From contig JACPSL010000004.1 of assembly GCA_016193285.1 (NCBI GenBank), forward strand, positions 1 to 40,080: 40,080 nt of DNA. Reading direction: 5' to 3'. The translations under genes and the position numbers were made by a program. Of this stretch, positions 1-40,080 are shown piece after piece; the first letter of the stretch is position 1; each line of letters begins with the position of its first letter. The notes below the pieces were generated by a model. It ran no database searches, was not told where the DNA came from, and was given only the letters and a program-made list of their open reading frames with translations. This DNA comes from Candidatus Melainabacteria bacterium. GTDB lineage: Bacteria > Cyanobacteriota > Vampirovibrionia > 2-02-FULL-35-15.

Positions 1-1
1 A

Positions 2-133
2 ATTAAAACTCAAATGGAGTACAGGATGAAATCTGCATCTAAAAGATGGAGATTGTTTAATGCTAAAAAACTTCTTGTTCTTCGTGATACCATTTTTAAT
101 GGTCAGTGGGACAAGTTACCCCGAATTGCTTAA
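2..133 (+). CDS. C-terminal end of an unidentified protein (truncated by window edge)
   Basis: An open frame runs from the left edge to a TAA at 131-133. Its last residues are basic and end WDKLPRIA. Third codon positions are mostly A/T, as in the confirmed genes here, while the overlapping frame that starts with ATG at 60 has many C/G third positions, so this frame is the likelier coding one. The pattern of an RW pair, a leucine/arginine helix and a terminal NGQWD loosely recalls the C-terminal tails of some transposases, but that is only a resemblance. The rest of the gene lies outside the window. Confidence 0.4.
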   Translation: MKTQMEYRMKSASKRWRLFNAKKLLVLRDTIFNGQWDKLPRIA

Positions 134-232
134 CACACCCTAATTACTTTAGTACTTGCATATTTTGGTATAATATTTGTTATTCACGGAATGGAAATTT
201 TGGAATATGGAGAACAAGAATGGACCCAATGA
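134..232 (+). other. Short ORF with one membrane helix, no standard start
   Basis: This frame directly continues the upstream frame after its TAA and encodes a hydrophobic stretch (LITLVLAYFGIIFVIHG) followed by an acidic tail MEILEYGEQEWTQ and TGA. Codon third positions are A/T-rich as in real genes here. The only ATG is at 191, after the helix; a start before the helix would need ATT at 143. It may be a small membrane protein with an unusual start or the decayed end of the upstream gene. Its TGA overlaps the ATG at 229 of the next small ORF (ATGA), an arrangement typical of translational coupling. Confidence 0.3.
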
Positions 233-327
233 TATATTTTTTATTTGTTCTTATGACTGCTGTTTTTTCATTGATCTGGTTTGCCTGGGAAAAGATAGGT
301 AATCATAATATAAAAAAGAATTCTTGA
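220..327 (+). CDS. Putative 35-residue single-span membrane protein
   Basis: ATG at 220 follows a GGAGA 6 nt upstream, and a second in-frame ATG at 229 overlaps the stop of the preceding ORF. The product has one hydrophobic helix (MIYFLFVLMTAVFSLIWFAW) and a basic tail ending NIKKNS. A frame extending back to 106 exists, but its upstream part has no membrane or domain character. Small one-helix proteins often accompany respiratory complexes, and this one lies about 100 nt before nuoB, but no family is recognised. It does not resemble NuoA. Confidence 0.35.
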   Translation: MDPMIYFLFVLMTAVFSLIWFAWEKIGNHNIKKNS

Positions 328-399
328 TCTGTGCATGGCGAAAAGGTGTCTTGGAGTTTGATTAAATAATACACGGGCTCTATATTTAGCATTTGTAGG

Positions 400-405
400 T
401 ATAAT
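400..405 (+). promoter_or_regulatory. Candidate -10 element for nuoB-nuoC
   Basis: A perfect TATAAT lies 24 nt before the nuoB start. No convincing -35 is seen 16-18 nt upstream. The region between the small ORF and nuoB (328-429) has no other evident feature. Confidence 0.35.
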
Positions 406-429
406 CTTCTTGATAGGCAAAATTAAAAA

Positions 430-1065
430 ATGCCAGAGCAATTAATAAAACTTCCAAGTAAAGTAGTTCCTGAAGATTTAAAAGGAAATGTAATAGTTAC
501 TGCTTTGTCTGGTTTCTTAGATCTTATTTATAACTGGGCAAGATCAAATTCTGTTTGGCCACTTACATTTGGAACATCTTGTTGTGCTATTGAAATGATG
601 TCAGTTGGTATGAGTAAGTTTGATATTTCAAGATTTGGCTCTGAAGTTTTTCGTGCTACACCAAGACAAGCAGACCTGATAATTACAGCAGGAACCATTA
701 CTAGAAAAATGGCACCAGCACTGATTAGACTTTATGAACAAATGCCAGAACCCAAATATGTAATTGCAATGGGTGCATGTACTGTTACTGGCGGGATGTT
801 TCATGATTCATACTGTGTAGTCCAAGGGGTAGATAGAATTATTCCAGTTGATGTCTATGTACCTGGATGTCCACCAAGACCAGAAGGTTTGTTACATGGA
901 CTTATGATACTTCAAAGAAAAATTAGGAATGAATCACTTGCTTCACGTAGAAGATATGCGAATGATCATCATCCTGTAACTTATGTAAATGAGTTAACAG
1001 GATTACCATTTCCATATAGAGAACAAGAAGAAGCAGAGCAAGCAGAGAAAGAAAAAGTTGCATAA
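430..1065 (+). CDS. nuoB: NADH-quinone oxidoreductase subunit B (NuoB/NdhK)
   Basis: Peripheral-arm subunit of complex I that holds iron-sulfur cluster N2, the last cluster before quinone. The N2 ligands are visible: the tandem Cys pair at residues 51-52 in GTSCCAIE, Cys117 in GACTVTGG and Cys147 in PGCPPRPE. At 211 residues it has normal family length, with an acidic/charged C-terminal tail ([12 protein letters not shown]). The ribosome site is weak (AGG 12 nt upstream). nuoC follows after 2 nt, as in the cyanobacterial ndhK-ndhJ order. The expected nuoA/ndhC is not found directly upstream. Identification is firm. Confidence 0.97.
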
Positions 1066-1067
1066 GT

Positions 1068-1583
1068 ATGTCAGATGAGTTTGGATTATTTTTAAAAAAT
1101 AAAGGTATTAACTCTAGCCCACTTGGTAATGATGCAACTGGTGTTGAAATGTTAGAGCTTGAAATAAAAGATCTAACAATTGCTTGTAAGCTTTTAAAAG
1201 AAGCACAAGAGACTAGTATGGATTCTCTAGTATTAATAACTACAGTTGAAGTAAAAAGAGGATATCAGTCAGTTTATTCTTTATGTTCTACAAAAACAAA
1301 AAAATCAGTTCGCTTGAAAGTTACAGTAGGAAAAGAAAATCCAATGACTTCAACAGTAAGTCACATTTGGTCTGGCGCAAACTGGTATGAGAGAGAAGCA
1401 TATGACATGATGGGAATTATTTATACAGGACATCCTAACTTAAAAAGAATTTTAAATCCAGAAAACTGGGAAGGCTATCCGCTTAGAAAAGATTACATTC
1501 AACCTGTAGACTCATTAAATGGTCCACACCCACTTACAGAAACTGAGTATGCAGAAAGAACTCTTAGCAAGCCTTCTCACTAG
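1068..1583 (+). CDS. nuoC: NADH-quinone oxidoreductase subunit C (NuoC/NdhJ)
   Basis: The 30-kDa-type peripheral subunit of complex I. The family signature WYEREAYDMMGI is at residues 106-117, followed by GHPNLKRIL and WEGYPLRKDY (about 121-143). At 171 residues it is a stand-alone NuoC, not a NuoCD fusion. It starts 2 nt after nuoB and is surely co-transcribed. Its final 20 nt overlap the end of the convergent gene on the minus strand, which now separates it from nuoD. Confidence 0.96.
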   Translation: MSDEFGLFLKNKGINSSPLGNDATGVEMLELEIKDLTIACKLLKEAQETSMDSLVLITTVEVKRGYQSVYSLCSTKTKKSVRLKVTVGKENPMTSTVSHIWSGANWYEREAYDMMGIIYTGHPNLKRILNPENWEGYPLRKDYIQPVDSLNGPHPLTETEYAERTLSKPSH

Positions 1584-2604
1584 GTCGATTATATTGATTT
1601 GCTCTCCAAGCATTGATGTAAATAATAGCTTGTTTTTCATTATATTTTCTTTTCATCCAGGCTCTCAAATGCGAGGAATCTTTTATTGAGGGAATAAAAT
1701 GAATCTCAAATTTTAAATTTTTAAAAACTTCTGCATATTGCAGAGGAAATTTATCCTTATTAAAAAGGGTGCTATACACACTATCTAGTGATTGACTTAT
1801 TCTGGAATTGTGATCGTTACTTTGGGTATATTGCTCTTGTAACTTATCATCAGCGTAAGCACTCTTTATTGAAATAATTTTTTTAATTTTATATTGAAGT
1901 TGAGTCCCGATAATGACAGAAAATAAGTCTCTAATCTGTGAACTAAAAGTACTATGTTTACGGTCCTTAACACTTATTAGAGAATCAGGAGTAACTATAT
2001 CAACTTCATGACTTATTGATATGCCTTTTACTGGGCAAGTATAGTTAAATTCTACAGATTGTTTAAATCCTTCTAGTCCTTTCTCTTTATCTAAAGAAGT
2101 AAAAATAAATTTAGTAGTTGCCCACGTTGCAAATATTTCTTGTCTATATCCTTTTGTATTGTCTTGGTATTGAAAAACTTTATTACTTCCTATCTTTCTT
2201 AGGGTTGAACTAGTATCAATACCTAGTAATGCAAGTTCAAAGGCCTGAGTTAAGGTAATTGCTCTTTCTTGTAAAGTTAAATCATTTTTATTACTTATGA
2301 AAAGAAATTCCTTCTTAAAATTTTCTCTCTCATCTCTTAAAAGATTAGAAAAAAGTTCATCATCTTGAAGTCTTGCTCTAAGGGTTTCTAAGTGGTTATA
2401 GAAGTTGGTTGCTTCCTTAAACAGATCCTCACTTCTCCATGCTTTATCTAACCTTTCAAGCATTTCGTGCTTAGAGATATGAAGCAGAGATATTGGGTTA
2501 CTAGAAGATCTAGAAGGTATAGTTAATAAATTAATTCCTCTAGTAAGCATGTCTATTGCTAAGCTAAAATACAAACTTTTACTAATTAGATAAAAGCTTA
2601 TCAC
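1564..2604 (-). CDS. Unknown protein with a possible PD-(D/E)XK-like segment
   Basis: A 346-residue protein from GTG at 2604; internal ATGs (residues 19 and 48) are alternative starts and none has a clear ribosome site. It lies opposite to and between nuoC and nuoD. No family is recognised overall. The middle contains EVDIVTPDSLISVKDRK (about residues 198-214): an Asp, a hairpin-like gap and S-V-K, recalling the D...(E/D)xK core of PD-(D/E)XK nucleases but with Ser where Glu is usual. A long amphipathic helix (QIRDLFSVIIGTQLQYKIKK) follows, as in that fold. This could be a nuclease relative, perhaps inactive. It overlaps nuoC by 20 nt. Confidence 0.7.
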   Translation of the reverse strand: MISFYLISKSLYFSLAIDMLTRGINLLTIPSRSSSNPISLLHISKHEMLERLDKAWRSEDLFKEATNFYNHLETLRARLQDDELFSNLLRDERENFKKEFLFISNKNDLTLQERAITLTQAFELALLGIDTSSTLRKIGSNKVFQYQDNTKGYRQEIFATWATTKFIFTSLDKEKGLEGFKQSVEFNYTCPVKGISISHEVDIVTPDSLISVKDRKHSTFSSQIRDLFSVIIGTQLQYKIKKIISIKSAYADDKLQEQYTQSNDHNSRISQSLDSVYSTLFNKDKFPLQYAEVFKNLKFEIHFIPSIKDSSHLRAWMKRKYNEKQAIIYINAWRANQYNRPSEKAC

Positions 2605-2692
2605 AGAAAGAAAATAATCTTCAAAAATATAAAGAGGATAAAATTTGTTAGAATTTGTAATGTATATGTAAGAAAAAAGGCGAAGGTCAAAG

Positions 2693-3913
2693 ATGTCGAT
2701 AGTAAAAGATACAAATCTAGAAAAGAGTTTTAAGACTGATGAGATGGTTATTAATATGGGGCCTCAGCATCCTTCTTGTCATGGAGTTCTTAGGCTTATA
2801 CTAACCCTTGATGGTGAAATTGTCAGACATTGTGAGCCAGTAATTGGTTATTTACATAGAGGAATGGAATGGCTTGGACAAAATAGAACTTATGTTCAAT
2901 ATCAAGCCTTGGTAGACAGAGTTGATTATTTAGCAGGGATGTCAGATAGTCATGCATATATTATGGCTGTTGAAAAAATTGCAGGCATTAAAGTACCTTT
3001 AAGAGCTGAATACATAAGAGTAATTTGTGCAGAATTAAATAGAATTATTTCTCACGTTCTCTGGCTTGGAGTTTTTTTGCTTGATCTTGGTGCAATGACA
3101 GGGTTTCCATTTTATACTTTTCGTGATCGCGAAACAATTCTTTCTTTTTTAGAAGAAGTTTCTGGTCAAAGAATGATGTTTAATTATATTAGAATTGGCG
3201 GGGTTTTTAAGGACTTACCAAAAGGCTGGACAAAAAAAGTAAAAAAATGGATTGCTAGTGATTTCATAAAATATATAGATGAATATGAAGCTATAGTTAC
3301 TAAGAATCCAATTTTCTTAGTACGTACAAATAATGTTGGATACCTAGATCCAAAATTAGCAATTGATAGAGGTGTAACAGGACCATGTCTTAGAGCATCT
3401 GGAGTCAATATTGATTTAAGAAAATATATTCCTTACTCTGTTTATGATAAATTTAATTTTAATGTACCAGTTTCAACAACTGGAGATACAAATGCAAGAT
3501 ATGCTTGTAGAGTTCAGGAGCTAAGAGAGTCAGCAAAAATTGTTATTCAAGCAATTGACAATTTACCTGGTGGAGATACAAAAGATCTTGAGGAAAATAA
3601 AACCGAATTAACAAGTGGAACAAACCCAGTTTATAAACCAGAAGATTTAATGGTGCTTGTAAAAGGGAAAAATGTTCCGCCATCTTTTAAATGCGGGCCA
3701 GGTGAAGCTTATGCAGCAGTTGAATCTCCACGAGGACAATTAGGCGTTCACTTAATTGCTGACGGTACATCAGTACCTTACAGAATAAAATGGCGATCAC
3801 CTTCTTTTAATAATGTTTCTGTTCTTCCTGATTTAATAAAAGGCTCACCAATTGCAGATGTAATAGCAATCTTTGGTGGTTTAGATGTAATACTTCCTGA
3901 TGTAGATAGATAA
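2693..3913 (+). CDS. nuoD: NADH-quinone oxidoreductase subunit D (NuoD/NdhH)
   Basis: The 49-kDa-type subunit that forms the quinone site with NuoB. The N-terminal NMGPQHPSCHGVLR and GYLHRGMEW motifs, the central DRVDYLAGMSDSHAY block and the C-terminal LPDVDR end are diagnostic; 406 residues is the usual length. GAAGG about 8 nt before the ATG can serve as ribosome site. Because the neighbour upstream is on the opposite strand, nuoD must have its own promoter in 2605-2692; this AT-rich stretch offers several TATA-like hexamers but no clear pair. The next gene is convergent, 6 nt away, so nuoD is isolated from other complex I genes in this window. Confidence 0.96.
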   Translation: MSIVKDTNLEKSFKTDEMVINMGPQHPSCHGVLRLILTLDGEIVRHCEPVIGYLHRGMEWLGQNRTYVQYQALVDRVDYLAGMSDSHAYIMAVEKIAGIKVPLRAEYIRVICAELNRIISHVLWLGVFLLDLGAMTGFPFYTFRDRETILSFLEEVSGQRMMFNYIRIGGVFKDLPKGWTKKVKKWIASDFIKYIDEYEAIVTKNPIFLVRTNNVGYLDPKLAIDRGVTGPCLRASGVNIDLRKYIPYSVYDKFNFNVPVSTTGDTNARYACRVQELRESAKIVIQAIDNLPGGDTKDLEENKTELTSGTNPVYKPEDLMVLVKGKNVPPSFKCGPGEAYAAVESPRGQLGVHLIADGTSVPYRIKWRSPSFNNVSVLPDLIKGSPIADVIAIFGGLDVILPDVDR

Positions 3914-3919
3914 AAATCA

Positions 3920-4720
3920 CTAATAATTCCTAAGCAAGGTTTTAATAGCTCCAGGTTTTAATAGTGATAGCTCTTCCTGATTAAGAATAAACCTTTCTAT
4001 ATCTTTTCTAATAGTTTTAAAATCTACAGTGTCAAGATGCTCTTCAAGGTTTTCTTTAAAATTTATTTCTGTAATTTTTTTAAAACTATTTTTTACTTGT
4101 TTAAAGGCATTGTTTAATAATTTAAAATCTGGTTTTATTTTTTTTCCTAAATACCATGCTAAGTCATAGTAATCTCTGCCTTTTACATATTTTCTTAAAA
4201 AGATTGCTTGTAGTTTTGTTGCAAATAATGATGAGAGGGTATAAACAGATACTGAATATGAAACAGGTGATGTAATTAAAAGTATTTCTTTTTCACCTCC
4301 TTTAGGAGGATTTTGATCAACTTCAAACTTTACTGTTAGTTTTTGATCTTTAATTTGTGAAAGATTCAATTCTTGCAATAAATTAGGGAACCTGAAATCT
4401 GCTTTTAAAACTGTTTTTTCTTGCTTAGGATAAATTTCAAGATTTAATCCTTGAAGTTTTAAATCATTTTGAACTTTAGAAAGTATGGGCTGTAGTTTAA
4501 TTTTTTCTTTTGATTCAAGAGAAAAATCTAAATCTTCAGAAAATCGGCCAGTATTATAAAGAATTCTTAAAGCGGTTCCACCAGTAAAAATAAGATTTTT
4601 AAAAGCATTGTTTCTGTATAAACTTTGAAGAATTAAGTGTTGTAAAAACTCTGTTAGTATTAACTTCTTAAGCCTTGGCTGAGATTCTTTATCTAGTTCT
4701 TGTTGAATTAGTTCTTTCAT
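3920..4720 (-). CDS. AbiEii-family nucleotidyltransferase toxin
   Basis: Toxin half of a type IV (AbiE) toxin-antitoxin system; characterised members are nucleotidyltransferases. The catalytic pattern is clear: FTGGTALR at residues 45-52, then GRFSEDLDF at about 58-66, whose Asp/Glu residues should bind the metal, and a downstream KLQAIFLRKYVKGRDYYDLAWYL block typical of the family. At 266 residues it appears full length. Its ATG overlaps the stop of the antitoxin gene (ATGA, 4717-4720), giving coupled translation. The pair lies directly after nuoD, in opposite orientation. Confidence 0.88.
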   Translation of the reverse strand: MKELIQQELDKESQPRLKKLILTEFLQHLILQSLYRNNAFKNLIFTGGTALRILYNTGRFSEDLDFSLESKEKIKLQPILSKVQNDLKLQGLNLEIYPKQEKTVLKADFRFPNLLQELNLSQIKDQKLTVKFEVDQNPPKGGEKEILLITSPVSYSVSVYTLSSLFATKLQAIFLRKYVKGRDYYDLAWYLGKKIKPDFKLLNNAFKQVKNSFKKITEINFKENLEEHLDTVDFKTIRKDIERFILNQEELSLLKPGAIKTLLRNY

Positions 4721-5346
4721 TTTATAAGCTCCTCTATAAACAAGTTACAAATAAGAGCAAGCTTTTTTGAATTAAACATTTTTGCATAAAATCTAATCTT
4801 CCTTTTATTAAGCTTTTCACAATTTTGAAATCTGTATGATTCTACAAAAATATCTTTGTTATCTTTAGAAAATCTGGACAAGTTTAAATAAAGAAAATCT
4901 ACAACTGCTTTCTCTGGCAAAGCAATAAGAGATTTTAACTTATTTAATTCTTCTATCAAATTAAAACCAGTGTATGTATTTGGCTTTAAATGTTGATAAG
5001 TAAATATCCCAAACTCATTTTTAAACTTACAAGTTTTTCTTGTAGTAACTGATGTTACCTCGTGAACATATTCTGGAATTAAATTATAGTATGCTAATGC
5101 TGATTCCAGACTTACATAAGATGGGATAAAAATCTGATTAGCTAAATAAAATAACGAAGGTTCTATCTCTCTTTCTTTTTTCCCTAATACATACAATCCT
5201 TTTCTTAGTTGTGTAATAAGACCATCTTTTTTCCACTTAGTGAGTTGTACCTTTAAAGTAAATGGATTCTCTGTAAGAGTATTAATCAAACTTGTTGAAA
5301 ATAAAGGTAATTTTTTTATTTTTTGTTTAAAGCTTAAAAATCTCAT
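4717..5346 (-). CDS. AbiEi-family antitoxin / transcriptional regulator
   Basis: Antitoxin partner of the downstream AbiEii gene. The first 60 residues form a winged-helix-like region (TSLINTLTENPFTLKVQLTK, then LRKGLYVL), followed by SYVSLESALAYYNLIPE and LPEKAVVDFLYL, all characteristic of AbiEi antitoxins. Family members bind their own promoter. A TATAAT lies 8 nt before the ATG (TATAATTAACTGAA then ATG) and no Shine-Dalgarno is present, so the transcript may be leaderless. The same 14-base string occurs before the DUF3800 gene at 26740. Confidence 0.8.
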   Translation of the reverse strand: MRFLSFKQKIKKLPLFSTSLINTLTENPFTLKVQLTKWKKDGLITQLRKGLYVLGKKEREIEPSLFYLANQIFIPSYVSLESALAYYNLIPEYVHEVTSVTTRKTCKFKNEFGIFTYQHLKPNTYTGFNLIEELNKLKSLIALPEKAVVDFLYLNLSRFSKDNKDIFVESYRFQNCEKLNKRKIRFYAKMFNSKKLALICNLFIEELIK

Positions 5347-5414
5347 TTCAGTTAATTATATTATAGTATAACTTACTGAAATATGGAGTAACTTCTAAAA
5401 CTAGCTGTATATCG

Positions 5415-5981
5415 CTAAAAATCTTCCTCACTAAAAGTAACCACTGACAAAGTATCAGTTTCTCTTAGTTTCAATCCATATGGCTCAATTGTCTCTTTAG
5501 CATTTAGAGAGTTTTGCTTTAAGAGAGTTTCCCAAAGAAGAGCAAAATGCTCATTCCTATAGGTAGCTTCACCACCAGGTTTAATGCGTATAAGTTTTAT
5601 AGAATCATTAAAATTAGGATCCAAGATGAAAAAATAATAATCAAACTTGTTTTCTTTTGGATCTTGTAAGATTGAAGTTATTTCTAGTGTTAAAAATCCA
5701 GGAACTGGAACTTTATTTCTCCCATTTTGTGGAGTGTCTTTTGTATACCATTTTGCAACTTCATATCTTACTGGTATGTGTTTTGTTGGGTGAGTTAATT
5801 CTTTTCCAACAACACTTTGAAGTATTGTCATAACTGCATGCAGAGCAGTCTCATTTGGTGCTGATATTTTATCTTGAATGTTTGCTATTTGTGCTTGAGT
5901 TGAAATAGCATTTTTTTCTTGAGGAGTACGAGCTGTTCCTAATGAAAACGGAAGTAACCCACTAAGTCCCATGAATCCCAT
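5415..5981 (-). CDS. Unknown 188-residue protein
   Basis: No family recognised. The ATG is preceded by AAAGGA about 7 nt upstream, supporting the start. The N-terminus MGFMGLSGLLPFSLG is mildly hydrophobic but not a convincing signal peptide. The rest is soluble, with beta-rich segments (VPVPGFLTLEITSI, DYYFFILDP, IKLIRIKPGG) and an acidic end. It stands alone between the AbiE pair and rarA, both in the same direction, with gaps of about 70 nt on each side. Confidence 0.7.
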   Translation of the reverse strand: MGFMGLSGLLPFSLGTARTPQEKNAISTQAQIANIQDKISAPNETALHAVMTILQSVVGKELTHPTKHIPVRYEVAKWYTKDTPQNGRNKVPVPGFLTLEITSILQDPKENKFDYYFFILDPNFNDSIKLIRIKPGGEATYRNEHFALLWETLLKQNSLNAKETIEPYGLKLRETDTLSVVTFSEEDF

Positions 5982-6058
5982 AATTATTTCCTTTATTTTT
6001 TAATTGGTTTGATTATATCATGCCGTATTAAAAAAAATTGTATGAAATGTATGAAACA

Positions 6059-7273
6059 TTAAGGAACGAAATATTTTTTGCCTTTTAATTCTTTTGGTAA
6101 ATACTCCTGTTCAACTTTTGCATCTTTGTATGAATGAGGATATTTATAACCTTTACCACCAAGATTTCTTATATGCATTGGTGTAACATAAGGCGGAAGT
6201 TCTGTTGCATCCTTTATGGCTTTATCTATTGAAGTAATTGTTGTATTTGATTTAGGTGCACATGCTAAGTAAATTACAGCCTGAGCAAGTGGGATTCTTG
6301 CTTCTGGCATTCCAAGAAACTGTGCTGCTTGGTATGCACTTGTTGCAATTCCTAAAGCATTGTTGTCAGCAAGTCCAATATCTTCACTTGCAGTAACTAA
6401 TATTCTTCTTGCAACATGTACTGGATCAGCACCACCAGCAAGTAACCTTGCTAGCCAGTAAAGTGCAGCATCTGCGTCTGAGCCACGAATTGATTTTTGT
6501 AATGCACTGATACAGTTATAATAATTTTCTTCGTCAGCGCCAATTTGAAGCTGGGAGTTTTCTAAAATAGTTTTAACTATTTTTTCATCAATTAAAAAAT
6601 CAGTAACTAATTTTGCTGCTTCTTCTAAATTAAAAAGAAGTCTCCTAGCGTCTCCACTTGAACTGTTCACTAATAATTTTCTTGCTTCTTCAGTAAGACT
6701 GTATTTAGGATAACCTTTTTCATGAGTTATAGCTCTTGTAATTAATTTATCTAAGTCAATTAAAGAATGAGGTTTTAATTCAAAAACTTTTACTCTTGAA
6801 TGTAAGGCTCTAGTTATTGATATAAGCGGATTTTCAGTAGTGGTACCAATTAAGGTTAAAGTTCCATTTTCAAGTGGTTCAAGTAAAACATCCTGCTGGT
6901 TTTTTGCAAGTCTGTGTATTTCATCAATAAACAAAATAACTCTACTTGGAGTTAGTTTTGATTTGCTAATAACATCTCTTAATTCACTGACTGAAGTGCT
7001 AGCACCAGATAAGTATATAAACTCTTTCTTTGTATGGGATTTTGCTAAATGTGCAAGAGATGTTTTTCCAGAACCAGGTGGCCCCCAAAGGATAATTGAA
7101 TAAGGTACATTCTTTTTAAAGTAGTTAGATAATGCTTCTCTTAAATGTTCTTGCCCAATAAGATCTTCTGTTTTTTTTGGCCTAATTCTATAAGCAAGAG
7201 GCTCTTCACCTTTAAATAATGATATTTGTAAGTTCTCTGTTATTTTACTTGTATGTGTTTTAGAATTAGACAT
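6059..7273 (-). CDS. rarA: Replication-associated recombination protein A (RarA/MgsA)
   Basis: AAA+ ATPase of the clamp-loader type that acts at stalled replication forks. Walker A GPPGSGKT is at residues 64-71 and Walker B VILFIDEIHR at about 112-121, with sensor-1 GTTTENP and arginine finger SRVKVF following. The C-terminal half has the RarA tetramerisation signature (SIRGSDADAALYWLARLLAGG, CAPKSN). At 404 residues it has normal length. The start codon is only 2 nt from the divergent lpxB start, so each gene's promoter or leader must lie in the other's coding sequence. Confidence 0.93.
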   Translation of the reverse strand: MSNSKTHTSKITENLQISLFKGEEPLAYRIRPKKTEDLIGQEHLREALSNYFKKNVPYSIILWGPPGSGKTSLAHLAKSHTKKEFIYLSGASTSVSELRDVISKSKLTPSRVILFIDEIHRLAKNQQDVLLEPLENGTLTLIGTTTENPLISITRALHSRVKVFELKPHSLIDLDKLITRAITHEKGYPKYSLTEEARKLLVNSSSGDARRLLFNLEEAAKLVTDFLIDEKIVKTILENSQLQIGADEENYYNCISALQKSIRGSDADAALYWLARLLAGGADPVHVARRILVTASEDIGLADNNALGIATSAYQAAQFLGMPEARIPLAQAVIYLACAPKSNTTITSIDKAIKDATELPPYVTPMHIRNLGGKGYKYPHSYKDAKVEQEYLPKELKGKKYFVP

Positions 7274-7275
7274 GT

Positions 7276-8421
7276 ATGAAGAAACTCTTTTTTGTTACAG
7301 GTGAAACTTCTGGAGATATGCATGCTGCAAGTCTTTTAGAAGAACTTTATAAGATAATACCACCTGAGCAATTAATTGTTAAAGCTATTGGCGGGAGTTG
7401 CTTGGAAAAAACAGATGCAAGATTATTCTTTGATTGTAAACATTTAGGTTCAATAGGATTAATAGAAGTTATTAATAAGCTTTCTTTGTATCTTAATCTT
7501 GAAAAAGAATTACTTTTTGAACTAAGTACTTTTATGCCTGATGTTTTGATCCTTGTAGATTTCCCAGGATTTAATTTAAGAATTGCGAAAAAAGTTAAAA
7601 GCAAATTCCCAGAGATAAAAATTGTTTATTATTTACCGCCACAAGTTTGGGCATGGAATCAAGGCAGAACAAAATTACTTGCTAAGTACTGTGATTTAGT
7701 TTTGTGTGGTTTGCCATTTGAAGAAGAATTCCACAAGATTCGTGGGGTTAATGCTTACTATATTGGAAATCCAATTGTAAATGAAATAGAAAAATATGAC
7801 CCAGAAAAAATAAGAAATGAATTTGGAATTACAAAAGAAGATATTTTAATTGGACTATTTCCAGGAAGTAGACAATCTGAAATCCACTATATGCTTCCTG
7901 TCTTGCTTAAAGCTAGTCAAATGCTTCAAAAAGATTTTCCAAAAGTAAAATTTAAAGTTGCAAAGTCACAGAATGTAATTTTAGATGATTCAGATAATTT
8001 AAAGATCTTACCTCCTGAAAATAATCACAAACTTTTATGTGTAAGTGATATTGTATGGCTTACATCAGGAACAGTTACTTTGGAAGCTGCTTTATATGAA
8101 ACACCATTGATATTAGGTTATAAGGGAAATCCAATAAATTATCTTTTATATCTTTTGCTAAAGAGAATCAATATGATTGGCCTACCAAATATAATTTGTA
8201 ATGAAAAAATAGTACCTGAACTTATTCAATATAATGCAACTCCACAAAATTACTACGAGATTACAAAAAAATGGCTACAGAATCCAGATGAGTTAAAAAC
8301 AATAAAAGACAATTTAAAAAAAGTAAAAGAAAAACTTAGTGACAGAAATGCAAGTAAGGAAGCAGCTTTGAAAATAAAAAGCGAATTTATACCTGATTAT
8401 AAGGTAGTATCTTTTAAGTAA
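7276..8421 (+). CDS. lpxB: Lipid-A-disaccharide synthase
   Basis: Glycosyltransferase (GT19) that joins UDP-diacylglucosamine and lipid X in lipid A synthesis at the inner membrane. The start FFVTGETSGDMHAASLL, the VDFPGFNLRIAK block, YYLPPQVWAWNQGR and LFPGSRQSEI are characteristic, followed by LTSGTVTLEAALYETP in the nucleotide-sugar region. At 381 residues it has normal length. No ribosome site is visible, and only 2 nt separate its ATG from that of divergent rarA. A hairpin with T-tract terminates it inside the end of the convergent udg gene. Its presence implies LPS. Confidence 0.95.
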   Translation: MKKLFFVTGETSGDMHAASLLEELYKIIPPEQLIVKAIGGSCLEKTDARLFFDCKHLGSIGLIEVINKLSLYLNLEKELLFELSTFMPDVLILVDFPGFNLRIAKKVKSKFPEIKIVYYLPPQVWAWNQGRTKLLAKYCDLVLCGLPFEEEFHKIRGVNAYYIGNPIVNEIEKYDPEKIRNEFGITKEDILIGLFPGSRQSEIHYMLPVLLKASQMLQKDFPKVKFKVAKSQNVILDDSDNLKILPPENNHKLLCVSDIVWLTSGTVTLEAALYETPLILGYKGNPINYLLYLLLKRINMIGLPNIICNEKIVPELIQYNATPQNYYEITKKWLQNPDELKTIKDNLKKVKEKLSDRNASKEAALKIKSEFIPDYKVVSFK

Positions 8422-8427
8422 AGAAAA

Positions 8428-9108
8428 CTATAAAGCTTCAAAAGCTTTTTTAATTTCTTGTATATCTTTCCACATAAGTGATTTAGGTGAATCAGGTTTT
8501 GTATTCCATTCATGACGAAGTAAATAAGATGGATGAAATATTGGTATTAGTTTCCTGCCTTTAAGAAGTGTTCCTTGACCTTCTATCCATTCACCTCTTA
8601 TTTTTGTAATTTTTGGATCTTTTATTTTTAAGATTCCTTTTACTGCAACTGCTCCAGCCAGAATAATGATTTTTGGATCTGTATATTTTATTTGTGCTTC
8701 TAAATATTCCCAGCATGCATCAGCTTCTTCATCAAGTGGGGCACGATTATTTGGCGGACGGCATTTTACAATATTGCAAATATACAAATGTTCTTGCCTG
8801 TTTAAATCAACCGAAGCAAAAATTTTATCTAAAAGCTGTCCAGCTCTTCCTACAAATGGTAATCCTTGTAAATCTTCGTTTTCTCCAGGCCCTTCCCCTA
8901 CTATCATTATTTTTGCTTTTTCATTTCCATCGCTAAAAACAACTCTTGTTCTACCTTTACAAAGAGCACACTTGGTACATTTCATTGCTTCGACTTTAGC
9001 TTCTTCTAGGGAATTATATTTTGTTTCAACTGCTGAGTGCTGAGTGCTGAGTGCTGAGTGCTCTGAACTCTCTTCCTTTATGCTAAACAAATTCAACTGC
9101 ATTTCCAT
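8428..9108 (-). CDS. Family 4 uracil-DNA glycosylase (4Fe-4S)
   Basis: Removes uracil from DNA. The iron-sulfur ligands expected for family 4 are present: CTKC at residues 44-47, Cys116 in VKCRPPNNR and Cys132. Motif GEGPGENEDLQGLPFVGRAG (71-90) binds uracil and HPSYLLRH is the C-terminal active-site motif. AGGGAGG about 12 nt upstream supports the ATG. Unusual: residues 16-26 (EHSALSTQHSA) are encoded by four tandem copies of a 7-bp repeat, in the variable N-terminal extension before the first cysteine, so the enzyme should tolerate it. It is convergent with lpxB. Confidence 0.92.
   Translation of the reverse strand: MEMQLNLFSIKEESSEHSALSTQHSAVETKYNSLEEAKVEAMKCTKCALCKGRTRVVFSDGNEKAKIMIVGEGPGENEDLQGLPFVGRAGQLLDKIFASVDLNRQEHLYICNIVKCRPPNNRAPLDEEADACWEYLEAQIKYTDPKIIILAGAVAVKGILKIKDPKITKIRGEWIEGQGTLLKGRKLIPIFHPSYLLRHEWNTKPDSPKSLMWKDIQEIKKAFEAL
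8432..8451 (+). terminator. Rho-independent terminator of lpxB
   Basis: A 7-bp stem AAAGCTT/AAGCTTT with loop CAA is followed directly by more T residues, 10 nt after the lpxB stop. It lies within the last codons of the convergent udg gene. Confidence 0.6.
9031..9058. repeat. Four tandem copies of a 7-bp repeat (TGCTGAG)
   Basis: Four perfect TGCTGAG units, followed by a partial unit. They lie in frame in the N-terminal part of udg and code for HSALSTQHSA on the minus strand. An identical array with four units is found at 32861-32888 in ldpA. Tandem heptamers of this kind are known from cyanobacterial genomes. Confidence 0.9.
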
Positions 9109-9126
9109 GATTTATATTCTACCTCC

Positions 9127-10302
9127 CTACGTAAAATATGCCGAATTAAAGTTCACATATTCTTTAGTTAAATCACATCCAAGTGCTGATCCTGATTTTT
9201 TGCCAAGATTTAAATTAACAACTACTCTTACTTCTTTTTTTCTTGTAATTTGTTTATTTAATTTTTCTTTACTAAAAATAACTGGATTACCTTTTTTAAA
9301 AACCTGTGTTTTATTTAAAAATATATCAATTTTATTATGATCTACTTTTACATTTGTACATCCTATTCTAGCTGCTGCTCTACCCCAATTTGGATCAGAG
9401 CCATAAATTGCACATTTAAAAAGATTTGAACTTGTAATTGATCTTGCTATTTCTTTTGCATCTTGACTTGTTCTTGCACCATTTACTTCTACTTGTATTA
9501 GTTTTTTAGCACCTTCTCCGCCTATTACTATCTTTCTTGCAAGCTTTAGACAAACCTCATTTAGAGCTTTTTTAAAATTTATAAATAAAGGATCATTTTT
9601 GCTTTTTATTTCTTTTTCACTTTGATTGTTTGAAAGTAAAATCACCATATCGTTTGTACTCATATCTGCATCAACAGAAATAGTATTAAAGCTGCCATCA
9701 CATGCAGATTTTAAAGATTCTTGTAATAAGTTTTGAGGTGCTTTTATATCAGTCATTAAAAAACAAAGCATTGTAGCCATATTTGGATGAATCATGCCTG
9801 CACCTTTTGTAAAACTAACAAGCTTAAAATCTTTAGTTTTTTTAATTACAATTTTTTCAAATCTGTCTGTAGTTAGAATTGCTCTAGCAGCAGCTTTTAA
9901 GTTTTTAATACTTAATTTAGGGATTGTATTCTCTAGTCCGGTTTTCATTTTTTCCGTATCTAAATGAACTCCGATTACACCAGTATTAGCTACCAGAACC
10001 TCATCTTGTTTTATTTTTAATAGCCTTGCTGTAATTTGTTTTGTTTTTTTTACAGCTTGAATTCCTTTTTTCCCGGTACATGCATTTGCATTTCCTGAAT
10101 TAATAACAATTGCTTTAATTTTTTTTCTTTTTTTTAAGAGATTTTTATTTTCATCTACACATGCTGCCCTAATTTGATTTGTAGTAAAAACACCTGCAAA
10201 TGTACATGATAAAGGAGAGTAAATAATTGCTAAATCTGGTTTTTTTGTTTTTTTAAAACCACAAGTACCTGCTGCAAATTGAAAATTAGCACTTGAAAAC
10301 AT
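9127..10302 (-). CDS. argJ: Bifunctional ornithine acetyltransferase / N-acetylglutamate synthase
   Basis: Recycles the acetyl group in arginine synthesis. ArgJ is made as a precursor that self-cleaves before a threonine; the cleavage motif is visible as MATMLCFLMTD with Thr177 as the new N-terminus. AGVFTTNQIRAA, INSGNANACTG and GAGMIHPNMATM are family signatures, and the C-terminus SAYFT is typical. At 391 residues it is complete. No Shine-Dalgarno precedes the ATG. The udg gene follows 18 nt downstream on the same strand, so the two may be co-transcribed. Confidence 0.95.
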   Translation of the reverse strand: MFSSANFQFAAGTCGFKKTKKPDLAIIYSPLSCTFAGVFTTNQIRAACVDENKNLLKKRKKIKAIVINSGNANACTGKKGIQAVKKTKQITARLLKIKQDEVLVANTGVIGVHLDTEKMKTGLENTIPKLSIKNLKAAARAILTTDRFEKIVIKKTKDFKLVSFTKGAGMIHPNMATMLCFLMTDIKAPQNLLQESLKSACDGSFNTISVDADMSTNDMVILLSNNQSEKEIKSKNDPLFINFKKALNEVCLKLARKIVIGGEGAKKLIQVEVNGARTSQDAKEIARSITSSNLFKCAIYGSDPNWGRAAARIGCTNVKVDHNKIDIFLNKTQVFKKGNPVIFSKEKLNKQITRKKEVRVVVNLNLGKKSGSALGCDLTKEYVNFNSAYFT

Positions 10303-10395
10303 GAAATAATGCTAGCATCTTATGGAGCTATGCAAAAAAAGATTTAGTTTAGCCTGGCACACAAATAGCTTAAAAATCGTCTATTATTTACGTCT

Positions 10396-11190
10396 ATGGC
10401 ATTTGATATAAAAAAACTTTCACCAAGAGAAAAGAATTTAGTTGGGATGCTAGTTGTAGTTTTTTCAACCGTACCATTTTTTCAGTTTACCATGCCAGTA
10501 TGGAATCAATATATTGCATCAATTAATAAAATTCAAGACAACAAGACTAGATTAAACCAACTAGAAAATGAAATTACAAAGCTAGAAAAATTAAAAAAGG
10601 AAAATATAGATCTTTCAAAAAAATTAGACAATCAGAAAAGTTATCTTGCAAAGTCTTATGAAATTGATTTTTTAGTTCAAGACTTAAAAAAAATATGTGA
10701 TGAAAATTCAATTAGCTTGGACAGCTTTACCCCAACAAGCCAGGAACCAGTTAATATAGTTCTTGAAAAACAAGCTGAAAGTAATGCTCAAGGAAGACCT
10801 GTTAGTAAACAAAAATTAAAACAAGCGCTGGAAAAACTTAAAGGCCAGGATTTGCCAGTTGATCTTTATCGTTTCCCAATAGAAGTAAAAATAGCAGGTG
10901 GCTTTACAGATACAGTTGAACTTTTTAAAAAATTAGAAAAATACGGAAGAGTAGTTTCAGTTGACAATATATCTATTGGAAAAGTACAAGCTAAAAAGAG
11001 TTTTGGTGACAGACTTTCGAGAACAAAACCAAAAGAAGATAGTGGTGACGACACTGATAGTTTACTAAGTACTTTTGATTTAATAGCTTATAGCTTGCCG
11101 CCAAGTGAGGATGCAACATTATCATTAGAACAATTGAAAAAAAGTGGTAAAGAGACAGGTACAAAGTTTCAAATTAAGAGAAAAAGATAG
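10396..11190 (+). CDS. PilO-like type IV pilus inner-membrane protein
   Basis: 264 residues: a short cytoplasmic start, one membrane helix (about residues 15-36, VGMLVVVFSTVPFFQFTMPV), a coiled coil (about 40-85) and a ferredoxin-like periplasmic domain containing FPIEVKIAGGFTDTVELFKKLEKYGRVVSVDNI, the recognisable PilO core. PilO pairs with PilN to align the pilus assembly complex. The C-terminal tail is basic. Here it stands without other pil genes, between divergent argJ and rplM. TATTAT ends 8 nt before the ATG and there is no ribosome site, suggesting a leaderless transcript. Confidence 0.75.
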   Translation: MAFDIKKLSPREKNLVGMLVVVFSTVPFFQFTMPVWNQYIASINKIQDNKTRLNQLENEITKLEKLKKENIDLSKKLDNQKSYLAKSYEIDFLVQDLKKICDENSISLDSFTPTSQEPVNIVLEKQAESNAQGRPVSKQKLKQALEKLKGQDLPVDLYRFPIEVKIAGGFTDTVELFKKLEKYGRVVSVDNISIGKVQAKKSFGDRLSRTKPKEDSGDDTDSLLSTFDLIAYSLPPSEDATLSLEQLKKSGKETGTKFQIKRKR

Positions 11191-11235
11191 TGGTAGATAC
11201 ATAAAGCCTAGTGTATAATAAGTTACTTGTCAAAA

Positions 11236-11676
11236 ATGAAATCTTACTTAGCAAAAAAAAATGAAGTTGAAAGAAAGTGGTGGTTTGTAGATGCTTCTGG
11301 GCAGACTCTTGGAAGATTAGCTACCCAAATTTCAGGAATACTTAGAGGAAAAACAAAACCAGAATTCACACCAAATGTTGACGTTGGAGATTTTGTAATT
11401 GTAACTAATGCTGAAAAAATAAAACTTAGTGGCAAAAAAGAGCTTAAAAAAGTCTATAGAAAACACAGTGGTATTCCAGGTGGTTTTAAAACAGAGACAG
11501 TAATGCAAATTAGACAAAGACATCCAGAAAGAATCATTGAAAGTGCAGTAAGAGGTATGTTACCGCACACAACATTAGGAGAAAAGCAGTTTACAAAATT
11601 AAAAGTTTACAGAGGAGAGTCTCATCCACACAAAGCTCAAAAACCACAAGTATTAAATATAAAAATTAGAGGATAG
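11236..11676 (+). CDS. rplM: 50S ribosomal protein L13 (uL13)
   Basis: Early-assembly large-subunit protein. Start [19 protein letters not shown], the [12 protein letters not shown] motif, [12 protein letters not shown] and [13 protein letters not shown] are diagnostic. I use ATG at 11236; an in-frame TTG at 11227 is less likely. A TATAAT at 11214-11219 would place transcription start about 10 nt before the ATG, and no Shine-Dalgarno is visible. rpsI follows 11 nt downstream, the classic L13-S9 operon. Confidence 0.96.
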
Positions 11677-11687
11677 GAAGTAAAATA

Positions 11688-12107
11688 ATGCCACGAACAG
11701 TTACAAAACATGATAAAAACGTCCAGTACATTGGAACTGGCAGGAGGAAAACTTCTATTGCAAGAATATTTTTAAGACCTGGAAAAGGTAAGATTTTAAT
11801 TAATGGCAAAGAGCCAGTTGCATATTTAGGGAATGTTATTAATTATATTAATTTAGTAAAAAAACCACTACAGGTAGTTCAATTAGAAGGTAAGTATGAT
11901 GTAATTGCAAAAGTTCATGGTGGCGGTATTGCTGGACAAGCTGATGCAATAAGATTAGGAATTGCAAGAGCTTTAGTAAATGCTAATGCTGCAAATAAAA
12001 CTGTCCTTAAACCAGAAGGATTACTTACCAGGGATTCACGTGATAAGGAACGTAAGAAATATGGCCGAAAGAGAGCAAGAAAACGTTTCCAATACTCGAA
12101 GAGATAA
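11688..12107 (+). CDS. rpsI: 30S ribosomal protein S9 (uS9)
   Basis: Small-subunit protein whose C-terminal tail reaches the P-site t[22 protein letters not shown], the [19 protein letters not shown] block and the basic end [13 protein letters not shown] are diagnostic. It is preceded by GGAAG 8 nt from the ATG and lies 11 nt after rplM. The last 47 nt overlap the start of rnd in another frame. Confidence 0.97.
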
Positions 12108-12738
12108 TTTGAAAATTAATTTAGAAAATGTTCAGCTTGTAAAAAATGATCTCTCAGATGAGCTTTTAGAATATTATTTAAAATGTGATTTATTAGCAGT
12201 TGATTGTGAAATGATGGGTTTAAATCCTTTCAGAGACAGGCTTTGTTTAATTCAGATTTGTGATGCAACTGAGAAAGCAACACTTGTAAAACTACAAGAC
12301 TGTAGTAAAGCTCCTAGTTTAAAAAAATTATTTGAAAATCCTAACGTAAGAAAAATTTTTCATTTTGCAAGAACAGATTTAGCTTTTCTTTATTACCATC
12401 TACAAATTGATTTAGTAAATGTATTCTGTACAAAGTCTGCAAGTAAGCTTGTAAGAACTTATACAGATAAACAAGGTTTAAAAGATCTGTTGAAAGAACT
12501 TCTGAAGATTGACATTGATAAAAATACTCAGCAAACCGACTGGGGAGCTCCTGAGTTAACAAAAGACCAAATTAAATATGCAGCATGTGATGTTTTATTT
12601 TTAATCCCTGCTTATAACAAATTGATTGATTTATTACAGAGAGAAGGTAGGCTTGAACTTATGGAAGAAGTAAACAAATTTTTGCCTACATTAGCTAAGC
12701 TGGATTTATTAGGATATGTAGATTTTTTTGTACATTAA
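12061..12738 (+). CDS. rnd: Ribonuclease D-like 3'-5' exonuclease
   Basis: DEDDy exonuclease. Catalytic residues are visible: Asp48 and Glu50 in [11 protein letters not shown], Asp106 in [11 protein letters not shown], and Tyr173/Asp177 in YAACDVLFL. At 225 residues it contains the exonuclease domain only, without the HRDC domains of the E. coli enzyme, as in other short RNase D proteins. An open frame extends back to 11980, but the start at 12061 is preferred because AAGGAA lies 9 nt upstream. It overlaps rpsI by 47 nt, so it belongs to the ribosomal operon. It probably once ran straight into thiE (see the duplication at 12740). Confidence 0.92.
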
Positions 12739-12739
12739 G

Positions 12740-12762
12740 CCATGCCTCGAAATGATATTTAT
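12740..12762. repeat. Left copy of a 23-bp direct repeat flanking the ATPase gene
   Basis: The 23 bases from CCATGCCTCG to ATATTTAT are identical to 14008-14030, where they form the start of thiE. This left copy reads MPRNDIYR and then stops at TAG. Similarity to the thiE start continues weakly for another 13 bases (ATAGAC is shared). It starts 1 nt after the rnd stop codon. Confidence 0.95.
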
Positions 12763-12769
12763 AGATAGA

Positions 12770-12798
12770 TAGACACCACTCCGAAAATGGCGTACAAT
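12770..12798 (+). promoter_or_regulatory. Promoter of the DUF4143 ATPase gene
   Basis: TAGACA (12770-12775) and TACAAT (12793-12798) are separated by exactly 17 nt, each matching consensus at five of six positions. The -10 ends 6 nt before ATG at 12805, predicting a leaderless mRNA. An imperfect inverted repeat, CCGAAAAT (12781-12788) and AATTTCGG (12796-12803), surrounds the -10 and could be an operator. Confidence 0.5.
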
Positions 12799-12804
12799 TT
12801 CGGA

Positions 12805-13986
12805 ATGATGTCTACAAATAACCTTCCAATTCCTAGATTCTTAAGACTTCCAAAAGATCATAGCTTTTTTCTTTTTGGGCCAAGAGGAACTGGAAAAAGT
12901 ACTCTTGTTTTTAATTCCTATAATGAAAAGAATTCTTTGTTTATTAATTTACTTGATACAGAAGTCGAAGAGAGATTTACAAGAAGATCAAAAGAATTAC
13001 TAGAACTTATAGAGGCATTACCAGAAAAAATCAGATATATTGTTATTGACGAAGTTCAAAAAGTACCTAAACTTCTTGATATAGTTCACTATCTCATTGA
13101 AAAAAACAAGAAGATTTTTATTATGACCGGCTCTAGTGCCCGTAAGCTAAAATTAGGACATTCAAACCTTCTGGCGGGCAGAGCTTTTGTATATAATTTA
13201 CACCCATTTAGTTACCTGGAATTAGGAAGCAGATTTGATTTAAAGGAAACCCTCCAATGGGGATTATTACCTAAAATATTTTCTTTAAAAACTGAAAAAG
13301 CAAAAATGCAATTTTTACAGGCTTATGCTCATACCTATTTAAAAGAAGAAATATGGGCTGAACAGTTTGTAAAAGAATTAGATCCATTTAGATACTTTTT
13401 AGAAGTTGCAGCTCAAATGAACGGCAAAATTATAAATTATTCAAACCTATCTCGAGATATTGGTGTAGATGATAAAACAATTAAAAAATATTTTTCCATC
13501 CTTGAAGATACACTAATTGGATTCTTTTTGGATGGATTTAAACATTCTTTTAGAAAGAGGCTGAATACCAAATCCAAATTTTATTTTTTTGATATTGGTG
13601 TAAAAAGAGCTTTAAGCAGAACTTTAACTTTGCCGCTGAATGAAAGTACATCTGCTTATGGAGAAGTTTTTGAACACATGGTAATTTTAGAATGTTTTAA
13701 ACTAGCAAGTTATTACAAAAGTGAATATCGCTTTAGTTATTTACGAACTAAAGATGATGCAGAAATTGATCTTGTGGTAGAAAGACCAGGCAAACCTGTT
13801 TTGTTTATTGAAATCAAAAGTTCAAAACAAGTTACTGAAGAATCCCTTCGCATTCTGAAAAGTTTAAGTAAGGATTTTGGTAACTGTGAAAGTGTATGTT
13901 TCTCGAATGATCCGTATGAAAAATTAATTAACGGAACAAAGGTAATACCTTGGAATAAAGGTATTAAAAGATTTTTTGGACGTTAA
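12805..13986 (+). CDS. AAA+ ATPase with DUF4143-type C-terminal domain
   Basis: Walker A FGPRGTGKST and Walker B YIVIDEVQKVP lie in the N-terminal third, followed by sensor motif IMTGSSARKLK; the C-terminal DUF4143 region has a nuclease-like DAEIDLVVE...FIEIKSSK core (D...ExK). Function of this widespread family is not settled; members occur as single mobile genes. In-frame ATGs lie at 12787, 12805 and 12808; I prefer 12805 because the predicted transcript would begin there. The gene lies between two copies of the 5' end of thiE, so it is an insertion into a former rpsI-rnd-thiE operon. Confidence 0.88.
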   Translation: MMSTNNLPIPRFLRLPKDHSFFLFGPRGTGKSTLVFNSYNEKNSLFINLLDTEVEERFTRRSKELLELIEALPEKIRYIVIDEVQKVPKLLDIVHYLIEKNKKIFIMTGSSARKLKLGHSNLLAGRAFVYNLHPFSYLELGSRFDLKETLQWGLLPKIFSLKTEKAKMQFLQAYAHTYLKEEIWAEQFVKELDPFRYFLEVAAQMNGKIINYSNLSRDIGVDDKTIKKYFSILEDTLIGFFLDGFKHSFRKRLNTKSKFYFFDIGVKRALSRTLTLPLNESTSAYGEVFEHMVILECFKLASYYKSEYRFSYLRTKDDAEIDLVVERPGKPVLFIEIKSSKQVTEESLRILKSLSKDFGNCESVCFSNDPYEKLINGTKVIPWNKGIKRFFGR

Positions 13987-14007
13987 AAATATGCTAAATT
14001 TGTATTA

Positions 14008-14030
14008 CCATGCCTCGAAATGATATTTAT
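14008..14030. repeat. Right copy of the 23-bp direct repeat (start of thiE)
   Basis: Identical to 12740-12762. It includes the thiE start codon and its first seven codons, so thiE is left intact on this side of the inserted gene. Confidence 0.95.
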
Positions 14031-15068
14031 CGAATAATAGACGCAAACATCAATCGTGCTTCTGAAGCTTTAAGAGTGCTTGAAGACTGGGCTAGATATT
14101 CCAAAGATGACAAAGCAATTTCAGAAAAGTTAAAAAATATCAGGCATGAAATAAATAATTTATTTTCAACATTTCCCAATTTTATCCTTAGCAGAGAATC
14201 TGTTTATGATGTTGGAAGAAATATTGAAAATCCTTCTTATAGAAAAAATGTAAAAGATATTTTACATGCAAATTGTAAGCGAGTGGAAGAAGCATTAAGG
14301 GTTTTATCCGAATATGGACAATTGGTAGAGACGCCCCATTGGGACGTCTCTACGATTGAGAAATATCGCTATGAGATTTACACCATTGAAAAATTGTTAT
14401 TAAAAAATGAAAAATTAATTAAATTACAAAATGCAAAATTATATTTGGTTACTGGTGGAGACGCCCCATCAGGGTGTCTCTACAACATTATAGAAAAATC
14501 AATTGAAGGTGGTGTTGACATAATTCAGCTTAGAGAAAAAAATAAAGATGAAAAAAAGATTCTTCAATTAGGAAAAGAAATAAAAAGTTTAGTAAAAAGT
14601 ACTGATGTTTTGTTTATTGTAAATGATCGTGTTGATATTGCATTAGCACTTGATGCTGATGGAGTACATTTAGGACAGGATGATTTGCCTATAAGTGAAG
14701 CAAGGAAAATAACACCAGATGGTTTTATAATTGGATTATCAACTCATTCTAAAGAACAAGCTGTAGAGGCATATTGCAATACACCCGTACGAGCAGACTA
14801 TCTTGGAGTAGGGCCTGTGTTTTCAACTCCAACTAAACCAGACTACAAGCCTGTTGGATTAGAATATGTAAGATGGGCTAGTGATAATTTAAAAAATATT
14901 CCTTGGTTTACAATTGGTGGTATTGATGAAACTAATATTAGTAAAGTTATTGAAAGTGGAGCTAGTAAAGTTGCAGTAGTTAGAGCAATAATGGATTCAA
15001 AAGATGTGTTACAAACCACAAGAAGCTTAAAAGAAATGTTACAAAAAGACTATGTACCAGCCAAGTAA
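14010..15068 (+). CDS. thiE: Thiamine-phosphate synthase with N-terminal ThiD2-like domain
   Basis: Couples HMP-pyrophosphate and thiazole phosphate to thiamine phosphate. The ThiE barrel occupies about residues 142-345: QLREK (173-177), VND (204-206), HLGQDD (220-225), GPVFSTPTK (268-276) and a C-terminal GGID. Residues 1-130 form the helical ThiD2-like domain (two RVEEALRVL-type helices) found fused to ThiE in cyanobacteria. Two palindromic repeats lie in frame and encode VETPHWDVST (106-115) and GGDAPSGCLY (149-158), the second at the end of the first barrel strand. No ribosome site is seen; the heptose kinase gene overlaps by 17 nt. Confidence 0.93.
   Translation: MPRNDIYRIIDANINRASEALRVLEDWARYSKDDKAISEKLKNIRHEINNLFSTFPNFILSRESVYDVGRNIENPSYRKNVKDILHANCKRVEEALRVLSEYGQLVETPHWDVSTIEKYRYEIYTIEKLLLKNEKLIKLQNAKLYLVTGGDAPSGCLYNIIEKSIEGGVDIIQLREKNKDEKKILQLGKEIKSLVKSTDVLFIVNDRVDIALALDADGVHLGQDDLPISEARKITPDGFIIGLSTHSKEQAVEAYCNTPVRADYLGVGPVFSTPTKPDYKPVGLEYVRWASDNLKNIPWFTIGGIDETNISKVIESGASKVAVVRAIMDSKDVLQTTRSLKEMLQKDYVPAK
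14325..14353. repeat. Palindromic repeat, GTAGAGACG family, in thiE
   Basis: Arms GTAGAGACG and CGTCTCTAC with a CCC/GGG inner stem, in frame in the linker between the two domains of thiE. The peptide VETPHW it gives is the same as that from the copy in the RlmD-like gene (23217). Confidence 0.85.
14455..14483. repeat. Second palindromic repeat in thiE (diverged)
   Basis: Arms GTGGAGAC and GTCTCTAC with a CCC/GGG inner stem, 101 bp after the first copy. Mismatches in the arms suggest an older insertion. Confidence 0.75.
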
Positions 15069-16089
15069 AAAAAAATTATTACCTTCAATTAAGAAATTAA
15101 TTTCAGGAAGAGTTTTAGTTATTGGTGACATTATCTTAGATGAGTTTATTGTTGGCTCTCCTGAAAGAATCTCACGTGAAGCACCTGTAATTATCCTTGA
15201 ACATATTTCAAGTAAATATGCCTTGGGAGGTGCTTCTAATGCAGCTCATAATATAAGTGCTTTAGGTGCAAAGTGTACATTAATTGGTGTAGTTGGAGAT
15301 GATTTATACTCAAAAGCTTTAGAAAATGAATGCATTAAAAACAATATTCATCCTGTATTTGAATTTGATAAGGAAAGGCCTACTACAGTAAAAACAAGGC
15401 TTTTATCAACTGCTCATAAACATCCTACAAGTTCAATTATTTTTAAACAGCAATTACTAAGATTAGATCGTTTAAGCAGAGAAGAAATAAATTTAAAAAT
15501 AGAAAACGAACTAATAAAAAAGATTGATAGTCAAATTACAACTACAAATGAAAAATTTAAAGCTATATTAATTTCAGATTATAGGTTAGGAATTTGTTCT
15601 AAAAAACTTATTAGCTATATAGTCAAACTTTCTAATGAACATGAAATCCCAGTAATTGCAGATGCTTCAGACAATTTTCAAAGATTTAAAGACTTATTTT
15701 TAATTACACCAAACCAACCTGATACTGAACAAGAAGTTGGATTTAAAATAAAAGATCTAGAATCTTTAATCTTAGCTGGTAAAAAACTTTTACAAGTTTC
15801 AGGTTCTAAGAATATCTTAATTACAAGAGGTTCAGAAGGTATGGCACTTTTTAATTCTAAAAAACCTGGTTCTCCATTTATGTTACGAGCTTTTAATGCA
15901 AGTGAGGTTTTTGATGTAACAGGTGCTGGAGATACTGTAGCTGGTGTTGTTGCTTGTGCAGTGAGTACAAACTGTTCTTTAGACAATGCTTGTGTCATTG
16001 GAAATCTAGCAGCAAGTATAGTAGTAAAGAAATATGGTACAGCTGTAACTAATATAAAAGAATTAGAAGAACACTTACAAATCCCATGA
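15052..16089 (+). CDS. D-glycero-beta-D-manno-heptose-7-phosphate kinase (HldE kinase-type)
   Basis: PfkB/ribokinase-type sugar kinase for ADP-heptose of the LPS core. VLVIGDIILDEFIVGSPERISREAPV at the N-terminus and LGGASNAAHNISALGA are typical of the RfaE kinase domain, and DVTGAGDTVAGVVA holds the catalytic Asp and anion hole. At 345 residues it has only the kinase domain, so the adenylyltransferase half must be elsewhere. It overlaps thiE by 17 nt and its stop overlaps the trpG start (ATGA), so it lies in a coupled four-gene operon. Confidence 0.88.
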   Translation: MYQPSKKKLLPSIKKLISGRVLVIGDIILDEFIVGSPERISREAPVIILEHISSKYALGGASNAAHNISALGAKCTLIGVVGDDLYSKALENECIKNNIHPVFEFDKERPTTVKTRLLSTAHKHPTSSIIFKQQLLRLDRLSREEINLKIENELIKKIDSQITTTNEKFKAILISDYRLGICSKKLISYIVKLSNEHEIPVIADASDNFQRFKDLFLITPNQPDTEQEVGFKIKDLESLILAGKKLLQVSGSKNILITRGSEGMALFNSKKPGSPFMLRAFNASEVFDVTGAGDTVAGVVACAVSTNCSLDNACVIGNLAASIVVKKYGTAVTNIKELEEHLQIP

Positions 16090-16661
16090 GTGTATTAGTA
16101 ATAGATAATTATGATAGCTTCACATATAATCTTGTGCAATATCTTGGAGAGCTTAAACAGGATGTGTTAGTTTTCCGAAATGACAAAATTACTTTAAATG
16201 AAATTAACAATATAAAACCTGCTCATATTGTAATTTCTCCTGGGCCTGGAAGACCAGGTGATGCAGGAATAAGTAAAAATCTAATTAAAGAATTTGCCGG
16301 GAAAATTCCTATCTTAGGAGTTTGCTTAGGACATCAATGTATTGGTGAAGCTTATGGTGGAAAAATCATAAATGCACCTGTACTTATGCATGGAAAAACT
16401 TCAGAAATATTTCATGAAGGGAATTCAGTTTTTAAAGATATACCAAGTCCTTTTACAGCTACACGTTATCATTCTTTAATAGTAGATTCAGGCAGTATAA
16501 AAAATTCTCCGCTGATTGTCACTGCAAAAACAAAAGATAGCTTAGTTATGGCATTAAAACATAAAGAGTATCAAAACCTCATTGGCGTTCAATTTCATCC
16601 TGAATCAATTTTAACCCAGCATGGGCACAAACTACTAAGTAATTTTCTTTCAATCAAATGA
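16086..16661 (+). CDS. Glutamine amidotransferase of anthranilate/PABA synthase (TrpG/PabA)
   Basis: Class I amidotransferase that supplies ammonia to TrpE or PabB. The start VIDNYDSFTYNLVQYLGEL, the nucleophile Cys80 in LGVCLGHQCIGE and the His/Glu pair in GVQFHPESILT complete the catalytic triad. At 191 residues it has normal length. No trpE or pabB is in the window, so which pathway it serves, or both, is open. Four-base overlaps link it to the kinase gene upstream and anmK downstream. Confidence 0.93.
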   Translation: MSVLVIDNYDSFTYNLVQYLGELKQDVLVFRNDKITLNEINNIKPAHIVISPGPGRPGDAGISKNLIKEFAGKIPILGVCLGHQCIGEAYGGKIINAPVLMHGKTSEIFHEGNSVFKDIPSPFTATRYHSLIVDSGSIKNSPLIVTAKTKDSLVMALKHKEYQNLIGVQFHPESILTQHGHKLLSNFLSIK

Positions 16662-17776
16662 AAAATAAATACGTAATAGGTTTAAATTCAGGCACATCTT
16701 TGGATGGTGTGGACGTTGCTTTGGTTAGGTTTAGAAAAAACAATCTAAAACCAATATTTGTTGATGGAATTGTTTTAAAATATCCAAGATTTATCAATGT
16801 AGAAACGTTGCACGCAACGTCTCTACAGGAAATTTCACAATTAAATTTTTTACTAGGTGAAATATTTGCAAATGCTGCTTTAACAATAATTAGAAAAAAT
16901 AAATTAAAACCTAAAGACATTTTACTTATTGCATCTCATGGGCAAACAATTTGCCATCATCCTAATTTTGAAAAAATAGCTTCTTATAAAATTAGATCTA
17001 CTTTTCAAATTGGTGAGAGTTTTATTATTGCTCAGAGAACTGGCATTAAAACAATTTCAAACTTCAGGGAAGCAGATATTGCAGCAGGCGGGCAAGGTGC
17101 ACCACTTATGCCCTATTTGGACTGGGTAATTTTCAACAATAATAAAAATATAAAAGCAGTTTTAAACATAGGAGGTATTTCCAATATAACTGTAGTTGGC
17201 AATAGCATTACTCCAATTGCATTTGATATTGGTCCTGGGAATGCACTTATAGATTTAATCTCAAGAAAATATTTTAAAAAAGGTTTTGATAAAGATGGAA
17301 ATATTGCTACAAGGGGGAAAATATTTTTTAATTTTATTGAAAGAGCCCTTAAAGACTCTTACTTTAAAAAGAAACCTCCAAAAAGCACTGGAAAAGAATA
17401 TTTTAATGAAGTATTTATAAAAAAATATTTTTCTAAAATTAAAAGGAAAGAAGATAAGATTGCTACAGTTACATACTTTAGTGCTAAGGTTATTGAAAAA
17501 GCACTTAAAGATTTTATTTCTCCTAAATACAAAATTAATGAATTGGTAATCTCAGGAGGCGGGGTTAGAAATAAAACATTAATTAAGCATTTTAAAAAGC
17601 TATTGCCAGATACAAAATTCTGTACCTCCAATAAATATGGTTTACCTTATAAATATAAAGAAGCAATATTATTTGCTTTGCTTGGTTACACTTGTCATCT
17701 TGGTAAAACAAATAATATTCCTTCATGTACTGGTGCTAAGACAAAGACTATTCTTGGTAAAATAGTAAATGTATAA
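16658..17776 (+). CDS. anmK: Anhydro-N-acetylmuramic acid kinase
   Basis: Opens and phosphorylates anhydro-MurNAc in peptidoglycan recycling. GLNSGTSLDGVDVALV at the start (phosphate binding), ASHGQTICHHP, FREADIAAGGQGAPLMP and NIGGISNITV are family signatures, and ISGGGVRNKTL lies near the end. At 372 residues it has usual length. A palindromic repeat at 16799-16826 adds VETLHATSLQ at about residues 48-57, where homologs vary. It is the last of four overlapping genes. Confidence 0.94.
   Translation: MKNKYVIGLNSGTSLDGVDVALVRFRKNNLKPIFVDGIVLKYPRFINVETLHATSLQEISQLNFLLGEIFANAALTIIRKNKLKPKDILLIASHGQTICHHPNFEKIASYKIRSTFQIGESFIIAQRTGIKTISNFREADIAAGGQGAPLMPYLDWVIFNNNKNIKAVLNIGGISNITVVGNSITPIAFDIGPGNALIDLISRKYFKKGFDKDGNIATRGKIFFNFIERALKDSYFKKKPPKSTGKEYFNEVFIKKYFSKIKRKEDKIATVTYFSAKVIEKALKDFISPKYKINELVISGGGVRNKTLIKHFKKLLPDTKFCTSNKYGLPYKYKEAILFALLGYTCHLGKTNNIPSCTGAKTKTILGKIVNV
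16799..16826. repeat. Palindromic repeat, GTAGAGACGTTGC family, in anmK
   Basis: Arms GTAGAAACGTTGC and GCAACGTCTCTAC around CACG. In frame; the encoded TLHATSL is also produced by the copy at 33521 in the decarboxylase gene. Confidence 0.85.
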
Positions 17777-17787
17777 TGTGAAAAAGT

Positions 17788-17820
17788 TTGCGAGATTGCT
17801 TCGGGCTAAAGCCCTCGCAA
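17788..17820. repeat. Inverted repeat between anmK and mdh
   Basis: Outer arms TTGCGAG and CTCGCAA enclose an inner GGGCT/AGCCC hairpin. There is no T-tract, so it looks more like a dispersed repeat than a terminator. It fills most of the 67-nt gap before mdh. Confidence 0.55.
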
Positions 17821-17843
17821 TGACGTGAAAGAGGTAAAAAGAA

Positions 17844-18791
17844 ATGTCATTAAAAAATCCAAAAGTTACTGTTGTTGGAGCTGGAAATGTTGGTGCAACT
17901 TGTGCACAAAGGTTAATTGAAAAAAATATTTGCGATGTAATACTAGTAGATGTAATAGAAGGTCTTCCTCAAGGAAAAGCACTTGATCTTATGGAAGCAA
18001 GACCTGTTGAACTTCACGATAGAAAAATTATTGGCTCAAATGATTATAGCCAGACAAAAGATTCAGATGTTGTAGTTATTACTGCAGGTATAGCTAGAAA
18101 GCCAGGAATGTCTCGTGATGATCTTTTAAAAACAAATGCACAAATTGTTGGTTTAGTTACAGCTGAAATTGTAAAGTACTCTTCTAATTCTATTATTATT
18201 GTTGTTTCAAATCCACTTGATGTAATGACTCACTTAGCTTATTTAAAGAGTAAGTTTTCTTCAAGTAAAGTCTTTGGAATGGCAGGAGTTTTAGACTCAG
18301 CAAGGATGAGGTTTTTTATAGCAGAAGCATTAAATGTTTCTTGTGAAGATGTCCAGGCAATGGTACTTGGAGGACATGGAGATCAAATGGTTCCACTTCC
18401 TAGATTTTCAACTGTATCTGGAATTCCAATTACTGAGCTTCTGCCACTACAAAAAATCAATGAAATAAATGAAAGAACAAAAAATGGCGGAATTGAAATA
18501 GTAAATTATTTAAAAACAGGAAGTGCTTATTATGCTCCTGCAAGTTCTGCTGCAACAATGGTAGAAGCTATTGTTCAGGACAGAAAAAGAATTTTTCCAG
18601 TGGCTGCTTATCTTAATGGGCAGTATGGTTTAAGAGATGTTTTTGTTGGTGTACCAGTAATACTTGGAAAAAATGGGATTGAAAAAATAATTGAACTTAA
18701 ACTTGCTACTGAAGAATTAGATGCACTTAAGAAAAGTGCTGATGCAGTAAAGAAGAATGTAGGAAAGCTGTTTGAATTATCTTTGGTTTAA
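17844..18791 (+). CDS. mdh: Malate dehydrogenase
   Basis: LDH-like NAD-dependent malate dehydrogenase. [10 protein letters not shown] at residues 12-21 binds NAD, Asp36 at the end of strand two selects NAD over [19 protein letters not shown] contains the substrate Arg residues (85 and 91) that mark malate rather than lactate specificity, and [12 protein letters not shown] holds the catalytic His. At 315 residues it is complete. AGAGG about 9 nt before the ATG serves as ribosome site. Confidence 0.95.
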
Positions 18792-18818
18792 TTTTTTATT
18801 TAGACCCTCAATACTGAT

Positions 18819-18902
18819 ATGAATTTTAAATCATCGAATTTACTTATTGAAGAAGGAGAAGGCCTGACAACTGAATTTATTATAAGGTCTTTGAAGGTAT
18901 AG
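18819..18902 (+). pseudogene. Fragment of an AlbA_2-type DNA-binding domain gene
   Basis: A 27-codon frame whose segment LLIEEGEGLTTEFIIRSLKV resembles the N-terminal signature of AlbA_2 (divergent AAA-4/Schlafen-like) proteins, normally L...GEGxTxEFK. It stops at TAG right after the motif and no continuation was found in the other frames. Likely a remnant. It lies in the 197-nt gap between mdh and the Fic remnant. Confidence 0.4.
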
Positions 18903-18988
18903 TGAAATTAATGATTATTTAATTAAAAATTAGCCGCCTAACTTTTAATATACAATATTATATTAAAAGTTGTAGAGTTTACAAATCC

Positions 18989-19594
18989 ATGAATAATACA
19001 CAGTTTAAATCAGGAACTTATAAAAATCAGTACAAATACAAAAGTTTTAGTCCTTTTCTAATAAATAAACCTTTCAATTGGCAGGATAAAAAAATAAATA
19101 CTTTGCTTGAAGAAGCAATCAGATATCTTGGAGAATTAAATGCATATTCAAATCTAATACCAGACATAGACTTTTTTATAAAAATGCATATCATAAAAGA
19201 AGCCAATACTTCAAGCAGAATAGAAGGTACAAAAACCAATCTTGATGAAGTCATTCTTCTAAAAGAAGAAATAGACCCGGAAAAAAGAGATGACTGGACA
19301 GAGGTTCAGAATTACATAAAAGCAATGAACTTTGCAATAGCCAAACTCAAGGAACTACCTTTGTCAATGCGTCTTATAAAAGAAACACATGAAAAATTAT
19401 TATCCGGTGTAAGAGGAAAATATAAAAATCCGGGTGAAATACGCAAGAGCCAGAACTGGATAGGTGGTTCAAATCTACAAGATGCTTTTTTTATTCCACC
19501 AAGCTCAGATGAGCTGTGTCAATATAAAAGATATTATGAATTGTTTAAAGCTAAAACCAGTTCTAGTGAACTGGCCTTAGTTGAAAATCACTAG
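18989..19594 (+). pseudogene. Truncated Fic-family protein (no catalytic motif)
   Basis: Residues 1-170 match the N-terminal half of Fic/DOC AMP-transferases: [15 protein letters not shown] carries the inhibitory (S/T)xxxE(G/N) helix and [23 protein letters not shown] leads into the Fic core. The frame stops after 201 residues, before the catalytic HPFxxGNGR helix-loop, with the last 25 residues unlike the family. The 3' end runs 32 nt into the convergent gene at 19563. Without the active site it cannot transfer AMP; it is probably a decayed gene cut off by the neighbour. Confidence 0.8.
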
Positions 19595-20843
19595 ATCCTT
19601 TTTCTCTTATTTGATCTACTATATTTTTACATTCTGCAGGATGTAAATTCCTAGACTCCTTAGTTCCATCTGAGTAAATTATTTCTACTTCTAAAAAGTG
19701 ATCACTGTTAAGGTGATGAAAACTATCGTGTAATCTCATTAATGTTTCTTTGCTAATACTTCCATTAGTAAATCTTTTTGCTATCGTTTTTGTGCTTGGG
19801 AATTCTTTTTCATATTCAAATCCTAATTCATCAAGCAGTGGGCAAGATAGTTTCGTAATTACTTTATCTGGCCTATGACTTCCATCAGTAATTTCTTTAT
19901 TGTCATTAGGTTTATTACTTTCTACTTGACTATCACCCATAGTGCATAATCTTTGCCTTAGCTCATCTGCTCCAAGATTTAGTTCTCTAACTGCCCTTAT
20001 CTTATTTAAATCTGCTAACATTGCACCCAAAAGTTGATCAAGTGAGCTAAAAGGGAATTGAGATTTCTCTTTGTACTTTTGAGCAATTAAATCATTTATT
20101 TCATCTTCACTCAATGGTTGAGGTTCTTTTGAAGACACTACTATAGTGCCAGCATGCATCTGGCTATTTAAAGTTCTCTGACTTGTTACTTCTTGATTAG
20201 CCAAGGGAGGTTGACTAGGAACTGCTGTTGGTTTTTTAAAGTATTCAGCTTGTGAAGCAACATACTGAGCAGCAACCCTTTTAAGTTCATCTACCCACTG
20301 ATTTAAAGTTTTATCTTTATAGATAATTAAGTCTTGGTTAGTCAAAACCTTTCCAGTGAAAAACTTAATGCTAGTCCCAAATTCTTCAAAATGAATTCTT
20401 AGACTGTGGCCACTAGTTAATTTCTCTGCGATTTTCCTAGCTTCAGATAAAACATGATTTCTCTCATCCTTTCTTATTTCTAAAGTTCTTAACAGAACTC
20501 TTCCCAATTCACTATTAATGTTTGGGTTGTTTCTAAGGAATGAGGCAAGTATAAGAACTCTTTTATAAAGAAGCCCTTCTTTTATGAATTCTAGCCCGTC
20601 AAGTACTTTATTGTTTACTAATATTTGACCATCTCTGAATTTTACTTTAGCTTTGTTACAATCTAAACGATTTCTCCTGAAAAAAGATTTAAATTTTTCT
20701 ACTTCATCTATTGCTTTATTATCATCATGCTGCCCTATATAATCACCTATTCTAGAAAGAAATCCTTTGATTTCTAGAACCATCTTTTGAACTTCAGGGT
20801 TCATAGGTGGTATAGTTGAAAAGTTCATTCTTGATATGTGCAT
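19563..20843 (-). CDS. Unknown 426-residue protein
   Basis: No family recognised. The N-terminal 200 residues are helical and charged ([28 protein letters not shown]), a Pro/Gln/Ser-rich linker follows (about 205-245), then another helical part and a C-terminal segment with [17 protein letters not shown] and [11 protein letters not shown]. No signal peptide or membrane helix. A second ATG six codons in (20828) is an alternative start; neither has a ribosome site, while TAAAAT lies 8 nt before the first ATG. Probably lineage-specific. Confidence 0.65.
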
Positions 20844-20859
20844 ATTAATCTATTTTAAC

Positions 20860-22017
20860 TTAAACTCTTTCAATAATAGCAGCAATTCCTTGTCCAAATC
20901 CAATACACAGACTTGAAATGCCTCTTTTTAAATTTCTTCTTTCTAATTCGTAAAGTAATGTGGTTAAGAGCCTTGCACCACTACAACCAAGTGGATGACC
21001 AAGAGCAATTGCACCACCATTAACATTAATTTTTTTTAAGTCTAGTTTTAATTCTATTTGAGCAGCTAAAACAACTGATGCAAAAGCTTCATTGATTTCA
21101 AAAAGATCAATATCTTTAATTTCAAGGCCTGCTCTTTTTAAAACTTTTGGAATTGCATAAATTGGCCCTGTTAATTGAAGCTCAACTTCAGTTCCAACTA
21201 CTGCAAAATCAATAAACTTTGCTCTTGGTTTTAAGTTATGTTTTTTAATTGCATTTTCACTTGCAAGAAGAAGTGCAGAAGCACCATCACTTACTTGGCT
21301 TGAATTACCAGCTGTAATTACACCATCTAGTTTAAAAGCTGGCTTTAGTGTCCCCATCTTTTCAACAGTTGTATCTGATCTTATTCCTTCATCTTTTGAT
21401 ACTAAACCTTTTGGTGTTTGAACAGGAACAATTTCTTTATCAAATATTTTTGTATCTCTAGCTCTTGCTGCCTTCATGTGACTCCCGTATGAAAATTCAT
21501 CAAGTTCTTTCCTGCTTAATTTCCACTTCTCTGCCATAAGTTCACCTGAGATTCCCATTGGATTTGCTTTATAGTTTTTTAAAAAACTTTCTGGTAAAGT
21601 TACATTGTTTTTTCCAGGAAGTGGTAAGCCATCAGAACCAATAGGAACTTTACCCATGCATTCAACACCACCAGCAATAACCAAGTCATATGCTCCAGAC
21701 ATAACTGCTTGAGCACCAAAATGAACAGCTTGCTCACCTGAACCACACATTCTATTTAACTGAACTCCAGGAACAGTTATATCTAAAGAAGTAATGGCAA
21801 TCAACCTTGCAATGTTTAAACCTTGCTCAGCAAGCGGACTAACACAACCGTAAATTAAATCTTCTATATCTGTTGGTTTTAAATTATTTCTTTTTAAAAG
21901 TTCTTTTGCAGGTACTCCGCCAAGATCTACCGGATGAACTTCTGAAAAGGCCGAATCTTCTTTCCCTCTACCTATTGGTGTCCTAATTGCATCAACTATA
22001 TATGCATTTTGAAACAT
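20860..22017 (-). CDS. Acetyl-CoA acetyltransferase (thiolase)
   Basis: Thiolase of fatty-acid oxidation or acetoacetyl-CoA synthesis. The acylated Cys91 is in NRMCGSGEQAV, followed by the conserved NEAFA, GHPLGCSGAR (catalytic His) and CIGFGQGIA (second Cys) motifs. At 385 residues it is complete. AGGAG about 10 nt upstream supports the ATG. The sequence cannot separate FadA-type from AtoB-type use. The SDR at 23707 could act on its products, but they are not in one operon. Confidence 0.92.
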   Translation of the reverse strand: MFQNAYIVDAIRTPIGRGKEDSAFSEVHPVDLGGVPAKELLKRNNLKPTDIEDLIYGCVSPLAEQGLNIARLIAITSLDITVPGVQLNRMCGSGEQAVHFGAQAVMSGAYDLVIAGGVECMGKVPIGSDGLPLPGKNNVTLPESFLKNYKANPMGISGELMAEKWKLSRKELDEFSYGSHMKAARARDTKIFDKEIVPVQTPKGLVSKDEGIRSDTTVEKMGTLKPAFKLDGVITAGNSSQVSDGASALLLASENAIKKHNLKPRAKFIDFAVVGTEVELQLTGPIYAIPKVLKRAGLEIKDIDLFEINEAFASVVLAAQIELKLDLKKINVNGGAIALGHPLGCSGARLLTTLLYELERRNLKRGISSLCIGFGQGIAAIIERV

Positions 22018-22097
22018 CTTTAAGTCTCCTATATGAAAAGATTACCAGATTTGGTGTCTTTTGGCACAAACTACTTAGATAAAAGTCTAAGTTAAAC

Positions 22098-22292
22098 ATG
22101 CTTACTTTTTTAATACCAAAGAAGACAAAAGAAAAAACATATGAACCACCACATCCAAATGAAATTAGAAAGATTCTTAAAAAAATGACTCATTGTCCTC
22201 ATTGTCATTTTTTAATCTTTGATAATTATTGGTCGAAGGATATTGAAAACCCTAATGTAAAACTTTGCCCAACATGTGGTTGTAAAATATAA
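22098..22292 (+). CDS. Small zinc-ribbon protein (64 residues)
   Basis: Two cysteine pairs, CPHC (about 33-36) and CPTCGC (about 57-62), fit a zinc ribbon; a basic and proline-containing N-terminus (PKKTKEKTYEPPHPNE) precedes them. The stop is 1 nt from the end of the convergent methyltransferase gene. It is divergent from the thiolase gene, 80 nt away. Function unknown; nucleic-acid or protein binding would be usual for such ribbons. Confidence 0.6.
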   Translation: MLTFLIPKKTKEKTYEPPHPNEIRKILKKMTHCPHCHFLIFDNYWSKDIENPNVKLCPTCGCKI

Positions 22293-22293
22293 T

Positions 22294-23670
22294 TTACCTT
22301 TCTAATAATGCTACACACTCTATATGATATGAATGTGGAAACATATCAATTGGTTGAATTAAATTGATTTGAAAATCATTATTTAAAATTTCTAGATCCC
22401 TTACAAGGGTAGATGGATTACAAGACACACAAATAATTTTTTTTACATTAGAATTAATTATATTTTCTAGAATTTTTTTATTGCAACCTATGCGTGGCGG
22501 ATCTAAAATAATTATTTCTGGTTTTTCTTCTTCTATTACATCCTTTATCTTATTTTCAACCCTTCCAGGAATAAAAAAAACATTTTTTATATTGTTTTTC
22601 TCTGCACTAAATATTGCATCATCAACTGATTGTTTTATTTCTTCTATTCCAATAATTTTTTTTGCATATTTTGCCAGTGACAGTGATATTAAACCCACGC
22701 CACAATAGGCATCCAGAATATTTCCACCATCAATCATATTTTTAATAACATCTAATAATTTTATTGTTTGATTTGTATTAGTTTGAAAAAAACTTGTAGC
22801 TGATATTTTAAATTTAAGGCTGTTGATTTCTTCGAAAATATATCCTCTGCCTTTTAAGACAATTGTCTTTTCACCATAAATTACATTTGTAGTTTTCTTA
22901 TTGATATTTATACAAACCCCAGCAAGCTCAGGATGTTTATTCATTATCTCTTTTGCAAATTCTTTTAAATGTGGGAATTTTTCACTTACTGCAACAAGTG
23001 TAAGAAGTGCTTCATTGGTATTAAATCCAATACGAATGCATATATGTTTTAACCATCCTTGTTTTGTTTTGCCATTATATGAAATAATTCTATACTTAGT
23101 AGCAAGTTCTCTAATTGTTTCAACTATCCTGTCAAAAAGACTATGTTGAATAGGACAATATTTTACATTTACAAGATCTCTTGTATGCCACTCAAAGTAA
23201 CCAGCTTTTAATCTTCTAGAGACGCTCCAGTGGGGCGTCTCTACTGGATACTGAACTTTATTTCTATAATTCCATGGTGTATCAGCACTAGTTGTATTTT
23301 TTAAAACCTCTTCCTTTAAATTTAATTTTAAAAATAAATTTTTTAACAATAAATCTTTTTGCTCAAGTTGTTTCTCATATGGTAAATGTTGCCATTGACA
23401 CCCACCACAAACTTTAAATAATTTACATAGCGGCTCTATTCTATAATTTGGATCTGATTCTTTTATTTCAATTATTTTTGCTCTAGCATAATTTGATCTT
23501 AGAGTTGTAATTTCTGCTTTTACTTTATCGCCTGGTGCACCACGATCTACAAAAATTACAAAATCTTTGTATCTAGCTAAAGCAGAATTGTCATAAGCCA
23601 TTGAGTCGATTTTAAGATCAATGATTTCACTTGCTTGCACTGGAGCAGTTTGTAAAACACTCTTTGCCAT
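22294..23670 (-). CDS. RlmD/TrmA-family RNA uracil-C5 methyltransferase
   Basis: SAM-dependent methyltransferase of rRNA/tRNA uracils. An N-terminal TRAM-like domain (about 1-60) precedes the 4Fe-4S cysteines (C...CGGC near FKVCGGCQW, plus a later YCPIQH). DAYCGVGLISLSLA is the SAM site, LDPPRIGC holds the acid, and VSCNPSTLVRDL has the catalytic Cys. I start at 23670 because GAAGGA lies 4-5 nt upstream; the frame is open to 23760 but that part overlaps the divergent SDR. A palindromic repeat adds VETPHWSVS. The E. coli RlmD target is 23S U1939; the target here is not shown. Confidence 0.9.
   Translation of the reverse strand: MAKSVLQTAPVQASEIIDLKIDSMAYDNSALARYKDFVIFVDRGAPGDKVKAEITTLRSNYARAKIIEIKESDPNYRIEPLCKLFKVCGGCQWQHLPYEKQLEQKDLLLKNLFLKLNLKEEVLKNTTSADTPWNYRNKVQYPVETPHWSVSRRLKAGYFEWHTRDLVNVKYCPIQHSLFDRIVETIRELATKYRIISYNGKTKQGWLKHICIRIGFNTNEALLTLVAVSEKFPHLKEFAKEIMNKHPELAGVCININKKTTNVIYGEKTIVLKGRGYIFEEINSLKFKISATSFFQTNTNQTIKLLDVIKNMIDGGNILDAYCGVGLISLSLAKYAKKIIGIEEIKQSVDDAIFSAEKNNIKNVFFIPGRVENKIKDVIEEEKPEIIILDPPRIGCNKKILENIINSNVKKIICVSCNPSTLVRDLEILNNDFQINLIQPIDMFPHSYHIECVALLER
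23217..23243. repeat. Palindromic repeat in the RlmD-like gene
   Basis: Arms TAGAGACGC and GCGTCTCTA with inner CC/GG pairs. In frame; gives VETPHWSVS after a conserved strand (NKVQYP). Confidence 0.85.
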
Positions 23671-23706
23671 TTTTCCTTCTTTGTCTCCTAATGATACAAT
23701 ACCACT

Positions 23707-24495
23707 ATGTTTTCTATTGACTTTAAAAATAAAGTAGTAGTAGTAACAGGTGCAAGTCAAGGTATTGGTAAAGCAATTGCAGAGGTTTTCTATGAAAATG
23801 GTGCTATTGTAATTTTACTTTCGAGAAACGAAAACAAATTAAAAGAAAATATAAAACGTTTAACGGCTGTAGGGGCAAGTTGTCAACCTGCCCAATATTA
23901 CGTTTTAGATGTCTCTAATCCTGATCAAGTTAAAAAAATATTTAAAGAAATTGGGCATATTGAGGTGCTTATAAATAATGCTGGGATTTATTTTACTTCT
24001 AGCATAGCCGACATGGATACTAAAAAATGGAAAGAGCTTCTTGAAACAAATTTAAATGGTGCAATGTATTGTACAAAAGCAACATTACCAGAAATGATAA
24101 GGAAGAAATACGGGAGAATAATTAATATTTCTTCTATAAGCGGGAAATTGGGTGATGCATACTCAAGTGCTTATGTAGCATCTAAATTTGGCCTTATTGG
24201 TTTTACTCAATCTCTTGCACAAGAAATCGCAAAAGAAAACATTACAGCAAATTGCATATGTCCAGGCTGGACTGAAACTAAAATGGCTGAAAATATTGTT
24301 CATGATGAAAATTATGCAAAGTTACTTAATATTCCAAAAGAAGAATTAAAAACTAGTTGTTTAAGTGCAGTCCCGATTGGAAGATATGTTCACCCAAAAG
24401 AAGTTGCTTATCTTGCTTTATATCTTGCTAGTGATTATGCAAGTGCTATTACAGGCCAAGCTATAAACATTTGTGGTGGTCTTTGTATGCATTAG
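23707..24495 (+). CDS. Short-chain dehydrogenase/reductase (FabG-like)
   Basis: Classical SDR: VVVTGASQGIGKAIAE binds the dinucleotide, NNAG at about 91-94, catalytic Ser in INISSISG and the YxxxK pair in YVASKFG. The Arg at the end of strand two (LLSRNENK) would favour NADP. At 262 residues it is complete; the C-terminus ends GGLCMH. It could be a 3-ketoacyl or acetoacetyl-CoA reductase. Residues AVGASCQPAQ replace the usual short loop before strand three and come from an inverted repeat at 23869. TACAAT ends 6 nt before the ATG and no ribosome site is present. Confidence 0.88.
   Translation: MFSIDFKNKVVVVTGASQGIGKAIAEVFYENGAIVILLSRNENKLKENIKRLTAVGASCQPAQYYVLDVSNPDQVKKIFKEIGHIEVLINNAGIYFTSSIADMDTKKWKELLETNLNGAMYCTKATLPEMIRKKYGRIINISSISGKLGDAYSSAYVASKFGLIGFTQSLAQEIAKENITANCICPGWTETKMAENIVHDENYAKLLNIPKEELKTSCLSAVPIGRYVHPKEVAYLALYLASDYASAITGQAINICGGLCMH
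23869..23893. repeat. Inverted repeat (GGGCAAGTTG type) in the SDR gene
   Basis: GGGCAAGTTG and CAACCTGCCC, one mismatch, one-base centre. It is of a different sequence type from the GTAGAGACG palindromes but also lies in frame in a loop-coding region. Confidence 0.65.
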
Positions 24496-24562
24496 AGATA
24501 ACCCTGAACACTTTTACAATAGTACTAAAAAAAATATAAATGGGTAAAACTATCTTAGCTAG

Positions 24563-26620
24563 ATGAAAATTAGTAAAAAATTAGCATTGTTTTTATCTTT
24601 TTTGTTATTAGTACAAAGTACTCATATGTCTTTGGCCAAAAGAGAGAAGCTTTCACTTTTAATTGAACCACTAGTTATAAATGGTAGCGTTGTAGATAGA
24701 GAAAGGAATGTACTAGTAATAAAAAATGCAAAAGATTTAAATCTTAGCGAGACTGTAAGTATAAAACCTTCAAAGAAAACGTTAGCTGGTGGCAAAGCAA
24801 CAAGTTTAAAAGGCTCTTTTAATGAAGATGGTTCTTTGCAAATAGATTTAGCAAAGCTTGGGCCACCTAATCTTTTGCCAAGTGGAAAATATACAATCAT
24901 TGCAACAAGTAATTCAAAAAAAATAAAAGGACTAGTAAAATTTAAAGCTCCAAGATTAGTTATTGGCAGGATGCAAATCCCTATATCTAAAAAAAGAGCT
25001 GAAAAACTTAAAAGAATTTATAAAAATCAGGAGACTATTGAAGGTGAAGAAAGTATTCCAAAAGTAACTGTTGCTGTATATAGCATAGATGATTTACAAA
25101 ATCCAATTAATAGTTTTGCAACTTCAGTAGATGGAGAAGTTACAGAAATAAATGGAGAAACATTTATTGAATACGACAATATAATAACTGAAGTGCCACC
25201 TGAAGGAACAGGTTCTGAATTTGTAGTTAAAGCACTTACAAATGATGTAGAAGGACCTACTGGTGAAACAGATTTAGTTTTAACAAGCTTAGTATCAATA
25301 GATGATGAGAACGAAGGAAGCAATGTTACTAATATTGGAGATATTGATATTGCTTCTCATGGTGCCACAGTAATTACAGCAGCTGCAAGTGATTACCTTG
25401 AAGACCAAAATGTAAATTTTTCACCCTCTGAAATATATGAAGCAATATTAAATGCAACACAAGAAATATTACAACTTTCTAATCTCTTAGCTGAACAACA
25501 AAGTTTCTTATCAACATTTCTCCAAGTACATGTAAACGATATAACTAATGCAATCATTGCTAGTCAGTCTAATGTACAGCCTCAAGAAGCTGTTAGTAAT
25601 GCACTAGAAATTAGTTGGAGAGCTCCTTCTACTAGTAGCTTACCAATTGAACAAGTTGCTCAAGATTTTTCCAAACAACCTATTAACACTCATGCTGCAC
25701 TACTTACAGATCCAAGTGAATTACCTGCTCCAATTCCAATAGAGTTACAAGCAGAAGCTTTTAATGATGCTGGTGCAATTGTAGGTGCTGCTAGTAATAT
25801 TAACGAACAAGAAATAATTAACGAAGTGAAAGAAAATGGCACCTTACCAGTACTTTCATTAGATTCTAATATAGTAGGAGACGTGCTAACAAATTTAGAG
25901 AGCTATGCTAGTTCCAATGCGGAATTTAATATTGGAGAAGTAACAATTCCACCAGGTGTAACAGCTGACTGGCAGGAACTATCGAAGGCACTTCCTTCAA
26001 CCAGTACCAGAATCCATGTTGCTTCAGGAGGTATTTTAGAAGGAGCTAGTAGTTCAGGAGGTGTTCCAGTAGTTGCAGAAGCAGGTGCAGTTATAGATAG
26101 CACAATAGAAGCTACTGCTGCAACAGAAACATATGATGGCACTTCCTTAGTGGGATTAATACCACCAAGAAATGGAAAGTTTGGATTAGTTCCTTCATCA
26201 TTTGCAGAGGCGGTAACCCACGCTAGTAATCTAGGGATTTTTGTTGGGGAAGGTGATTTTGCCAACATCCAAGGAACTTTATTTGTATTGGATCCAGTTG
26301 AATCCGAGTTATCTGAACCTACTACTTTTTTACCGTCATTTGATCCTGTTCAACAATCTAGTGAACTAGCTGAGCTCTTTCAAAATAATTCCACTAGTGA
26401 TATCACAGACAACGCAGTAATTATAGCTAATGAATTCTTCCAAGAAGAAACACAACTCCCACAAACAGTTTTAGACATAACACAACAAGAAATTGATAAT
26501 TCAACCAGTAGTTTTACACAACCTACTCGTGGAACAATTGAAGCTTCTGAAATAATAGAAGCTTATGGCGGATCAATTTATACATTGGTAGGAGAACAAG
26601 AGCCAGAACCTCTTCAATAA
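24563..26620 (+). CDS. Large secreted protein of unknown function
   Basis: 685 residues with a clear signal peptide (basic start, hydrophobic LALFLSFLLLVQS, likely cut after SLA near residue 25). The mature part begins with a beta-rich domain (to about 160), followed by acidic, Ser/Thr/Gln/Ala-rich sequence with no cysteines seen. No known domain recognised. The low positive charge and many small residues fit a surface or periplasmic protein. No Shine-Dalgarno; TATCTT ends 6 nt before the ATG. A 37-bp hairpin repeat starts 15 nt after the stop. Confidence 0.75.
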   Translation: MKISKKLALFLSFLLLVQSTHMSLAKREKLSLLIEPLVINGSVVDRERNVLVIKNAKDLNLSETVSIKPSKKTLAGGKATSLKGSFNEDGSLQIDLAKLGPPNLLPSGKYTIIATSNSKKIKGLVKFKAPRLVIGRMQIPISKKRAEKLKRIYKNQETIEGEESIPKVTVAVYSIDDLQNPINSFATSVDGEVTEINGETFIEYDNIITEVPPEGTGSEFVVKALTNDVEGPTGETDLVLTSLVSIDDENEGSNVTNIGDIDIASHGATVITAAASDYLEDQNVNFSPSEIYEAILNATQEILQLSNLLAEQQSFLSTFLQVHVNDITNAIIASQSNVQPQEAVSNALEISWRAPSTSSLPIEQVAQDFSKQPINTHAALLTDPSELPAPIPIELQAEAFNDAGAIVGAASNINEQEIINEVKENGTLPVLSLDSNIVGDVLTNLESYASSNAEFNIGEVTIPPGVTADWQELSKALPSTSTRIHVASGGILEGASSSGGVPVVAEAGAVIDSTIEATAATETYDGTSLVGLIPPRNGKFGLVPSSFAEAVTHASNLGIFVGEGDFANIQGTLFVLDPVESELSEPTTFLPSFDPVQQSSELAELFQNNSTSDITDNAVIIANEFFQEETQLPQTVLDITQQEIDNSTSSFTQPTRGTIEASEIIEAYGGSIYTLVGEQEPEPLQ

Positions 26621-26634
26621 GACTAAATCTTCGG

Positions 26635-26671
26635 ATAAGAATCAAAAAAGTTTACACCAACGTCTTTTTGT
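26635..26671. repeat. 37-bp hairpin repeat, copy 1
   Basis: Same as 29094-29130 except at two positions. A 6-bp stem (AAAAAG at 26645-26650 with CTTTTT at 26664-26669) closes a 13-nt loop TTTACACCAACGT. The two differences to copy 2 exchange an A-T for a G-C pair. It lies in the 3' region of the secreted-protein gene and upstream of the DUF3800 promoter. Confidence 0.85.
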
Positions 26672-26739
26672 TTGAGTAAAGCATAAATAAACGTAAATCC
26701 TCAAAAGGTTTTCATATCTGCTTTATAATTAACTGAATC

Positions 26740-27549
26740 ATGGTACAAAAAGTAAAAGAAGGAAAAGTATCCTTTTTTGTAGATGAATCTGGTGACGCGG
26801 TTTTCTTTAACAAATATGGGAAACTAATCGTTGGTCAAGAAGGTTGCTCTAAGATACTGCTCATAGGTTTTATTGAAACTACTAAACCTAGTCTAATTAG
26901 ATGCTCAATAACAAATCTTTTGGAAGAAATAAAAAAAGATAGCTATCTTTCTATGTTTTGCTCTTTTAAAGAGACTATTAATAAAGGCTTTCATGCAAAA
27001 GATGACCGTCCAGAAATAAGAGAGCGGATGTTTAAATTAATAAAAGGACTGGATTTTAGATGTCAAATAATAATTGCCAGGAAAAATAAAGATAGATTTT
27101 TAAATAATAGATTTGAAGGTAAACCAGACAAGTTTTATGATTATCTCGTAACCAGGCTTTTTGAAAGAAGCTTACATAGATATACTGAAAATGACATATT
27201 TTTTAGCAAAAGAGGTTCTTCTGAAAGATTAGATCATTTAAGACATGCCATTAATCTTGCTGTTAGTAGCTTTAATCAAAAATGGAATGTCGAAAGCCAA
27301 GCTAAAATAAAAGTAACAATTCAAAAATCCTCACAGGAACCGTGCTTGCAAATTATTGATTATATGAACTGGGCAATTTATAGGGCTATTACAACAAATG
27401 ATTATAATTACCTTGAGTTTATAAAAGAAAAATATAGTTTAATTTGGGATATCTTTGATTCAAAAAATGCTGGAAAAGAAAACGGCTGGAAAAATATTTA
27501 CACAAAAGATAAAAATCCTTTTCATCCACAAAAGATGAGCCCCTTATAG
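26740..27549 (+). CDS. DUF3800-family protein
   Basis: VSFFVDESGDAVFF at residues 10-23 carries the DESGD signature of DUF3800, and later FHAKDDR and LQIIDYMNWAIYRAI complete the usual acidic positions. The family is predicted to be metal-dependent and RNase H-like but its role is not established. At 269 residues it looks complete. TATAAT lies 10 nt before the ATG within TATAATTAACTGAA, a string shared with the AbiEi promoter; no ribosome site. The stop codon is the end of the left arm of a long inverted repeat. Confidence 0.8.
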   Translation: MVQKVKEGKVSFFVDESGDAVFFNKYGKLIVGQEGCSKILLIGFIETTKPSLIRCSITNLLEEIKKDSYLSMFCSFKETINKGFHAKDDRPEIRERMFKLIKGLDFRCQIIIARKNKDRFLNNRFEGKPDKFYDYLVTRLFERSLHRYTENDIFFSKRGSSERLDHLRHAINLAVSSFNQKWNVESQAKIKVTIQKSSQEPCLQIIDYMNWAIYRAITTNDYNYLEFIKEKYSLIWDIFDSKNAGKENGWKNIYTKDKNPFHPQKMSPL

Positions 27550-27605
27550 CTAGGATTAACTGAATAATCTCAAGGCATGAAGCCTGCTTTCACTATAAGG
27601 GGCTC
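27537..27605 (+). ncRNA. Possible structured RNA (three-way junction) at the 3' end of the DUF3800 gene
   Basis: Perfect 13-bp arms GAGCCCCTTATAG (27537-27549) and CTATAAGGGGCTC (27593-27605) enclose two smaller hairpins: GATTA/TAATC with a 6-nt loop (27554-27569) and AGGC/GCCT with a 5-nt loop (27573-27585). As RNA this would be a three-way junction. The left arm contains the last codons of the gene. There is no T-tract after it, so it is not a standard terminator. It may be a 3'-UTR element, a processed small RNA or part of a mobile element. Confidence 0.4.
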
Positions 27606-27760
27606 TAAAACATTTATTGTAGACGAAGTATACACTTAAAGTATACCCACATTACATTAATCTTAATTTAAACGCATAATTTTAGCTTATTTTGCAGTAA
27701 AAATACAATGCAGACTTTACATCCTTAGTTTAAATCGTAAATTATCCTCCATAAGGGTAT

Positions 27761-28588
27761 TCAATTTATAGGATAAAAATCTCTTGGAGATGAATCTTGG
27801 CCTAATTTCTTCATTACTGAACTAGCACCATAAGCTAAGAACACTGTTGTTATGAGCTTGTCAACATCTCCATCTAGTTGCTTATATAAAGTCATTAACT
27901 CTGGGTTTTGTTCTAGCTCTTCATCTAAAACTCTTAAGATTCTTAGTTTGTCAGAGGTGGGTATTATTTGTTCTGCAAAAGTATTTAGGGTCCATATGAT
28001 TTCTTTTAATCTTAATAACATTTTATTTCTATCTGTAGGAAGGTCTTCAGAAAAAATTTGCCTGAGCCTATCTAAAAACTGTGTTTTTTGTTCTTTAGTT
28101 GTTTTATCCCCAACAATTTTTATAATTTCTCCAAGAAGTCTTTCAAATGGAATTTCTTTTCTCAGTGAGTCATCTCTTATCACATCAGCCAGATAGTTCT
28201 TATACTGTTGAATGTCACCTGTTAACATTACTTCAAGAGGAGGGATAACAGATTCTTCCATTTGCTGCCTTACTTGTTCTAAAAAATTCCAAGCTGTAGC
28301 CAATTGTAGTGCTGGATCTTCATGTTGAGGTACATGACTCTCTATAAAAGCAGGTAATTGATCTAATACTCCTATGCGCTCCTGCAAAGCTTGGAAAACT
28401 GATGAATAAACTTGAGCTTTTTTATCCTCATCAGGTGGCAATAAGTCTTTTATCTCAGGTGTGGCTTCTAATACTTCTCTCACGGTACTTTCACTAACCG
28501 GCCCTTTAAAGAGCTTACTTACAAGGTCGCTTGAAGTTACATACCAGCATTTATGAGCTATTGATTTTATTTGAAAAGATGTTGTCAT
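27761..28588 (-). CDS. Unknown helical 275-residue protein
   Basis: Almost all-helical and acidic by composition, with no signal peptide, membrane span or recognised domain. It starts MTTSFQIKSIAHKCWYVT and contains many Leu/Glu/Gln heptad-like stretches (LRILRVLDEELEQNPELMTLYKQL). No Shine-Dalgarno precedes the ATG; TATAAT lies about 20 nt upstream. It sits between the DUF3800 structure and the collapsed efflux operon. Confidence 0.6.
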   Translation of the reverse strand: MTTSFQIKSIAHKCWYVTSSDLVSKLFKGPVSESTVREVLEATPEIKDLLPPDEDKKAQVYSSVFQALQERIGVLDQLPAFIESHVPQHEDPALQLATAWNFLEQVRQQMEESVIPPLEVMLTGDIQQYKNYLADVIRDDSLRKEIPFERLLGEIIKIVGDKTTKEQKTQFLDRLRQIFSEDLPTDRNKMLLRLKEIIWTLNTFAEQIIPTSDKLRILRVLDEELEQNPELMTLYKQLDGDVDKLITTVFLAYGASSVMKKLGQDSSPRDFYPIN

Positions 28589-28687
28589 AAGGATTTTGGC
28601 TTTGATGAATTATAACTTACACATAGCAAATTAAGCATTTATCTGTCAATGGTTAGGGACTAACTTAACTATGATTTAATAATTAAG

Positions 28688-28751
28688 CTAATTCTTCTTT
28701 CCCTTCAAATTTACTTTCAACCCAACCGTAAAGAGTTGGTAGAACTATTAA
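28688..28751 (-). pseudogene. C-terminal remnant of a CzcA/CusA-type RND pump
   Basis: In a frame different from the adaptor gene, the minus strand reads LIVLPTLYGWVESKFEGKKN and stop, which matches the usual ending of heavy-metal RND pumps (VLPxLY followed by a charged tail). It begins where adaptor similarity ends. It is therefore the last trace of a pump gene whose remaining roughly 1000 codons have been lost together with most of the adaptor gene. Confidence 0.6.
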
Positions 28752-29040
28752 TTATTTGGTTTGGCTCAACGAAAACTTCTAAAATTTTTCCTTTTACTGG
28801 AGATGCAATATAAAAAGTTTTACTTGGAATAGATTTTACTATGCCATTATATCGAAGGTGAAAATTAACCTTTTTAATTTCAGCAGGCTCAACCATAATT
28901 CCAATGTTTTTTATTGCCTCACTAGATATGTTTACAATATTGTTTGTATCTTTTCTTCTTATAATCTGACTTTTATCTTTACTAAAGGAGCAGCTGCTTA
29001 AAAGAAAAATTAATACTAAAAAAACTAAAGTTTTTCTCAT
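28717..29040 (-). pseudogene. Truncated RND efflux periplasmic adaptor (CzcB/CusB-like)
   Basis: 107 codons. A lipoprotein signal (LVLIFLLSSCS) is followed by the start of a membrane-fusion protein: a beta strand region (VNFHLRYNGIVKSIP) and the lipoyl half-motif ASPVKGKILEVFVEPNQ, after which the family should continue for about 250 residues. Instead the frame breaks at the junction with the pump remnant and ends SSTNSLRLG. It cannot bridge pump and outer membrane. It is divergent from the intact TolC-like gene at 29148. Confidence 0.75.
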
Positions 29041-29093
29041 GGTTGTAAGTATTAAATACCCAGCTCATATTATTACATAAACACCTAGATGTA

Positions 29094-29130
29094 ATAAGAA
29101 TCAAAAAGGTTTACACCAACGTCCTTTTGT
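29094..29130. repeat. 37-bp hairpin repeat, copy 2, in the leader of the TolC-like gene
   Basis: Matches 26635-26671 at 35 of 37 positions. Stem AAAAGG (29104-29109) with CCTTTT (29123-29128), loop TTTACACCAACGT identical to copy 1. Confidence 0.85.
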
Positions 29131-29136
29131 AAGGAC
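29121..29136 (+). promoter_or_regulatory. Hairpin covering the ribosome site of the TolC-like gene
   Basis: GTCCTT and AAGGAC form a 6-bp stem with loop TTGT. The right arm contains AAGGA, the only Shine-Dalgarno-like sequence before ATG at 29148. The left arm overlaps the right arm of the 37-bp repeat hairpin, so both hairpins cannot form together; this is the layout of a switch, unproven. Confidence 0.4.
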
Positions 29137-29147
29137 AAGAAAAATTT

Positions 29148-30443
29148 ATGCTTACTAAAAAAAATTGTTTTTACTTATTGATAATATCAGCATTATTATT
29201 TTTTCAGTTTTTAAATTGTAATGCAAAAGATGTGCAAGATAATTTTATCCAATTAAAAGACAATGAACCACAAGGTAAAATTTCACTAAAAAAAGCTTTA
29301 GAGATTGCAAATGAAAATAATCCAAAAGTGCAGGCAATAGTTGCAACATTACCAGTAGCAGAAGCAAAATTAATCATTGCAAAATATATTCCCAATCCAG
29401 TCATTGGTGCAAATACAGAGCTTGTAAAAAGCGGATCAACTCATCCTGGTCAACTTGGTCAAACTTTTGAACTTGGTAGAAAACGTTATTGGAGAATTCA
29501 AATTGCAAAAGGTGAGATCTCAAAAACAGAACTTGAAATTGCAAAAGTTTTATGGGAAACTCGTGCTAAAACACACATTGCTTATGCAAATTTATCCATA
29601 TCAGAAAATTTGTTTAACTTAGCTAGTGGCAGACGTGATTTTTATAAATCACTTCTTGAAATTTCTGAAAAAAGATATCAAGCAGGAAGTGCATCTGGAC
29701 TAGATGTAGACAGAACAAATATTGAGTTATTAAGTGCAGAAAATGACTTAGATGAAACTAACAAAAAATTAAAAAGAGCTAAAGTTGACTTTAAAGGGAT
29801 TCTTGGCCAGAAGCAAGATACTGAACTAGAAGTAGAAGGACCAGAATCCCTAAAACCAAAAATTTTTACTAAGGATTATAAACCATTAAAAAAGGTTATA
29901 GAAGAAGCAACTGAAAAAAGACTAGAGGCAGCAATTTTAGAAAAAGACTTTGGAATTACAAGAGCAAAATTAAAAAAAGCAAGGTGGGAAAGAGTACCTA
30001 ATTTATATATTGAAGGTGGACCTGCAAAACCAAGCTTCCGTGACAGTGTCTGGGGTCCGTATTTTGGAACTCAGTTTGAAGTTCCTTTATTTAACAGAAA
30101 ACAAGGCGAGATCAAAGAAGCTAAAGCACAAATAGAATATCTTGCTAAAGAAAGAAAAAGAATAGAAAATGAAATCAATATGGAAGTTAAAGGTGCCCTT
30201 GTGGATTTAGAATTAAGTGAAACCCAAATAGAAAGATTTGAAAGCAAGCTTTTAACCAGTTCAGAGAACATATTAGAAGCAATTAAAAAAGGATATGAGA
30301 TTGGAAGACTAACACTAACTGATGTATTAAATGCTGAACAAAAAAACAGGGACTTAAGACAAAAATATTTAGAGAATCTGCTTAATTATCAAATTGCACT
30401 TGCAAGTTTAGAATATGCTGTTGGTGTTCCTATATTAGAATAA
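29148..30443 (+). CDS. TolC-family outer-membrane efflux protein (CzcC-like)
   Basis: Outer-membrane channel of a tripartite exporter. Signal peptide at about 1-26 (LLIISALLFFQFLNCNA), then two OEP repeats with long helices: ISLKKALEIANENNPKVQ starts the first, and SASGLDVDRTNIELLSAENDLDE is the typical helix-turn. GGPAKPSFRDS and FEVPLFNRKQGEIKEAKAQIE are typical of CzcC-like members. At 431 residues it is intact, although its adaptor and pump next door are destroyed. It may serve another exporter or be on the way to loss. Confidence 0.88.
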   Translation: MLTKKNCFYLLIISALLFFQFLNCNAKDVQDNFIQLKDNEPQGKISLKKALEIANENNPKVQAIVATLPVAEAKLIIAKYIPNPVIGANTELVKSGSTHPGQLGQTFELGRKRYWRIQIAKGEISKTELEIAKVLWETRAKTHIAYANLSISENLFNLASGRRDFYKSLLEISEKRYQAGSASGLDVDRTNIELLSAENDLDETNKKLKRAKVDFKGILGQKQDTELEVEGPESLKPKIFTKDYKPLKKVIEEATEKRLEAAILEKDFGITRAKLKKARWERVPNLYIEGGPAKPSFRDSVWGPYFGTQFEVPLFNRKQGEIKEAKAQIEYLAKERKRIENEINMEVKGALVDLELSETQIERFESKLLTSSENILEAIKKGYEIGRLTLTDVLNAEQKNRDLRQKYLENLLNYQIALASLEYAVGVPILE

Positions 30444-30445
30444 AA

Positions 30446-32056
30446 TTATGTGACATCCCCTGGCTTTGGTGGTGGAAAGATTCTTACTCTCCTAGCTGGT
30501 TCTTGGCCAATACTTAAACTGTCTAGTTTGTATTCTTCAATTAATTCATGCTGAAGTTTTCTGATTTGTGTACTTCTTGGAGTTAAGTCAATAGCCTTAT
30601 CTGTATCCATTACAGTATTTATTGCTTTATGAACTTCTTCAAGAGCAGTATCTTTATCTTGTTCAAATTTGCTTTGGAAATTTTTACCTGTAATAAAATC
30701 GTTAATAAGATCAGGGAATAAATCCTTAAGAGCACTTTGAATATCTTCAATTGTATTTGTTTTAACTACATACAGTGGAATCTTGTGTTCTTTAGAAAGT
30801 TCTATAATTTTTGCTCCTTGTCTTGCATAATTTTTTAAAGCTAGGATTGCATGTGCCTCATCAAGGGATTTACAAATATTTGCTGGTAGTTCTAAGTTTT
30901 GAATAACTCTTTCTAGTTGCCCTCTACTTACTGCATATGGATAAATATTTATAATTTCTTTTAAAAGTTTTGTCTCTGTTTGTGAAATTGAAATTTGCCC
31001 TTGAGAAGTAATTGTTTCTTTACCAGTAATTATTTCTACCTTACCCGTTAGTCGATCTAATTTTCTTACTTCTGGGAATAAAGCTCTGCCTCTAAGCAAG
31101 CTATCTACAGCAGAAGCAACATCTTTATGAACTGCCAGTCTTTCGTGATCTAATATTTCAATTGTAATTTCAAAGGTAGGTTCATTAGCTCTTTCTAAAA
31201 TTGTTTTTTGTGTTCCTCTTCTTCTTGCTTCTTCATCACCAAGAGTAACTGTTTGGATTCCACCTACTAAGTCACACAAAGTAGGATTTTTTAAAAGATT
31301 TTCAAGTGCATTTCCATGCGCAGTCCCAATTAATTGAACACCTCTTTCAGCAATTGTCCTTGCAGCATGAGCTTCAAGTTCTGTTCCAATTTCATCAATA
31401 ATAATTACTTCAGGAGTATGATTTTCAACAGCTTCTATCATTACTGCATGTTGAAGTTCTGGTCTTGCAACCTGCATCCTTCTTGATCTTCCAATCCCAT
31501 GATGAGGAATATCACCATCTCCTGCAACTTCATTAGATGTATCTATTACAATTACTCTTTTATTTAAATCATCTGCAAGTACACGTGCCATCTCACGTAG
31601 TCTTGTCGTCTTACCTATACCAGGAGGGCCTAAAAGTAAAATAGATTTTTTTGATTCTACATAATCCCGGATAATATCAATAGTTCCTGTTATTGTTCTT
31701 CCAACCCTGCATGTTAAGCCAATTATTTCTCCACTACGATTTCTTACACAACTAATTCTGTGTAAAGTTCTTTCAATACCAGCTCTATTGTCTGAGGTAA
31801 AATCTCCAACCCTGTTTACTGCATAATTTATATCTCCTAAAGTTACTGGTTCATTTTCTATATCAATTCTTTTCCCATCAAAAAATCTAGCTTCAGGCAG
31901 ACGTCCATAATCCATTACAACTTCAATTAAACTATTTAAATCATAATTTTCTAATGACTTCCTGATTTTATCCGGAAGAATATTTAAAAGTAAAGGTAAG
32001 TCTTGAGCAGGAACAAATTCTTGATTATCTTTTTCTTTTGTATTTTTCATTTGCAT
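30446..32056 (-). CDS. R3H-domain AAA-type ATPase (Ycf45/SpoIIIAA-like)
   Basis: 536 residues. SpoIIIAA-like ATPase domain with Walker A LLGPPGIGKTTRLRE (about 143-150) and Walker B EVIIIDEIGTELEAHAA; C-terminal R3H domain with R-x3-H in IRKLQHELIEEY followed by LDSLSIGQEPARRVRIFPPP. This architecture is typical of cyanobacteria and plastids, predicted to bind single-stranded nucleic acid; its role is not known. It begins 2 nt after ldpA and is the last gene of a coupled three-gene operon. Strong lineage marker. Confidence 0.9.
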   Translation of the reverse strand: MQMKNTKEKDNQEFVPAQDLPLLLNILPDKIRKSLENYDLNSLIEVVMDYGRLPEARFFDGKRIDIENEPVTLGDINYAVNRVGDFTSDNRAGIERTLHRISCVRNRSGEIIGLTCRVGRTITGTIDIIRDYVESKKSILLLGPPGIGKTTRLREMARVLADDLNKRVIVIDTSNEVAGDGDIPHHGIGRSRRMQVARPELQHAVMIEAVENHTPEVIIIDEIGTELEAHAARTIAERGVQLIGTAHGNALENLLKNPTLCDLVGGIQTVTLGDEEARRRGTQKTILERANEPTFEITIEILDHERLAVHKDVASAVDSLLRGRALFPEVRKLDRLTGKVEIITGKETITSQGQISISQTETKLLKEIINIYPYAVSRGQLERVIQNLELPANICKSLDEAHAILALKNYARQGAKIIELSKEHKIPLYVVKTNTIEDIQSALKDLFPDLINDFITGKNFQSKFEQDKDTALEEVHKAINTVMDTDKAIDLTPRSTQIRKLQHELIEEYKLDSLSIGQEPARRVRIFPPPKPGDVT

Positions 32057-32058
32057 TT

Positions 32059-33063
32059 CTAGTTTACTGAATTAACTAACGATCTTGCAATGTTAACAGC
32101 ACTCTTTAATTTTTCTTTGTCTTCTAAATCATTTAAATACGGCATCAATAATTTTCTTGCATAAGATCCTATTGCTACACCATTAATTTTAATTCCAAGT
32201 TTAATTGTTTGTTTAAAAGAATGCTCGTCAGTACCACCAGCAATTTGTAAGTAGACTGGGAGATTTTCTTCCTGAATTACTTTAGCAACGTACATGTAAG
32301 ATTTGTCATTATTATTCCCATTTTTCCTTAGATGCCCACTCATAGGGGTTCCATCACATTGTAAGATAATATTCTTTCCAGCTAGTTTATAACATAAATT
32401 TGCAGCATATTTAATTTCTTCAGAAGACAAGAGTCCACTGCCGATTGAAAACGACAGTAGAGGCATGCGACCGCATGCCTCAATGGCACGAACCACCTCC
32501 TCCCAAATCTCTTTTATCTTTTCAATATTTTTACCAAAGTGAAATTCTATTCCTGTAATACCAAGTGAAATCATTTCTTTTAAAGTTTCTTTTGGAGTTG
32601 GTTTAGTGTCGATCATTTTTAGAGCAGAAGCATGACAATGAGATGGACATTCTCCACATCCAAAGCACCTCTCAACAAGGTATACAAGTTCGCCGATTCG
32701 TCGATTCGCCGATTCGCCGTTTCTATTCTCAATCCTAAAGGCCTCAGTTGGACAAATCCTTACACAAGCACCACAAACATCACATAAATTATAGTCAATT
32801 TCTATTTTGCGAAAATGTGGATCTTGATCTAATTGTATACTTGCCATTAATAAAGGGGGGCTGAGTGCTGAGTGCTGAGTGCTGAGTGCTTTTTTTATCC
32901 CGTGTCTTGCTGCAAAAATTACATCTGCTTTTGGTGCAAGATCTATTACATGTGCTCCTGCAAGTGTAAAAACAAATGCAAGATTTTCAATCATTTTTGT
33001 ATCTGTAAAACTTGCTCCGCAAACCAATTTAAAAAATTTTTTTTGTTCAATCGCATTTTTCAT
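32059..33063 (-). CDS. ldpA: LdpA-like iron-sulfur protein
   Basis: Two 4Fe-4S motifs, CDVCGACVRICP and CFGCGECPSHCH (about residues 92-150), then a TIM-barrel-like C-terminal domain (GITGIEFHF, LQCDGTPMSGHL, YLQIAGGTDEHS). This matches cyanobacterial LdpA, which tunes circadian period by redox in Synechococcus; no clock gene is visible here, so another redox role is likely. The ATG overlaps the decarboxylase stop. Three repeat arrays lie in frame: 7-mers (ALSTQHSALS), an 8-mer array (NGESANRRIGE) between the clusters, and a palindrome (about 32460). Confidence 0.85.
   Translation of the reverse strand: MKNAIEQKKFFKLVCGASFTDTKMIENLAFVFTLAGAHVIDLAPKADVIFAARHGIKKALSTQHSALSPPLLMASIQLDQDPHFRKIEIDYNLCDVCGACVRICPTEAFRIENRNGESANRRIGELVYLVERCFGCGECPSHCHASALKMIDTKPTPKETLKEMISLGITGIEFHFGKNIEKIKEIWEEVVRAIEACGRMPLLSFSIGSGLLSSEEIKYAANLCYKLAGKNIILQCDGTPMSGHLRKNGNNNDKSYMYVAKVIQEENLPVYLQIAGGTDEHSFKQTIKLGIKINGVAIGSYARKLLMPYLNDLEDKEKLKSAVNIARSLVNSVN
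32460..32481. repeat. Palindrome in ldpA
   Basis: Arms GAGGCATGCG and CGCATGCCTC, separated by AC. In frame, giving ACGRMP; unlike the GTAGAGACG family in sequence. Confidence 0.7.
32695..32718. repeat. Three tandem 8-bp units (GATTCGCC) in ldpA
   Basis: GATTCGTC, GATTCGCC, GATTCGCC. Encodes the loop ESANRRIGE between the two iron-sulfur motifs on the minus strand. As the unit is not a multiple of three, the array alternates frames. Confidence 0.85.
32861..32888. repeat. Four tandem 7-bp units (CTGAGTG) in ldpA
   Basis: Same repeat and same copy number as at 9031-9058 in udg, read in the same frame (STQHSALS). Confidence 0.9.
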
Positions 33064-34349
33064 TTTTCATTTCCTGGTACGTTTAATGCATAACCTGGAG
33101 GACATGGTGCATTTATTTCACATTCATATTCGATGTTTTTGTTTTTTTGGAACCCTAACATAAATGCTTCACGAGGAGATAATTTTAAATTATTGATTTG
33201 TGGTTTAATTATTGATTTTTCTGTAGGGACGTTGCGCGCAACGTCTCTACAACACGATATTTCATTGATTGCATTAATTAATTTATCTTTTATTTCCTCA
33301 TTAAAATTCATTCCAATTGAAATTAAAAAACCAATATCATTTGCGCTTTCTATTTCTATGGAATGATTATTATAAAGATGATATGCAAAATCTATTCCTG
33401 ACATTTTATTTGGTTTTATATACACCTTAAAAGGATCTTGATTTTTAAATATTTCTATTTCTGGAATTTGCTTTAAAGAGATTGTAAAAAGAGTTAATGG
33501 TTTTCTTATCTTATTAAAAAGTAGGGACGTTGCATGCAACGTCCCTACAAGATATTTTCTTGTAAGTTCTAAAGAAAGTAAAAGTATAAAAGACGGACTA
33601 GTTGAACTAACAAGCTCTAAAGACCTTTTAATATCGCGGTAAGAAAAAAAATTATTATTAATTAAATGCAAAACTCCTGTCTGGGTGAGACTCCCAAGTG
33701 ATTTATGCCATGATTGAATTACAAGGTCAGCACCTAGCGAAATTGCCGACGTACGCAAAAAAAATAAATGTGCTCCATGTGCTTCATCTACAACTAATGG
33801 AATATTTTTTATGTGGCAATTTTGTGCGATTAACTCTACATCTGAGATTACGCCTTCATATGTCGGAGATACAATAACACAACCAGCAATATCATTATGT
33901 TTTGATGTGATCTCAAACAATTTGTTTGGATCAACTTTTGAAAAAATACCCCACTTATCTAGAAACTCTACATCTAACCAGACAGGTTCAAGTCCAGCTA
34001 AAATCACACCATTAATTATTGATTTGTGAACATTTCTTGCAAGAATAACTTTCTTGCCAAATTTATTTAATGCAACCATACTAGCAATTAATCCAATACT
34101 TGCACCACTAGTTAAATAAAACGAGTGTTCTACATTGAAGAAATTGGCAGTAATCTTTTCAGATTGGAATATTGGATTGTCTTCACCGTGAGTATCATAA
34201 CCACTAACTTCAGAGATATCTAAGTTATAAAGTTCTTTAGGAAGAATATCATTGTTTGAAACTCCACCATGAAACGGAACATGCATGCGAATTGGATTTT
34301 TAGAAAGGTAGTCTTCGAGGGTGTTTAGGATGGGGGTTTCATTTTTCAT
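33060..34349 (-). CDS. Orn/Lys/Arg decarboxylase-family PLP enzyme
   Basis: Fold-type I PLP enzyme of the basic amino-acid decarboxylase family. The N-terminus RMHVPFHGGV is the family's HMPGHKG-type motif in changed form; YLTSGASIGLIA, VVDEAHGAHLFF (PLP Asp and His) and the Schiff-base Lys in SWHKSLGSLTQTG are clear. 429 residues is the short cyanobacterial-type form. Two palindromic repeats add VGTLHATSLL and SCCRDVARNVPT. Substrate cannot be read from sequence; speE nearby makes a polyamine role plausible. TAGAAT lies 8 nt before the ATG, without a ribosome site. First gene of the ldpA-R3H operon. Confidence 0.88.
   Translation of the reverse strand: MKNETPILNTLEDYLSKNPIRMHVPFHGGVSNNDILPKELYNLDISEVSGYDTHGEDNPIFQSEKITANFFNVEHSFYLTSGASIGLIASMVALNKFGKKVILARNVHKSIINGVILAGLEPVWLDVEFLDKWGIFSKVDPNKLFEITSKHNDIAGCVIVSPTYEGVISDVELIAQNCHIKNIPLVVDEAHGAHLFFLRTSAISLGADLVIQSWHKSLGSLTQTGVLHLINNNFFSYRDIKRSLELVSSTSPSFILLLSLELTRKYLVGTLHATSLLFNKIRKPLTLFTISLKQIPEIEIFKNQDPFKVYIKPNKMSGIDFAYHLYNNHSIEIESANDIGFLISIGMNFNEEIKDKLINAINEISCCRDVARNVPTEKSIIKPQINNLKLSPREAFMLGFQKNKNIEYECEINAPCPPGYALNVPGNEK
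33223..33250. repeat. Palindromic repeat in decarboxylase gene (3' part)
   Basis: GTAGGGACGTTGC, GC centre, GCAACGTCTCTAC; one arm mismatch. In frame between core and C-terminal tail. Confidence 0.9.
33521..33548. repeat. Perfect 28-bp palindrome in decarboxylase gene
   Basis: Arms GTAGGGACGTTGCA and its exact complement. In frame, giving VGTLHATSL. Perfect arms suggest recent arrival or selection on pairing. Confidence 0.92.
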
Positions 34350-34363
34350 AACAAGAAATTCTA

Positions 34364-34726
34364 TTATCTCTTTACCTGAAAACTAAGTAAGAGTGCATCT
34401 TCTGCTTCTTTTATTTTTTCATCTGAAATTTTCCCTAGCTTTTTAATAAATCTTATTATATCTGTTGTTTTTATCTGATTGAACAAAGCCATTGATTTAT
34501 TTTTAAGACCACCTTCTCCTTTTTCAAAAGTTACGGCAAATGGCCAATTTTCTTTTACTGTACTTGTTATTGGTGCCACCATTGTAGTCCTTAAAACTTC
34601 ATTAATTAAATCACTTTGCATAACAAGGCATGGTCTTGTCTTTTTTATTTCTTTGCCAAGAGTAGGATCAAGATTTACAACCCAAATCTCACCACGTTTT
34701 GGTTTTTTAGCTGAGTGATTAATCAT
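34364..34726 (-). CDS. MazF/PemK-family mRNA interferase toxin
   Basis: 120 residues. RGEIWVVNLDPTLGKEIKKTRPCLVMQ is the MazF/PemK start with the conserved catalytic-site Arg, and VAPITSTV and NQIKTTDIIR complete the fold. It would cleave mRNA in the cytoplasm. It overlaps its antitoxin gene by 8 nt and lies between the decarboxylase operon and a palindromic operator. Confidence 0.9.
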   Translation of the reverse strand: MINHSAKKPKRGEIWVVNLDPTLGKEIKKTRPCLVMQSDLINEVLRTTMVAPITSTVKENWPFAVTFEKGEGGLKNKSMALFNQIKTTDIIRFIKKLGKISDEKIKEAEDALLLSFQVKR

Positions 34727-34949
34727 CTATGTCATCAGCCAGTGTTACATCCCAGTCTTTAAGTTCTTTCCACAGCTCATTACACTTATTCATTTCACAG
34801 GCAGCTTGTTTAAGTTTTTTTATTTCTTCTTCTTCTTTTGCTTTTCTAATAGCTTCTGTAACAAATGCAGCCTGGTTTCCCTTTTCCTGAAGAAAAAGAA
34901 TTATATCTATAGGTAATGTAAATGTAGCTTTTTTTGTGGAATGATTCAT
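34719..34949 (-). CDS. Antitoxin of the MazEF-type pair
   Basis: 76 residues: an N-terminal ribbon-helix-helix-like start (KKATFTLPIDIILFLQEKG) for DNA binding and an acidic C-terminus (LKDWDVTLADDIDD) that would wrap the toxin. AAGGT lies about 8 nt upstream of ATG. Directly upstream is a 12-bp inverted repeat suited for autoregulation. Confidence 0.78.
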   Translation of the reverse strand: MNHSTKKATFTLPIDIILFLQEKGNQAAFVTEAIRKAKEEEEIKKLKQAACEMNKCNELWKELKDWDVTLADDIDD

Positions 34950-34965
34950 ATTGATACCTTATATA

Positions 34966-35003
34966 TTAACAATACTAATATACCATATTTATAGTATTGT
35001 TAA
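34966..35003 (-). promoter_or_regulatory. Operator and promoter of the MazEF-type pair
   Basis: Perfect 12-bp arms TTAACAATACTA (34966-34977) and TAGTATTGTTAA (34992-35003), 14-nt spacer. On the minus strand the arm start TTAACA with TATTAG 17 nt later makes a plausible -35/-10, so a bound antitoxin would block the polymerase. Confidence 0.6.
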
Positions 35004-35034
35004 ACTTGAAAGAGCAGTTAAGACCAGTAGAATG

Positions 35035-35060
35035 GGGGTCAGATCCATGGATCTGACCCC
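35035..35060. repeat. Perfect 26-bp palindrome, intergenic
   Basis: GGGGTCAGATCCA and its exact complement TGGATCTGACCCC. It may serve as a hairpin at the end of the small ORF at 35060-35215, but no T-tract follows on the minus strand. Looks like a dispersed REP/MITE-like element. Confidence 0.75.
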
Positions 35061-35215
35061 TACTTGTTTCTTACTCTAGAACTGCTTGAAGAATTTGTAC
35101 TTTGAGTTTGTCCTTCAACACCATTAGCTAAGAAGATAAAAGAGAAATAAAAACTAAAAATAGAAAATAAACAAAGTGAGGAAAAAATAAACCTAAATAT
35201 ATTATTTCTTTTCAA
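35060..35215 (-). CDS. Putative 51-residue secreted peptide
   Basis: From TTG at 35215, with AAGGA about 8 nt upstream, a basic start (MKRNNIFRF) leads into a long hydrophobic helix and then ANGVEGQTQSTNSSSSSRVRNK and TAG. The arrangement is that of a signal peptide, possible cleavage after LA (about residue 30), and a short polar mature peptide. The TTG start and the AT-rich sequence lower certainty. It fills most of the 362-nt gap between the antitoxin and the gene at 35312; the remaining bases (35216-35311) show nothing clear. Confidence 0.4.
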   Translation of the reverse strand: MKRNNIFRFIFSSLCLFSIFSFYFSFIFLANGVEGQTQSTNSSSSSRVRNK

Positions 35216-35311
35216 TGTTTAATCCTTAAACCACAGTCCAGTATACTCTTCTATAGTTGCTAGATTTGAATTAGTAAGATTCCTAAAAATACTATTATAA
35301 TCTCCTAAGAC

Positions 35312-36235
35312 TTAAGTAACTAAAGAAGATAATGTTGTAGTAAAAATTCTATCCTTTACCTCATTTGGAAGGTGAGAACAATTTTTAGTGATTATTGATG
35401 TTGCAAGACTTCTATCTGTGTCTAATCCAATTAGAACATCAGGCAGATGTAAAAATCCGCATATAAAGAGCAAGTTCTTTTTATCATTACTTTTAAGTTC
35501 TCTAACGATTGATTGTGTGCTTACCTCTGTTATATAAGTACCCATCTTATCTCTTAATGCAACAAAAGAGTTATATCTGATTTGTGCTTCTTGTAAGTTA
35601 GTAGCAAGGAGGTCATTAAATTTATGTGCTGCTGTAATTAATTCTTCAGCAGAAGTTTGACCAGACTGAGCCCGATTCATACTTTCACAAGCATTTCTTA
35701 TTCCTTGCCCACCTTGGTATGTTGATACAACCATATAAACCAACATTCCTAAAATATCATCTCTATTAAATGATGGTTTACTTAATGCTCCTTCTCCAAT
35801 GAGTTTACTTATAACTTCCCAAGATAAAAAATTTTTAAATGGGTCTGTTGTAGATATTCCATAATATTGTGAAAGAATTATCGCAACTTTTCTCACATCC
35901 CATACATCAGTTGGCTTATATGATTGACTTAAACCTTCAATAAAAAAACCATGGTTTTTAGCTTGTGCCTTTAAAAGAAGAGCTTGTAAGTCATAGTAGT
36001 TCTGAAATAAATCTACTGCATACGGATCTCTATGGGTATCACATAAAACAAATACTTCTTTATTATTTATTTTGATAGGTCCTATAAGCCTTGATACTCC
36101 ATATGAATCTGGACGTAAAAGTTTTGTTTTTCCCTTCCCTGTTGCAAATAGATTTTTGATTTCTAAGTCTAAGCTGTCTTTGCGAAAGACCCCTATAGGT
36201 GCACTATTTGTGTTATCTACTTCTCTTGGTTTCAT
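35312..36235 (-). CDS. Unknown 307-residue protein, faint TraB/GumN-like motifs
   Basis: No confident family. VFVLCDTHRDP (about 62-72), HGFFIEGL (about 94-101) and LLFICGFLHLPDVLIGL (about 264-280) have the spacing and character of the strand-histidine and GxxHLP motifs of TraB/GumN-type proteins, but intervening sequence does not clearly match. No signal peptide. Start ATG has no ribosome site; TACATT lies 13 nt upstream. It stands alone, divergent from kdsD. Confidence 0.6.
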   Translation of the reverse strand: MKPREVDNTNSAPIGVFRKDSLDLEIKNLFATGKGKTKLLRPDSYGVSRLIGPIKINNKEVFVLCDTHRDPYAVDLFQNYYDLQALLLKAQAKNHGFFIEGLSQSYKPTDVWDVRKVAIILSQYYGISTTDPFKNFLSWEVISKLIGEGALSKPSFNRDDILGMLVYMVVSTYQGGQGIRNACESMNRAQSGQTSAEELITAAHKFNDLLATNLQEAQIRYNSFVALRDKMGTYITEVSTQSIVRELKSNDKKNLLFICGFLHLPDVLIGLDTDRSLATSIITKNCSHLPNEVKDRIFTTTLSSLVT

Positions 36236-36320
36236 ATTAGATTTGCTGAATGTATTCTCAAGCAGTATTTATTGTAACAGTATTAATACACCGGTAATAT
36301 TTCAAACAACTTTCTCTGAA

Positions 36321-36348
36321 AAGACAATTATATCTGGTGTATCATAAT
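36321..36348 (+). promoter_or_regulatory. Candidate promoter of kdsD
   Basis: AAGACA (36321-36326) and CATAAT (36343-36348), 16-nt spacing. The -10 ends 4 nt before the ATG, so the transcript would begin at or near the start codon. Confidence 0.4.
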
Positions 36349-36352
36349 ATAT

Positions 36353-37345
36353 ATGCAAATAGCAACAATATCAAAACACCTTCAAGAAGCCCTTCTTGTG
36401 CTTGAAATAGAAAGCCAGGCAATTAAAGATTTAATTTTGGATCTTGAAAGGAATCAAGCTAAGGAGTTTGAAAAAGCAATTGATATTTTACTTTCTTGTA
36501 AAGGAAGAATTGTTGTAACAGGAATTGGAAAATCTGGTCATATTGGAAGTAAGATTGCAGCTACTCTTGCAAGTACTGGTTCACCAGCATTTTTTGTTCA
36601 TCCTGCAGAGCTAGCACATGGTGATTTTGGTATGCTTACTCCTTCTGATGTTATGCTTGCACTCTCATTTAGTGGTGAAACAGATGAATTAAAAAAGATT
36701 TTAATACCAATTAAAAGACTTGGAATTAAGTTAATTTCTATTACAGGAAATGAAGGTTCTACGCTAGCACAAAACAGTAATGTCTCTTTAATTATAAAAG
36801 TACAAAAAGAAGCATGTCCGTTGAACCTTGCACCTACAGCAAGTACAACTGCAATGCTTGCTTTAGGAGATGCATTAGCAATTTCACTAATGCAAGCAAA
36901 AGGCATTACTAAAGAAGATTTTGCAAAATCTCATCCTGGAGGTTCTCTTGGCAAAAAATTAATTAAAGTTAGTGATGTAATGAGATTACAAAATGAGATC
37001 CCAATGATTAAAGAAGAAACTCTTTTTTACCAAGTTCTTGGAGAAATAAATAATAAAAGATTGGGATTTACTACTGTAGTAAATATGAATAAACAATTAC
37101 TAGGCACAATTACTGATGGAGATATTCGTAGAACTTATTTAAAATATAAAGATAAGGTAGAGAAGAAAAGTGCAAAAGAAATTATGACGACAAATCCAAA
37201 GACAATAACAATAAATGAACTAGCAGTAAGTGCTTTAAGATTAATGGAAGATTATAGAATCTCTGATTTAATTGTTTTAAATGATTTTGGAATCCCAATA
37301 GGCATAGTCGATTTAAAAGATCTTTTAAAAGCAGGAATTATATAA
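36353..37345 (+). CDS. kdsD: Arabinose-5-phosphate isomerase (KdsD/KpsF)
   Basis: Makes arabinose 5-phosphate for Kdo of LPS. SIS domain at about 35-185 (VVTGIGKSGHIGSKIAATLAS, SFSGETDEL, APTASTTAMLALGDALA) with SHPGGSLGKKL after it, then two CBS domains (about 205-330, KEIMTTNPKTI in the second). At 330 residues it is complete. With lpxB and the heptose kinase it shows LPS core synthesis. No ribosome site; predicted leaderless. Confidence 0.95.
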   Translation: MQIATISKHLQEALLVLEIESQAIKDLILDLERNQAKEFEKAIDILLSCKGRIVVTGIGKSGHIGSKIAATLASTGSPAFFVHPAELAHGDFGMLTPSDVMLALSFSGETDELKKILIPIKRLGIKLISITGNEGSTLAQNSNVSLIIKVQKEACPLNLAPTASTTAMLALGDALAISLMQAKGITKEDFAKSHPGGSLGKKLIKVSDVMRLQNEIPMIKEETLFYQVLGEINNKRLGFTTVVNMNKQLLGTITDGDIRRTYLKYKDKVEKKSAKEIMTTNPKTITINELAVSALRLMEDYRISDLIVLNDFGIPIGIVDLKDLLKAGII

Positions 37346-37351
37346 ATGTAA

Positions 37352-37381
37352 GGGTAAATCTTGCGTTTGCCCAAAGGAGGG
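37352..37381 (+). promoter_or_regulatory. Hairpin and strong ribosome site before a 33-codon ORF
   Basis: GGGTAAA and TTTGCCC pair (one G-T wobble) around a 7-nt loop, ending directly before AAAGGAGGG, the best Shine-Dalgarno in the window, 4 nt before ATG at 37386. Confidence 0.5.
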
Positions 37382-37385
37382 AAAA

Positions 37386-37487
37386 ATGAGAAAGACAAAA
37401 CAAAAAAAAGGTAACATTTCTAAAAAACAAGCAGCAAAATTAAAAGATCTAGTTCTGCATATAATTACAAAAGAAATTAGCAGTTAA
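37386..37487 (+). CDS. Putative 33-residue basic protein
   Basis: ATG to TAA, 33 codons, product MRKTKQKKGNISKKQAAKLK and a short hydrophobic helical end (LVLHIITKEISS). Ten lysines give a high positive charge. The ribosome site AAAGGAGGG has ideal spacing and is stronger than those of the known genes around it. It lies between kdsD (41 nt before) and purN (10 nt after). No family recognised; a nucleic-acid or ribosome-binding role is only a guess. Confidence 0.55.
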   Translation: MRKTKQKKGNISKKQAAKLKDLVLHIITKEISS

Positions 37488-37497
37488 ATTATTTAAG

Positions 37498-38127
37498 ATG
37501 GCTGATAAAAAGAAAAAACTTGCTGTTTTAGTCTCAGGTTCAGGTACTAATTTACAAGCAATAATAAATGCAGTTAAGAGTGGTGAATTAGAAGATACTA
37601 AAATCTCTATAGTAATTTCAAATAAACAGGATGCTTATGCTTTAAAACGTGCAGAGAATGAAAACATTGAAAATATTTTCTTAAATCCAAAAGATTTTAA
37701 AACTAATATAGCTTTTGACAAAAAATTAGTAGAAATAATTAGTAGCTATGAAATAGATTTAATTGTTTTAGCTGGTTATACAAAAATTCTTACAGAAGTT
37801 TTTGTAAATGCATTTCCTAAGAAAATTATTAATATACATCCTGCTTTACTCCCAGATTTTGGTGGTAAAGGAATGTACGGGAAATATGTCCATGAAGCAG
37901 TTTTAAAAAGTAGGGTTAAACAAAGTGGATGTACAGTACATTTTGTTACAAGTGATGTTGATGCTGGCCCAATTATTCTTCAAAAAAAAGTACCAGTATT
38001 AGATAGTGACACTGCTGAAACTTTGTCACATAGAATATTAGAAGAAGAACATAAATTGTTGGTTGAGGCAATTAGAAAGATTTTGTTTGAATGTAGAGAC
38101 GCGGTTAACCGCGTCTCTACTATATAA
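37498..38127 (+). CDS. purN: Phosphoribosylglycinamide formyltransferase
   Basis: Third step of purine synthesis, formyl-THF dependent. AVLVSGSGTNLQAII at the start binds the ribonucleotide phosphate; catalytic Asn-His-Asp are in INIHPALLPDF and SDVDAGPIILQ; GCTVHFV is conserved. The last ten residues, RDAVNRVSTI, and the stop codon come from a palindromic repeat (38093-38120) that replaced the natural end. At 209 residues the fold is otherwise complete. Confidence 0.94.
   Translation: MADKKKKLAVLVSGSGTNLQAIINAVKSGELEDTKISIVISNKQDAYALKRAENENIENIFLNPKDFKTNIAFDKKLVEIISSYEIDLIVLAGYTKILTEVFVNAFPKKIINIHPALLPDFGGKGMYGKYVHEAVLKSRVKQSGCTVHFVTSDVDAGPIILQKKVPVLDSDTAETLSHRILEEEHKLLVEAIRKILFECRDAVNRVSTI
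38093..38120. repeat. Perfect 28-bp palindrome forming the end of purN
   Basis: GTAGAGACGCGGTT and its exact complement. The reading frame crosses it and stops at TAA 5 nt later. Confidence 0.92.
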
Positions 38128-38135
38128 TATTGAAT

Positions 38136-38753
38136 ATGCCCTTCTTGATTTTAATAATAATTTTAATTTCTTTTGCAATATATTTCTTATTTTTCTCAAG
38201 TGGAAATCTTGTTGACTGGCAATTAAAACTTTATTTAAGACTTGGATTTTTAAAGATTGAGAATTATAAAGAAGACTCAATACAACCAAATAGTTTAGAT
38301 GTTCATCTAGGAAACCATTATGCAATTCAAATGAATGATGGAGATTTTGAAGAAATTATAACTGGTGATTTTATATTAAAGCCTGGTGATTTTGTTTTAG
38401 CTACTACACAAGAATATTTTTATTTTGGACCTACATTACATGGTGTTCTTCAGGGAAAATCAAGTTGGGCTAGAGTTGGATTATATGTTGAATCAGCAGG
38501 ACTTTTTGATTCAGGTTTTGAAGGTGTTGCAGTTGTAGAACTTACAAATCAAGGTAAAGCACCTTTAATATTAAGAGCTGGACAACCAATAGCTCAGATG
38601 ATATTTCAAAGGAATTTACCTGTTTGGAAATCATATAAGCAAAAAGGGCATTATTTAGGACAAAAAAATGCTAAACAAACATGCATGAAGAATGTAATTG
38701 AAAAAACAAAACAAAAAACTTTCCTTAAATTAAATACAAAATTGGAAAATTAG
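38136..38753 (+). CDS. Membrane-anchored dCTP deaminase/dUTPase-like protein
   Basis: From about residue 45 the sequence is a Dcd-type trimeric fold: IQPNSLDVHLGN, GVLQGKSSWARVGL (Ser and Arg of the active site), GLFDSGFEGVAVVEL (the catalytic Glu), RAGQPIAQMIF and a C-terminal GHYLGQ. Dcd would turn dCTP to dUTP. Unusually the usual soluble N-terminus is replaced by a strong membrane helix (PFLILIIILISFAIYFLFF). A TTG at 38130 is an alternative start. TATAAT (38123-38128) overlaps the purN stop and ends 7 nt before ATG. It may act at the membrane or be a diverged relative. Confidence 0.75.
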   Translation: MPFLILIIILISFAIYFLFFSSGNLVDWQLKLYLRLGFLKIENYKEDSIQPNSLDVHLGNHYAIQMNDGDFEEIITGDFILKPGDFVLATTQEYFYFGPTLHGVLQGKSSWARVGLYVESAGLFDSGFEGVAVVELTNQGKAPLILRAGQPIAQMIFQRNLPVWKSYKQKGHYLGQKNAKQTCMKNVIEKTKQKTFLKLNTKLEN

Positions 38754-38806
38754 AAATTTCTCTGCTACAATTTTTAAAAACTTATATTTATTGTTAAGGA
38801 GTGAAC

Positions 38807-39661
38807 ATGATAAAAGATGGTTGGTTTTTTGAAGATGATATGCCATTTGGTGTTGCACTTCAGATAAAAGGATCTTTGTATTCATCAAAAAGCAAATATC
38901 AAAAAATAGATGTATTAGATTCATATTCAATGGGAAATGTTATGCTCTTGGATGATAAATTAATGCTTACTGAAAAAGATGAGTTTTATTACCATGAGAC
39001 AATAGCTCATTCATCTCTCTCAATTCATCCTTGTCCTAAAAGAGTTATGGTAATTGGTGGTGGTGACGGTGGCACAGTAAGAGAAATATTAAAGTATAAA
39101 ACTATTGAAGAAGTTGAGCTAGTAGAAATAGATGAAGAAGTAATAAATATTTCTAAAAAATATTTTTCTCAAGTAGCATGTGAGTTAACTAATCCTAAAC
39201 TAAAAATAAAAGTTAATGATGCAGTAGAATATGTAAAAAATACAAAAGAAAATTTTTATGATGTTATTTTATGTGATTCTACTGATCCACAAGGATTTGC
39301 AGCAGGTTTAATTAGTAAAAAGTTTTATAAAAATGCAGGTAGGAGTCTTAAAGAAGATGGGATTTATATCTGTCAAAGTGGTTCACTTATAATTCAAGAA
39401 AATGAATTTAAAACCAGCTTAGAAAATATGAGAACAGCTTTTAAGTATGTAGATGTAGTAGTGTCAATAGTACCCAGTTACCCAGGATGCTTGTGGTCTT
39501 TTTTAATAGCATCAAACAAACCAGTAGATAAAAAAGTTAAAAATCTTCCATCTGGAAAAACTAAATTTTGGAATGAAGAAATGCATGAAAAGTTATTTAC
39601 AAAACCCGCTTGGTTAAAAGAAAAATATTTTACTTTCACTTCGTTACAAAGTATTTCATAA
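38807..39661 (+). CDS. speE: Spermidine synthase (aminopropyltransferase)
   Basis: Transfers aminopropyl from decarboxylated SAM to putrescine. VMVIGGGDGGTVREIL is the cofactor site, DEFYYHETIAH and VELVEIDEEV follow, and LCDSTDPQGFA contains the catalytic Asp pair. ATG at 38807 is chosen over GTG at 38801 because AAGGAG (38795-38800) lies 6 nt before it. 284 residues is normal. Ends in a terminator hairpin. A polyamine link to the decarboxylase at 33060 is possible. Confidence 0.93.
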   Translation: MIKDGWFFEDDMPFGVALQIKGSLYSSKSKYQKIDVLDSYSMGNVMLLDDKLMLTEKDEFYYHETIAHSSLSIHPCPKRVMVIGGGDGGTVREILKYKTIEEVELVEIDEEVINISKKYFSQVACELTNPKLKIKVNDAVEYVKNTKENFYDVILCDSTDPQGFAAGLISKKFYKNAGRSLKEDGIYICQSGSLIIQENEFKTSLENMRTAFKYVDVVVSIVPSYPGCLWSFLIASNKPVDKKVKNLPSGKTKFWNEEMHEKLFTKPAWLKEKYFTFTSLQSIS

Positions 39662-39664
39662 ATT

Positions 39665-39700
39665 TAAAAAGCCTTTCAAGATTATTTGAAAAGCTTTTTT
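39665..39700. terminator. Terminator between speE and the convergent Gly/Pro protein gene
   Basis: AAAAAGC and GCTTTTTT outer arms with inner TTTCAA/TTGAAA pairing, one mismatch, and T-tract; A-tract on the other side allows use from both directions. Confidence 0.6.
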
Positions 39701-39727
39701 AGATTATAAGATTTTAACTAACCACCT

Positions 39728-40080
39728 TTAAGGAGAAGGTGGTGGTGGCGGTGGTGGAGGGGGTGGTGGAAGTGGTGGTGGTTGGAAACCCCCATCAGGC
39801 GGAGGTTGGAAGTTACCACCTGGTGGAGGTTGGAAACTACCTGGAGGAGGTAGTTGCCCACCGGGAGGTGGAAATTGACCTCCTGAAGTATTAGGTCCAA
39901 AACCGCCAGGACCAAATTGACCTCCTGAAGTATTAGGTCCAAAACCGCCAGGACCGAATTGACCTCCTGAAGTATTAGGTCCAAAACCGCCAGGACCAAA
40001 TTGACCTCCTGAAGTATTAGGTCCAAAACCGCCAGGACCGAATTGACCTCCTGAAGTATTAGGTCCAAAACCGCCAGGAC
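39728..40080 (-). CDS. C-terminal end of a Gly/Pro-rich repeat protein (truncated by window edge)
   Basis: On the minus strand one frame is open from the right edge to TAA at 39730-39728. It begins with a 14-residue repeat, GGFGPNTSGGQFGP, continues with PPPGGQLPPPGSFQ and similar Gly/Pro/Gln blocks, and ends with a run of ten prolines and SP. Other frames give low-complexity leucine/valine or His-rich products that do not look real. The start and any signal peptide lie outside the window. Such proteins are often extracellular or cell-wall linked; that is an inference. Confidence 0.7.
   Translation of the reverse strand, partial: PGGFGPNTSGGQFGPGGFGPNTSGGQFGPGGFGPNTSGGQFGPGGFGPNTSGGQFGPGGFGPNTSGGQFPPPGGQLPPPGSFQPPPGGNFQPPPDGGFQPPPLPPPPPPPPPPPSP
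39875..40080. repeat. 42-bp tandem repeats (four full units and a partial one)
   Basis: Units start at 39875, 39917, 39959, 40001 and 40043, nearly identical. A single A/G difference (CCAAAT against CCGAAT) alternates from unit to unit, so the array seems to have grown by 84-bp pairs. Each unit encodes 14 residues. The array continues past the edge. Confidence 0.93.

Follow-up and report, generated by a model that had tools for sequence, protein, structure and literature searches.

A structured RNA overlaps the stop codon of a DUF3800 gene in a genome of Candidatus Melainabacteria (contig JACPSL010000004.1; the window analysed is a stretch of 40,080 bases), and sequence comparison shows that its three-way junction, its position on the stop codon and its linkage to DUF3800 are conserved in four lineages. 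The best reading of these data is that the RNA represents a new family of DUF3800-associated small RNAs (sRNAs), acting as the partner, perhaps the antitoxin, of a nuclease. We are fairly confident that a separate sRNA gene on the minus strand converges with DUF3800 and that its product binds the RNase H2-like protein, most likely as an antitoxin; RNA and protein probably work together.

Structure and position of the element

The DUF3800 gene of the window occupies positions 26740–27549 of the plus strand and encodes 269 amino acids (Pfam PF12686, E 5.9e-9). Its stop codon, TAG, lies at 27547–27549, exactly where the left arm of a 13-bp outer stem terminates; the stem is formed by perfect complementarity between GAGCCCCTTATAG (27537–27549) and CTATAAGGGGCTC (27593–27605) and encloses two inner hairpins. 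This arrangement had been proposed in a preliminary description of the locus, and the same sequence and three-way-junction fold were recovered in our analysis. The accompanying claim that the element is too regular for chance was also substantiated: the computed fold reached -29.2 kcal/mol on the plus strand (z -4.40) and -30.3 kcal/mol on the minus strand (z -4.63), with 0 of 200 shuffles as stable in either case. Among the 12 perfect inverted repeats of at least 11 bp in the window with arms less than 120 nt apart, three are 13 bp long; the DUF3800 stem has a G+C count of 7, and the other two have only 1 each. Elsewhere in the window, two similar, REP-like palindromes beginning GTAG(G/A)GACG were observed at 33521–33548 and 38093–38120.

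On the minus strand, the putative sRNA gene spans 27526–27611, as defined by a covariance model match (model R2, 73.8 bits; locus L060), by covariation and by the strand evidence given below, and the last five codons of DUF3800 (K-M-S-P-L) and its stop codon fall inside it. Because the coding end overlaps the RNA, the proteins of the family end in K(I/M)(S/N)PL or a similar sequence. The following features were assigned from the computed fold and the alignments: (i) the outer stem P1, with its 5' arm at 27593–27605 and its 3' arm, which overlaps the stop codon, at 27537–27549; (ii) a junction strand UGAAAGC (27586–27592), in which GAA and the next G show little or no variation among 32 RNAs (columns 26–30 of alignment A9); (iii) a hairpin AGGC-UUCAU-GCCU (27573–27585), with covariation; (iv) a variable hairpin (27553–27570), in which compensatory changes are strongest; and (v) the segment CUAGC (27549–27553), of which CUAG is invariant in 32 of 32 RNAs. 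The fixed unpaired bases among the 32 aligned members include GAA.G, CUAG and, in the UUCAU loop, the C. P1 covaries as well, a signal that depends in part on model-fitted alignments.

Coding strand of the RNA

The preliminary description regarded the RNA as the 3' part of the DUF3800 transcript, a view that the data do not support: wobble pairs, promoters and U-tracts favour a separate gene on the opposite strand. The RNA was placed on the minus strand because G-U pairs outnumber A-C mismatches only there, and because promoters and U-tracts point the same way. On the plus strand, 31 A-C cells were counted vs 14 G-U cells. The minus-strand counts were 28 G-U vs 3 A-C cells in the unfitted alignment (16 of 18 rows, the window and its close copy in genome G007 being omitted as they are shifted by one column), 30 vs 9 when all 18 unfitted rows were included, and 42 vs 24 in the fitted alignment of 32 members. 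Comparison of flanks across loci revealed TTGACA/TATAAT-like pairs downstream of the element in reverse orientation, and a T-rich box past the outer stem on the minus strand; many members have a sigma-70-like promoter ahead of the RNA. When scored against shuffles that preserve base composition only, promoter-like sites at p<=0.05 were present on the RNA strand in 15 of 37 non-duplicate loci and on the other strand in 0 of 37, and a T-run of at least 4 was present in 31 of 37 and 5 of 37, respectively. These statistics cover 37 of the 41 loci described below because duplicates were removed (the RNAs of L051–L053 are identical, and L075/L076 and L077/L078 are near-duplicates). Across the family, the evidence strongly indicates a minus-strand gene with a promoter and a terminator of its own.

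In the window itself, a candidate -10 box TACAAT with a weak -35 lies at 27616–27621, where G007 has TATAAT. By shuffling, no minus-strand promoter in the window scores better than ordinary (p 0.62), and a consensus scan of the minus strand at the RNA called neither a promoter nor a terminator. The missing T-tract noted in the preliminary description is borne out on the plus strand but not on the minus strand, where ATCTTTTG trails the outer stem; a terminator-like U-rich tract, ATCTTTT, follows P1 at 27530–27536, an assignment that draws on the T-run statistics across members. The notion of a chance terminator was rejected, as the terminator scan calls none. Two GTATAC palindromes, 13 nt apart, can be read from the letters just upstream of the minus-strand gene (27628–27646) and are possibly, though speculatively, a candidate operator.

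Distribution and covariation of the family

The element is single-copy in its own genome, and members of the family occur as a rule once per genome. A search of 97 related genomes yielded one other strong match, in G007, from another genus of the same family (97.8% identity over 92 bp); no DUF3800 was detected in the G007 genome at E 0.001, and the copy is flanked by a Fic gene and by a gene resembling AbiEi, the latter at an E of 8e-4 that falls short of the Pfam cut-off. Of 382 genomes in the class, two carry the exact-stem pattern; none of the viral contigs does. With the element as a DNA query, plasmids gave no match and the best hit among phage records was an unconvincing 26 bp (E 0.3); a MITE or dispersed repeat was rejected on these grounds and on the single copy in the own genome. 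An integron attC site, the core consensus of which is RYYYAAC/GTTRRRY, came into question in view of the position after a stop codon and the second copy in G007; it was rejected since the flanks, inspected by eye, do not contain this core and covariation explains the structure better. The G007 genome also carries two compound palindromes with GCAAGC hairpins (L027:1882-1982 and 8563-8662), possibly from a dispersed repeat family.

In three distant homologs of the window protein (45–47% identical to it), one each from a Roizmanbacteria, a Parcubacteria and a Candidatus Aquidulcis genome, the stop codon lies in the same junction, although the stems differ in sequence, and the same holds for the DUF3800 stop in genomes G033 and G023 and in one IMG/VR contig. 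The preliminary description had proposed comparing the 3' ends of homologs, and the junction is indeed present in other phyla with compensating changes. Seven of seven close homologs found through protein searches have retained the RNA; it was not found at two weak homologs (G074 and G044).

A covariance model, R1, was built on the plus strand from eight copies, an orientation since abandoned on the strand evidence. Run over genomes, it gave matches in 8 of 8 selected ones; in larger sets, R1 matched 7 of 332 genomes from the phylum to which the Parcubacteria genome belongs, 7 of 350 from that of the Aquidulcis genome and 6 of 365 from the window's own class. After removal of L043 (E 0.02, no DUF3800, rRNA-like letters by eye), the R1 set comprised 24 loci, 16 of them outside the training set; a DUF3800 ORF ends inside the RNA in 19 of the 24 and in 12 of these 16. 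In the fitted plus-strand alignment (22 distinct rows), 83.5% of cells were paired vs 65.3% after shuffling, with both-sided changes in 20 of 22 pairs; RNAalifold, unaided, recovered the two inner hairpins and missed the outer stem. The minus-strand model R2 recovered 20 of the 24 R1 loci at 64 bits or more and the divergent L039–L042 at 22 to 39 bits, and it matched 18 of 329 genomes in the own phylum. These provided 17 new loci in the cyanobacterial phylum, L073 (a 40-nt hairpin) having been dropped; an opposite-strand DUF3800 ends in the RNA in 10 of them, and an eleventh has a C-terminal remnant. A second, weaker RNA-model match (22.6 bits) was observed upstream of a split DUF3800 on an Annamia plasmid (L082:3259-3355).

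Overall, 41 loci were obtained in four lineages, which we infer to be Patescibacteria, Chloroflexota, Vampirovibrionia and cyanobacteria, and a DUF3800 gene, intact or broken, ends within the RNA in 29. The other 12 have no full DUF3800 ending there (one holds a C-terminal remnant and one a 39-aa scrap). Occurrence of the element away from DUF3800 had been named beforehand as evidence against the association; such RNA-only copies do exist, in G007 and elsewhere, but the association stands despite them because of the 29 linked loci. In the unfitted alignment of 18 minus-strand members, 88.8% of cells were paired vs 72.1% after shuffling, and the covariation score was 0.497 vs 0.185 for shuffled and at most 0.129 for slid versions. 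The fitted alignment of 32 minus-strand members had 90.6% of cells paired and both-sided changes in 20 of 21 pairs. R2 gave weak opposite-strand echoes in L051–L053, and a 140-column fit (A8) was left out because of such echoes.

The DUF3800 protein

An AlphaFold2 model of the window protein, built with 15 homologs, was obtained at pLDDT 86.6 and pTM 0.87. Its best Foldseek matches were RNase HII/H2 (E 4.4e-5 to 6.7e-5), and superposition on RNase HII 1eke_A gave Z 10.8 and an rmsd of 3.3 over 162 residues. The earlier suggestion of an RNase H-like protein is thereby borne out by a predicted model, and the protein is predicted to have an RNase H2-like fold while differing from RNase HII/H2 in family (about 10% identity). 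Argonaute PIWI domains were the next structural matches (Z about 8) and may reflect only the common RNase H fold. Eight residues are invariant across the 15 homologs (D15, E16, D19, H85, D89, D207, D237 and D240); by aligned ranges, D15-E16 lie near what we take to be the first acidic pair of RNase HII, and the catalytic set of that enzyme is matched only partly by position. A sequence search of the PDB returned no relative of the window protein, and a search of plasmids and phages with it gave no match at E 1e-10. The DUF3800 proteins linked to the RNA are 255–280 aa long. According to passages of one study, a model of another DUF3800 was likewise judged RNase H-like, with rearranged catalysis, and DUF3800 is linked to putative non-coding RNAs (PMC10910872).

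Gene decay and neighbourhoods

The DUF3800 ORF is in pieces in L042, L051, L052, L056, L071 and L072, although faulty assembly may account for some of the frameshifts seen in draft genomes; L065 holds a remnant, L050 the 39-aa scrap (E 0.007), and broken genes or remnants with the RNA retained also occur in L082, on an Annamia plasmid, and in L083. Outside the 41 loci, two cyanobacterial plasmids show this state: pANN4383.04 of Annamia dubia has the RNA and a split DUF3800, and pGM3709_02 of Geminocystis has the RNA and a C-terminal DUF3800 scrap beside a type I restriction gene. Solitary copies of the RNA lie near Fic, AbiEi-like, zeta and PIN-like genes (the last identified by eye, as were all convergent ORFs at solitary copies). 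In one near-duplicate pair of loci (L077:493-918 and L078:1071-1496), a PIN-like gene, VapC-type by eye, stands in the place of DUF3800, converging with the solitary RNA and ending 5 nt from it. Defence neighbours are hsdM/hsdS-like frames in L042 (by eye), the type I restriction gene in Geminocystis and Mrr in L058.

The RNA often outlives a broken or lost DUF3800, whereas the close homologs of the gene have all kept the RNA; this is suggestive and is what would be expected if the RNA gave protection from the protein. The asymmetry falls short of proof, since the search that turned up most loci used the RNA and so favours intact RNAs.

The pair also occurs on a temperate phage: a phage-like contig with replication O-like, exonuclease and integrase genes carries a divergent DUF3800 followed by the convergent RNA (L079:9022-9920). 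This gene was missed by the profile search and detected by Pfam as divergent; other seemingly solitary RNAs could hide such relatives. On the viral contigs L080 and L081, the RNA was present and no DUF3800 was found, L080 extending only 232 bases beyond the RNA. In G033 and G023, a gene for an XerC/D-like tyrosine recombinase lies directly upstream of DUF3800 (L018:361-1476 and the minus strand of L019), a neighbourhood that suggests a mobile unit.

Comparison with known systems

At gathering score, no Rfam family matches anywhere in the window, and even at E 10 the Rfam DUF3800 families give nothing in 27480–27680, where the gathering cut-off is far exceeded in leniency. At the same cut-off, none of these families overlaps the RNA in L018, L022–L024, 20 further loci and 16 loci of the cyanobacterial phylum, and at E 10 none matches the RNA in three members, one of them from the cyanobacterial phylum. 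Among the papers listed in a full-text search on DUF3800, none described this RNA. The Rfam DUF3800-associated RNAs (DUF3800-I and others, including DUF3800-V, RF02964), reportedly described by Weinberg in 2017, are likewise structured sRNAs linked to DUF3800; they differ in sequence and junction, and the present RNA overlaps the stop codon. Linkage in 29 of the 41 loci found by the RNA and in 7 of 7 homologs found by the protein places it among DUF3800-associated sRNAs as a kind. DUF3800-V likewise follows a DUF3800 gene on the antisense strand in L049 and L024. The divergent DUF3800 of L049 (1665-2564) has the antisense DUF3800-V about 55 nt past its stop and a copy of the present RNA just upstream; in L024, DUF3800-V (5871-5985, minus strand) lies about 30 nt beyond the present RNA, with an RVT_1 gene about 4 kb further.

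The window protein matches the PADLOC profile DUF3800_VII, the effector of type VII retrons (RT-DUF3800), at E 7.3e-27; however, no RVT_1 reverse transcriptase was found in the genome of the window or in G007, and among 14 genomes the nearest RVT_1 on the contig of the RNA was about 4.5 kb (G384) or 7.5 kb (G559, fragments) away. A retron was rejected, as no reverse transcriptase stands beside the RNA and DUF3800. The AbiF/RCd22 system, as presented in parts of one report, resembles the present pair in that a defence-type protein has a conserved RNA motif nearby, and its abiF RNA neutralises AbiF by direct binding; that RNA precedes its gene and has two repeats, whereas the present one is a single unit, convergent and downstream (PMC12373285). 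Type III toxin-antitoxin RNAs are tandem repeats upstream on the same strand, in contrast to the single downstream unit on the opposite strand found here. Convergent type I systems share the antisense overlap, seen here at the DUF3800 3' end at the DNA level, but encode a small hydrophobic peptide toxin in place of a 269-aa RNase H2-like protein. OMEGA RNAs (TnpB/IscB) are sense-strand RNAs with a guide at the ORF end, from which the present RNA departs on the strand evidence.

Proposed role of the RNA and alternatives

In the mechanism that we propose, a three-way-junction RNA of about 70–85 nt would be transcribed on the minus strand (about 27526–27611) from its own promoter and ended by the closing stem and U-tract. 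It would bind the RNase H2-like DUF3800 protein as an obligate partner and, as an antitoxin, most likely restrain the nuclease in a defence or toxin-antitoxin-like pair; base pairing between the RNA and the DUF3800 mRNA, at the 3' end of the latter, may occur as well. The sign of its effect is the least certain element, and inhibition is favoured because of the decay pattern, the defence neighbours and the AbiF precedent.

Instead of inhibiting the nuclease, the RNA could serve as a cofactor or guide scaffold without which the protein does not cut, a possibility that we hold only tentatively. The predicted fold, RNase H2-like and next closest to Argonaute PIWI domains, would suit such a role, as would the deep conservation of the unpaired GAA.G, UUCAU and CUAGC, and DUF3800 accompanies some CRISPR class 2 loci according to passages of two papers (PMC10910872, PMC12669027). 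However, there is no evident variable guide segment, the flanks resembling a promoter and a terminator with no spacer; a cofactor would not explain RNA copies that survive loss of the gene, and the catalytic set is matched by position only in part. Simple cis-antisense repression, in which the RNA pairs with the 3' end of the DUF3800 message as in convergent type I toxin-antitoxin systems, would account for the convergent stop-codon overlap in DUF3800-linked loci. We consider it unlikely, as pairing needs no fold, yet the helices covary and the junction bases are fixed across phyla, and a protein of 255–280 aa is no small peptide. A plus-strand RNA that forms the 3' end of the DUF3800 mRNA and is a ligand or substrate of the protein, in the manner of the omega RNA of TnpB, appears very improbable: the position at the ORF end and the about equally stable plus-strand fold would allow it, but A-C cells exceed G-U cells on that strand, and the promoters and U-tracts belong to the other. 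Finally, the idea that a mobile element or a site of recombination (MITE, attC-like) came to lie next to DUF3800 by chance can hardly be credited, for although the G007 copy is nearly identical in an unrelated context and a tyrosine recombinase gene adjoins DUF3800 in L018 and L019, there is usually one copy per genome, changes are compensatory and the place at the DUF3800 stop is constant across phyla.

Beyond the sRNA-antitoxin reading preferred here, a wider one may be entertained as a conjecture that we would not expect to hold in full: DUF3800 would be a broad class of RNase H2-like nucleases, each with a dedicated antisense-encoded sRNA, of which the present family (Patescibacteria, Chloroflexota, cyanobacteria and relatives, with plasmids and phage contigs) would be one RNA clan, the stand-alone RNAs serving as trans antitoxins or decoys.

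Significance

DUF3800 is found alongside several orphan RNA motifs as well as retrons and CRISPR class 2 loci, and we know of no agreed function for the DUF3800 protein–RNA pair. The present case also cautions that what is taken for the structured 3' end of an mRNA can turn out to be an antisense gene in its own right. The pair is compact: a single gene is matched with a single RNA of about 80 nt, the strand is likely, the junction bases are known, and copies of the RNA alone occur in nature. Because it is so compact and well defined, it can be tested directly whether the nuclease is restrained, guided or licensed by the RNA.
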